Assembly: GCA_022510425.1 (NCBI GenBank)
Contig: JAFLTO010000018.1
Span: 1 to 43,656, forward strand
DNA: 43,656 nt
Origin: Muribaculaceae bacterium
GTDB taxonomy: Bacteria; Bacteroidota; Bacteroidia; Bacteroidales; Muribaculaceae
Direction of reading: 5' to 3'
The translations under genes and the position numbers were made by a program. Positions 1 to 43,656 of the stretch are shown one piece after another (position 1 is the stretch's first letter; every line of letters starts with the position of its first letter). The notes under the pieces are model-generated. The model saw only the letters and a program-made list of their open reading frames with translations, had not been told where the DNA came from and did no database searches.

Positions 1-88
<88 letters not shown>

Positions 89-97
89 CTTAGAAGA

Positions 98-125
98 AGC
101 CTGAGAGAAATCTCGGGCTTTTTTT
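98..125 (+). terminator. Rho-independent terminator of the rRNA operon
   Basis: A 9-base-pair stem (AGCCTGAGA with TCTCGGGCT, one G-U pair) closes a GAAA tetraloop and is followed by a run of seven T. Confidence 0.9.
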
Positions 126-137
126 GCATGCATTATA

Positions 138-167
138 CAGATAAGTTAAACCTTGCAACGCCAATGA
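138..167 (+). repeat. Duplicated 30-base piece of 5S rRNA
   Basis: These 30 bases match positions 26-55 inside the 5S gene with two mismatches; positions 31-50 and 143-162 are identical. The fragment lies after the terminator and cannot fold as a 5S gene on its own. It looks like debris of a former second 5S copy or of recombination at the rRNA operon end. Confidence 0.8.
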
Positions 168-176
168 TCTTGACTT

Positions 177-208
177 TTTGGTTAATTAATATTTTTTTGT
201 TAACTTTG
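177..208 (+). promoter_or_regulatory. Bacteroidota-type promoter for rplM operon
   Basis: TTTG at 177-180 and TAACTTTG at 201-208 are separated by 20 bases, fitting the Bacteroidota housekeeping promoter consensus (TTTG, about 19-20 bases, TAnnTTTG). Transcription would start a few bases downstream, leaving a leader of about 120 bases before rplM. Confidence 0.75.
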
Positions 209-272
209 CAGTGCCGATTATATCCAGTTATTATGTCAACCACGGAACAGTCCCTGATTTGGCCATCAGACT

Positions 273-293
273 GATCAAGTGGATGACTTGATT
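273..293 (+). promoter_or_regulatory. Hairpin in rplM leader
   Basis: ATCAAGT (274-280) pairs with ACTTGAT (286-292) around a 5-base loop, with a G-U pair extending the stem. It lies in the untranslated leader of rplM. L13 operons are autoregulated through their leaders in some bacteria; whether this hairpin does so here is inference. Confidence 0.35.
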
Positions 294-339
294 TGTGCAA
301 AACAAAATATAATTAGGAATTTGTAAATAAATAACAAAA

Positions 340-819
340 GTGGATACTTTAAGTTACAAAACTAAATCAGCCACACCATCAACCATTGAAAAAGAATGGG
401 TTGTGATAGATGCAGAGGGGCAAGTATTAGGACGTCTTTGCTCAAAAGTGGCTAAAATTCTTCGTGGTAAAAACAAACCTGATTTCACTCCATTCATGGA
501 CTGTGGCGACAACGTTATCATCATTAATGCAGACAAGGTGGTGATGAGTAACGGAAAAATGGATAAAAGAGAATATCTAAGGTATACTGGTTATCCTGGT
601 GGTCAACGGGTTTTCACTCCTGGAGATTTAATGGAGAAATCTTTTAAGAAAACTATAAAGGCTGGCAAACATCCATTGTTTATTAAGGTTTTGAAGGGTA
701 TGCTTCCTAAAGGTCCTCTTGGACGTTCCTTGATTGACAATATGTATGTTTACAATGGACCGGAACATCCTCATGCAGCCAACAATCCAAAGGTAATTGA
801 TATCAATAAAATGAAATAA
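340..819 (+). CDS. rplM: 50S ribosomal protein L13
   Basis: Large-subunit protein L13, an early assembly protein binding 23S rRNA. The family core is plain: EWVVIDAEGQVLGRLCSKVA near residues 19-38, CGDNVIIINADKV, YLRYTGYPGG, and the C-terminal KGMLPKGPLG and YNGPEHPHAANNP motifs. The start is GTG; the N-terminus it gives (MDTLSYKT) is the usual Bacteroidales L13 start, and no in-frame ATG lies between it and the conserved core. At 159 residues it is slightly longer than the approximately 142-residue E. coli protein because of this N-terminal extension. It is first in the operon, with rpsI starting 9 bases after its stop, the conserved bacterial L13-S9 pair. Confidence 0.98.
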   Translation: MDTLSYKTKSATPSTIEKEWVVIDAEGQVLGRLCSKVAKILRGKNKPDFTPFMDCGDNVIIINADKVVMSNGKMDKREYLRYTGYPGGQRVFTPGDLMEKSFKKTIKAGKHPLFIKVLKGMLPKGPLGRSLIDNMYVYNGPEHPHAANNPKVIDINKMK

Positions 820-828
820 TAGAAGAAG

Positions 829-1215
829 ATGGATAAAGTAAATGCAGTGGGCCGCCGTAAGGCTGCCGTGGCTCGAGTTTATGTCTCAGAAGGTAGCGGT
901 AACATTGTTATCGACAAACGCCCCCTTGAAGTATATTTCCCCTCTTCTATACTTCAATATGTAGTGCTTCAACCGCTCAATAAAGTTGATGCGGTAGGCA
1001 AGTATGATATCGTTGCTCATATTGACGGTGGCGGTTTCAAGGGTCAAGCTGAGGCTATGCGTCTTGCAATTGCCAGGGCTTTAGTAAAAATAAATCCTGA
1101 AGACAAACCTGCACTCCGTTCAGAAGGTTTCATGACCCGTGATGCTCGTGTTGTAGAACGTAAGAAACCGGGCCGTCCGAAAGCACGTAAACGTTTCCAA
1201 TTCTCAAAACGTTAA
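829..1215 (+). CDS. rpsI: 30S ribosomal protein S9
   Basis: Small-subunit head protein S9, whose C-terminal tail reaches the P-site tRNA. Visible hallmarks are VGRRKAAVARVYV at the N-terminus, the GGGFKGQAEAMRLAIARAL stretch in the middle, and the basic tail ending KARKRFQFSKR with its terminal Lys-Arg. The 128-residue length is typical. It is translated from the same transcript as L13 and is followed by a structured gap before rpsB. Confidence 0.98.
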   Translation: MDKVNAVGRRKAAVARVYVSEGSGNIVIDKRPLEVYFPSSILQYVVLQPLNKVDAVGKYDIVAHIDGGGFKGQAEAMRLAIARALVKINPEDKPALRSEGFMTRDARVVERKKPGRPKARKRFQFSKR

Positions 1216-1249
1216 TGCTGCTTAATAAAGAAAGAATCTGTTTAGTATC

Positions 1250-1339
1250 TAAACTTGTGGGATGAACCTTGGTTCCTACCCACAGGTTGGATTTCAACAA
1301 AAATTTAAAAAGAATGTAAACACCGGGTCTTTTTGACCC
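1250..1339 (+). promoter_or_regulatory. Candidate S2 (rpsB) leader structure
   Basis: Two hairpins fill the gap between rpsI and rpsB. The first has an outer 10-base-pair stem (AACTTGTGGG 1252-1261 with CCCACAGGTT 1279-1288, one G-U) enclosing a smaller stem GAACC/GGTTC (1264-1268/1271-1275). The second is GGGTC (1325-1329) with GACCC (1335-1339) around five T, about 20 bases before the ATG. Such structures before rpsB are autoregulatory targets of S2 in other bacteria; that function here is inference. The second hairpin, followed by no long T-run, is unlikely to be a full terminator. Confidence 0.5.
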
Positions 1340-1358
1340 ACAAAAATCAACACACAAA

Positions 1359-2201
1359 ATGGCAACACCAAGTTTTGAACAACTCCTTGACGCCGGATGT
1401 CACTTCGGTCACCTCAAACGTAAATGGAACCCCGCTATGGCCCCATATATCTTTATGGAACGTAACGGTATTCATATTATCGACCTCTATAAAACAGCGG
1501 CTAAATTGGATGAGGCAGCAAATGCTCTCAAACAAATAGCTAAAAGCGGAAGAAAAGTTCTTTTCGTAGCTACTAAAAAACAGGCTAAAGAATCCATCGA
1601 AAACCATGCTAATTCTGTAGGTATGCCATACGTTACTGAACGTTGGCCGGGAGGTATGTTAACTAACTTCCCCACAATCCGCAAGGCTGTGAAAAAGATG
1701 ACCACAATTGACAAAATGAGCAAGGATGGTACTTTTGATAATCTTTCAAAAAGAGAAAAACTTCAGATCACACGCCAAAGAGCTAAACTTGAAAAGAACC
1801 TCGGATCTATAGCTGATCTTTCTCGTCTTCCCAACGCTCTCTTCGTAGTTGATGTTATGAAAGAACACATCGCAGTGGCTGAAGCTAAACGTCTTGGTAT
1901 TCCTGTATTCGGAATTGTGGACACAAACTCAAACCCTGAGGATATCGATTTCATCATCCCGGCTAACGATGACGCTTCAAAGAGTATAGATCTTATCCTT
2001 GACACCGTTTGTGCCGCTATGGCTGAAGGTCTTGAGGAGAGGAAAGTAGAAAAACTTGATTCAGCAGATGAAGATAAAGCAGAGGCATCAGCCGAAGCCA
2101 CTCCGGGTAAACGTCGCCGCATGCGCAGAAATGAAAATAAAGAAGCTGCTCCTGCCGAAGCTACGGTAGAAGTGGAGGAAACAGAAGAAACTGCTGAATA
2201 A
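1359..2201 (+). CDS. rpsB: 30S ribosomal protein S2
   Basis: Small-subunit protein S2, bound at the head-body junction near S1. The family pattern is clear: LLDAGCHFGHLKRKWNP, YIFMERNGIHIIDLYKT, VLFVATKKQAK, ERWPGGMLTNF, and FVVDVMKEHIAVAEAKRLGIPVFGIVDTNSNP. After about residue 230 there is an acidic/basic low-complexity tail rich in Glu, Ala and Lys with a basic GKRRRMRRN patch; C-terminal tails of this sort are common in Bacteroidota S2. It is followed by tsf 26 bases later, the near-universal rpsB-tsf pair. Confidence 0.98.
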   Translation: MATPSFEQLLDAGCHFGHLKRKWNPAMAPYIFMERNGIHIIDLYKTAAKLDEAANALKQIAKSGRKVLFVATKKQAKESIENHANSVGMPYVTERWPGGMLTNFPTIRKAVKKMTTIDKMSKDGTFDNLSKREKLQITRQRAKLEKNLGSIADLSRLPNALFVVDVMKEHIAVAEAKRLGIPVFGIVDTNSNPEDIDFIIPANDDASKSIDLILDTVCAAMAEGLEERKVEKLDSADEDKAEASAEATPGKRRRMRRNENKEAAPAEATVEVEETEETAE

Positions 2202-2227
2202 TAATTATTAAATTTTTTCGTAAAACT

Positions 2228-3220
2228 ATGGCAGTATCTATTGAAGATATAAAAAAACTGCGCACTTTGACAGGCGCAGGAATGATGGACTGTAAGAATG
2301 CCCTCGCTGAAACTGATGGCAATATTGAAGCAGCCATTGAAATTATTCGTAAGAAAGGTCAAGCTGTAGCAGCTAAACGTGAAGACCGTGAAGCAGCTGA
2401 AGGTTGTGTCTTAAGTGGAGTTAAGGAAGGTTTTGCAGCAATCGTTGCTCTTAAATGTGAAACTGATTTCGTTGCTAAGAACGAATCTTTCCGTGCTCTC
2501 ACAAAAGCAATCTTGGATGCAGCTGTTAAGGCTTCTGCTAAATCTCTTGATGAAGTCAAAGCCCTTGACCTCAATGGAAGAACAGTAGAAGAAAATATTA
2601 CAGATGAAATTGGAAAGACCGGTGAAAAGATGGAACTTGGAGCTTATGAATATGTAGAGGCTCCTTCTGTTGCCGGTTATGATCATCTCGGTAATAAATT
2701 GGCTACAATAGTTGGTCTTTCCGTTGCCGGAATTGATCCTTCAGTTGGTCGCGAAGTGGCTATGCAGGTTGCAGCTATGAATCCTGTAGCAGTTGATCGT
2801 GATCACGTTAAGAAAGAGATTATCGATAATGAACTTAACATCGCAATCGAGAAAACTAAGGAAGAACAAGTTAAAAAGGCTGTTGAAGTGGCTCTCAAAA
2901 AAGCCGGCATCAATCCTAACCTTGTTGACAGCGAAGATCATATCAACTCCAATATAACTAAGGGTTGGTTGACACAGGAAGAAGCTGATAAGGCTCGCGC
3001 GATAGCTGCAGAAACAGCGGCAGCTAAGGCTGCTAACCTTCCGGAAGCTATGATCCAAAATATCGCCAACGGTCGTCTCAACAAATTCTTCAAAGAGAAT
3101 TGTTTAATGGAACAAGAATTCCATCGTGATGCTAAGATCACTGTAGGACAATATCTTGATCAGACTTCTAAAGGTCTTGTTATAGTTGACTTTAAACGTG
3201 TAAACCTTAACCAAGACTAA
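2228..3220 (+). CDS. tsf: Elongation factor Ts
   Basis: Guanine-nucleotide exchange factor for EF-Tu. The N-terminal UBA-like domain begins IEDIKKLRTLTGAGMMDCKNAL, with the family-defining TGAGMMDCK; the EF-Tu-contacting segment ALKCETDFVAKNESF follows at about residues 75-90. At 330 residues it is longer than the approximately 283-residue E. coli protein, and similar to Bacteroides versions. It closes the ribosomal operon, as the strong hairpin terminator just downstream shows. Confidence 0.98.
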   Translation: MAVSIEDIKKLRTLTGAGMMDCKNALAETDGNIEAAIEIIRKKGQAVAAKREDREAAEGCVLSGVKEGFAAIVALKCETDFVAKNESFRALTKAILDAAVKASAKSLDEVKALDLNGRTVEENITDEIGKTGEKMELGAYEYVEAPSVAGYDHLGNKLATIVGLSVAGIDPSVGREVAMQVAAMNPVAVDRDHVKKEIIDNELNIAIEKTKEEQVKKAVEVALKKAGINPNLVDSEDHINSNITKGWLTQEEADKARAIAAETAAAKAANLPEAMIQNIANGRLNKFFKENCLMEQEFHRDAKITVGQYLDQTSKGLVIVDFKRVNLNQD

Positions 3221-3244
3221 TAGTTAATCAATAGTTAAATATTT

Positions 3245-3279
3245 AGAAGCGACAGAAATTTTTTCTGTCGCTTCTTTTA
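3245..3279 (+). terminator. Terminator of the rplM-tsf operon
   Basis: A perfect 14-base-pair stem (3245-3258 with 3262-3275) with a TTT loop is followed by TTTTAT. The remaining gap to 3497 is AT-rich and shows no clear gene or consensus promoter. Confidence 0.9.
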
Positions 3280-3497
3280 TACAATAATTTCTTATTTTCA
3301 GCATCTTAGCTGTATAAATAACTGACATTCATATCAATTTATATTAATAAAATATTTAAACACAGAAAGGTTAAAATATATATTTAGAAATTATTAAATG
3401 AACCATTGAAGATTAATGTTGTTTTAATTTTAAAGAGGCAGTAAAATGCTGATTAAAAAATTAATTCTATTATTAACAAACAAAAAGTTATTAAAAA

Positions 3498-4661
3498 ATG
3501 GCACAAAATTTTCATCCAGTGGTTCAAAAATTGATTGATTTGATCCGCGAAAACAATTGGCAAAGCAAGTTCGAAGAAGCTCTTAAGAAATGTGACGCAG
3601 AAAATGTAGAAGGTTTTGAAGATATCAAAACACTTGACGACTATTTCAAATGGTGTGACGCTCAGTTAAGCTGGATACCTGTTGAAAATAACTACGGTAC
3701 TCTCGTTTATGATCATATAGCTAAGTTCTATTTCCTACTTGACCAAAGTCCTGTTAAGGAACTTCAAAATCCTGTTGTTCCTAACAATCAGCAACCGGCC
3801 CTTACTCCGCTAAGCGCTTGGATGAGAGAATATGTTGATGCTCTCGGTGCTTGGATGGATGAACCCGGTTCACTTTCTGATGCATCAATCAAGACATTCT
3901 ACGATGCTCCTCGTTACAATATGGGCGAGTATACATGTCCTCGCGGAGGATGGAAGACCTTCAACCAGATGTTTGCACGTCACACAAAACCGGGTTATCG
4001 TCCAATAGCTGCAATAGATGATCCTTGCGTCCTCACTTCACCGGCCGATTCAACATTCGATGGACAATGGGAAGTTAACACCAATTCTCATGTGAATATT
4101 AAAGGACTTGACTGGAGAATCGAAGAACTTCTTTCCGACAGCCCATATGCTAATGAATTCATGGGTGGTATCTGGACACACTCATTCCTTAACACTACTG
4201 ACTATCACCGTCAGCACACTCCTATCATGGGTAAAGTGCTCGAATCACGTGAAATCCAAGGTTGCTGTTACCTCCAAGTAAGTGCAGAACCTATTCCGGG
4301 TGATCCTAACGGAAAGAAGAAAGTTGTTATGAAACGCCAATTCGATATTCCTGACACTCCGGGTTACCAATTCCAACAGACTCGTGGTCTCGTGGTTATC
4401 GACAGCCCGATAGGTCTCGTAGCAGTTCTCCCGATGGGTATGGCTCAAGTTTCTTCTATCATCATGACAGCTGAAGCAGGTCGTTACCTCCATAAGGGTG
4501 AAGAGATCTCTTACTTCCAGTTCGGTGGCTCAGATATCGTAACTGTATATCAACAACAATCTAATGTAAGCCTCACAGCTTGTCCGGGTGTTCACTACAA
4601 GGTTGGTACTCGTATCGGTATGGCTTACCCCGTGATTGATCCTTGCTACAAGAAATATTAA
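3498..4661 (+). CDS. PSD-like pyruvoyl decarboxylase, copy 1
   Basis: A 387-residue member of the phosphatidylserine decarboxylase superfamily of the long, soluble kind with a helical N-terminal domain (PSDC-type, about residues 1-150). Catalytic landmarks are present: SPADS at 181-185 (Asp184), the TTDYHRQHTP motif with His237 and His240, and FGGSD, whose Ser345 is the expected self-cleavage site that becomes the pyruvoyl group. There is no membrane segment. Family knowledge: PSDC-containing members include amino acid decarboxylases such as fungal tryptophan decarboxylase PsiD, as well as proteins annotated as PS decarboxylase. With an amino acid antiporter downstream, decarboxylation of a free amino acid is at least as likely as a phospholipid role; the substrate cannot be told from sequence. 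It has its own terminator. Confidence 0.85.
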   Translation: MAQNFHPVVQKLIDLIRENNWQSKFEEALKKCDAENVEGFEDIKTLDDYFKWCDAQLSWIPVENNYGTLVYDHIAKFYFLLDQSPVKELQNPVVPNNQQPALTPLSAWMREYVDALGAWMDEPGSLSDASIKTFYDAPRYNMGEYTCPRGGWKTFNQMFARHTKPGYRPIAAIDDPCVLTSPADSTFDGQWEVNTNSHVNIKGLDWRIEELLSDSPYANEFMGGIWTHSFLNTTDYHRQHTPIMGKVLESREIQGCCYLQVSAEPIPGDPNGKKKVVMKRQFDIPDTPGYQFQQTRGLVVIDSPIGLVAVLPMGMAQVSSIIMTAEAGRYLHKGEEISYFQFGGSDIVTVYQQQSNVSLTACPGVHYKVGTRIGMAYPVIDPCYKKY

Positions 4662-4687
4662 TTGATTTATTAAAAAACAAATTATGC

Positions 4688-4719
4688 GTGTGCCTCTTCA
4701 AAAGAGGCACACTCTTTTT
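4688..4719 (+). terminator. Terminator after first PSD-like gene
   Basis: A perfect 11-base-pair stem (4688-4698 with 4702-4712), 3-base loop and T-run. It implies that the two paralogues can be transcribed separately. Confidence 0.9.
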
Positions 4720-4877
4720 ATAAATAATGATCCAATATATTTCTAAAAGTATGAACCATTTCTTTTATAATCTTGTTATAATTATGGATAAAGGAAAAAC
4801 ATATTGATTTCCTAAAGCCTATTATAAAAGAAAACCCAAAATATTTTTATTATTAATCAATTTAAAATTATTAAAAA

Positions 4878-6041
4878 ATGGCAACTACACTTCATCCAGT
4901 GATGCAAAAGTTCGTAGAACTTATGAATCAAAACAATTGGCGTCCTTTGTTCGAAGAGGCTCTTAAGAAAGCTCAGTCATATAAGATTATAGGAATGGAA
5001 GACATCAAAACTGTAGACGATTATATCGACTGGTGTAACGCACAGCTAAGCTGGGTACCGGTTGAAAATCGTTATGGTACTGAAGTTTACAAACATGTAT
5101 GTAAATTCTATTTCTTGCTTGACCAGGAGCCGGTTAAGTCTTTACAAAACGCTGTTGTACCTCACGATAAGATGCAACCACTGACCCCTCTTTCTCAATG
5201 GATGAAAGATTGGGTAAACGCTCTTGGCGAATGGATGGATAACCCTATGACAATTACACCGGAATCGCTTAAAACGTTTGAAAACGCTCCTCGTTATAAT
5301 ATGAACGAATATATTTGTCCACGTGGTGGTTGGAAAACGTTTAACCAGATGTTCGCACGTCGTACAAAACCGGGTTATCGTCCAATAGCAGCAATTGGTG
5401 ATCCACGTATCATCACTTCACCTGCCGACTCAACTTTCGATGGTCAATGGGAGGTGAATTCCAATTCACATGTAAACATCAAGGGTCTTGACTGGAAGAT
5501 CGAAGAACTTCTCGAAGGAAGCCCCTATGCAGATGCATTCGCAGGTGGAATTTGGACACACTCATTCCTAAACACTACCGACTATCACCGTCAGCATACA
5601 CCTATTATGGGTAAGGTAGTAGAAGCACGAGTAATTCAAGGAACGGTATATCTCCAAGTAATAGCTCAGCCGGTACCTGGTGACACAGAGGGAAGACATG
5701 ATGTAGTAATGCATAGGACCTTTGATGCTCCTGATGATGCAGGTTATGAATTCATGCAGACACGTGGTCTTGTGGTTATCGACAGTCCTATTGGCCTTGT
5801 AGCAGTCCTTCCTATGGGTATGGCTCAGGTTTCTTCTATCGTTCTTACAGCAGAAGAAGGCAGAACTCTCCATAAAGGTGAAGAAATTTCTTACTTCCAG
5901 TTCGGTGGTTCAGATATCGTAACTGTATATCAGGAAAGATCAAATGTAAGTATCACAGCTCAACCCGGTGTTCACTACAAAGTAGGTACCCGTGTAGCAG
6001 AAGCTTTCCCGGTTGCTTTCAATAATCTGCGAGGCTGCTGA
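4878..6041 (+). CDS. PSD-like pyruvoyl decarboxylase, copy 2
   Basis: Tandem paralogue of the gene before it: identical length (387 residues) with the same catalytic residues at the same numbers (Asp184 in SPADS, His237 and His240 in DYHRQH, Ser345 in FGGSD), and long identical stretches such as CPRGGWKTFNQMFAR. Divergence is concentrated in residues 30-45, 90-135, 245-290 and the last 15, so the two may differ in substrate or regulation. Both genes share the same AT-rich pre-start sequence (TTATTAAAAAATGGC). It is followed by its own terminator and then by the antiporter gene on the same strand. The function is inferred as for copy 1. Confidence 0.85.
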   Translation: MATTLHPVMQKFVELMNQNNWRPLFEEALKKAQSYKIIGMEDIKTVDDYIDWCNAQLSWVPVENRYGTEVYKHVCKFYFLLDQEPVKSLQNAVVPHDKMQPLTPLSQWMKDWVNALGEWMDNPMTITPESLKTFENAPRYNMNEYICPRGGWKTFNQMFARRTKPGYRPIAAIGDPRIITSPADSTFDGQWEVNSNSHVNIKGLDWKIEELLEGSPYADAFAGGIWTHSFLNTTDYHRQHTPIMGKVVEARVIQGTVYLQVIAQPVPGDTEGRHDVVMHRTFDAPDDAGYEFMQTRGLVVIDSPIGLVAVLPMGMAQVSSIVLTAEEGRTLHKGEEISYFQFGGSDIVTVYQERSNVSITAQPGVHYKVGTRVAEAFPVAFNNLRGC

Positions 6042-6090
6042 TAAAAATTTTCGTTGTAAATAAAATTTATATTGATAAATGATTGATTGA

Positions 6091-6130
6091 AAGGTATCTT
6101 TAAGGAGCAAGATCCTTGAAGATACCTTTT
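6091..6130 (+). terminator. Terminator after second PSD-like gene
   Basis: AAGGTATCTT (6091-6100) pairs with AAGATACCTT (6119-6128), the stem continuing inward through TAAGGA/TCCTTG, with T's after the stem. Confidence 0.88.
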
Positions 6131-6132
6131 TA

Positions 6133-6163
6133 TTTTCTTCAAAACATTTTATCGTTAAATTTG
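6133..6163 (+). promoter_or_regulatory. Probable promoter for antiporter gene
   Basis: TAAATTTG at 6156-6163 matches the TAnnTTTG -7 element. A weaker TTTT at 6133-6136 sits 19 bases upstream in place of TTTG. It lies between the preceding terminator and the antiporter start. Confidence 0.5.
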
Positions 6164-6219
6164 TATTAATTATAGAGTGTTAGCAAGATTATCAGTCAAT
6201 AATAATAAAATCAATTTAT

Positions 6220-8202
6220 ATGGCTTCTAATTCTACAAAAGATTTAAAGACACCACAAAAAAAAGCGACCCTCTCTATGTGGGGTATGGCCATTTTGATG
6301 GTTACCACCGTTTTAAGTCTTCGAGGCTTGTCTTCTCAAGCAGAATTCGGATACACCTCAATTTTCTGGTATATACTTGCCGCAATCCTATTTTTGGTTC
6401 CATTTTCCTTGGTATGTGCTGAATTAGCTTCCACTTACACCAATAGCGGAGGTTTATTCCGATGGTGTTCCGAGGCGTTTGGTCCCAGATGGGGTTGGGC
6501 AGCAATGTATATGGACTGGGTAATGGTATTGATTTGGTTCCCGGCCGTATTGATGTTCGCCGCTGTGGCTCTTGCTTACATTTTCTGGCCTGTAAGCTTT
6601 GACCAAACCCTTGCTGCCAATAAGTGGTATACGCTTGCAATAGTGCTTGGGGTGTTCTGGTGTGCTACTTTTGTAACATTCAAAGGCACGAAATTCGCCA
6701 ACAAACTCTCTACTCTTGGTGGTCTTTTCGGTACAATCATTCCCGGAGCCATATTGATTATATTAGGTATCATATATGTATGTACAGGTGGACATAATAA
6801 CATTGATAGCCATCAATCTTTCTGGCCGGATTTTGAAAAATATCAGACCATAGTGCTCGCGGCTTCCATATTTCTTTTTTATGCCGGTATGGAAATCCAG
6901 GCTGTGAAAGTGAATGAAATGCCTAATCCGGCAAAAACTTTCCCGAAATCGGTATTTTTTGCGGTAATTATAATTTTGATAATATTCATTGCCGGTACTT
7001 TAGCTATCGGTTTTGTAGAACCTGCTAAAGATATCAACCTACTTGCTTCTCTTTTGATTGCTTACAATGATCTTTGGGCGCATCTGCATTGTGAATGGCT
7101 TGGCAATATTATGGCAGTATTTATCACATTCGGTGTATTGGGACAGGTTTCTGCTATTATCAGTGGACCTTCCACCGGTATCCTTGCGGTAGGTAAATCG
7201 GGATATTTGCCAAAAGCGTTGCAAAAAACAAATAAGCATGGTATTCAAGTGCCATTACTTTGGATACAAGGTATCTGGGTCTCAGTCTTGGCTTTGGTGC
7301 TTATTATTCTTCCCAGCGTTGAATCAGCTTATCAGATCCTTAGCCAGCTTTCCACAATTCTTTACCTGGTTATGGTAGTGATAATCTACGCAGCGTTTGT
7401 AAGACTTCGTAGAACAGAACCGAATGTGAAAAGAGGATTCAAGATTCCGGGTGGCAACTTTGTGAAATGGCTTATCGGTATTGTTGGTATTGCCGGAGCT
7501 ATTGCGGCAGCTATCATCAGTTTCTTCCCCCCGTCTCAGATTAATACAGGTAGTCCTGTAGTTTATATCGTGATACTCGTGGTTTGTACGATCGTTTTCT
7601 TGGCAATACCTTTCTTGATTTACGATTATCGCAAACCATCTTGGAGAGATAAAAACACTGATTTCTTTCCTTTTAATTGGGAAATAGAAGGCCGTCAACC
7701 GGGGATGGTTTCTAAATGGCCTGTTGGTTATGAACCAACTCAGGAGGAGATACAAAGGGCTATGGAATGGCAGGATGGTGATTTCGGTCCAGTGACTATG
7801 AAAACTATCGGTGATATTACAAATATGGCATTGAGACCTAATCTTTCAAATGGTATGCCGGCCATAGATTTGGAAAAGATGCCTGCGGTAGATATCTTGA
7901 AAGACCATGAGGTTAAAACAACTTTGGCTGCTCAACAAGCACTCATATTGGCTCAAAAGGCACGTGAGCTTGCCGACACTGCAACTCAAGAGGCAGATGA
8001 TGTTCAGAAACTTGCTCAAGGACTTGCAGCTTTGGTTGATGCTGAAACAAAAGCTCATGCAGCAACTGCTGCTGCCACTGCAAAACTTGTAAAGAAAGTG
8101 CAGGATACTTTAGATCCTAATGAACCTTTCACTGCAAAAGATATAGAGGTTCATGAAGATGACAATGGAGCGCCAATTTCTTCTGATAATGACAATAAAT
8201 AA
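6220..8202 (+). CDS. APC-family amino acid antiporter, GadC-like
   Basis: A 660-residue inner-membrane transporter of the amino acid-polyamine-organocation superfamily, nearest in pattern to glutamate:GABA antiporters. The signature in the second to third helices reads PFSLVCAELASTYTNSGGLFRW then FGPRWGWAAMYMDW, and about 12 hydrophobic segments occupy residues 18-470. The last approximately 190 residues are soluble: a charged stretch from DYRKPSWRDK, then an Ala-rich, probably coiled-coil segment (AQQALILAQKARELADTATQ) that typical members of about 500 residues lack. Placed just after two decarboxylase-like genes, it could exchange an amino acid for the amine product, giving acid resistance or proton motive force. 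The substrate is unknown. Confidence 0.85.
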   Translation: MASNSTKDLKTPQKKATLSMWGMAILMVTTVLSLRGLSSQAEFGYTSIFWYILAAILFLVPFSLVCAELASTYTNSGGLFRWCSEAFGPRWGWAAMYMDWVMVLIWFPAVLMFAAVALAYIFWPVSFDQTLAANKWYTLAIVLGVFWCATFVTFKGTKFANKLSTLGGLFGTIIPGAILIILGIIYVCTGGHNNIDSHQSFWPDFEKYQTIVLAASIFLFYAGMEIQAVKVNEMPNPAKTFPKSVFFAVIIILIIFIAGTLAIGFVEPAKDINLLASLLIAYNDLWAHLHCEWLGNIMAVFITFGVLGQVSAIISGPSTGILAVGKSGYLPKALQKTNKHGIQVPLLWIQGIWVSVLALVLIILPSVESAYQILSQLSTILYLVMVVIIYAAFVRLRRTEPNVKRGFKIPGGNFVKWLIGIVGIAGAIAAAIISFFPPSQINTGSPVVYIVILVVCTIVFLAIPFLIYDYRKPSWRDKNTDFFPFNWEIEGRQPGMVSKWPVGYEPTQEEIQRAMEWQDGDFGPVTMKTIGDITNMALRPNLSNGMPAIDLEKMPAVDILKDHEVKTTLAAQQALILAQKARELADTATQEADDVQKLAQGLAALVDAETKAHAATAAATAKLVKKVQDTLDPNEPFTAKDIEVHEDDNGAPISSDNDNK

Positions 8203-8226
8203 TTAATAATTAATAATTAAAATATT

Positions 8227-8261
8227 CCCCGGACATTTGAATCCAAAATGAATGTCCGGGG
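8227..8261 (+). terminator. Hairpin between antiporter and porin genes
   Basis: An 11-base-pair perfect stem (CCCCGGACATT 8227-8237 with AATGTCCGGGG 8251-8261) followed by TATTTT. It is either a weak terminator or attenuator; it also makes an upstream ATG at 8248, which lies within the stem-loop, an unlikely start for the porin. Confidence 0.65.
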
Positions 8262-8283
8262 TATTTTGAAAACCATTTTGCTT

Positions 8284-9627
8284 ATGAAAAAAACTTTACT
8301 TTGCCTTTTGTTAATGGGCAGTTTTTGCAGTTTTGCCCAATTTTCACATCCCACCCATAAAAGCCAACCTGTGAATATTCTCATGGGGGAAGTTGAGGAT
8401 TCTCTGAAAGTGATGCAAGCTTTCATTGAAAATTCTCCGGCAGACTATCGTGTGCCTAACGCTCCTCGTTTTGCCATTGTCGGGAAAAATGAGATGTTTT
8501 ATCTGGGATTCGGTGGTTATGTGAAAGGTACAATGAGTTTTGACTGGGGTTCACCCATCAATAACTTTAATGAATTCATTGTGTCTGCCATCCCGATGCC
8601 CGGAAGTCAAAAACCCGGGAACAAGGCTCAGTTTGGTTTGAGTGCACAACAATCTGACCTGTATCTTAACCTTGTGGCTCTCCCTAACAATAAAAACAAA
8701 GTAGGGTTCTACCTTAACTTTATATTTCTGGGTAACGGCTACACTCCTCAGGTGCGTCAGGCTTATGTGACTTGGAGAGGTATTGAAATGGGTTACGGCT
8801 TTTCTCTTTTTACTGACTTGGCTGCAGACCCTAACACTATCGACTATGAAGGTCCAAACTCCTTCACTGTAGACCTTAACGCCAAGTTAGACTACCGACA
8901 TACTTTTGGAAAACATTTCGGTATCGGTATTGGTGCTGAATTACCCATGGCAAGTTACACCAACGGTCTTGGACGTCAAGTGATACAAGGTGTTTCAAGA
9001 ACAATCGGAACCGCCACAGTAGAACAAAGGATTCCTGATATACCGATGTATGTTCAATGGAATTTCGGAAATAACAACCGTATACGTCTCTCCGGACTTC
9101 TTCGCAACATGCAATACCGTGCCAACATGAATGAAGTCAACAGTGTGCTTGAGGGTGGTAAAACTAAAAACCTTGTAGGTGGAGGTATTCAATTATCAGG
9201 TAATTTCAATATCTGCAATAAACTTGTTGGTTACTTCCAAGCCACTACCGGTAAAGGTATGACAAGTTATTTTGAAGATGTCACAGGCCTTGGTCTTGAC
9301 ATGGTGCCCGTGAATGATGATCCGGGAAAACTTCAGACAGTGAAGGCATGGGGTGGATATCTGGGATTGCAATATAACTGGAGTAGCAAAGTCTATTCAG
9401 ATATCATCTATAGTCATTTGCGTGTCTATAATCCCTATTACAACGGAGGAACAACTGCCTGGAGTGCACAATATAAATACGGGCAGTATGCTGTGGCTAA
9501 TGTATTCTATAACATTACTCCCGTGTTCAGTTGGGCAATAGAATATATATGGGGTAGACGCGTGGACATGAATGGAAGCCAAGCTCATGATAATAGACTT
9601 CAAACCATGCTTCAAGTCACATTCTAA
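8284..9627 (+). CDS. DcaP-like outer-membrane porin
   Basis: A secreted beta-barrel protein of about 447 residues. The start is placed at the ATG giving a textbook signal peptide (MKKTLLCLLLMGSFCSFAQ) instead of an in-frame ATG 36 bases upstream inside a hairpin. After a short linker, the barrel region begins FYLGFGGYVKGTMSFDW and shows alternating aromatic/hydrophobic strands with Gly/Asn turns, closing with the C-terminal Phe (MLQVTF) recognised by the BAM machinery. The pattern fits DcaP-type porins, which pass small organic acids. It sits 81 bases after the antiporter, so it may provide outer-membrane entry for the same substrate; this is inferred from position only. Confidence 0.75.
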   Translation: MKKTLLCLLLMGSFCSFAQFSHPTHKSQPVNILMGEVEDSLKVMQAFIENSPADYRVPNAPRFAIVGKNEMFYLGFGGYVKGTMSFDWGSPINNFNEFIVSAIPMPGSQKPGNKAQFGLSAQQSDLYLNLVALPNNKNKVGFYLNFIFLGNGYTPQVRQAYVTWRGIEMGYGFSLFTDLAADPNTIDYEGPNSFTVDLNAKLDYRHTFGKHFGIGIGAELPMASYTNGLGRQVIQGVSRTIGTATVEQRIPDIPMYVQWNFGNNNRIRLSGLLRNMQYRANMNEVNSVLEGGKTKNLVGGGIQLSGNFNICNKLVGYFQATTGKGMTSYFEDVTGLGLDMVPVNDDPGKLQTVKAWGGYLGLQYNWSSKVYSDIIYSHLRVYNPYYNGGTTAWSAQYKYGQYAVANVFYNITPVFSWAIEYIWGRRVDMNGSQAHDNRLQTMLQVTF

Positions 9628-9646
9628 AAAGAAAGTAGAACGTTGT

Positions 9647-9680
9647 AATCTCTTAGGTGACCCCGGTTGCCTAAGGGATT
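9647..9680 (+). other. Hairpin in porin 3' region
   Basis: AATCTCTTAGG (9647-9657) pairs with CCTAAGGGATT (9670-9680), with one G-U pair and a 12-base loop. It lies between the porin stop and its terminator, possibly an mRNA-stabilising 3' structure. Confidence 0.5.
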
Positions 9681-9687
9681 GTTAAAT

Positions 9688-9722
9688 AAAAAAGGATTTT
9701 CCTAACTGGAAAATCCTTTTTT
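9688..9722. terminator. Bidirectional terminator, porin / tRNA-His
   Basis: A 15-base-pair stem (9688-9702 with 9708-9722) flanked by A-run and T-run serves the porin on the plus strand and the tRNA on the minus strand. Confidence 0.88.
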
Positions 9723-9725
9723 ATG

Positions 9726-9800
9726 GGTGGAAGATGGGGCTCGAACCCACGACCTACGGAACCACAATCCGCCGCTCTAACCAACTGAGCTACATCCACC
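9726..9800 (-). tRNA. tRNA-His (anticodon GTG)
   Basis: Read on the minus strand, it has the D arm (TAGCTCAGTTGGTTAGAGC), anticodon loop with GTG, and T arm GGGTTCGAGCCCC. An extra 5' G paired with discriminator C73 is the tRNA-His identity signature. CCA is not encoded. One acceptor mismatch (position 6 to 67) is visible. Confidence 0.95.
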
Positions 9801-9888
9801 ATGTTTGCCTCATGGGGTTCTCCCCCTTAAGAGCAGTGCAAATTTAATTCAAATTATTCATTCTGCAAAAGAAATTCTGCCTAAATTT

Positions 9889-10431
9889 TTAATTTCCCAT
9901 CAATTCTGTCAGTGCCACATAAAATTCAGGATCGTGACCTACTGTGATGTTTCTGATCTTCCCCTGAGGGTCGATGATAGCTTTGGTGGGAAATCCGGGG
10001 ACTGCATATTCGGAAGTCAACTTGCTATCCTCCGGGTTATAGACATTTACCCAAGGGAGCTCATATTTGGCTACACCTTCTTTCCAAGCTTCTTCACTCT
10101 CTCTACAGTCTATGCCTATTATTTCCAAAGTGCCGTTATATTTTTCATATGCCTCCTTTAATTCAGGAAAACCCTTTATACACCAAGGGCACCAGCTACC
10201 CCAAAAATCAAGAATAACCCATTTACCTCTGAAATCAGTTAAAGAAACATCTTTGCCTTCAAGATCTTTTAGAGTGAAATTGGGAGCCTCCACATCACCT
10301 GTCTGCAAAGCTTCCAACTTTTGTTCCATTTCTTGAATTCTTTTTTCTTTCTCTGTTTGGGCATCTTGTGCAATGCTTACATTCACAAAGCTTGCTGCTA
10401 ACAATGCCGCTACTAAAATTTTATTTTTCAT
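9889..10431 (-). CDS. TlpA-like periplasmic thioredoxin
   Basis: A 180-residue exported thiol-disulfide protein. A signal peptide (residues 1-21, ending SIAQ) is followed by a charged, probably helical segment (EKEKRIQEMEQKLEAL), then a thioredoxin/AhpC-TSA fold starting APNFTLKDLEGKDVSLTDFRGKWVILDFWGSWCPWC, with the CPWC redox pair, and a conserved cis-Pro motif GFPTKAIID. There is no lipobox. Such proteins reduce periplasmic disulfides, for example in cytochrome maturation; the partner is unknown. It lies 10 bases after the end of the radical SAM gene on the same strand and could be the last gene of the rho transcript. Confidence 0.88.
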   Translation of the reverse strand: MKNKILVAALLAASFVNVSIAQDAQTEKEKRIQEMEQKLEALQTGDVEAPNFTLKDLEGKDVSLTDFRGKWVILDFWGSWCPWCIKGFPELKEAYEKYNGTLEIIGIDCRESEEAWKEGVAKYELPWVNVYNPEDSKLTSEYAVPGFPTKAIIDPQGKIRNITVGHDPEFYVALTELMGN

Positions 10432-10441
10432 ATGATTGAAT

Positions 10442-11317
10442 TTATAAAAGTTTTTCTAATTTAGACATAAATTCATAGTTTTTCAAACCCCAAGAAGGTG
10501 TTATAACCATTCCCGGAGGCGATTGCGACAGAAATCTTTCAATGACTATATTTTCCGGAGTCATTTTTACGATTTCTGCACATAGTTCCAGATATTCCTC
10601 AAGTGTGAAATCCGGTATTTCCAATTCTCCTGACTCTAACTTTTGAAGCAATAAAGTGTCTTTCAAAACTTGCAATTGATGAAGCTTTATTGTTTCGACA
10701 GGGAGATTGACAGTTCGTTTAATCGTTTGTAAAATCATTTCACGATTTTCCCCCGGTAATCCTGCTATAAGATGGATTCCACAATGCAAACCTCTTGCGG
10801 CAATTTTTTTCACCGAATTCTCAACCTCCTCCCATGTGTGATTACGGTTGACTAATTTTAAAGTATTATCATGTGACGTCTCGGCTCCCAATTCAATAAA
10901 AATCGGTTTAACTCCATTCAATGTTGATAGAAGTTCCAAAACGTCATCAGAAATACAATCCGGTCGGGTGGCAATAACCAACCCTAAGATATCTTCAACC
11001 TCCAATGCCTCTTGGTATAATTTTGACAGTTCCTGTATACTTTTATTATAGGTACCAGTATAGCTTTGAAAATATGCAAGATACTTCATTTCAGGATACT
11101 TATGTGAAAAAAAATTCTTGCCTTTTTCAAGTTGATCTTTCACACTGAGGCCTGAATCGCAATAACCCGGCGAAAATGAATCATTTCTGCAATAAATGCA
11201 ACCTCCGGTTGAAATAGTCCCGTCTCTGTTAGGACATGTGAATCCTGCGTCAACAGAAATTTTTTGTACTTTATGTCCTTCAAAGATCCCGGAAAGATAA
11301 TCACCGTAGGTTTTCAT
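10442..11317 (-). CDS. Radical SAM protein, YhcC-like
   Basis: A 291-residue radical SAM protein of the TIGR01212/YhcC type. The cluster-binding cysteines lie in FTCPNRDGTISTGGCIYC; downstream motifs include IGLPGE-like HLIAGLPGENREM and IKLHQLQVLK. The start MKTYGDYLSGIF is chosen because its ATG overlaps the aroC stop as ATGA; a longer in-frame opening upstream adds an implausible Cys-rich peptide that lies wholly inside aroC. The molecular reaction of the family is not firmly known to me. The overlap suggests translational coupling to aroC. Confidence 0.85.
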   Translation of the reverse strand: MKTYGDYLSGIFEGHKVQKISVDAGFTCPNRDGTISTGGCIYCRNDSFSPGYCDSGLSVKDQLEKGKNFFSHKYPEMKYLAYFQSYTGTYNKSIQELSKLYQEALEVEDILGLVIATRPDCISDDVLELLSTLNGVKPIFIELGAETSHDNTLKLVNRNHTWEEVENSVKKIAARGLHCGIHLIAGLPGENREMILQTIKRTVNLPVETIKLHQLQVLKDTLLLQKLESGELEIPDFTLEEYLELCAEIVKMTPENIVIERFLSQSPPGMVITPSWGLKNYEFMSKLEKLL

Positions 11318-12369
11318 ACTAAAAAATCCGCAATCACCAGAGCGGCTATGGATTTTACGACAGGCACAGCTCTTACTGCAACACAAGGGTCGTGTCTTCC
11401 TTTCATTTTAAGAATTGTTTCCTCCCCTTGGTTGCTGATTGTATTTAACTCCCTTAAAATAGTGGGGGTTGGTTTGAAGGATACATTGAAATACACCGGC
11501 ATACCGTTAGTAATGCCTCCTTGTATACCACCGCTGTGATTGGTTTCTGTAAAAACCCCTTTTTCTTCTGAATACCTGAAAACATCAAGTGTTTCAGTAC
11601 CAAGCGATATAGATGCTTTCATACCTAAGCCATATTCGAAACCTTTGGCGGCGTTGATGCTCATCATTCCTTGTGCAAGCCGGGAATGTAGTTTGTCAAA
11701 CACGGGATCTCCAAGACCTGCAGGAAGACCTTTAACAAGACATGTTACCATACCTCCAATACTGTCGCCGGCATTTTTGGCCTCAAGGATCTGAGCATCC
11801 ATTTGCTCTTTTATATGTGAAGGAACTTCAATGTTATCTATGGTTGGATTAGCTGAAAACTCTTTTACTAAATTTTCTGTATAAGAAACTTTCCCCACTC
11901 CGGATAATTCTGCTGAGATCTTAATTCCTTTATCATTTAGCCATTGCATTGCAAGTGCACCTGCCACCACCCAGTTTGCTGTTTCTCTGGCACTTGCTCG
12001 ACCTCCTCCCTTATGGTCTCTTAATCCATACTTGACATCATAGGTATAATCTGCATGGTTTGGACGGTACTTGTCTTCTGTTTCAGAATAATCATTCCCT
12101 CGGTTGTCTTGGTTTCTTATTATGAATCCAATAGGAGTCCCAAGAGTTATACCTTGCTCATTGATACCGGATAAAAACTCAGGTTTGTCACTTTCCTTTC
12201 TCTGAGTTACCAATAATGAGTTCCCCGGTTTCCTTTTTTCTATCTCTTTTTGAAGAGATTCGAAATTAATCTTGAAACCGGAAGGGAAGCCATCAATAAC
12301 ACCACCGATGGCCGGGCCATGGCTCTCTCCAAATGTAGTTATCCTGAGATTCTTTCCGAATGTGTTCAT
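11314..12369 (-). CDS. aroC: Chorismate synthase
   Basis: Last step of the shikimate pathway: conversion of EPSP to chorismate with reduced FMN. Family signatures include TFGESHGPAIGGVIDGFPSG at residues 12-31, RPNHADYTY and GGGRASARETANWV, and near the C-terminus KGRHDPCVAVRAVPV. Its 351-residue length is normal. It is tightly packed: its ATG overlaps the ybaK stop by four bases and its stop overlaps the start of the radical SAM gene. Confidence 0.97.
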   Translation of the reverse strand: MNTFGKNLRITTFGESHGPAIGGVIDGFPSGFKINFESLQKEIEKRKPGNSLLVTQRKESDKPEFLSGINEQGITLGTPIGFIIRNQDNRGNDYSETEDKYRPNHADYTYDVKYGLRDHKGGGRASARETANWVVAGALAMQWLNDKGIKISAELSGVGKVSYTENLVKEFSANPTIDNIEVPSHIKEQMDAQILEAKNAGDSIGGMVTCLVKGLPAGLGDPVFDKLHSRLAQGMMSINAAKGFEYGLGMKASISLGTETLDVFRYSEEKGVFTETNHSGGIQGGITNGMPVYFNVSFKPTPTILRELNTISNQGEETILKMKGRHDPCVAVRAVPVVKSIAALVIADFLV

Positions 12370-12860
12370 TGTATGTCTTCTTCTTCTGAAGTGATTATAT
12401 CACATAAAGTGGCATTCGTAGCTTTTATATAATCCAGGGGATTCAATTTAATCTGCAACCCCCTTTTCCCCGCACTTACATGTATGAATTCTTGATCCAT
12501 AGCATTCCGGTCAAGATAAACGGGGAAGGCCTTTTTCATTCCTATGGCAGTACATCCTCCACGAATATATCCGGTCAAAGGCAGTAATTCCTTCATTGGG
12601 ATCATTGCCACTTTTTTATTGCCTGAGGCTTTAGCTGCTTTTTTCAAATCAACCTCACGGTCTCCTTGGATCACGCATACAAAATGACCATTCTTGTCTC
12701 CGTGGAGCACAAGTGTCTTAAATACTGTAGCAATGTCTTGACCAAGTTCCTCAGCCACATGCGTTGCCTCAAGATGATCCGGATCCACATTATATTCTTT
12801 AAGTTCGAAAAATATACCCTGTTTCTCCAGTATCCTTGATGCATTAGTCTTTTCTGCCAT
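12366..12860 (-). CDS. ybaK: Cys-tRNA(Pro) deacylase, YbaK/EbsC family
   Basis: A 164-residue trans-editing protein that hydrolyses Cys mischarged on tRNA-Pro. Typical features: TNASRILEKQGIFFELKEYNVD at the N-terminus, the VFKTLVLHGDKNGHFVCVIQGD strand with the catalytic-lysine region, DLKKAAKASGNKKV, and GYIRGGCTAIGMKK (family GYIRGGCSPIGMKK). It begins one base into the rho stop codon (TAATG) and ends overlapping aroC, so all are likely co-translated. Confidence 0.93.
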   Translation of the reverse strand: MAEKTNASRILEKQGIFFELKEYNVDPDHLEATHVAEELGQDIATVFKTLVLHGDKNGHFVCVIQGDREVDLKKAAKASGNKKVAMIPMKELLPLTGYIRGGCTAIGMKKAFPVYLDRNAMDQEFIHVSAGKRGLQIKLNPLDYIKATNATLCDIITSEEEDIQ

Positions 12861-14956
12861 TATTTATCCATTGTTACGAGAAGTTCCTCGTTATTTCTGG
12901 TCATTTCCATTCTCTTTTTAATGAACTCCATCGCTTCAAGAGAGTTCATGTCGCCCAGATAATTTCTAAGCACCCACATCCGATTCAGATGTTCCTGTGG
13001 AAGGAGAAGGTCGTCACGACGGGTGGAGGAAGCAATAATATCTACAGCCGGGAAAATTCTCTTATTAGAGAGTTTACGATCCAGTTGCAATTCCATATTG
13101 CCAGTGCCCTTGAACTCCTCGAAAATAACTTCGTCCATCTTGGAATTTGTTTCAGTTAGTGCAGTGGCGATAATTGTAAGCGATCCGCCATTTTCAATAT
13201 TACGAGCTGCCCCAAAGAATCTTTTAGGTTTTTGTAAAGCATTAGCTTCCACACCTCCCGATAGAATTTTTCCGGAAGCCGGTGTAACTGTATTATAGGC
13301 TCTTGCCAAACGAGTGATAGAGTCAAGCATAATCACTACATCATGTCCGCTTTCAACCAATCTTTTAGCTTTTTCCAAAACTATATTAGCAATCTTGACA
13401 TGTCGGTCGGCCGGTTCATCAAAGGTGGATGCTATTACTTCAGCGTTCACACTTCTTGCCATATCGGTTACCTCTTCCGGTCGTTCATCAATAAGAAGCA
13501 TGATGATATGTGTGTCAGGATGGTTTTCTGCTATTGCGTTAGCAATGTCCTTTAGAAGAATAGTTTTACCTGTTTTCGGAGGAGCCACAATTAATGCCCT
13601 TTGTCCTTTGCCGATAGGAGCAAACATATCAACCACTCTTGTGGATATATTGCAAGTCTTACCTTTAGTGATATCAAATTTTTCATCCGGGAAAAGTGGA
13701 GTCAAATGCTCAAAAGCTTGACGGTCACGTATTAATTCCGGGTTAAGACCATTTACTGAAATCACTTTAACCATCGGGAAATATTTGTCTCCTTCAAGAG
13801 GTGGGCGAATAGATGCTTCTACCACATCTCCTGTTTTAAGACCAAATTCCTTAATTTGGTTTTGTGAAACATAAATATCATCGGGGCTCGGAAGATAATT
13901 GTAATCACCTGAACGAAGGAAACCATACCCTTCGGGCATAATTTCGAGGACTCCGTAAGCGGTCAATATTCCATCGAGGTTATATTCCGGAGTTATTGGT
14001 TGTTGACCTTGTCTTTGGTTACGGAATTGTTTTTTCTGAAGCATTTTTTGTTGCTTCGTTAAGGGTTGTTGAGAAGTGGCTCCGGGTTCTCTCATTTGAA
14101 TAGGTCGAGGTTGTGGGACCGGCAAGTTCTCTTCAGCATTTTGCTGAGAAGGGGTTGCATCATTTTGTGACTGACCCGGATTTTGTTGCGGATTTTGGAT
14201 TAAAAGTTTCTGATGATCCTTCTGATCACGTGGAGTGAAAGTTTTTCCTTTATTGGAAGGAGAGAATAGAGAATAGAAAGATTCTTGACTTTCTATATCA
14301 TTATTTCTTTGGTTTCTTGGAGTGAAGACCCTTAAACGAGGATTCTGAACAAAAGTTTTTTCCGGATTTTCTTCTTTAATCTCTACCTCCTTTTCAGAAG
14401 TTTCCTCTTTCGGTGTTTCAGCTTTCGATAAATTGTCTTCTTCTTTATGTGAATCCTCATCTTTATTCTTAGAATTGGCCTCAATAATCTGCTGAGGTCT
14501 TTCCTGAGATTTCTTGATTGATTTCTCTTGTGATTTTTCTATATTCTTCTCTTGAGCCTCTTTTAAAGCCTCTTCGGCTTCCTTTGCAGCTTTAGGTTTT
14601 CTGCCTCTTTTTTTAGCCACGGGTTTTGTTTCTTCGGCTTGGGTTTTATTGTCAGGCAGTTTTGGTTCTTGAGTGGTTTCAGCCTTTGTTATAGTTTCCT
14701 TGCTTTCTTGTGAAGAAGCTATTTCCTGATGTTTTTTCCTGCCTCTTTTAGTTCCTGTGGAAGTTTTTTTGGAAGTTTTTTTGTCAGGAGTTTTTGATAC
14801 AACGTCTTTAGCTGTAGATTCTGCCTGTCGATTAAGTATTGACCCTATTAATTCATCTTGAGAGAGGGAATTTGCTTTTTTAATGCCCATGGAATCAGCA
14901 ATCTGCCTCAATGCATTTTCATCCATGTCATTTAAGTCATTGATGTGATAAGCCAT
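12860..14956 (-). CDS. rho: Transcription termination factor Rho with long disordered insert
   Basis: Hexameric RNA-dependent ATPase that ends transcription. A short N-terminal helical domain (residues 1-45) is followed by about 280 residues of low-complexity Lys/Glu/Gln/Asn-rich sequence, including two KRGRK motifs near 70 and 116; then the RNA-binding OB fold (from [16 protein letters not shown], about 335) and the ATPase core with Walker A APPKTGKT at 458-465 and Walker [18 protein letters not shown]. coli Rho has 419 residues; the excess here lies entirely in the insert, which is usual for Bacteroidota. It is first in the rho-ybaK-aroC-radical SAM cluster, behind a consensus promoter and a leader of about 170 bases. 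Confidence 0.97.
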
Positions 14957-15130
14957 TGAAAAATAAAATGAAATAATGTGTTTTCCCGAAGGAAGGATTC
15001 AATTTTATCCTTATTGGGTTATTTTTGACCCTTCTGAGAATGTTATGTAAATTTTTTGGATTAAAAAGAAAGTGGAATTTTTTCTTTTAGGGTTACCGTA
15101 GAAAACGATATGATTCCCTTATTTTGAATG

Positions 15131-15162
15131 CAAATTTAAAACATTTTAGTTAAATTTGCAAA
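15131..15162 (-). promoter_or_regulatory. Promoter for rho
   Basis: On the minus strand, TTTG (15162-15159), 20 bases, then TAAATTTG (15138-15131): a full Bacteroidota consensus. It gives a rho leader of about 170 bases, compatible with autoregulation. Confidence 0.75.
15151..15158 (+). promoter_or_regulatory. -7 element for fumarase gene
   Basis: TAAATTTG matches TAnnTTTG about 43 bases before the fumarase ATG; the nearest TTTG (15123-15126) is 24 bases upstream, looser than usual. It falls within the spacer of the oppositely directed rho promoter, so the two polymerases would compete. Confidence 0.5.
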
Positions 15163-15200
15163 TAAGGAAAAAATAAATACTAAACCATAAACGAACTCAA

Positions 15201-16850
15201 ATGGCTACAAAACCTTTTCATTATCAGGAACCCTTTCCTCTTGGTCCTGACAAAACGGAATATAAATTAATCACCAAGGATTATGTAAAGACGGAAAATT
15301 GGAATGGTCACGAAATTCTCGTAGTGGATCCTGAAGCTCTTACAATTATTGCCAATGTAGCGAGTCATGACTGTTCTTTTATGCTACGAAGAGAACATAA
15401 TGAAATGGTGGCAAAAATTCTGAATGACCCTGAGGCATCTGAAAACGATAAATTTGTGGCACTCACTATGCTTAGAAATGCTGAAGTGGCCGCTAAAGGT
15501 GTGCTTCCATTTTGTCAAGATACGGGTACTTCTATTTGTTCGGCTTATAAGGGACAACACGTTTGGACAGGTTGCAATGATGAAGAAAAAATATCTTTAG
15601 GGATTTATAAAACTTATACGGAAAACAATCTCCGTTACTCTCAGAATGCACCCCTTACAATGTATGATGAGGTTAATACAGGATGCAATCTACCGGCTCA
15701 GATTGAAATTCATGCCACAGAGGGAAATGAATACAAATTTTTATTCATTGCAAAAGGTGGAGGCTCTGCAAATAAAACGTACCTATACCAAGAAACAAAA
15801 GCGATTCTAAACAAGAAAACTTTGGTGCCTTTCCTGATTGAGAAAATGAAATCATTAGGCACAGCAGCCTGTCCTCCTTATCATATAGCTTTTGTTATTG
15901 GCGGAACTTCGGCAGAAGTGAATCTTGCTACAGTTAAGAAGGCATCAGCTAAATATTATGATGAACTTCCCACAAAGGGTAATGAATATGGTCAGGCATT
16001 CCGAGATGTGGAACTTGAAAAAGAACTTCTCGAAGCGGCTCAAAATATAGGACTTGGAGCTCAATTCGGAGGTAAATATTTTGCTCATGATATAAGAGTG
16101 ATTCGTCTTCCTCGTCATGGTGCATCATGTCCTGTTGGTATGGGTGTTAGTTGCTCGGCCGACCGTAATGTGAAAGCAAAAATCAACAAGGAGGGGCTTT
16201 GGATCGAAAAACTTGATGAATTCCCCGGTGAATTGATTCCTGTGGAACTCCGTGAAAAGGGAGAGGGAGAAGTTGTAAAGATCGACCTCAACCGTCCGAT
16301 GGAAGAAGTGCTGAAAGAACTTGATAAATATCCTGTATCCACACGTCTTTCCCTAAACGGAACAATAATAGTGGGGCGTGACATAGCACATGCTAAAATC
16401 AAGGAAAGACTTGACGCCGGTGAACCCATGCCACAATATCTAAAAGATCACCCCATCTATTATGCCGGACCTGCAAAGAAACCGGAAGGTATGCCTTCAG
16501 GATCTTTTGGACCCACAACGGCGGGACGTATGGACCCATATGTGGATCAATTCCAGGCTGCCGGAGGATCCATGGTAATGATAGCTAAGGGAAATAGAAG
16601 TCAACAGGTTACAGATGCTTGTAAGAAACATGGAGGATTCTATCTTGGTTCTATCGGTGGTCCGGCTGCAATTCTTGCACAAGATTCAATCAAGAACGTA
16701 GAGCTTCTGGAGTATCCGGAATTAGGTATGGAGGCAATATGGAAAATCGATGTTGAAGATTTCCCTGCTTTTATTCTTGTTGACAACAAGGGTAATGATT
16801 TCTTCAAACAAATAAAACCGAGATGTCCTATGGATGTTTGTGGAAAATAA
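15201..16850 (+). CDS. Fumarate hydratase, class I (iron-sulfur)
   Basis: A 549-residue single-chain class I fumarase, interconverting fumarate and malate with a [4Fe-4S] cluster. The N-terminal alpha-domain holds [36 protein letters not shown] and [19 protein letters not shown], with cluster-type cysteines; the beta-domain begins around [16 protein letters not shown] and holds [21 protein letters not shown] and [17 protein letters not shown]. It supports the reductive branch to succinate and propionate in gut Bacteroidales. The gene ends 20 bases before the GH35 start, so the next gene may be co-transcribed, though the functions are unrelated. Confidence 0.95.
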
Positions 16851-16870
16851 GAATCGAGTATCAATATGAT

Positions 16871-19252
16871 ATGAAACTTAAAGATTTAATTAAAAATTGG
16901 AGAGCGCTGATTATTATCTGCGCTCTCTGTGCTTTATCCGTCTGCGATGCGAATGCGGGAAGCAAAAAAGACTCCTTTCAAATAGGAGAGGGTAGTTTTC
17001 TTTTAAATGGACAGCCCTTCATAGTGAAGGCGGCTGAACTTCATTATCCACGAATTCCTCAAGAATACTGGGATCAAAGAATTAAGATGTGCAAGTCATT
17101 GGGAATGAATGCTGTATGTCTTTATACGTTTTGGAATGTGCATGAAACTCAAGAGGGAATCTTTGATTTCACCGGACAGAATGATATCAGGAAATTTATT
17201 CTCCTCTGTCAAGAGAATGGCTTGAAAGTGATACTTCGACCTGGACCTTATGTATGTGCAGAATGGGAAATGGGTGGATTACCTTGGTGGCTTTTGAAAA
17301 AGAAGGATATAAAACTTAGAGATAATGACCCTTATTTTATGGAGAGGGTAAAAATTTTTGAAGAGGCTTTGGCAGATCAGGTAAAAGATCTCACAATTGA
17401 TAATGAGGGCCCCATAATCATGATACAGGTGGAAAATGAATATGGGTCTTATGGTGAAAATAAGCCATATGTGTCTAATATCCGAGATATCCTTAGAGGG
17501 CTTTACGGGGAAAATGTTGTGATGTTCCAATGTGATTGGTCTTCTAATTTCATTTTGAATGGTCTTGATGATTTGGTATGGACGATGAATTTTGGAACAG
17601 GAGCTGATGTAGATTCTCAATTTGCCGATCTTAAGAAACTACGACCGAGTTCTCCTCTGATGTGCTCTGAATTTTGGAGCGGATGGTTCGACAAATGGGG
17701 TTCACCCCATGAAACACGTCCGGCAGATGAAATGATCAAAGGTATTGATGAAATGCTTGAAAAGAATATTTCGTTTAGCCTTTATATGACTCACGGTGGC
17801 ACTAATTGGGGTCATTGGGCCGGAGCTAATTCACCCGGGTATTCTCCGGATGTTACCTCCTATGATTATGATGCTCCAATTAATGAAAGCGGTAATCCCA
17901 CTGAAAAATACTGGATGCTCAGAAAGACTCTTCAAAAATATGCAGCAGATTCTTTACCGGTGTTACCCGGATTAATTGAACCTATAAAAGTGGACACATT
18001 TTCATTTACACAGATAGCGCCTTTGTGGGATAATCTTCCCCAACCCATTACTTCTGAATTTATACAAACAATGGAGCAATATAACCAAGGATATGGAAGT
18101 ATCTTATATTCTTCTGAATTACCGAAGGGAGTGGAGGAAGGGGCGGTTCTTCATGTAAATGCACCCCATGATTATGCACAAATTTTTATTGGAGGTAAGT
18201 ATATCGGGAAACTTGACAGGCGCCTTGGAGAAACCCAATTGTTGCTGCCAAAAACAGATAAAAATGAACGTCTGGATATTTTAGTAGAGGCAATGGGTAG
18301 AATTAATTTCGGGATTGCTATCAAGGATTTCAAAGGAATTACTGAAGATGTGTTTTTCACCGAGACTGTTGATAGTGTTAATCTAACAGTTGGATTTGAT
18401 TATTGGAATGTTTATTTATTGCCGGATTATTTGGAATTCTATACATCTATGAATTTTCAATCCTTAAATAAATTCGAATTAGAAGAAAATGGCAGATATC
18501 CCAGAGGGGTATATAAAACTGTTTTTACAGTGGATAAACCCTCAGACACATTTCTAAATTTTGAAACCTGGGGGAAAGGTCTGGTTTATCTTAACGGCCA
18601 TCCTTTAGGACGTATTTGGGAAATAGGTCCACAACAGACTCTTTATGTTCCGGGGCCATGGTTGAAAGAAGGAGAAAATGAACTACTTGTATTTGATATT
18701 TTAGGACCTCGTGAATATATATCATTTGGTAATGATAAGCCGGTGATAGATAAATTGCAAGGCGATGCTCTTAAAACACATAGAGCGGAAGGGGAAAGTC
18801 TGTATTTGGGTGATCTTACTCCGGTATTTGGTGGAGCATTTGCACAGGGAAACGGATGGAAACGTCAAATTTTCAATCAACCCGCCAAAGGGCATTATCT
18901 CATAATCGAAGCTTTAACTCCGGGATCTGATGTGAATTATGTATCAATAGCAGAATTTTATGCCTTGGATAGTAATGGAGAACGAATAAATCGAGAAACA
19001 TGGTCGATAGATTATGCTGATAGTGAAGATCTATTATCCGGCAATAATTCTGCAGATAAGATCTTTGATCTACAGGAATCAACTTTCTGGAAGTCGGAAG
19101 ATGATTCAAATTATCCTCAAAGAATTGTGATTAATCTTGGCAAGGAAGAAACTATCACTGGTATTGAATATTTACCCAGAGTTGAAAACGGTTCACCCGG
19201 TATAATTAAAGATTATAGGATTTATATAACAGAAACGGTTCCCCAAAAATAA
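16871..19252 (+). CDS. Exported GH35 beta-galactosidase
   Basis: A 793-residue secreted glycosidase. The start chosen gives a signal peptide ending about DANAG at residue 30; an earlier in-frame ATG at 16823 overlaps the fumarase and would bury the signal peptide. The GH35 TIM barrel shows ILRPGPYVCAEWEMGGLPWW, the acid/base Glu190 in QVENEYGSYG and the nucleophile Glu267 in CSEFWSGWFDKWG. Beta-sandwich domains follow (galactose-binding-like around 480-600, with PRGVYKTVF and GPQQTLYVPGPWL) and a final F5/8-type carbohydrate-binding-like domain (about 650-793). It probably trims terminal beta-galactose from host or plant glycans in the periplasm or on the cell surface. Confidence 0.92.
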   Translation: MKLKDLIKNWRALIIICALCALSVCDANAGSKKDSFQIGEGSFLLNGQPFIVKAAELHYPRIPQEYWDQRIKMCKSLGMNAVCLYTFWNVHETQEGIFDFTGQNDIRKFILLCQENGLKVILRPGPYVCAEWEMGGLPWWLLKKKDIKLRDNDPYFMERVKIFEEALADQVKDLTIDNEGPIIMIQVENEYGSYGENKPYVSNIRDILRGLYGENVVMFQCDWSSNFILNGLDDLVWTMNFGTGADVDSQFADLKKLRPSSPLMCSEFWSGWFDKWGSPHETRPADEMIKGIDEMLEKNISFSLYMTHGGTNWGHWAGANSPGYSPDVTSYDYDAPINESGNPTEKYWMLRKTLQKYAADSLPVLPGLIEPIKVDTFSFTQIAPLWDNLPQPITSEFIQTMEQYNQGYGSILYSSELPKGVEEGAVLHVNAPHDYAQIFIGGKYIGKLDRRLGETQLLLPKTDKNERLDILVEAMGRINFGIAIKDFKGITEDVFFTETVDSVNLTVGFDYWNVYLLPDYLEFYTSMNFQSLNKFELEENGRYPRGVYKTVFTVDKPSDTFLNFETWGKGLVYLNGHPLGRIWEIGPQQTLYVPGPWLKEGENELLVFDILGPREYISFGNDKPVIDKLQGDALKTHRAEGESLYLGDLTPVFGGAFAQGNGWKRQIFNQPAKGHYLIIEALTPGSDVNYVSIAEFYALDSNGERINRETWSIDYADSEDLLSGNNSADKIFDLQESTFWKSEDDSNYPQRIVINLGKEETITGIEYLPRVENGSPGIIKDYRIYITETVPQK

Positions 19253-19285
19253 ATGAGCAGACATAATGTCTGCTCATTTATTTTT
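19251..19285. terminator. Bidirectional terminator, GH35 / GH13
   Basis: A perfect 14-base inverted repeat (19251-19264 with 19266-19279) that overlaps the GH35 stop and is followed by a T-run. It separates two convergent genes. Confidence 0.85.
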
Positions 19286-19301
19286 GATGCAATAGGCTTG
19301 C

Positions 19302-21242
19302 CTATTGATTTAGGTATTCTATAACCAAGGTTTGCATAGGTGCTACTTGAGTGTCATCTGAAACAGTAATAGATTCTCCTGTCAACACATTCCTGCCTTC
19401 TCCTAATTGAGAGCTGATTTCTGAATAATGACTCCATGGCACATTTATGGTTTCTGAATCGGAAGTATTTATAAAAACAAAGACGGTGCCATTGTCATTA
19501 TAGCGGAAGTATCCATAACCCTCGTTTGTAGGTATGAAATGTTTTGTTTTCCCGTTATGGATAATGTCGGAAGATTTTCTCCATTGAAAAAGATTTTTGG
19601 AGAAATCATATAGTTCTTTTCTCATACCTTTCTTTAAAGGTTGACCGTCAAAGTCTACATCGGCAGCAGCTCTTCCTTCATCGGTGAAGAAATCGAAGGC
19701 GTCTCCTTCCCATCCACCGGGGAAATCTACTCGCAACCCGGGATGACCTGTCTTAGGATCTACGGAAGAGAACATCATTTCATCCCCTGAGAAAATCTGC
19801 GGAATGCCACGTACTGTTGCAAAAAGCACCATCATAGCTTTGAATCTGTCGGGATCCTTACCTACGATATCCCCGACTCTGTCAGTGTCATGATTGCTGG
19901 TGAATACCAAGAGATTATTTATATTGGGATATATATAGTCTTGAGAAATTACATCATATAGTTCACGAGCACCATTTTTGTGTCTACCTCTTCTTTGGCC
20001 CTGATTTTCTCCTGCGTCATTGGGTTTACCGAAAGCAGAGTTTGCTGCATGAAGGAGTGGGAAATCCATAACAGATGGAAGATTGGAATTGAATCCGTCA
20101 TGATTGTTGTTGTCTTTCTGCCAATATGCAATAGCTGGAATTTGGCTTATCCATGTTTCACCCACAATATTGAAATTCGGGTATTCCTCAATAATGGCCT
20201 GGTTCCATTGACTCATCGGTTCCTTTTCGTTATACCAATAAGTATCCACGCGATAACCGTCAAGATCTGCGAATTCAATCCACCACAAGGCCCACTGCTT
20301 GAAGAATTGAAGCAGATAAGGATTGTTGAGATTCATATCGGCCATTCCGGGAGTGAACCATCCTTCTTCTGCCAGAGTTTTGTCGATATTTGAAGAATTG
20401 GTGTCTAATATAGCAGAGTTGGCATGATTGGAGCCTGTATATTCAGGAAATTGATGAATCCAGTCTTGAAAGGGGAGATCATCCGACCACCAATAAGTAT
20501 GGGTGCCGCTATGGTTGGTGACAACATCCATGATTACCTTTAAATCCTTTTCATGTGCCTTCTCTACAAACTCCTTAAACAATTCATTATCGCCGAATCT
20601 TGGGTCTATCAGATAATAATCTGAAGCTGCGTATCCGTGATAAGATCCTCTTGGATCATTGTCCAAAAGGAGAGGGGTATTCCAAATCGCAGTAGCTCCT
20701 AAGTCGGCAATATAATCAAGATTGTTTATTATGCCTTGAAGATCTCCACCGTGTCTTCCTCCCAAAGAGTTTCGATTTGCTTTCTCATTGGTATCGTCTG
20801 TACTGTCATTGGATTTATCTCCATTGGCAAATCTATCAGGCATTATTAAATAGATAAGATCTGCCGTTGTAAAACTTTCGCGGTTTGAAGAATCCGGTCG
20901 TCTTGCTGCTATTTCATAGGGATATTCAAATGATTTCCCATCTTTTGTGAATACTAAATTATATATTCCGGCTTTTGCGTCATCAGGAATTTCTATATCT
21001 ATGAAAAGATAGTTGGGGCTTTCAGCTTTATGAACATTTGTGACTTTCACGCCATCACCATCTTTAATGCTGACATCATAAGAACTGATATCATTTCCGT
21101 TTACCATCAATTGTAAAGGAAGTTTCATATCAACCCACCATGAAGGTGGGTTTATGTGTTGTATCTCTGAGGCAGTTACCTCTTTTGCCTTTAAGGCACA
21201 AATTCCTAAACAAAGGAAAACAAAAAGTAAAATTTTTTTCAT
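19302..21242 (-). CDS. Exported GH13 cyclomaltodextrinase-like alpha-glucanase
   Basis: A 646-residue secreted GH13 enzyme. Signal peptide (residues 1-19), N-terminal beta-sandwich of the cyclomaltodextrinase type (about 21-115), then the catalytic barrel: DVVTNHSG at 239-246, nucleophile Asp333 in GYRVDTYW, acid/base Glu362 in VGETW, and Asp452 in FTSNHDTDR. A small C-terminal beta-domain (FVFINTSDSETINVPW) follows. It resembles SusA-type neopullulanases that cut maltooligosaccharides or cyclodextrins in the periplasm. No susC/D genes lie nearby. It stands alone, convergent with GH35. Confidence 0.9.
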   Translation of the reverse strand: MKKILLFVFLCLGICALKAKEVTASEIQHINPPSWWVDMKLPLQLMVNGNDISSYDVSIKDGDGVKVTNVHKAESPNYLFIDIEIPDDAKAGIYNLVFTKDGKSFEYPYEIAARRPDSSNRESFTTADLIYLIMPDRFANGDKSNDSTDDTNEKANRNSLGGRHGGDLQGIINNLDYIADLGATAIWNTPLLLDNDPRGSYHGYAASDYYLIDPRFGDNELFKEFVEKAHEKDLKVIMDVVTNHSGTHTYWWSDDLPFQDWIHQFPEYTGSNHANSAILDTNSSNIDKTLAEEGWFTPGMADMNLNNPYLLQFFKQWALWWIEFADLDGYRVDTYWYNEKEPMSQWNQAIIEEYPNFNIVGETWISQIPAIAYWQKDNNNHDGFNSNLPSVMDFPLLHAANSAFGKPNDAGENQGQRRGRHKNGARELYDVISQDYIYPNINNLLVFTSNHDTDRVGDIVGKDPDRFKAMMVLFATVRGIPQIFSGDEMMFSSVDPKTGHPGLRVDFPGGWEGDAFDFFTDEGRAAADVDFDGQPLKKGMRKELYDFSKNLFQWRKSSDIIHNGKTKHFIPTNEGYGYFRYNDNGTVFVFINTSDSETINVPWSHYSEISSQLGEGRNVLTGESITVSDDTQVAPMQTLVIEYLNQ

Positions 21243-21319
21243 TTGTAAAATTAAATATGTTTATAATTTATTTGACATTACTGAAAATAAATGGTTTAAA
21301 GTTGGATTCCAAATACATA

Positions 21320-21358
21320 TAAAAAATAAAAATCCTCCAAGGTAAAACCAGGGAGGAT
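21320..21358 (-). terminator. Terminator of htpG
   Basis: On the minus strand, ATCCTCC (21358-21352) pairs with GGAGGAT (21338-21332), followed by a T-rich run (A-run on the plus strand at 21320-21331). Confidence 0.8.
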
Positions 21359-21380
21359 ATATGTAAACAATGTCAAATTT

Positions 21381-23417
21381 TTATTTGAGGAGTTCTACAG
21401 AACGTTTTATAAATTCGTTGAGATATTCCCCGGAAAGAAGATGACTTTGCAACAAGGCAAGGTCGATTATCTGACGAACTACAGGTTGAGTCTTGGCATA
21501 ATCAGAAATCAATGCTGATTCTTTATCACGGAGCTCGCTCACTTTCTTTTCTTTCTCAGAAAGATCAGGAGCATCTTCTTTCTTATCAGTGGCAGCTTTC
21601 CGAGCCTCTGTCATTTCGTTGTTAAGTGTGTCTATCTCAGTTCTAATCGGATTGACTTCACTTTCAAGAGCTTTTGTGGAATTATCTACAATCTCTTTAA
21701 CAGAAGGTTGATTGGTGTTTACAATAATCTCATAACTGTCGGGAAGTTCACCATAAAATCCTCCACCAGGTTGCATTGCCGCCATTTCTTTCATGCGTCG
21801 CATGAATTCATTTTGAGTAACAGTGGCGGGAGCATCGTTTTCGTTAAGGGCTGCAAATGTGACAATGAAATTGGTTTTTTCAATCGCAGGAATCTGACTC
21901 TTGAAAAGGGTGCTCATTATATCTGTTTGGAGGGGTGAAAGACCGGCATCTTTAGAATCGTTCTTCACTATCAGTCTTTCAGGTATATCTGAGTCAACTC
22001 TTACGAAACGGATTTTATCAAGCTTTTGTTCAAGCAGGCCAACAATGTGAGTATCCAATTGTCCATCCATCACAAGCACATTATAGCCTTTTTCTTCTGC
22101 AGCCTTGACATAAGTGAACTGAGCAGTCGGATCAGTGGTATAAAGGTAAATAATGGTATTGTCTTTATCTGTCTGGTTCGCTTCCACCAGAGTCTTGTAT
22201 TCATCAAGAGTGAAGTATTTTCCTTCTACATCTTTAAGCAAGAAGAATTTCTTGGCCTGGTCGTAGAATTTCTCATCAGTGAGCATACCGTATTCAATGA
22301 AGACTTTGATGTCATCCCATTTCTCTTCGAAACTCTTTCTATCGTCTTTGAACATTTTTTCAAGACGCTCAGCAAGTTTTTTGGTTATGTAAGAAGAAAT
22401 CTTTTTTACTTGAGAGTCAGCTTGCAAATAGCTTCTGCTTACATTCAATGGAATATCGGGAGAATCGATAACGCCTTGCATCAGGGTCATGAATTCTGGA
22501 ACGACTCCTTCTACCTGGTCAGTGACGAAAACTTGATTACAATATAATTGTATCCTGTTTTTCTGTATATCAAAGTTGGTTTTTATTTTGGGGAAATAAA
22601 GAATACCTGTCAGAGTGAACGGATAATCTACATTAAGATGGATCCAGAACATAGGATCCTCGCTTCCCGGCATGAGTTCATGATAGAAAGTAAGATAATC
22701 AGTATCGGTAAGGTCGGCCGGTTTCTTGGTCCAAAGCGGTTCAGTTGCATTGACAATCTTGTCTTTATCTGTGTCAACATATTTACCATCTTTCCATTCT
22801 TGTTCTTTTCCTGAAATAACAGGAACGGGCAGGAAGCGGCAATATTTCTTAAGAAGGGTATCAATGCGAGCTTGTTCCAAAAATTCTTTATCTTCATCGT
22901 CTAAATAAAGAATAACATCTGTACCTCTTTCTTTTTTGTCGGTTTCTTCCATAGTGTATTCAGGGCTACCATCGCAGGACCATTTCACAGCCTTAGCACC
23001 TTCTTTATATGACAAGGATAAAATTTCTACCTTTTTGGAAACCATAAAGGCTGAATAGAAACCCAGACCGAAATGTCCAATTATAGAATTGGCCGTGTCT
23101 TTATATTTAGCGAGGAATTCTTCAGCTCCTGAAAATGCAATCTGATTTATATATTTATCAATGTCTTCTGCATCCATACCGATACCATGGTCGGAAACAG
23201 TAAGAGTACCGGCTTTCTTATCAATTGTGACCTTTACATTCATCTCACCCAATTCTCCTTTATAATCACCAAAAGAGTAGAGAGTTTTCAATTTTTGCGT
23301 AGCATCTACTGCATTTGCAACTAATTCACGAAGGAATATTTCGTGATCACTATAAAGAAATTTTTTTATTACGGGGAAAATGTTTTCTGTTGTAACCCCT
23401 ATTTTGCCTGTTGCCAT
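21381..23417 (-). CDS. htpG: Molecular chaperone HtpG (Hsp90)
   Basis: A 678-residue bacterial Hsp90. The ATP-binding GHKL domain shows the Hsp90 motifs FLRELVANAVDATQK (about residues 24-38), VSDHGIGMDAEDI and IGHFGLGFYSAFMV; the middle domain contains LYFPK, IQLYCNQVFVTD and PLNVSRSYLQ; the C-terminal dimerisation region ends with HLLSGEYLNEFIKRSVELL, with a charged coiled insert (about 600-640). The cytosolic fold assists client maturation with ATP. It is transcribed alone, divergently from the bile salt hydrolase gene across a 257-base gap containing two inverted repeats. Confidence 0.97.
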   Translation of the reverse strand: MATGKIGVTTENIFPVIKKFLYSDHEIFLRELVANAVDATQKLKTLYSFGDYKGELGEMNVKVTIDKKAGTLTVSDHGIGMDAEDIDKYINQIAFSGAEEFLAKYKDTANSIIGHFGLGFYSAFMVSKKVEILSLSYKEGAKAVKWSCDGSPEYTMEETDKKERGTDVILYLDDEDKEFLEQARIDTLLKKYCRFLPVPVISGKEQEWKDGKYVDTDKDKIVNATEPLWTKKPADLTDTDYLTFYHELMPGSEDPMFWIHLNVDYPFTLTGILYFPKIKTNFDIQKNRIQLYCNQVFVTDQVEGVVPEFMTLMQGVIDSPDIPLNVSRSYLQADSQVKKISSYITKKLAERLEKMFKDDRKSFEEKWDDIKVFIEYGMLTDEKFYDQAKKFFLLKDVEGKYFTLDEYKTLVEANQTDKDNTIIYLYTTDPTAQFTYVKAAEEKGYNVLVMDGQLDTHIVGLLEQKLDKIRFVRVDSDIPERLIVKNDSKDAGLSPLQTDIMSTLFKSQIPAIEKTNFIVTFAALNENDAPATVTQNEFMRRMKEMAAMQPGGGFYGELPDSYEIIVNTNQPSVKEIVDNSTKALESEVNPIRTEIDTLNNEMTEARKAATDKKEDAPDLSEKEKKVSELRDKESALISDYAKTQPVVRQIIDLALLQSHLLSGEYLNEFIKRSVELLK

Positions 23418-23589
23418 AATTTTTTAATTTAATTTTATAAAATAAAAACAAAAATCATTCCAATTATATAACGGACTATACATTATAAAGGTTTTATACG
23501 CCTACAGGCCTAACTTCTATTTAATATGATATAAGTAATGTGTTTTACTTTCAGCCTCTTTTACACCTTAAAAATTTTAGGCTTTACTA

Positions 23590-23657
23590 TTCTCTAAGAT
23601 TCGTGAACTATTTTAGAGAAAATATGTTTAATTTATGTTAAATTAATATTAAACATA
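23590..23657. promoter_or_regulatory. Two inverted repeats upstream of bile salt hydrolase gene
   Basis: TTCTCTAA (23590-23597) with TTAGAGAA (23613-23620), and TATGTTTAAT (23623-23632) with ATTAAACATA (23648-23657). The second ends 17 bases before the ATG, a position suited to an operator. They lie in the htpG-bsh divergent gap; no TAnnTTTG element was found there. Confidence 0.45.
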
Positions 23658-23674
23658 AATGATAAACTTAAATT

Positions 23675-24718
23675 ATGAAAAAAATAATCTTGCCCCTTTT
23701 GAGTTTGGTTTTTGTATCATTGTATAATGAAGATTCAAATGCTTGTACAAGAGTTGTGTATGAAGGTCCGGAAGGAATGATTGCTACAGGAAGAACTATG
23801 GACTGGAAGGAAGACCCTCAGACAAATCTATATATTTTCCCACGTGGAATAGAAAGGAAAGGAGCAGAATCAGAGACTACCATAGAATGGACTTCGAAAT
23901 ATGGGTCTGTTGTGGCAGCAGGTTATGATATAGGAATTTGTGATGGCATGAATGAAAAAGGTCTTGTGGCTAATCTATTATTTTTGCCTGAATCTATATA
24001 CGAGACAGAAAATGATAAACGTCCGGTTATGGGATTGAGTATATGGACTCAATATGTTCTGGATAATTTTGCCACTGTGGATGAGGCAGTTGCAGAATTG
24101 AAAAATGATAAGTTTAGAATTGATGCACCTGACCTTCCTAACGGAGTGAAGTCAAGATTGCATCTGGCTATCTCTGATACGACAGGTAATAGCGCTATTG
24201 TAGAATACCTCGATGGACATGTGTCAATTTATGAAGGAAAACAATACCAGGTATTGACTAATTCTCCGGCTTATAATCTTCAACTAGCAGTAAATGATTA
24301 TTGGAAACAAGTAGGTGGTTTAAATATGCTCCCTGGTACAAACCGCTCTTCCGACAGATTTGCAAGAGCTTCGTTTTATATTAATGCGGTTGCACAAACC
24401 ACAGATGCAGATATAGCTATTCCAACGGTTTTCTCTGTGATTAGAAATGTTTCAGTGCCATATGGTATCTCTACTCCTGATAGCCCTCATATTTCATCTA
24501 CTCGTTGGCGTAGTGTATGTGATCAGAAAAATATGGTTTATTATTTTGAGAAAACTGTTCCCATGGCTGTAATGCATGTTAATCTTAAAGACATAGATTT
24601 TTCCAAAAATTCCGGAGAAAGAGTCTTGAAATTAACCGATGGGAAAAATTATGAAGGTAATGTTACATCCGAATTTTTAAAATCTTCCCATCCTTTCCAT
24701 TTCTTATTTGCTAAATAA
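23675..24718 (+). CDS. bsh: Bile salt hydrolase (choloylglycine hydrolase family)
   Basis: A 347-residue exported N-terminal-nucleophile hydrolase. Removal of residues 1-23 (ending SNA) exposes the catalytic Cys24 in CTRVVY; Arg40 and Asp43 in GRTMDW and Asn196 in TNSPAY fall at the spacing of the known C2/R18/D21/N175 set, and NRSSDRFARA carries the conserved Arg. The sequence closely resembles the Bacteroides enzyme of this family as I know it, through GLSIWTQYVLDNFATV and SSTRWRSV. It would cleave glycine or taurine from conjugated bile acids in the periplasm. Substrate preference, including penicillin-type amides, cannot be read from the sequence. Confidence 0.9.
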   Translation: MKKIILPLLSLVFVSLYNEDSNACTRVVYEGPEGMIATGRTMDWKEDPQTNLYIFPRGIERKGAESETTIEWTSKYGSVVAAGYDIGICDGMNEKGLVANLLFLPESIYETENDKRPVMGLSIWTQYVLDNFATVDEAVAELKNDKFRIDAPDLPNGVKSRLHLAISDTTGNSAIVEYLDGHVSIYEGKQYQVLTNSPAYNLQLAVNDYWKQVGGLNMLPGTNRSSDRFARASFYINAVAQTTDADIAIPTVFSVIRNVSVPYGISTPDSPHISSTRWRSVCDQKNMVYYFEKTVPMAVMHVNLKDIDFSKNSGERVLKLTDGKNYEGNVTSEFLKSSHPFHFLFAK

Positions 24719-24740
24719 TTATATAAACACTTGACAAGAT

Positions 24741-24765
24741 CACCTCCGGGGTTTCTCCGGAGGTG
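24741..24765 (+). terminator. Hairpin after bile salt hydrolase gene
   Basis: A perfect 9-base-pair GC-rich stem (CACCTCCGG with CCGGAGGTG) with a 7-base loop. No T-run follows, so termination would be weak or need Rho. Confidence 0.55.
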
Positions 24766-24839
24766 AATTGATGCATTATACTTATGAGAAAGCCGATATT
24801 AATAAAGAGTAAACTTCTTCGGAAACCGTATATATATGT

Positions 24840-25136
24840 ATGAACTTGTTCGGATTATTGATAGTGCGGGATAAATCATTGATTGACCAATATGTGTTGA
24901 ACCATGAGAGGATACACACCCAACAAGAGAAAGAACTTCTCTTTATCTTTTTCTATATTTTTTATATTTTAGAATGGCTATTCCGTCTGGTTCAATATAG
25001 AAATCAACATAAAGCCTACTTGAACATCTCTTTTGAGAGGGAAGCCTATAAATATGGTCATGACCTATCCTATCTATCTAAACGTAAACCTTATAGCTGG
25101 ACTAATTTCTTATTTATAAAAAATAAATCTCTTTGA
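24840..25136 (+). CDS. Small protein with HExxH motif, N-terminus possibly frameshifted
   Basis: A 98-residue protein with NHERIHTQQEKELL (HERIH fits the HExxH zinc-peptidase pattern), a hydrophobic helix FIFFYIFYILEWLFRLV, and a C-terminal FEREAYKYGHDLSYL. I know similar Bacteroidales proteins only as hypothetical. Just upstream, an ATG at 24784 opens a matching N-terminal piece (MRKPILIKSKLLRKPY) that stops at 24841-24843 in another frame, after a run of TA repeats. Removing one TA would fuse the two into one frame. So this is either a gene starting at 24840, a slipped pseudogene, or a phase-variable gene. Confidence 0.6.
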   Translation: MNLFGLLIVRDKSLIDQYVLNHERIHTQQEKELLFIFFYIFYILEWLFRLVQYRNQHKAYLNISFEREAYKYGHDLSYLSKRKPYSWTNFLFIKNKSL

Positions 25137-25158
25137 AAGAGATCATACTTAATGAAAC

Positions 25159-25374
25159 TTATAGTTCACCATATTTCTCATCTTCCTTTACTGCTTGGCT
25201 GAAATTGCGATAAATTACAAAAAAGAATCCAATTATCAGAGGGACTATGATATATTGTAACACACCAAATTTAATTCCGTATAATACTCTGCATAATGCC
25301 AATGCAATCAAAATAGCTGTCCCTAATATCATCATGAACAGTGCGAAATATTTTCTTTTTTGATTTTTAGTCAT
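25159..25374 (-). CDS. Small two-helix membrane protein, copy 1
   Basis: A 71-residue protein starting MTKNQKRKYFALFMMILG, with two hydrophobic helices (about 9-27 and 36-53) and a charged end (AVKEDEKYGEL). The start was chosen to match the paralogue at 27563-27781, with which it is nearly identical. The function is unknown. The pair forms a 209-base direct repeat around the ADP-ribose genes. Confidence 0.7.
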   Translation of the reverse strand: MTKNQKRKYFALFMMILGTAILIALALCRVLYGIKFGVLQYIIVPLIIGFFFVIYRNFSQAVKEDEKYGEL

Positions 25375-25510
25375 TTCATTCAATAATAAGAAATACAAAA
25401 TTAAAGAATTTTTTTAGTAATAGGAATCCCAAATAATTATAAGTAAAAGACATGTTAAAGAATAATATTGGAGACTTAACCATTATCACAAAGAAACAAA
25501 AGATAAATTT

Positions 25511-25537
25511 GTTTACTTTTGTAAACGGAAGGTAAAC
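25511..25537 (+). promoter_or_regulatory. -7 element inside GTTTAC palindrome
   Basis: GTTTAC-TTTT-GTAAAC (25511-25526) is a perfect 6-base inverted repeat overlapping TACTTTTG (25514-25521), a TAnnTTTG match; a further GTAAAC lies at 25532-25537. A repressor bound here would block the promoter of the ADP-ribosylglycohydrolase-NUDIX pair. The regulator is unknown. Confidence 0.5.
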
Positions 25538-25555
25538 TAAGAAAAAATAATATTT

Positions 25556-26359
25556 ATGGATAGATCGATAGCATTGATGGGAGCGATTTGTGGAGATATA
25601 ATGGGATCTCCTTATGAATATTGGAAAGCGAGGACTAAGAAATATGATTTCAACCCTTTCCCTCCAAGAGCAAGATTTACAGATGATACTGTGATGTCTG
25701 TAGCAGTTGCCGACTGGATTATGACCGGAGGTGATTTATCAAAAGTAATGCAGAAATGGGGACATAAATACCCCAATGCCGGTTTTGGAGGAATGTTCAG
25801 AATGTGGCTTTCAGCTCCTGATCCACAACCCTACAATAGTTTTGGGAATGGATCTGCCATGAGGGTGAGTCCTGTCGGTTGTGCTTTCGACACCTTGGAA
25901 GAAACTTTACAGAAAGCCAAAGAAAGTGCAGAAGTTACTCATAATCATCCTGAAGGTATTAAAGGTGCACAAGCTACCGCTGCTGCAATTTTTTTAGCCA
26001 GAACCGGTAAGTCTAAAGAGGAAATAAAGGATTATATTTCAGGAACCTTTGGTTATGACTTAAATAGAACTTGCGATCAAATCAGACCGGGATATGAATT
26101 TGATGTCACTTGTCAGGGAAGTGTCCCGGAATCCATTATCTGTTTCCTTGAGAGTAAGGATTATGAGGATTGTGTAAGATTGGCGGTCTCAATGGGAGGT
26201 GACTCAGACACTATGGGAGCAATAGCCGGAAGTATTGCAGCTGCTTATTATGGTGAAATTCCGGATGAAATCTTTAATAAATGTTGGGAAAAACTTCCGG
26301 AAGATATTCGAAAAATTATAGAAGATTTTAGAAAATTCACCCAGCTACAAACAACCTGA
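25556..26359 (+). CDS. ADP-ribosylglycohydrolase (DraG/ARH family)
   Basis: A 267-residue all-helical hydrolase that removes ADP-ribose from proteins or small molecules using two Mg ions. Metal-binding motifs are visible: GAICGDIMGSPYEY at 9-22, FTDDT near residue 41, GNGSAMRVSPVG, and the C-terminal GGDSDTMGAIAGSIAAAYYG. The length fits the bacterial family. The NUDIX gene follows after one base, so released ADP-ribose could be split at once to AMP and ribose 5-phosphate. The physiological substrate is unknown; no ADP-ribosyltransferase is visible nearby. Confidence 0.92.
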   Translation: MDRSIALMGAICGDIMGSPYEYWKARTKKYDFNPFPPRARFTDDTVMSVAVADWIMTGGDLSKVMQKWGHKYPNAGFGGMFRMWLSAPDPQPYNSFGNGSAMRVSPVGCAFDTLEETLQKAKESAEVTHNHPEGIKGAQATAAAIFLARTGKSKEEIKDYISGTFGYDLNRTCDQIRPGYEFDVTCQGSVPESIICFLESKDYEDCVRLAVSMGGDSDTMGAIAGSIAAAYYGEIPDEIFNKCWEKLPEDIRKIIEDFRKFTQLQTT

Positions 26360-26360
26360 T

Positions 26361-26789
26361 ATGTATTGCTACAAATACCCACATCCGGCTGTCACGGCTG
26401 ATTGTATTGTCTTCAATAAAGAAGACAACAGGATATATGTTCTTCTTATAAAAAGGAAGAATGAACCCTTTAAAGATTGTTGGGCTTTTCCCGGTGGTTT
26501 TATAAATATTGATGAGTCGGCAGAGGATGCCGCTATAAGGGAACTCAAAGAAGAGACAGGATTGGAAATTTCCACAGTTGAACAGCTTAAAGCTTATTCC
26601 ACTCCGAACAGAGATCCAAGAGAAAGAGTCATAACAATCGCTTTTATTGCAGAAAGCACAATAAAGGACGTAAAAGGAGGTGATGATGCCAAAGAAGCCC
26701 GATGGTTTGATATTTCAACTCTTCCGCCTCTAGCCTTTGACCATGAGCAAATATTGAAAGATGCTTTGGAAAAAGTAAAAAAGAATTAA
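26361..26789 (+). CDS. NUDIX hydrolase, ADP-ribose pyrophosphatase-like
   Basis: A 142-residue single-domain NUDIX enzyme. The Nudix box is complete: GGFINIDESAEDAAIRELKEETGLE (about residues 45-69, with REXXEE as RELKEET). The N-terminus YKYPHPAVTADCIVF and the AYSTPNRDPRERVIT segment resemble ADP-ribose hydrolases and the NUDIX half of NrtR regulators; the winged-helix domain of NrtR is absent. It starts one base after the glycohydrolase stop, and convergence with the HigA-like gene follows. Confidence 0.9.
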   Translation: MYCYKYPHPAVTADCIVFNKEDNRIYVLLIKRKNEPFKDCWAFPGGFINIDESAEDAAIRELKEETGLEISTVEQLKAYSTPNRDPRERVITIAFIAESTIKDVKGGDDAKEARWFDISTLPPLAFDHEQILKDALEKVKKN

Positions 26790-26973
26790 TAGATAGAAAT
26801 TGATAGATAAGAAGTATTCTTTAAAAATATTAACCCCGGGAAAAAGAGAATAGACTAAAATTTTTCGATCATCCTGCAGTTCAATTTATTTCCCTGAACA
26901 ATATACTATAGTAAATCCTTAATCTCAAGTTCAGCCATTGTTTGAGGGAGGTGTTGGAAGTTTGAGGTAGCGC

Positions 26974-27339
26974 TTATACTCCTAAAACTATTGCGGGATC
27001 GATGTTTAACTTCTGGCTTAATTTTTTTCCTTGTAATAATGTGGGTTGTTTCTTGCCTGAAAGATATTCACTGATTCTTGAGGGAGAGACCCCGATCAAT
27101 TTGGCAAGGGCGGTCTGATTAAGTCCCATCTCATACATTCTCAATTTTATTATATCTACCAGCGTGGGTTCTCCCAATGAGAAATGTTCATCGGAATAAT
27201 CTGCCACAAGATTAGATAAAATGACTAATTCGATGTAATTTGAATCTGTCTCGGGGGTTTCATCATTTACCAAGGGCAATAGTTGCTCTACTCTGTTTAC
27301 AGCCCATTCATATTGTATTTCATTTTCTATTTTTGTCAT
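26974..27339 (-). CDS. HigA-type XRE antitoxin/regulator, apparently orphan
   Basis: A 121-residue protein with an acidic N-terminal region (HigA-like) and a C-terminal helix-turn-helix (LNQTALAKLIGVSPSRISEYLSGKKQPTLLQGKKL). HigA antitoxins usually follow a HigB toxin; here the gene preceding it is a truncated TfoX-like gene and no toxin is seen. It could be a stand-alone regulator, or a remnant that protects against other HigB toxins such as that of the pair at 29.1-29.8 kb. Confidence 0.75.
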   Translation of the reverse strand: MTKIENEIQYEWAVNRVEQLLPLVNDETPETDSNYIELVILSNLVADYSDEHFSLGEPTLVDIIKLRMYEMGLNQTALAKLIGVSPSRISEYLSGKKQPTLLQGKKLSQKLNIDPAIVLGV

Positions 27340-27349
27340 AATTGTAATT

Positions 27350-27553
27350 CTAATTAAATCTTTGAACAGTCAATTCTATCATATTCTGAATCTGAGGATA
27401 CATCTTTACATACAAATTATTATCACAAGCTGAAGCTACACATTTCCTGTTTAGATAGATGATATAGTCACCAATCATTTTTCTGAATTTCACATCTCCC
27501 AATGATGAAAGAGTTTCACATATAAATTCAATAAATTCTTGCGAACAGGCCAA
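27350..27553 (-). CDS. Truncated TfoX/Sxy N-terminal-domain-like protein
   Basis: Sixty-seven residues resembling the front half of TfoX N-terminal-domain proteins: EFIEFICETLSSLGDVKFRKMIGDYIIYLNRK and CDNNLYVKM. The usual domain continues for about 35-40 more residues (the GYP/Y-rich back half), which are missing; the reading frame stops 10 bases before the HigA-like ATG. It is probably a remnant, and may now only serve to couple translation to the regulator. The family includes competence regulators, but in Bacteroidota the role is unknown. Confidence 0.5.
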   Translation of the reverse strand: MACSQEFIEFICETLSSLGDVKFRKMIGDYIIYLNRKCVASACDNNLYVKMYPQIQNMIELTVQRFN

Positions 27554-27562
27554 TTGTATCTC

Positions 27563-27781
27563 TTATTTTATAGGACCATATTTCTCATCTTCCTTCACTG
27601 CCTGACTGAAATTGCGATACACTACTAAAAAGAATCCAATTATTATCGGGACTATAATATATTGAAGTGTACTAAACTTAATGCCGTATAATACTCTGCA
27701 TAACGCCAATGCAATCAAAATTGCTGTGCCTAAAATCATCATTAACAGTGCAAAATATTTTCTTTTCTGATTTTTTGTCAT
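27563..27781 (-). CDS. Small two-helix membrane protein, copy 2
   Basis: A 72-residue paralogue of the protein at 25159-25374 with only scattered changes (SIKFSTLQ region, VVYRNFSQ, ending EDEKYGPIK). An upstream in-frame ATG at 27844 is disfavoured because copy 1 shares similarity only from MTKNQKRK. The function is unknown. Confidence 0.7.
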   Translation of the reverse strand: MTKNQKRKYFALLMMILGTAILIALALCRVLYGIKFSTLQYIIVPIIIGFFLVVYRNFSQAVKEDEKYGPIK

Positions 27782-27929
27782 TTCTTTCTTAAATTGGAAT
27801 CTGTGATCTCTTGTGGTGTTTATTCTGTAAAATCTTTCCGGCAAGGTATGTAGTCTATTTTGAAAATAAACTTTAATGCGGGGAAAGCCTTAAATAAATT
27901 CAAGTTCCATATTATAAAATTTTATATGA

Positions 27930-29021
27930 CTATGGAATAAGAGTTTTAGCTAATTCTGTGATTTTATGATGATCTGGGCTCGGTTTCCACCCTAATCTTC
28001 TCTCAATGAAATCCTCTGGTTGAAAAAGTTTAATATTCTCATTTTCAAATTCAGATACATGTGTAGAAAGATGGCAAGAATTAGTGGAGGTATCCAGTGT
28101 GATTAAGGTGTTTTCCGGACAATTTTTATCCAGATAGCTTATCACAGCATTAGAAAAATTATATTCGAGATCAAATCTTCGATCTCTTTTGGTTAGACCC
28201 TCTTCTTCATTTTCCTCATCGGCATTTTCAGCCAATTCATCTTCAAGATAAGGGATACACTGCATGAGATAATCCTTATCAAGATAGAATTGCCCGGTTT
28301 CTTCATCTTGACACATCACACACAATGCTGATCTTACTACATCACTGTCATTTCTCCATCCTCCGAAATCTACTGAAATTTTCCAATTTTGTGTGATACA
28401 AATTTCAGGGGCACAATCGTTGTTTTCATCTTGCGTCTCTATGAATTCTTCAAGTTTTTTAAATAACTGTTCTCCATGTTCAACTTGTATTGGAGTCAAG
28501 ACTTTTGGATTCTTTAAATCAATAGGATAGACTGGCCACCATTTTTTCTCTTCCTCGCGTTGCCTATAATATTCTCCCCACTCTTCATCAGTCAATTTAG
28601 AATTATCAGCGAAATGATTGGATTTAATTACCTCATACAATGTTGGTCCTACACCACTGTGTTCTAATTCCAGGTGAGTCATCATTTGACATGGATCTAA
28701 ATCAACCTTCCTCTGAGTATCATAACATTCAAATTTTTTTTCATGACAATGAGTGGTAATGATATATCGTATATCGTCCGGTATTACGGTAATTGGTAAG
28801 AATCCATCTGTAACTAAAAGCTGTATAATCCTTTCATAAACGAACCCGGCTTCTAAACTTATATCCACGAGATTTCGTCCGGCAAAACTATCCCAATTGT
28901 CTTCTCCACACATAAAGTAACTTTTTCTGTTATTGTCTTCTACCACCAACAAAGTTGAACCTCTTTCTACAGAAGCTTCTCCATAGAATGGGTAATCTAA
29001 AAAATCTGAATAATCCTCCAT
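27930..29021 (-). CDS. Unrecognised acidic protein
   Basis: A 363-residue soluble protein I cannot assign. It is strongly acidic, with a Glu/Asp-rich stretch ELAENADEENEEEG near residues 263-276, many Trp/Tyr-containing segments (EEWGEYYRQREEEKKWWPVYP) and scattered His/Cys (THCHEKKFEC, HLSTHVSEF). There is no signal peptide or membrane segment. It lies on the same strand 56 bases after the HigA-like antitoxin, so it may be a third gene of the toxin-antitoxin operon or an unrelated cargo gene. Confidence 0.75.
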   Translation of the reverse strand: MEDYSDFLDYPFYGEASVERGSTLLVVEDNNRKSYFMCGEDNWDSFAGRNLVDISLEAGFVYERIIQLLVTDGFLPITVIPDDIRYIITTHCHEKKFECYDTQRKVDLDPCQMMTHLELEHSGVGPTLYEVIKSNHFADNSKLTDEEWGEYYRQREEEKKWWPVYPIDLKNPKVLTPIQVEHGEQLFKKLEEFIETQDENNDCAPEICITQNWKISVDFGGWRNDSDVVRSALCVMCQDEETGQFYLDKDYLMQCIPYLEDELAENADEENEEEGLTKRDRRFDLEYNFSNAVISYLDKNCPENTLITLDTSTNSCHLSTHVSEFENENIKLFQPEDFIERRLGWKPSPDHHKITELAKTLIP

Positions 29022-29077
29022 CTGTTATATTTTATTTTTGTCTTATTTCATAATTTAAGGTCAATAAGTACACATTG

Positions 29078-29401
29078 TTATTTCATTACAGATACAAATG
29101 TTGGAACTAATTGTATCCCCAACACAGCTGCAATACGGAAGAAACTGGAAAGCTGCAAATCAGTTTTACCTTTTTCAACACGTGCTATATAGGTCTGCTC
29201 TCTACCAATCTTTTCAGCAACCTCACGCTGTGTTAATTTTAATTCCTGTCTACGGTCACGTATTAAATTGCCGTAATACCATGCTAAAGCCTTCGCATCA
29301 AATTCTGCTCGAGATTCGGTTCCAAACTTTCCATATTTCTCGTCAAGCATATCATTAGCTGTAGGAAGCTTGCTGACTTTTTCCATATCTAATTTTCTCA
29401 T
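29078..29401 (-). CDS. XRE-family antitoxin (HigA-like)
   Basis: A 107-residue protein with a C-terminal helix-turn-helix: IRDRRQELKLTQREVAEKIGREQTYIARVEKGKTDLQLSSFFRIAAVLGI. It starts at an ATGA overlap with the stop of the toxin gene, the toxin-first order typical of HigBA. It would bind the toxin and repress the shared promoter. Confidence 0.85.
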   Translation of the reverse strand: MRKLDMEKVSKLPTANDMLDEKYGKFGTESRAEFDAKALAWYYGNLIRDRRQELKLTQREVAEKIGREQTYIARVEKGKTDLQLSSFFRIAAVLGIQLVPTFVSVMK

Positions 29402-29763
29402 AATTCCAATCTGATTAAGATATTTTCTGCTAATTCTATTTGTTTTCGATAGTCTTTATTGCTTTTCTTTAGGAATGCGTTAAGAAGAATTATATTTTTA
29501 GCTTCAATAAAATTTTCATGGTCAATTGCAAAAAGCACCGTTCTGTATTCATTAGTCCCTACAGAGACTCTCATTTCATATAAATCTGTGTTTTCAAGAT
29601 GTTTGATAAATTTAGTGGGCACATTATAAATTGTTGTCATAACATTTATGACATAATCAAATTTATCCTTTATCTTATCAGACAGATTCGTATAAAAAAA
29701 CTCGTATTCAGTGGTTTTGAATACGGTCCGAATATATTCTTCTTTCGGCAATTCCTGTTCCAT
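29398..29763 (-). CDS. RelE/HigB-type toxin (Gp49-like)
   Basis: A 121-residue protein with the Gp49/HigB pattern: FFYTNLSDKIKDKFDYVINVM, KHLENTDLYEMRVSVGTNEYRTVLFAID and ILLNAFLKKSNKDYRKQIELAENI. The segment LYEMRV...YRTVLF followed by LLNAFLKKS is characteristic of these mRNA interferases, which cut mRNA at the ribosome. It is translated first and overlaps the antitoxin gene by four bases. A perfect palindrome lies about 10 bases upstream of its start. Confidence 0.85.
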   Translation of the reverse strand: MEQELPKEEYIRTVFKTTEYEFFYTNLSDKIKDKFDYVINVMTTIYNVPTKFIKHLENTDLYEMRVSVGTNEYRTVLFAIDHENFIEAKNIILLNAFLKKSNKDYRKQIELAENILIRLEL

Positions 29764-29772
29764 TATGCAAAA

Positions 29773-29788
29773 ATAACTAATTAGTTAT
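29773..29788. promoter_or_regulatory. Palindromic operator of toxin-antitoxin pair
   Basis: ATAACTAATTAGTTAT is a perfect 16-base palindrome starting 10 bases before the toxin ATG (which reads leftward). Its position fits autoregulation by the XRE antitoxin. Confidence 0.65.
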
Positions 29789-30917
29789 AATCATACAAAT
29801 ATTATTTAGTCAATTCCAGTCTAATCCAGTTATAAGGTAAATGATAAGCTCCCGCGCCAATCTTATTCAGGAGCACTGATGCCAGTTTTTTCAGATTGTA
29901 TGTCTGAACCACCTCCCAATTGTTTGGCGAGATATTTCCTGAAATCCCTTCCATCAAGGGTGTATTTCTCTGGAATTGACGGTCGGTAATTTTCACTTCG
30001 TGAACGAGCACCAGCCTGGCTTGTCACGACGCTCGGCTTTGCACAAACCGTCTGACGCATTCTAAGTTCAGATCCTCGATAAAATAATATTGCCTCATGA
30101 TATTTTGCTTCGCAAATCGCTACCCAGCAGGCTTTTTACTTCGCTACGCTCCACAAAAGCCGCTGACGTACGCTAAATCATTTCGTTGATACTAAAAAAG
30201 AGGCTCGAAGCCTCTTTTCTTAGTATTCATCTTCGTTAAAGAAAATTTGAAATGCACTGAATCAGCAAGTTATCTCTTTCTTTTTGAATTTTAGCCAAAC
30301 AAACCACACTATCAGATAAGGTCTGAGGCAATTAACAAATATATCGGGTAAACAAATTTTGGTTACTATAGCTGAATTATATTATAGAAATCTGATAATG
30401 ACCAGTGATAAAAGTCCTTGAGATTATCAATGTATGTAGGAAATCATGAATACGAGAGTGTACTATCAAAAAAGATCGGATTGACAATTATCAAAAATCA
30501 CTCTAATTGATGAAGGATTTTCTTAGCGATCCTTTTACAGAGGAGAAAAAAGATGCAATTAATGCTATTAGAATAGCTTTGTAAACATTTCTAAAATTGA
30601 AATACCGTAAATATATCACCACCTAGGAACAAACGTTTGGATAGAAAGTACATGACCTTGAAGTCTCTTCTTGTTGTTTTGTAAATTCGGATAAAGCATG
30701 CGTTATAGATAAATTAAATCAATTACTTCAAGTATCATGGCGAAGTCATCATGTTCTATAGAGGAACCAGAGATATAATCTGTGGTGGTGATCTCAATAA
30801 CTGAGGATCAACAATATATAATTATGACAATTTGCTAATTGTATAAAGACCTCTAGTGACCACCTCTTACCTAAAATTCATAATAATACGATAATAAATG
30901 ATTTGATTGATATAATG
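29789..30917. other. Gene-poor, decayed stretch
   Basis: About 1.1 kb with no gene I can support. At 29802-30060 two overlapping minus-strand frames (65 and 69 residues) carry plausible but unassigned protein-like pieces (for example YTLDGRDFRKYLAKQLGGG), with higher GC than the surroundings. Between 30500 and 30820 are short protein-like scraps broken by stops and frameshifts, such as MKDFLSDPFTEEKKDAINAI at 30510-30584. It looks like debris of lost genes into which the IS66 element later inserted. Confidence 0.55.
30189..30226. terminator. Bidirectional terminator-like hairpin
   Basis: AAAAGAGGCT (30196-30205) pairs with AGCCTCTTTT (30209-30218) around CGA, and the stem continues outward almost perfectly to 30189 and 30226. 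It is flanked by A and T runs. Confidence 0.7.
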
Positions 30918-31001
30918 GTAAACTGCCCAAACACTGCCATGAGGAGTTGTAACCCTGATTTTTCAGGGCCGGGTACATAAATTTTGATTGGGGATTGATT
31001 T

Positions 31002-32777
31002 TTAACAGATGGGCACCCACCGATCAGGCAGGAGGTCCCGTTTACCGATATCGTCGGGTGGTGACTTGAGTTTGCGGAAGAGGTGGCACAGATAGGCGAA
31101 GGGATCTTTCCCATTGAGTCGGCAACTCTCGACCAGGGAGTGCATGAAGGCTGCGTTCTCTGCGGCCCCCTCACTTCCGATGTTCTGACAGTTCTTCAAA
31201 TCGAGCTTTATGGGCTTCATCCTTTGCTCGCAGAGATTGTTGGATATCTCGGCGTTGCCGTCAAAGAGGAAGTTACGCAAGGAGTTCCATTGTGTCAGGA
31301 TATAGTTGACGGCTTTCTTCACGAGGTCTTTTCCCATAAGCAATGTGTTCCTGCTTATTGTCGTTGCCAAGGCATGGATACGTGTCAGCACATGGTTGCT
31401 GAGTTTCTGACGACTCTGCTCCTTTTCTGTGGCCTCCATGCCCTTGAACCGGCGTTCGTAGTCAAAGAGGGCGTCTATCTCATCCAGAAGCTTGTATCCG
31501 ATTTCTGACTCCACTCCGATCATTTCTATGGCTTTGCGCCGCGCATGGCTCCAGCATCCGCAGTGAAGGATGTCGGGATGTTTCTCATCGTCATCGAAGA
31601 CCGTATAGGCGTTGTAACCGTCGGTCGATATTGTACCCTTGAACTTCTGAAGGAACTTCATCACCACCTCGCGGGCACGGCTCCCTCCCTCATAGACATA
31701 AGAGACAAGGTTGCCGCATTTGTTGTGGAAGGCCCACAGATACTTTTTCAGATACCCCACAACACCGGTCTTTTCGTTCTCGGTGCCTACAAGCACACAG
31801 GTCTCGTCGATCATTAGATACCGACAGTCGGCCACGGCTTGCCGCAGCGTTGCCTCGAGCATGGCCCGCAGTTCCGTTTCGGCCAACTGGTAGTAATGGT
31901 TGAAGGTGGTCTTGGGTAACCGGGCCCCCATCTCCCGCAGCTTCATTTTTATGCGTTTCTTCGGCGTGTGATACCCATATTTCTCAACAAGCAGGAAGGA
32001 AAGCATCTCTGCCGAAAAGGGACACCCTTTCACAGGGTTGTTTCTCTCTTCTTCGGGCAGTGTCTTGCAACAGTCTCCGTCGGCATTTATGTAACAGGCC
32101 GTCTGCCATACATGCCTGACTATGCGTCCGGGTATGAACTCATACTGGATCCATTCGTAGATCTCTGTCTCTCCGTCACGGGTCTTGAACCGGGCTCCTT
32201 CGGGAAGCCTGAAGTAGTCGCCCAGCTCATGGATCACCGTTTCGTCGCAACCGTATTTCTCTATCGAGGGCCTGCGGCCCTGGGATTTCTTCTTTTGTTT
32301 TGTACCCGAAGTATCCGCGGATGAAGTCCCGGCTGCAGCGCCTCCCTGTGCCGGAGGGTTTGTGCCGTCGAAGTCATCCTTGTCTTTGCCTCGACGATCT
32401 ACGCGGCGGTTATTAAGAAGATCCCTCTGTTCGGTGGTCGGGGCAAACCGCTTGCTTTGGCTTAGCTTGCCTGTGGATATGGCGTTGGCCAGCTGCTCAG
32501 ATAATGTGGCATTGATTTTTATCTGCTGCTCCATTGTCAGGCGCATCGTCTCTAGGCTTTTTTGCAGCGAGGCGTTCTGGGAGATCAGCGCCTGCTGGCT
32601 TTGAAGCAGGGTGAGGTTCTGCTCGCGCATGGCCGCCAGCTCGGCCTTGTAGGACTCTTCCATCGACCGCTGTTGTGCGAGCAATGCATCGAACTTGGCC
32701 TGCAGAGCAGCCTTCTCCTCCTGCATCCTCGACATGTTCTCAAGCAGCAGCTCGTATGAAAGATCCTTCCTTTTCAT
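31002..32777 (-). CDS. tnpC: IS66 transposase TnpC
   Basis: A 591-residue DDE transposase. The N-terminal coiled coil (residues 1-95, MQEEKAALQAKFDALLAQQ) leads to a Lys-rich linker, a zinc-finger-like segment with CxxD-type residues before GCPFSAEM, and the catalytic core with Asp in YLMIDETCVL, Asp in ISTDGYNAYTVF and the Glu in NNLCEQRMKPIKLDLKNC. The C-terminal IS66 tail (NAAFMHSLVESCRLNGKDPFAYLCHLF) is present. No frameshift. Confidence 0.95.
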   Translation of the reverse strand: MKRKDLSYELLLENMSRMQEEKAALQAKFDALLAQQRSMEESYKAELAAMREQNLTLLQSQQALISQNASLQKSLETMRLTMEQQIKINATLSEQLANAISTGKLSQSKRFAPTTEQRDLLNNRRVDRRGKDKDDFDGTNPPAQGGAAAGTSSADTSGTKQKKKSQGRRPSIEKYGCDETVIHELGDYFRLPEGARFKTRDGETEIYEWIQYEFIPGRIVRHVWQTACYINADGDCCKTLPEEERNNPVKGCPFSAEMLSFLLVEKYGYHTPKKRIKMKLREMGARLPKTTFNHYYQLAETELRAMLEATLRQAVADCRYLMIDETCVLVGTENEKTGVVGYLKKYLWAFHNKCGNLVSYVYEGGSRAREVVMKFLQKFKGTISTDGYNAYTVFDDDEKHPDILHCGCWSHARRKAIEMIGVESEIGYKLLDEIDALFDYERRFKGMEATEKEQSRQKLSNHVLTRIHALATTISRNTLLMGKDLVKKAVNYILTQWNSLRNFLFDGNAEISNNLCEQRMKPIKLDLKNCQNIGSEGAAENAAFMHSLVESCRLNGKDPFAYLCHLFRKLKSPPDDIGKRDLLPDRWVPIC

Positions 32778-32856
32778 ACCTCTAATTTAATGAAAATCTT
32801 TCATTTATGCAAGTACAAATTGCATTTATTTTATTGATTCCCAATAAATTAAACCA

Positions 32857-33216
32857 CTATTTTGAAGGTTCCGGACTCACTTCTCCAAGCCTTATCTCGG
32901 TGCGTGTGAGTCCTTCTGTGAGGCAAACAAGATCCGCATACCCGATTTGATACCTCCCCGCTTTCGACTCGTACACGGGCTTGCGGAAGCGTCCCTGCGA
33001 AGGCCGCTTTTCATACATAACGTAGAAACCTCTCTCAAAATGGATCAGCCTGACGATGGTCCGGGACTTGTTCATGAAGATGAAGACGTTGCGTTCGTCA
33101 TAGGGATTACTCCGCATCTCTGTCTTCACTATGTCGAACAGTCTCAGACAGCCGCCTCTGAGGTTCACCTTGCCTGTGTAAAGATAGAACCTCAGTTCCT
33201 CGCTCAGCCTAAACAT
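32857..33216 (-). CDS. tnpB: IS66 accessory protein TnpB
   Basis: A 119-residue IS66 Orf2 protein: VNLRGGCLRLFDIVKTEM, DERNVFIFMNKSRTIVRLIHFERGFYVMYEKR. It is required with TnpA for IS66 transposition in studied elements. Its start overlaps the tnpA end by 13 bases. Confidence 0.92.
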   Translation of the reverse strand: MFRLSEELRFYLYTGKVNLRGGCLRLFDIVKTEMRSNPYDERNVFIFMNKSRTIVRLIHFERGFYVMYEKRPSQGRFRKPVYESKAGRYQIGYADLVCLTEGLTRTEIRLGEVSPEPSK

Positions 33217-33569
33217 AGCGCCGGTCTTATCTTGTTCAACATCTCCAGCAAGGTGTCAAGACCGATCGATTCCCTCTCAAGCCTCAGTCCGTTGTCAAAA
33301 CTTATCCTGACAGAACGCACATTGACAGCCGTGGATAATGATGGCGGCCTGACCGCCACCATCTCCACCATGGCCGGCAAACTTCTGGAATCCGGCCCTG
33401 CCGATTGTCTGCGTGCCGAATATCCCATCCGGCTACGCCAGTTAATATAACTTCTATAGGGTATACCTTCCTCCTCACATATCTTCGTGAGGCTCATCTC
33501 CCCTGAAAAAGTCTGCACCAGTTCATGAAAACCGGCAAGATCATACTTGGTTCTTTGTGCCATAATCAT
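33204..33569 (-). CDS. tnpA: IS66 accessory protein TnpA
   Basis: A 121-residue IS66 Orf1 protein with an N-terminal helix-turn-helix-like region (LVQTFSGEMSLTKICEEEGIPYRSYINWRSRMGY) and a C-terminal VSFDNGLRLERES-type strand. A second ATG six bases inside the chosen start (MAQRTKYD) is equally plausible. It is the first gene after the right inverted repeat. Confidence 0.88.
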   Translation of the reverse strand: MIMAQRTKYDLAGFHELVQTFSGEMSLTKICEEEGIPYRSYINWRSRMGYSARRQSAGPDSRSLPAMVEMVAVRPPSLSTAVNVRSVRISFDNGLRLERESIGLDTLLEMLNKIRPALCLG

Positions 33570-33648
33570 AGTTTTTTGGATTTTGACACAAAGCTATATC
33601 ATTCCCTCAACTCCTCATGGCGGTGTTTGGGCCGTTTACGATATAATG

Positions 33649-33971
33649 GTAAAATTGCTGTATTGAAAGATGAACGAATAAAGTTGTGGAATCATATTCG
33701 CTCTGGTATAGATGTGGCCATTATTACCAGTCAAATAATAAATATCCAGAATACGTACCAAAAAGTTATAGATATGTAGTCTTTAGTGGTAAGAACAAAA
33801 GCTACTATACACCAGGTAACCTTCAAGTCGCAGAATCATGTATGGTGGAGAATGCTTTGTATAAGACATAATTGAAGAAGATAAGTCTAAAATATCTTAC
33901 AGAAAAAGTACAAACAGAACTCCGGTCAGCATTATTTCAAAGGTATAATTAGCTCTATGAATAAATTTTCT
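33649..33971. other. Gene remnant between IS66 and ATPase gene
   Basis: No intact gene. Two plus-strand frames that overlap look protein-like (KLWNHIRSGIDVAIITSQ, and further on YVPKSYRYVVFSGKNKSYY), as if one gene had been broken by a frameshift near 33720-33760. The part lost to the left does not continue across the IS66 element, so decay preceded the insertion. Confidence 0.45.
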
Positions 33972-33979
33972 TAACTTTG
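33972..33979 (+). promoter_or_regulatory. -7 promoter element for ATPase-TOPRIM pair
   Basis: TAACTTTG matches TAnnTTTG 24 bases before the chosen ATG at 34004. No clear TTTG was seen at the expected upstream distance. Confidence 0.4.
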
Positions 33980-34003
33980 TAACCAAATAAGCATTTGTCA
34001 GAT

Positions 34004-35122
34004 ATGAAAATTATTAGATTGTCTTTCAAAGATCGAAGAAGTGGATGGAATATAAAAAACCTATATTTCAACAACTTGACATTGCTTGTGGGGGCATCTG
34101 GCGTTGGAAAAACACAGATACTTAATGCAATAAATAGTCTTGTTAGGATAGGAAAAGGCAAATCAGCTGGTGTTGTAGAGTGGACACTTGATTTTGAGGT
34201 AAATAATCTTAAATATAGATGGGAGGGTGCTTTTGTTTCAGATGAAAATGACCAGAACAAGACTTTTGATATACAAGAGCCAGCTCTGCCCATTGAATAT
34301 GAAAGGTTATATAGAATTAATGAGAGGGAGGAACTTCTTATTGATAGAATCATACAAAAGTTAGTATTTAAGGGGGAACAAACTGTTAAATTAGAAGCGA
34401 CTAAAAGCGCAATTGCTCTTCTAAAAGAAGAGCCAGATATAATGCCTGTATATTCTGGTTTAACACATGTATATTCTCTGCGTCCGTCGGTGGAGAGTGG
34501 TATCCGAATACCTTTTACGAAGATAGAAGGTGTTGCACCAATCAAAAATTTAGATGAATTAAGAAAATATACCAATTTTACACCGATAGAAAAATTATTC
34601 TTGCTTTATAAGAACCAAATAAGTGAATATAGAGATATTGTAGATCGTTTTACAGATATATTCTCATTTGTTGAAACTATTGATTTTACAATAGAGACTT
34701 TTATTGATAAGTTCCAATATCCTGTCTTGAGAATTAAAGAACGTGGGCTCAATACTTGGATTCCACAAGATCGCATTTCATCCGGAATGTTACGAACGCT
34801 GGTTCATATTATTGTTATTTCATTGGCAGAGGATGGTGATGTAATTTTAATAGATGAATTTGAAAATGGTTTAGGTGTCAATTGTATCGAGGAGGTTGCT
34901 GATATGATAATTAACCCTGAGCAGAATTTACAATTTGTGCTAACGAGCCATCATCCTTATGTAATAAACAATATTGATTATAAATGGTGGAAAATCGTTA
35001 CTCGTAAAGGTAGTGATGTCTCTGTACATACCGCGGAGTCTTTGCGCATAGGAGATCATTCTAAGCATGATGCCTTTTTACAATTAGTGCAGTCTTCTGC
35101 ATATCAAACCGGGACATTATGA
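34004..35122 (+). CDS. ABC-type/OLD-like AAA ATPase, putative defence protein
   Basis: A 372-residue ATPase of the SMC/RecF/OLD-like AAA_15/21 class. Walker A GASGVGKT at 30-37, ABC signature-like RISSGMLRTL, Walker B DVILIDEFENGL and the H-loop SHHP are all visible. A TTG at 33995 in frame could start three residues earlier; the ATG at 34004 is preferred because conserved sequence begins MKIIRLSF. The stop overlaps the next gene as ATGA. ATPase plus small TOPRIM-like partner is the plan of PARIS (AriA/AriB) and RloA/RloB-type defence loci. Which of these it belongs to is not resolved by eye. Confidence 0.8.
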   Translation: MKIIRLSFKDRRSGWNIKNLYFNNLTLLVGASGVGKTQILNAINSLVRIGKGKSAGVVEWTLDFEVNNLKYRWEGAFVSDENDQNKTFDIQEPALPIEYERLYRINEREELLIDRIIQKLVFKGEQTVKLEATKSAIALLKEEPDIMPVYSGLTHVYSLRPSVESGIRIPFTKIEGVAPIKNLDELRKYTNFTPIEKLFLLYKNQISEYRDIVDRFTDIFSFVETIDFTIETFIDKFQYPVLRIKERGLNTWIPQDRISSGMLRTLVHIIVISLAEDGDVILIDEFENGLGVNCIEEVADMIINPEQNLQFVLTSHHPYVINNIDYKWWKIVTRKGSDVSVHTAESLRIGDHSKHDAFLQLVQSSAYQTGTL

Positions 35123-35802
35123 ATTTGTACATAATTGTTGAAGGGGATAAAACAGAACTACAAGTATACCCCGCGTGGATGAAATATTTGGCCCCTCAAT
35201 TGAATAGGATTGAAGATGCATGGGGTGTAAGCGATAACACTTACTATATTTTTTCTGGTGGAGGTATTCCTTCGATATACAACCATATTATTCATTCGAT
35301 TCAAGATATAAATACTATTAATTCAAAAGGTGGTGCTAAATATGACATTTTGATGGTTTGTATTGATACAGAAGAAGACGATAGACAAGCCATAGAGAAT
35401 CGTATCAGCAGCCATATAGCATTGAACAATCTTAAATTTAAAGATTTTGAAATTGTCGTATTTGAGCACAAAGTGTGTATGGAGACTTGGTTTTTAGGAA
35501 ATCAAAATATTTTCAAACGTAATCCACAAGATGTAACATATCGTGATTACATACAATTCTATAATGTAGTGGATTGTGATCCTGAATTAATGGGGACTCC
35601 TAATGATGAATGGACAAAAGCTCAGTTCCATTATAGGTATCTAAAGAAAATGTTTAGTGAACGGCACATGAAATATTCAAAGACGAATACAAAAGAAATA
35701 GAAAAACATACGTATTTGAATCAATTGATATTAAGATATAAGGAAACTAATGATATTGGTTCTTTTGGTCGATGGTATGACTTTATTAGATCACTTAAAT
35801 AA
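35119..35802 (+). CDS. TOPRIM/RloB-like partner protein
   Basis: A 227-residue protein starting MNLYIIVEGDKTELQVYP, whose VEGxxTE resembles the first TOPRIM/RloB acidic motif; the second acidic cluster is MVCIDTEEDD, followed by the KVCMETWFLGN segment typical of DUF4276/RloB-like proteins. It would be the metal-dependent effector (nuclease-like) controlled by the ATPase, with which it is translationally coupled by ATGA. The assignment to a precise family is tentative. Confidence 0.65.
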   Translation: MNLYIIVEGDKTELQVYPAWMKYLAPQLNRIEDAWGVSDNTYYIFSGGGIPSIYNHIIHSIQDINTINSKGGAKYDILMVCIDTEEDDRQAIENRISSHIALNNLKFKDFEIVVFEHKVCMETWFLGNQNIFKRNPQDVTYRDYIQFYNVVDCDPELMGTPNDEWTKAQFHYRYLKKMFSERHMKYSKTNTKEIEKHTYLNQLILRYKETNDIGSFGRWYDFIRSLK

Positions 35803-35814
35803 TCCATTTGTTTT

Positions 35815-36066
35815 TCAGATTTCAAGATATGAAATAGATCCTTCAAGTAGAGTTTTCAAGACATATTCGTTACCTTCTCCGTCCATTATTCTTACCGTCT
35901 CAGGGGAGGTCGGAATGGGAGGTGAAGTCTGAGAAGTGGAAGCGTTGCAGAAGCGGTAGATGTCTTCCTGGGTGTACCAGTATTTATCACCCTCACGGGA
36001 ATATCCGAGATAACCATTGTCACGGAGTTTCTTAAGGTATTTATCCTTGATGTTGAGGAGAGCCAT
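35815..36066 (-). CDS. Small DNA-binding-like fragment (HTH_17/MerR-like half), copy 1
   Basis: Eighty-three residues; the first part LKKLRDNGYLGYSREGDKYWYTQEDIYRF looks like the recognition helix and wing of an excisionase/MerR-like domain, while its upstream helices are missing. Compared with the copy at 43388-43537, this one lacks a base after the RF codons, so its C-terminal 45 residues are read in a different frame. It is thus probably a truncated and frameshifted remnant. Its DNA forms one of the two direct repeats around the primase-RT operon. Confidence 0.55.
   Translation of the reverse strand: MALLNIKDKYLKKLRDNGYLGYSREGDKYWYTQEDIYRFCNASTSQTSPPIPTSPETVRIMDGEGNEYVLKTLLEGSISYLEI
35903..36033 (+). 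repeat. Direct repeat flanking the primase-RT cassette, left copy
   Basis: About 130 bases roughly 88% identical, by eye, to 43397-43529 in the same orientation, with one single-base indel. The core identical run includes TTCCTGGGTGTACCAGTATT. Similarity stops abruptly on the cassette side at GAGTTTCTT. Confidence 0.85.
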
Positions 36067-36625
36067 TGTTAAATTCTATTTTTATAAAGACTCTTAAAAA
36101 TATTTCCCGACTAACTCAATTTCATCGTGAGTTTCTTATCTCATTTTTATACTCCATTCAAAATGATAAGTTTACCTGTAAACTTAATCCAGGGTTTGAA
36201 AAGTAAAAAGTATGAATTTTGTTTCTCAGATAAACATACTCTATCTGTGACGTTAATTACCAAATATTTTTAGTAACAAGATGCTTCATTTATAATGATA
36301 TACTAGGGACCTGTATGGAGGTCAAGTAAGGTACTTTATTGATTAGGATAACTTTACAGATACGGGATATACATAGGAAATCGAAGTTGAAATCAACAAA
36401 CTCAGAGATCTCCCTTATGCAGAAATCTATGATATCATTATCATTAATCCGTTAAAACTGCTCCTATATATGAATTTTCTTATCTGAAATCATCAAGTTA
36501 AACTTACTAAAATTAAAATAGTTAGTATTTATTGCTTTTAATATGTTTCTTAAGAAAGGAATAATTACTATTAATTTAGTAACTTTACTTTCCTTTTATG
36601 TTGATAAATCCTTATTTTAAACCTT
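36067..36625. other. Gene-free leader region before primase-RT operon
   Basis: 559 AT-rich bases with no supported gene. It holds a palindrome, TAAGTTTAC-CT-GTAAACTTA (36167-36186), a protein-like scrap interrupted by stops at 36350-36480 (EIEVEINKLRDLPYAEIYDI), and a weak -7 match TAACTTTA (36580-36587) about 40 bases before the primase ATG. A non-coding RNA partner for the reverse transcriptase could lie here, but I see no clear structure beyond the palindrome. Confidence 0.5.
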
Positions 36626-37672
36626 ATGTTTATACCTGACAACATTATAGATCTCCTTCGGCAAAAAGATTGTGAAGAACTTGCTTGTAGATTTGGAATT
36701 GAGGTAAAGAGACATAAGGCCTATTGTTTCTTGCATTCAGAATCTGTTCCCAGCCTTTCATTCCATCCATCAAAGAAAAATGTTTGGCACTGTTTTTCAT
36801 GTGGTAAGGGTGGTGATGCCATTAGTTTTATGATGGAATATGATAGGTGTGGATTCATTGAAGCATGTGAAAAGCTAAGTGCCATCTATGGTATTATCCT
36901 TCCGACCGGGAAACCATCCTATATACCTAAAAGAAGAGTATCCATCCGAACTTTTTCGAATAAGGATCATTCAGACTACAATAAAATGTTTGACACTGAA
37001 ATAGCTGAATGGTTACTTAATAATATTATTTTGACCCAAAATGCAAAAAGTTTTTTGTTTGAAAAGAGAAAATTAAATAAGGAAATTATATGCAAAATAG
37101 GCATAAAGTCGATTGATGACAGCCGCTCAATAAGCCAAAAGATATGGAATGAATTTGGAGAAAAGCGATGTAGGGCAAGCGGATTATTTGGGGAAAAAGG
37201 GTATCTCTCGTTTTGGACTCCCTGCATTATTTTCCCATATAGAGATAAAAACGATCAATTGTTAGGATTACAATCACGGTATATTGGTGATAATGAAAAA
37301 GCGCCTCGTTTTCAATTTTTATCTCTTCAAAAGACACATCTCTTCAATATGCCATTATTAAATAAATGTACAGTTGAAAAAGATTTGTATATCACAGAGG
37401 GCGTAACGGATTGTCTGGCCATGCTATCGAATGGGAAAGCCTCACTGGCTATTCCAAGTGCTACTATTATTCCTGTAGAAGACTTGCACCTATTGCGTGG
37501 CTATAAACTAAAAATGATGCCCGACAATGACGAAGCCGGATGGGATGGATTTATGAAACTACGGAGGGCCTTGTTTAAAATAGGGATCCCTATTTTTAAA
37601 GAAGATATCCCTGCTGAGTACAAGGATTATGGAGAATGGTATGCGTCTGAGGCTATTAATACTAAGAATTGA
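36626..37672 (+). CDS. DnaG-like primase (CHC2 zinc finger + TOPRIM)
   Basis: A 348-residue compact primase. Zinc finger with Cys34, His37, Cys56, Cys59 (YCFLHSES...WHCFSCGKGGDAI); a DnaG core segment (IIFPYRDKNDQLLGLQSRYIG, then KAPRFQFLSLQKTHLFNMPLLNK); and a TOPRIM active site with Glu258 in ITEGVTD and DNDEAG at 300-305. The helicase-binding C-terminal domain of cellular DnaG (approximately 580-650 residues) is absent, as in phage and mobile-element primases. The next gene starts three bases after its stop, so it is the first gene of the four-gene operon. It may make RNA primers or short RNAs for the reverse transcriptase; alternatively it is a replication gene of a former mobile element. 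Confidence 0.88.
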   Translation: MFIPDNIIDLLRQKDCEELACRFGIEVKRHKAYCFLHSESVPSLSFHPSKKNVWHCFSCGKGGDAISFMMEYDRCGFIEACEKLSAIYGIILPTGKPSYIPKRRVSIRTFSNKDHSDYNKMFDTEIAEWLLNNIILTQNAKSFLFEKRKLNKEIICKIGIKSIDDSRSISQKIWNEFGEKRCRASGLFGEKGYLSFWTPCIIFPYRDKNDQLLGLQSRYIGDNEKAPRFQFLSLQKTHLFNMPLLNKCTVEKDLYITEGVTDCLAMLSNGKASLAIPSATIIPVEDLHLLRGYKLKMMPDNDEAGWDGFMKLRRALFKIGIPIFKEDIPAEYKDYGEWYASEAINTKN

Positions 37673-37675
37673 AAT

Positions 37676-38518
37676 ATGAGGACAAATCCAATCGACATCT
37701 TTTCGAGTTACTCTAAATTTACAGGGGAACTTATTAACGAGTTTGACCCAAAGGCTAAGAGTGATGAACCTTTGAATTCTAATGAAGTTTTAAATAATTC
37801 AAAAGAACAAAGCTTATTTAATCAGGATGAGAAGTATTCTTTATTTTCATATATCTTTGACCTACACAATTTAGATATCATTGAATCAATTAGAAAAGGA
37901 AAATATCCCAGAGAAAAAATAGATGTAATGAATTTTTTATGGACAAATCCTCAATTGTTGTTTTATCGCTATATTCTCTTAAAAGATCAGGATCGGAAAT
38001 ATAATATCGGTTATTTTACAGAAATGTTTCGTAAAATGATTAAAACGTTAATAGAATTGAATATTTTTTTCTTTGATGCCTATATTTTATGTAAAGTAAT
38101 TGATACATTTTTTAATTGGGAACAAATTAATAAAAAAATAAAATCTAAAACTAAGCCTTTTAGAATAGGTTACAACAATATCCTTATGGTAGAGTATAAA
38201 GGTAATAAACCCCACTTAATAATAAATGAAAATGGATTAAGAGATTTTAATTCCTATAGTACCGATAAGATTAGTCTTGGGCTATACTCAGGAAAAGATT
38301 TATTGTACTGCCAAAAAGTCACTGTCCCTAATTTCTCACCAGATGAACGTGAAGCAATATTTAAGGGAGATATTGGAAAGGATGGTCAGTTTAAATGGAG
38401 TGAACTTCTTAAGACATCGGAACCTGAAAACCAGACTATTACTAAAAATTATAACGAGATAAGAGAGTGGCTAGAAATTGTCGGACTTAAAGATAAATCT
38501 ACTGAACAAAACAAATAA
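37676..38518 (+). CDS. Unrecognised protein in primase-RT operon
   Basis: A 280-residue protein I cannot assign. The N-terminal approximately 60 residues are polar and likely disordered; residues 60-150 are mostly helical and aromatic-rich (NFLWTNPQLLFYRYILLKDQDRKYNI, IELNIFFFDAYILCKVIDTFF); the rest looks beta-rich (GYNNILMVEYKGNKPHLIINENG, GLYSGKDLLYCQKVTVPNFS). There is no signal peptide and no known catalytic motif. It is squeezed between the primase (3-base gap) and the RT-HD gene (11-base gap), so it is almost certainly part of the same functional unit. Confidence 0.8.
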   Translation: MRTNPIDIFSSYSKFTGELINEFDPKAKSDEPLNSNEVLNNSKEQSLFNQDEKYSLFSYIFDLHNLDIIESIRKGKYPREKIDVMNFLWTNPQLLFYRYILLKDQDRKYNIGYFTEMFRKMIKTLIELNIFFFDAYILCKVIDTFFNWEQINKKIKSKTKPFRIGYNNILMVEYKGNKPHLIINENGLRDFNSYSTDKISLGLYSGKDLLYCQKVTVPNFSPDEREAIFKGDIGKDGQFKWSELLKTSEPENQTITKNYNEIREWLEIVGLKDKSTEQNK

Positions 38519-38529
38519 AAATCTCACCG

Positions 38530-41500
38530 ATGATGGATAATGGAATTAATAATGAGGAACTGAAGAAAGCTCCTTTATATGAATTCGTAATATCAGATCA
38601 TAATATTTATCGGGCAATCTATGCTCTGGAATCATATATTGAGGAGCTCTATCTTTTAAATACTGTAGCAAACTCAGATGATGAGAAAAAATCCGGAAAT
38701 ACTAATAGTTTGTTACATAATAAGAGCGATTTGGAGTTATATTACCTACTTCAGGACAAATATAACTGGGCTGTTATTGATGAGGTTATAAAAGTATGTA
38801 AAGATAGACTTAAAGATATAATTATCAAGCCGAATGAATATTTTGAAACTTCAGTTTTCTTCTCTTTAAAGAAATATGATGATGAAAAAGACAAGGTAAA
38901 ATTCAGGCCATTACATACGGCTACCCTTATAGACCAGATCTGTATGGTGGCCATGCTCCAAATCTTAATGTTTGAAGATAGCGATGGAATGGAGGATAGT
39001 GCAGTACCTCGGCGTTTTCCTTCCGATCTGTTAAAATCGATTCCGGATAATTTCTATGGTAACCGTGGTTCACTAAAATTGGACCGCATATATGAAAGAT
39101 GGGCGCCTAATTATCAGGCATATAACCGTAAGATTGTAGAATCCTGCGACAAATATAGCAGGAGCCATAAATATGAATATGAAGTGTCGCTTGATATAAA
39201 AGAGTTCTTTCCTTCGGTTTCTCCTTTTTACTTATTTGTCAATATTTGCGATATTTTAAAGGAAAGATATCGCAGAAACAAAAAGGTAAGTACAAATTCG
39301 CGACAATCCACTGAGGAGGATATTTATAATCTGAATTTTAATATACTTAAAAGAATCACAGTCAAACTTTTGTTCCTTAAAATTAAGGATAGTGATACAA
39401 TTCTTGATTCTGAGCTGGAATATTACAATGTAGGGGATAATTATTTGGAGGAAATTAAAAAAAGTGATACATTTTTTGCCAAAGGAATAGCTCAGGGTCT
39501 TCCTCAGTCATATTTTTTTGGTAATCTTTGTATGACAGATGTCCGTAGGAATATTATGAGCGATGACTCGTTCAAGGGGAAGGATTATTTCTATGTAGAT
39601 GATTCTGTAATTTATATAAGGAGCTCTAACCCGAATAGCAAAGATCTAATTAAGAATTTTAATACTAATATTGCTGCTCTTAATAATAAATTAAAAGATC
39701 TCACCTCTCTTGAGAAGATGAAGGATCGCTGGGAATCTGTGGTTAAGAATGATAATAACAAGACTTTGACAGAAGACTTGAAAGAATTCTGTGAAAACGC
39801 TGTAGACTTTCATTTGTTACTTACAGATTCTTATAAAATTGAGTTTCATAAGAAAGGAAAAAGTAAGATTCAGACTATAGATGATGCTGATCGAGAAATA
39901 AAGTCTTTGGGGGGATTAGGACGTAATGCTTCAGGCACGAATTCGTTTCTTATGGATGGTGATGACCGACGTATCTCAAGGGATAAAATGAATGCCTTGA
40001 ATGAATACGCTTGGGAGGCAATAAATCAATTAGAATCTGAACAAGAGAAGGAAAAGAATAATGAGAACAATGAAGAGGATAAGAATGATGATACTGATAA
40101 ATATGCTCTTCAATTAAAGGTTTTTAAAAGGTTCCGTAAGATTTTCTTATCCCGCAATTTGTGGATGGATACTATGGATTCGGGAGGTGTGAAAAAAGCT
40201 CAAGAAGAATGGTTCCTAAAATTACTGAATCCTGATGAATTGTATGTTCGAAACGAGATTTCTTCCCCTTATAAATTGCCGGAAGGCGATAAAGAAGCTG
40301 ATTCTCAACAAATTAGTTCAATATTTAAAAAGTTTGAGAAAGAACAAAAAATTTCGTGGTTTCAACTTACTGATAAGGAGTCTTTTAGAGCAGAGGCTGT
40401 ACAGTTATTAAAATGCAGTTCTCTTACCCATGCAAAAGAACTTAAAGAAAAGATAACCCAATTTGAAGAAAATTTTTCCGGTGTAGGTGAAATTTCATAT
40501 TCCCATCTCTATTTTCATAAATATTTAGAGGGGGTGATAGAGGAACGGAATTTAACCGGGAATAGATATGAAAGTCTTCATAAAGGTATACAAAATAATT
40601 TTCCTGCAGCTGTAAATATAGACACAGCAAAGGCAATAGATATATTACGGAAGTATATTCCAAAAGAATTCCCATTTATATTTTCTTCTGACAATGAGTA
40701 TGAGGAAAAAACTGAGAAAAATACTGAAGGAAATACTGAGGAAAAAACTGAGGAAAATACTGAAGGAAATACTGAGGAAAATATTGACACAAGTACCTTA
40801 TCATATGAAGAACCAAATTACATTAACTTCGTGAAGAAAGTATCTGACGAATTCAAGAGAAGAATTCTGAATGCATATTTTTCTGTATTAATAGGGGTCA
40901 ATCCATCTGAGGAGGTGCCTTTTGTCAAGACAAAGGGTGGTAGCATTGATTATGCTGCTTTCCGAATTCTGATATGGCTCCGGAATCCTAATTTTGATTT
41001 TAATGATTTTTGGCACTTTCTCTCTAAAATGGAATCTCATGCGCTTCCGGAAAGAATGATTGTTGATAACGGTCTTCCAGAAGTAGTAAAAATATTTGTA
41101 AGTCAAGTAGTAAATCCGAAGAAAATAGACAATCTTATCGTCACTCATAGGATTGTGAAAGGTTTATGGCAGAATGGATCAAAGTTCTTGAACTCCTATA
41201 CACTGCATAATGAGGAACATGCTGTGAAGTTGATAAAGCTCTCAATGGATATTGTTCGTCGTATAGATTATTTCCAGTTAAAGCGACTTGATTATTACAT
41301 ACTCTTTCTTGCCTGCTATCTCCATGATATCAGCATGGTTATTCATCCTGATCTGCAGCGTTTCTGTCATATGGAAGAAGGGAATCTGGAAATAATGGGT
41401 AAATATCTTAGGGAAATGAAAAATGAAGTAAGTAAATGGGATAATTTAGTAGCTCAAAAAATCATTTCGGATGATTTGGTTAATTTCTGGAAATCCTTCG

Positions 41501-42357
41501 GGGGTAAAATGACTGAAATATTTCAGGGAATATATGAATTCTTTGAATCTGATATTAGGTCAAAACATCCTAAAGAGAGTGCTCTTTTTATAAAAAATAA
41601 ACGCCATGATCTTTTCAAATATTTGGAAGAAACGATAGTCGAAGCAGTGGCGAATGCCGGTGAAGATCATGGTAAGGATATTTATAATATTTATGATATC
41701 CGTTCTTACGCTAAAGAAGATGTTATCAGTTCGAAGTATATTTCTATTCTATTACGTATGGCAGACTTGATGGATGTCTCAAATGACCGGATAAACTACC
41801 ATCTACTTAATGAGAATGTAAGTCATTTATCTGCAGACTCAAAATTTCATTGGATTTCACACCTCATAACCGATGAAATTACTTTGATTCCTAATTACGA
41901 AATAGCTAGTCAGACCATCATAGACAACTCCGGAAAGGAGAACATTAGGTATTTCATTCGGGAGACGCTTCGATTCTATCTTATTCTTAACATGAAAAGT
42001 TTAGAACCATTGGAAAGACATGAAAATCACGGATGTGCAAATTGGTGTCCAGTAGAGTATAATCACGAATCAGTGCCGGATAGATATAAAGATTTCGAAG
42101 GGATTACTCTTAGTTTTAAAGATAAGTCATGTCAAGAAACTTCATGTCCCATGGTTTGCCGGTGGATGAATAATAAACATCACTGGTTATTCCCGGAGTT
42201 GGCAAGGCTTCAAAAATATCTGAACACTGTTAACTATGAACCATTCAAAACGGAGATTGAAGTCAATATTTTGTTTAAGGATTTTTCAGATATCAACCTC
42301 AAACCTTCGCTATTCGATGATGTAAGACGTTATTTAAAAAATGAGCACAATGAGTAG
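38530..42357 (+). CDS. Reverse transcriptase fused to HD phosphohydrolase-like domain
   Basis: A 1275-residue fusion. RT part (about 110-460): motif A SLDIKEFFPSV with Asp222, motif B QGLPQSYFFGNL at 322-333, motif C YVDD at 355-358, and the motif D/E-like IEFHKKGKSK. The region before it (PRRFPSDLLKSIPDNFYGNRGS) recalls abortive-infection-type RTs (AbiA/AbiK class). Residues 500-850 are helical and charged, with a 12-residue tandem repeat at 725-748. The C-terminal HD domain shows TLHNEEH (His893, His897), LHD (His932-Asp933), IRSKHPKES (His1013) and LLRMADLMDVSNDR (Asp1079). A Cys-rich end (C1169, C1173, C1201, C1206, C1210) may bind zinc. No intron maturase or retron features. Probably a phage-defence polymerase whose HD domain hydrolyses nucleotides or nucleic acid; this is inferred. 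Confidence 0.92.
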   Translation: MMDNGINNEELKKAPLYEFVISDHNIYRAIYALESYIEELYLLNTVANSDDEKKSGNTNSLLHNKSDLELYYLLQDKYNWAVIDEVIKVCKDRLKDIIIKPNEYFETSVFFSLKKYDDEKDKVKFRPLHTATLIDQICMVAMLQILMFEDSDGMEDSAVPRRFPSDLLKSIPDNFYGNRGSLKLDRIYERWAPNYQAYNRKIVESCDKYSRSHKYEYEVSLDIKEFFPSVSPFYLFVNICDILKERYRRNKKVSTNSRQSTEEDIYNLNFNILKRITVKLLFLKIKDSDTILDSELEYYNVGDNYLEEIKKSDTFFAKGIAQGLPQSYFFGNLCMTDVRRNIMSDDSFKGKDYFYVDDSVIYIRSSNPNSKDLIKNFNTNIAALNNKLKDLTSLEKMKDRWESVVKNDNNKTLTEDLKEFCENAVDFHLLLTDSYKIEFHKKGKSKIQTIDDADREIKSLGGLGRNASGTNSFLMDGDDRRISRDKMNALNEYAWEAINQLESEQEKEKNNENNEEDKNDDTDKYALQLKVFKRFRKIFLSRNLWMDTMDSGGVKKAQEEWFLKLLNPDELYVRNEISSPYKLPEGDKEADSQQISSIFKKFEKEQKISWFQLTDKESFRAEAVQLLKCSSLTHAKELKEKITQFEENFSGVGEISYSHLYFHKYLEGVIEERNLTGNRYESLHKGIQNNFPAAVNIDTAKAIDILRKYIPKEFPFIFSSDNEYEEKTEKNTEGNTEEKTEENTEGNTEENIDTSTLSYEEPNYINFVKKVSDEFKRRILNAYFSVLIGVNPSEEVPFVKTKGGSIDYAAFRILIWLRNPNFDFNDFWHFLSKMESHALPERMIVDNGLPEVVKIFVSQVVNPKKIDNLIVTHRIVKGLWQNGSKFLNSYTLHNEEHAVKLIKLSMDIVRRIDYFQLKRLDYYILFLACYLHDISMVIHPDLQRFCHMEEGNLEIMGKYLREMKNEVSKWDNLVAQKIISDDLVNFWKSFGGKMTEIFQGIYEFFESDIRSKHPKESALFIKNKRHDLFKYLEETIVEAVANAGEDHGKDIYNIYDIRSYAKEDVISSKYISILLRMADLMDVSNDRINYHLLNENVSHLSADSKFHWISHLITDEITLIPNYEIASQTIIDNSGKENIRYFIRETLRFYLILNMKSLEPLERHENHGCANWCPVEYNHESVPDRYKDFEGITLSFKDKSCQETSCPMVCRWMNNKHHWLFPELARLQKYLNTVNYEPFKTEIEVNILFKDFSDINLKPSLFDDVRRYLKNEHNE
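40702..40773 (+). repeat. 36-base tandem repeat within RT-HD gene
   Basis: Two 36-base units (40702-40737 and 40738-40773) differ at one position and encode EEKTEKNTEGNT and EEKTEENTEGNT; a partial third unit follows (EENIDTS). The unit length is a multiple of three, so copy-number change would keep the frame. It lies in the linker between the RT and HD parts. Confidence 0.9.
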
Positions 42358-43066
42358 TAAACATAACTTTATAATACATCGTTTCGAAGAATTTTACCGG
42401 ATAACTGAGGTTTTGGCCGAGGGATTTGTACCAAATTATCATGCTGAAGATCTCAGACTGTTAAAAGATAGTAAGGAAATTATGTTTATGGGTATACCTA
42501 TGGTTTCCTTCGGGGATATTGAAGATACTGACATTTCAGAATTTATGAAAAATGCAGATCCGGACTACGGCAAATATGCCATTCTGATGAAGAAGGAATG
42601 GGCGTTACGACAACGATGGATGAGCCCCGTATGGTATGTTACCGATGATATGTTGAAGCTGATAAATAGAACTTGTAAGGCCTTATTGGAGTATGGGATA
42701 GTGGGATACATTAAAAAATATACTTCTGAATGGAAAGGAAATCCATATAATAATTACACTGAACGAGAATGGAGATATACGGTACCAATTACAGAAGTTA
42801 AATGGATCTTTAGCAAAGAGGATTACGATACATGGCGTAAGTTTCCCCATCTCCACAAAAGGCCTGCCCCAAACGAAGAACTCAAAAAACATGCTTTGAA
42901 GTTCGATATTGAGGACATAGAGGGAATTATCGTTTCTAATAAAAAAGATCAGGAGGATATCCATAAATTCCTTAATACAACAGAATTTCTTTCGGGGACA
43001 AAAAGACATCTATCTCCGGCAGAAATAAATAGATTGTTAGATTTATTGATAGTAATTGAGAAATAA
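42341..43066 (+). CDS. AbiGi-like abortive infection protein
   Basis: A 241-residue protein with the pattern I know from the AbiGi family (PF10899): an N-terminal IIHRFEEFYRITEVLAEGFVPNYHAED, the core IPMVSFGDI at 52-60, YGKYAILMKKEW at 76-87 and SPVWYV at 95-100, then WRYTVP and the C-terminal helical part. AbiGi of Lactococcus is one of two proteins in the AbiG phage-resistance system and is annotated as its antitoxin. Its start overlaps the RT-HD stop by 17 bases (or 8 if the second ATG at 42350 is used), strongly implying coupled translation. Here it may guard against, or be an effector of, the RT-HD protein. Confidence 0.65.
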   Translation: MSTMSSKHNFIIHRFEEFYRITEVLAEGFVPNYHAEDLRLLKDSKEIMFMGIPMVSFGDIEDTDISEFMKNADPDYGKYAILMKKEWALRQRWMSPVWYVTDDMLKLINRTCKALLEYGIVGYIKKYTSEWKGNPYNNYTEREWRYTVPITEVKWIFSKEDYDTWRKFPHLHKRPAPNEELKKHALKFDIEDIEGIIVSNKKDQEDIHKFLNTTEFLSGTKRHLSPAEINRLLDLLIVIEK

Positions 43067-43071
43067 TTATT

Positions 43072-43099
43072 GTGTTTTTGAAATATTTCAAATAAACAC
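43072..43099 (+). terminator. Hairpin after the primase-RT-AbiGi operon
   Basis: GTGTTT (43072-43077) pairs with AAACAC (43094-43099) enclosing the perfect palindrome TTGAAATATTTCAA. No T-run follows, so terminator function is uncertain. The bases from 43100 to 43387 are AT-rich and hold no supportable gene. Confidence 0.5.
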
Positions 43100-43387
43100 T
43101 GAGAATCATGTTGTAATATACTATGATCCTTCCCTCTCCTTTATGATTAATATGTTTAATAGTCTTCTCCTTGAATATAAGTTCCTCCATTTTAGGATAA
43201 AATTAGAAGGGACTTTTGGTAATTGTATTATAATTAGTTAAAACTTATTCAAAAAATTGATATCTTTTGAAGTATTAAGAATAAAAAATTTGTCTAATTT
43301 AATCCCGTTAAATGGTAAGTTTACATTTATTGAGCAGATTACATATATATACAAAAAATTTAGATGATCGGCTTCTTTTATAATTTA

Positions 43388-43537
43388 TTACAGTGGTGGA
43401 AGGTCAGAATGGGAGGTGAAATCGGAGAAGTGGAAGCGTTGTAGGAAGCGGTCAACATCTTCCTGGGTGTACCAGTATTTATCACCCTCGCGTGAATAAC
43501 CGAGATAACCGTTGTCGCGGAGTTTCTTTGTAAGCAT
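43388..43537 (-). pseudogene. Small DNA-binding-like fragment, copy 2
   Basis: A 49-residue frame (MLTKKLRDNGYLGYSREGD... ending FTSHSDLPPL) matching the fragment at 35815-36066. This copy keeps what looks like the original C-terminal frame (RFLQRFHFSDFTSH), since the other copy differs by a one-base gap. Its N-terminal half, where a helix-turn-helix would start, is missing: a remnant. Confidence 0.55.
43397..43529 (+). repeat. Direct repeat flanking the primase-RT cassette, right copy
   Basis: Partner of 35903-36033, about 88% identical by eye, same orientation. The two copies bracket the 7.4 kb holding the four-gene operon. Confidence 0.85.
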
Positions 43538-43564
43538 TAACTGAAGTACACCTTGAGTACAGGC

Positions 43565-43602
43565 TATAGGGTTTGTAATTTTGCTGGATTACAAACTCTA
43601 TA
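43565..43602. repeat. Inverted repeat near right edge
   Basis: TATAGGGTTTGTAAT (43565-43579) and ATTACAAACTCTATA (43588-43602) form a 15-base-pair stem with one mismatch-type G-U pair and an 8-base loop, directly before a small coding start. Possibly an insertion-element end or regulatory hairpin. Confidence 0.7.
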
Positions 43603-43614
43603 ATTTTTTATGGC

Positions 43615-43656
43615 ATGACCAAAGAAGAATTTGAAGAACTCAAACGTGAGCTAAAA
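43615..43656 (+). CDS. Start of a gene cut by window edge
   Basis: Fourteen codons (MTKEEFEELKRELK) are visible. The opening resembles the beginning of small IS66-type TnpA proteins in Bacteroidota, which would fit the inverted repeat just upstream, but fourteen residues are too few for an assignment. Confidence 0.4.
   Translation, partial: MTKEEFEELKRELK

Follow-up and report, generated by a model that had tools for sequence, protein, structure and literature searches.

A conserved unit of a DnaG-like primase, ORF2, and a UG24 reverse transcriptase–HD fusion, with an optional AbiGi-like neighbor

The locus described here, from a gut bacterium, carries a conserved unit of three genes, encoding a DnaG-like primase, a protein that we call ORF2, and a reverse transcriptase (RT) of group UG24 fused to an HD-CE domain. 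The unit is present in all nine loci that reach upstream of the RT gene (in one of them, L032, the primase lacks its zinc part and looks decayed, with ORF2 and the RT-HD protein retained), and its genes are separated by gaps of −56 to +40 bases in the eight loci measured. The sequence-only reading of this DNA had taken four genes as one conserved set, which does not hold: the core comprises three genes, and the fourth, for an AbiGi-family protein, is an optional add-on of this branch, found in two of the ten genomes searched, i.e., two of the eight with UG24 (in G935, the contig lacks the 3′ end of the RT gene and whatever follows it). The primase–RT pair is not new, since the primase is PADLOC's RTasDnaG-like family and the pair is already catalogued. 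New here is the conserved three-gene unit; the locus defines it completely, including a component, ORF2, that matches no PADLOC model.

Layout of the locus and its four proteins

The window, meaning the whole stretch of DNA analyzed, is an entire contig of 43,656 bases; sequence past 43656 lies outside the data, and the contig ends 590 bases past the AbiGi gene. An ORF listing of the window confirmed four intact, closely packed plus-strand genes at 36626–43066. The primase gene and ORF2 are 3 bases apart, ORF2 and the RT gene 11 bases, and the RT and AbiGi genes overlap by 17 bases as first annotated; from this spacing we infer a single transcript and coupled translation. Compared with the locus L001, dN/dS is 0.35 (primase), 0.44 (ORF2), 0.29 (RT-HD), and 0.29 (AbiGi), showing purifying selection on each of the four genes. 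A weak, possible promoter −7 element (TAACTTTAC, 36580–36588, plus strand) was spotted by eye, one base off the Bacteroidetes −7 consensus TAnnTTTG. A similar stretch lies 5′ of the primase gene in L001, and the consensus is matched exactly in L046 and L041 (also by eye).

The primase (36626–37672, plus strand, 348 aa; PADLOC RTasDnaG-like, 1e-113) consists of a CHC2 zinc-binding domain (36707–36904, residues 28–93; Pfam PF01807, 3.1e-16) and a TOPRIM domain (37388–37633, residues 255–336; Toprim_2, PF13155, 3.1e-5). Its zinc ligands C34, H37, C56, and C59 and its TOPRIM residues E258, D300, and D302 are invariant in all ten aligned sequences, and the alignment matches the DnaG structure 2au3 (1.1e-22). 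The score against the NCBIfam dnaG equivalog, 106 bits, falls below the cut-off of 283.6. The protein has little sequence beyond TOPRIM, and its Pfam matches include no helicase-binding family, in agreement with the earlier description of a primase without that domain.

ORF2 (37676–38518, plus strand, 280 aa) is the third core gene, with a gene at the same place in nine of nine loci and 29 homologues. No family in Pfam, PADLOC, or NCBIfam scores above its cut-off, and the predicted structure (a poor model) gave no matching fold.

The RT-HD protein (38530–42357, plus strand) has 1275 residues, vs about 1120 in most listed relatives. PADLOC's RT_UG24 model matches it end to end (positions 3–1035 of 1036, E = 0, 1079.7 bits), and by this alignment it is a full-length member of the catalogued group UG24. 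The RT core (39085–39771), with YVDD at residues 355–358, matches Drt1a over residues 186–414 (1.1e-4); the HD-CE phosphohydrolase-type domain (PF24391, 1.3e-24) spans residues 889–1147 (41194–41970). The catalytic residues of both domains are intact: D222 and Y355–D358 of the RT and H893, H897, H932, D933, H1047, and D1079 of the HD domain are invariant in 20 of 20 aligned proteins. The RT-HD fusion itself has seemingly been lost in some relatives. Pfam RVT_1 is not among the listed matches of the window's RT but does match its relatives (P0042, 1.7e-8), and a PDB sequence search with the RT alignment found a group II intron RT (0.0012). Drt1a, at 18 bits, is the only other PADLOC match of the window's RT, and among 20 UG24 proteins Drt1a matches 14, the generic CRISPR-associated RT model 13, and UG17 10. 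As the CRISPR-associated model is nearly as frequent as Drt1a, the case for kinship with class 3 is one of domain layout more than of RT sequence. By that layout the protein qualifies as a class 3 UG/Abi RT, a class that the available text of PMC13275509 (citing Mestre 2022) defines as multidomain proteins combining an RT with a nitrilase or phosphohydrolase.

The last gene (42341–43066, plus strand, 241 aa) encodes an AbiGi-family protein (PF10899, 6.2e-15; 56.1 bits against a cut-off of 22.4) that reaches only 28 of the 300 bits set as cut-off for NCBIfam's AbiGI model. Most homologues start at an ATG three codons downstream, and 42350 is the more likely start; the overlap with the RT gene then shrinks to 8 bases, the same as in L001 (RT end 11804, AbiGi start 11797). 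These matches, together with the RT_UG24 model for the RT, uphold the domain reading made earlier. The AbiGi fold is predicted, with modest scores, to resemble ADP-ribosyltransferases, which would suit such a protein better than the restraint of toxicity that was one of the roles offered earlier. All 22 rows of the alignment have E141-x-E143, and H13 is almost as constant; we take these, by sequence only, to resemble the H and E-x-E motifs of the ADP-ribosyltransferase superfamily (DarT/Tpt1-like). In a PDB sequence search with the AbiGi alignment nothing reached significance (a sulfotransferase came closest, at 0.045), and a literature search for AbiGi with DarT listed no paper containing the word DarT. 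Should the predicted fold prove right, calling the AbiGi family an "antitoxin" would have to be reconsidered.

Co-occurrence, spread, and space for a noncoding RNA

The primase search passed 12 of 397 family genomes at 1e-40, eight of which were kept above 300 bits, a threshold chosen once the scores had been seen to drop from 303 to 143 bits. The four low-scoring matches were parts of full-length dnaG genes (726–741 aa) and were dropped. Six of the eight strong copies are immediately followed by ORF2 and a UG24 RT, one is immediately followed by a UG6 RT, and one ends at a contig edge, so the primase–RT association seen in the window is borne out. Across the 397 genomes, taken as one draw with related species treated as independent, six have both UG24 and a strong primase, one UG24 alone, two the primase alone, and 388 neither, a co-occurrence well beyond chance (Fisher 3.7e-11). 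In G845 the contig start truncates the RT, and the genome is therefore scored as having an RT but no primase. In L060 (G1077) the primase lies at the contig end with an AbiP2 RT nearby on the opposite strand, which may be chance. A further primase scan gave 13 loci, two being the contigs of L032 and L033; at five inspected loci of the other 11, no RT motif was found in nearby ORFs of at least 100 aa.

The UG6 case (L061) carries the same primase family directly 5′ of its RT, with a separate nitrilase gene, and lacks ORF2; pairing of this primase with an RT is thus possible in the absence of ORF2. The window's primase also matches positions 5–337 of the 2280-position PADLOC model RT_UG29 (6.9e-26). 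Its presence beside UG24 and UG6 RTs and its match to the start of RT_UG29 make it likely, as judged from these alignments, that the RTasDnaG-like family has paired with RTs more than once.

At 0.001, RT_UG24 matches 38 of 393 genomes, with full length in only two (G000 and G111); the other 36, with partial matches only, were dropped. A phylum-wide search at 1e-60 found one of 395 genomes, the window itself, and a search of genome contigs for further loci found L001 only. No viral match was obtained with P0061 or P0042. In L047, a 431-aa gene without a Pfam or PADLOC match follows 2 bases after the RT gene.

For a dedicated noncoding RNA beside the RT, a mark of ncRNA-dependent (class 2 type) DRTs, Rfam has no match in 33500–43656. 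Three loci have 30, 83, and 92 free bases 5′ of the primase gene, L047 has 2 bases 3′ of its RT gene, and a long upstream alignment exists between the window and L001 only (77.9% over 122 bases). No gap of ncRNA size between genes (gene interiors aside) is common to the loci, which is consistent with a system without an RNA template.

A possible defense mechanism and its rivals

A defense role, as the sequence-only reading had suggested, is likely by annotation, since PADLOC-DB 2023 labels both RT_UG24 and RTasDnaG-like as DRT. We consider the chances about even that the operon is a class-3-type defense RT system in which the primase primes, the RT extends, and synthesis switches the HD hydrolase. 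The DnaG-like primase, working for the RT and not for a replication fork, would deposit primers, probably on phage DNA exposed as single strands; from these the UG24 RT would synthesize DNA, with ORF2 perhaps serving as adaptor or regulator between the two. DNA synthesis would then switch on the fused HD hydrolase, presumably acting on nucleotides or nucleic acid, and stop the infected cell. Such gating would be analogous to that of DRT1, a class 3 system that, in the available text of PMC13275509, requires its RT and nitrilase residues and uses DNA synthesis to activate the nitrilase. In this branch only, the AbiGi-like protein might add a second, ADP-ribosyltransferase-type effector. The family assignments, the invariant catalytic residues, the three-gene core, the co-occurrence of UG24 with the primase, the pairing of that primase family with further RT groups, the lack of a shared ncRNA-sized gap, and the purifying selection all favor this account. 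Counting against it are the UG6 locus without ORF2, the near-equal matches of the CRISPR-associated RT model, the zinc-less primase of L032, and the relatives that seem to have lost the RT-HD fusion.

The DRT1 precedent also feeds the strongest rival, which we regard as possible but clearly the less probable account: the RT would prime DNA from a residue of its own, and the primase would only sense phage single-stranded DNA or make a short trigger RNA. The available text of PMC13275509 describes DRT1 as protein-primed, and both DRT1 and DRT5 as making template-free DNA covalently bound to protein; a class 3 RT thus need not use RNA primers, which counts against a primase-to-RT relay. The same source maps the mutations of DRT1 escape phages to a single-stranded DNA helicase, which makes work on single-stranded DNA a plausible trigger. 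However, the priming serine of DRT1 is reportedly not conserved in other class 3 DRTs (PMC13275509, available text), and the invariant TOPRIM acids of the primase are those for synthesis rather than binding.

A bolder form of the preferred primer-extension reading specifies the relay in full: RNA primers made on phage DNA, a hand-over by ORF2, defense DNA that arms the HD domain, and, in this branch, a DarT-like AbiGi whose marking of nucleic acid forms a second line of attack, with the primase partner gained more than once (UG24, UG6, UG29). We think this whole chain unlikely; if true, a primase partner would give defense RTs in general an option other than protein priming and RNA templates.

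It is rather improbable, too, that RT and primase continuously supply a DNA product holding the HD domain (plus AbiGi in genomes that have it) inactive until a phage interferes, as in a retron or toxin–antitoxin system. The overlap of the AbiGi-like gene with the RT gene speaks for it, as do the DRT1 adducts, which according to the available text of PMC13275509 both activate the nitrilase and hold it dormant; its authors liken DRT1 to a minimal retron. Against it, lactococcal AbiGi by itself was non-toxic in E. coli (PMC3985639, available text). Moreover, AbiGi is missing from six of the eight UG24 genomes and so cannot be the general toxin.

That primase and RT serve the replication or maintenance of an integrative element and not defense is highly improbable. 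Mobile elements often carry CHC2-TOPRIM primases, and integrase-type genes lie near L046 (Pfam) and L033 (by eye), but the cassette has no helicase, initiator, or relaxase, and searches of 72,556 plasmid and 50,697 phage records found no relative. By eye, the genes flanking several loci are chromosomal and unrelated, and a UG6 RT with a nitrilase is another partner of this primase.

Comparison with known systems

The earlier statement that no described system has this gene set fails for the primase–RT pair, given the DRT models of PADLOC and the class 3 definition, and stands in that the RT has no strong match to any numbered DRT type. DRT1 (UG1) resembles the operon in carrying a hydrolase behind the RT within a single chain, in that no RNA partner was found, and in a weak RT match. 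It differs in that its hydrolase is a nitrilase, vs HD here, and in being a single gene or accompanied by drt1b in some cases; the available text of PMC13275509 mentions no primase for it. The Lactococcus AbiG system (AbiGi/AbiGii) shares the Pfam family AbiGi with the last protein of the operon, whereas no AbiGii-type family from Pfam, PADLOC, or NCBIfam is found in the other three genes, and AbiGi itself scores far from the NCBIfam model.

Primase-type domains are joined to RTs elsewhere as well. The first ~340 positions of RT_UG29, known here from the model alone, correspond to our primase, but there the primase is fused to the RT. The primase-polymerase domain of DRT7 is of the AEP type. 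DRT7 (UG10) likewise joins a priming activity to a defense RT, yet in one fused chain with a primase-polymerase that is not DnaG-like and, in the available text of PMC13213688, with no HD domain reported.

Two systems share the primase family. The UG6 locus has another RT group, its nitrilase (RTasNitrilase) on a separate gene, and no HD-CE domain listed. The other is the UG24 group as filed in PADLOC (RT_UG24 with RTasDnaG-like), whose RT model the RT-HD protein matches end to end and whose associated family the primase matches; no model there matches ORF2, and the AbiGi gene is extra in this branch. We found no experimental work on UG24 in the open-licence literature. Since one primase family stands beside both HD-type and nitrilase-associated RTs, a result on its priming would speak for several of these groups.

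Architecture of the operon and its reverse transcriptase

The genome that holds the window comprises 66 contigs, of which the window is one entire contig. The sequence-only reading had placed four plus-strand ORFs at 36626-43066, encoding a primase, a 280-aa protein (ORF2), an RT-HD fusion and an AbiGi-family protein, and ORF calling bore out all four at these positions. Its coordinates needed a sole correction, namely the AbiGi start, which homologues place better at 42350. All four genes show purifying selection in a comparison with L001, the nearest named relative, from a Muribaculaceae MAG. We describe, from sequence, an intact class-3-type defence RT operon whose role in defence is predicted.

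The 1275-aa fusion matches the PADLOC model RT_UG24 across its entire length (1079.7 bits), with the HD-CE domain at residues 889-1147. A protein search (7,996 scored candidates) returned 522 homologues at E<=0.001, 120 of which were listed. When the window RT was aligned with 19 of these listed homologues, D222 and the YVDD motif (355-358) of the RT, as well as H893, H897, H932, D933, H1047 and D1079 of the HD domain, were invariant (20/20). Among the matches listed, a long form of 1249-1274 aa is common to full-length relatives at 59-87% identity, most remaining homologues measure ~1090-1160 aa at 34-38% identity, and the source names include both Akkermansia and Prevotella; the RT family therefore spans phyla. 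The same matches include at least five homologues of 714-781 aa missing the RT half, and the two of these that were scanned match the RT_UG24 model only from position ~408 onward. RT and HD are thus probably separate genes in some relatives, as read from protein lengths and model matches. Plasmid and phage records held no relative of the window RT.

Among twenty UG24 proteins, the other PADLOC models matched were mostly Drt1a (14), a CRISPR-associated RT model (13) and UG17 (10), and more rarely a second CRISPR RT model (7), UG6 (3) and UG5-nitrilase (1). PMC13275509 defines class 3 by an RT plus a nitrilase or phosphohydrolase. Given this definition and the mixed matches, membership of class 3 is clear by domain layout and not clear by RT sequence.

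The primase, ORF2 and their distribution

The primase belongs to the PADLOC RTasDnaG-like family (1e-113) and aligns with DnaG structures (2au3, 1.1e-22). Zinc ligands and TOPRIM acids are kept in 10/10 sequences, and a Pfam scan found no helicase-binding end on the window's copy. It also matches positions 5-337 of the RT_UG29 model (2280 positions; 6.9e-26), which implies a related primase fused to another defence RT.

A model search of 397 genomes of the family yielded eight strong copies (303-413 bits); scores then drop from 303 to 139-143 bits, the range of complete dnaG genes, and the 300-bit line was drawn after the gap between 303 and 143 bits was visible. Six copies lie directly before ORF2 and a UG24 RT (G000, G935, G1009, G905, G1127 and G1114). 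Another (G1165, locus L061) directly precedes a UG6 RT (4.2e-112), and a nitrilase on a gene of its own (RTasNitrilase, 5.5e-100) comes after that RT. The eighth (G1077, locus L060) stops at a contig edge. UG24 occurs in 7/397 genomes, the seventh being G845, where the start of the contig truncates the RT. Fisher's test (both 6, UG24 or primase singly 1 and 2, neither 388; 3.7e-11) handles related species as independent and the 397 genomes of both searches as one draw, and scores G845 as an RT without primase. The UG24 and UG6 neighbourhoods in this survey therefore show the primase family in company with at least two groups of defence RTs, to which the UG29 model adds a further case. The pairings suggest independent recruitment by these RT groups.

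Two loci stand apart. Consecutive genes at L061:402-6208 encode the primase, the UG6 RT, the nitrilase and a protein of 203 aa, a second primase-RT layout that deserves its own study. On a single 3.7-kb contig, L060:236-3626 holds an AbiP2 RT (1.5e-143, minus strand) and an RTasDnaG-like primase (plus strand).

ORF2 matched no family above cut-off in Pfam, PADLOC or NCBIfam, nor did three far versions match PADLOC, and its predicted structure is too poor for classification. Recognisable homologues number 29. A 224-294-aa gene occupies the ORF2 position in 9/9 loci extending upstream of the RT (window, L001, L041, L042, L043, L046, L047, L032 and L033); near and far versions likely have a common origin, on weak support. 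The UG6 locus has no ORF2. In L032, the primase (L032:4575-5321) looks decayed, since its zinc-binding part is missing in frame; ORF2 and RT-HD are open in the same locus.

Genomic surroundings

The settings of UG24 loci differ. L043 adjoins a Schlafen-type gene and a helicase matching Mokosh MkoA (3.7e-35), integrase-type genes lie beside L046 (by Pfam) and L033 (by eye), and the flanks of L042 and L044 look chromosomal by eye. In L047, the position of the window's AbiGi is taken by a 431-aa gene (L047:5656-6951) that begins 2 bases past the RT gene and has no match in Pfam or PADLOC.

Upstream of the window's operon, overlapping genes at 33995-35802 encode an ATPase (Pfam AAA_21, 3.9e-21; PADLOC AriA, 2.2e-23, and AbiLi, 1.7e-22) and a 227-aa partner. 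The partner matches PADLOC just weakly (PDC-M38B, 0.0012), and its start, IVEGDKTE, looks TOPRIM-like. Together the two genes are possibly a second defence pair. An IS66-type transposase (2.1e-54) with two small genes beside it (31002-33569) divides the operon end of the contig from the remainder. There, minus-strand helix-turn-helix and Gp49-like genes (29078-29763) look like a toxin-antitoxin pair, and genes for an ADP-ribosylglycohydrolase and, next to it, a NUDIX protein (25556-26789) lie ~16 kb from the AbiGi gene, whose product is predicted to be ADP-ribosyltransferase-like, a matter of proximity only.

Putative mechanism and known systems

In the intact UG24 loci examined, the RT is preceded by a primase whose catalytic residues are all present. 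In the simplest reading, the primase would feed the RT, and DNA synthesis by the RT would gate the HD domain. In the main rival reading, the RT would start synthesis on protein and the primase would act as a sensor. As for a template, core-gene gaps run from -56 to +40 bases (8 loci measured, with start codons as called), the primase has 559 free bases upstream of it in the window versus 30, 83 and 92 in three other loci, 2 bases are free downstream of the RT in L047, and no Rfam family matched the window's operon region. With such small gaps, little flanking space and no Rfam match, the loci are unlikely to have in common an RNA template that lies outside the genes; one may lie inside a gene.

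We found no experimental study of a UG24 operon in the open-licence literature. The primase-RT pair is already catalogued; what is added here is the three-gene core with ORF2, the primase common to a UG6-nitrilase locus, and a predicted ADP-ribosyltransferase-like accessory. Gating of the HD domain by DNA synthesis would find its class 3 precedent in DRT1, which has the same RT-plus-hydrolase layout; the hydrolase of UG24 is an HD domain.
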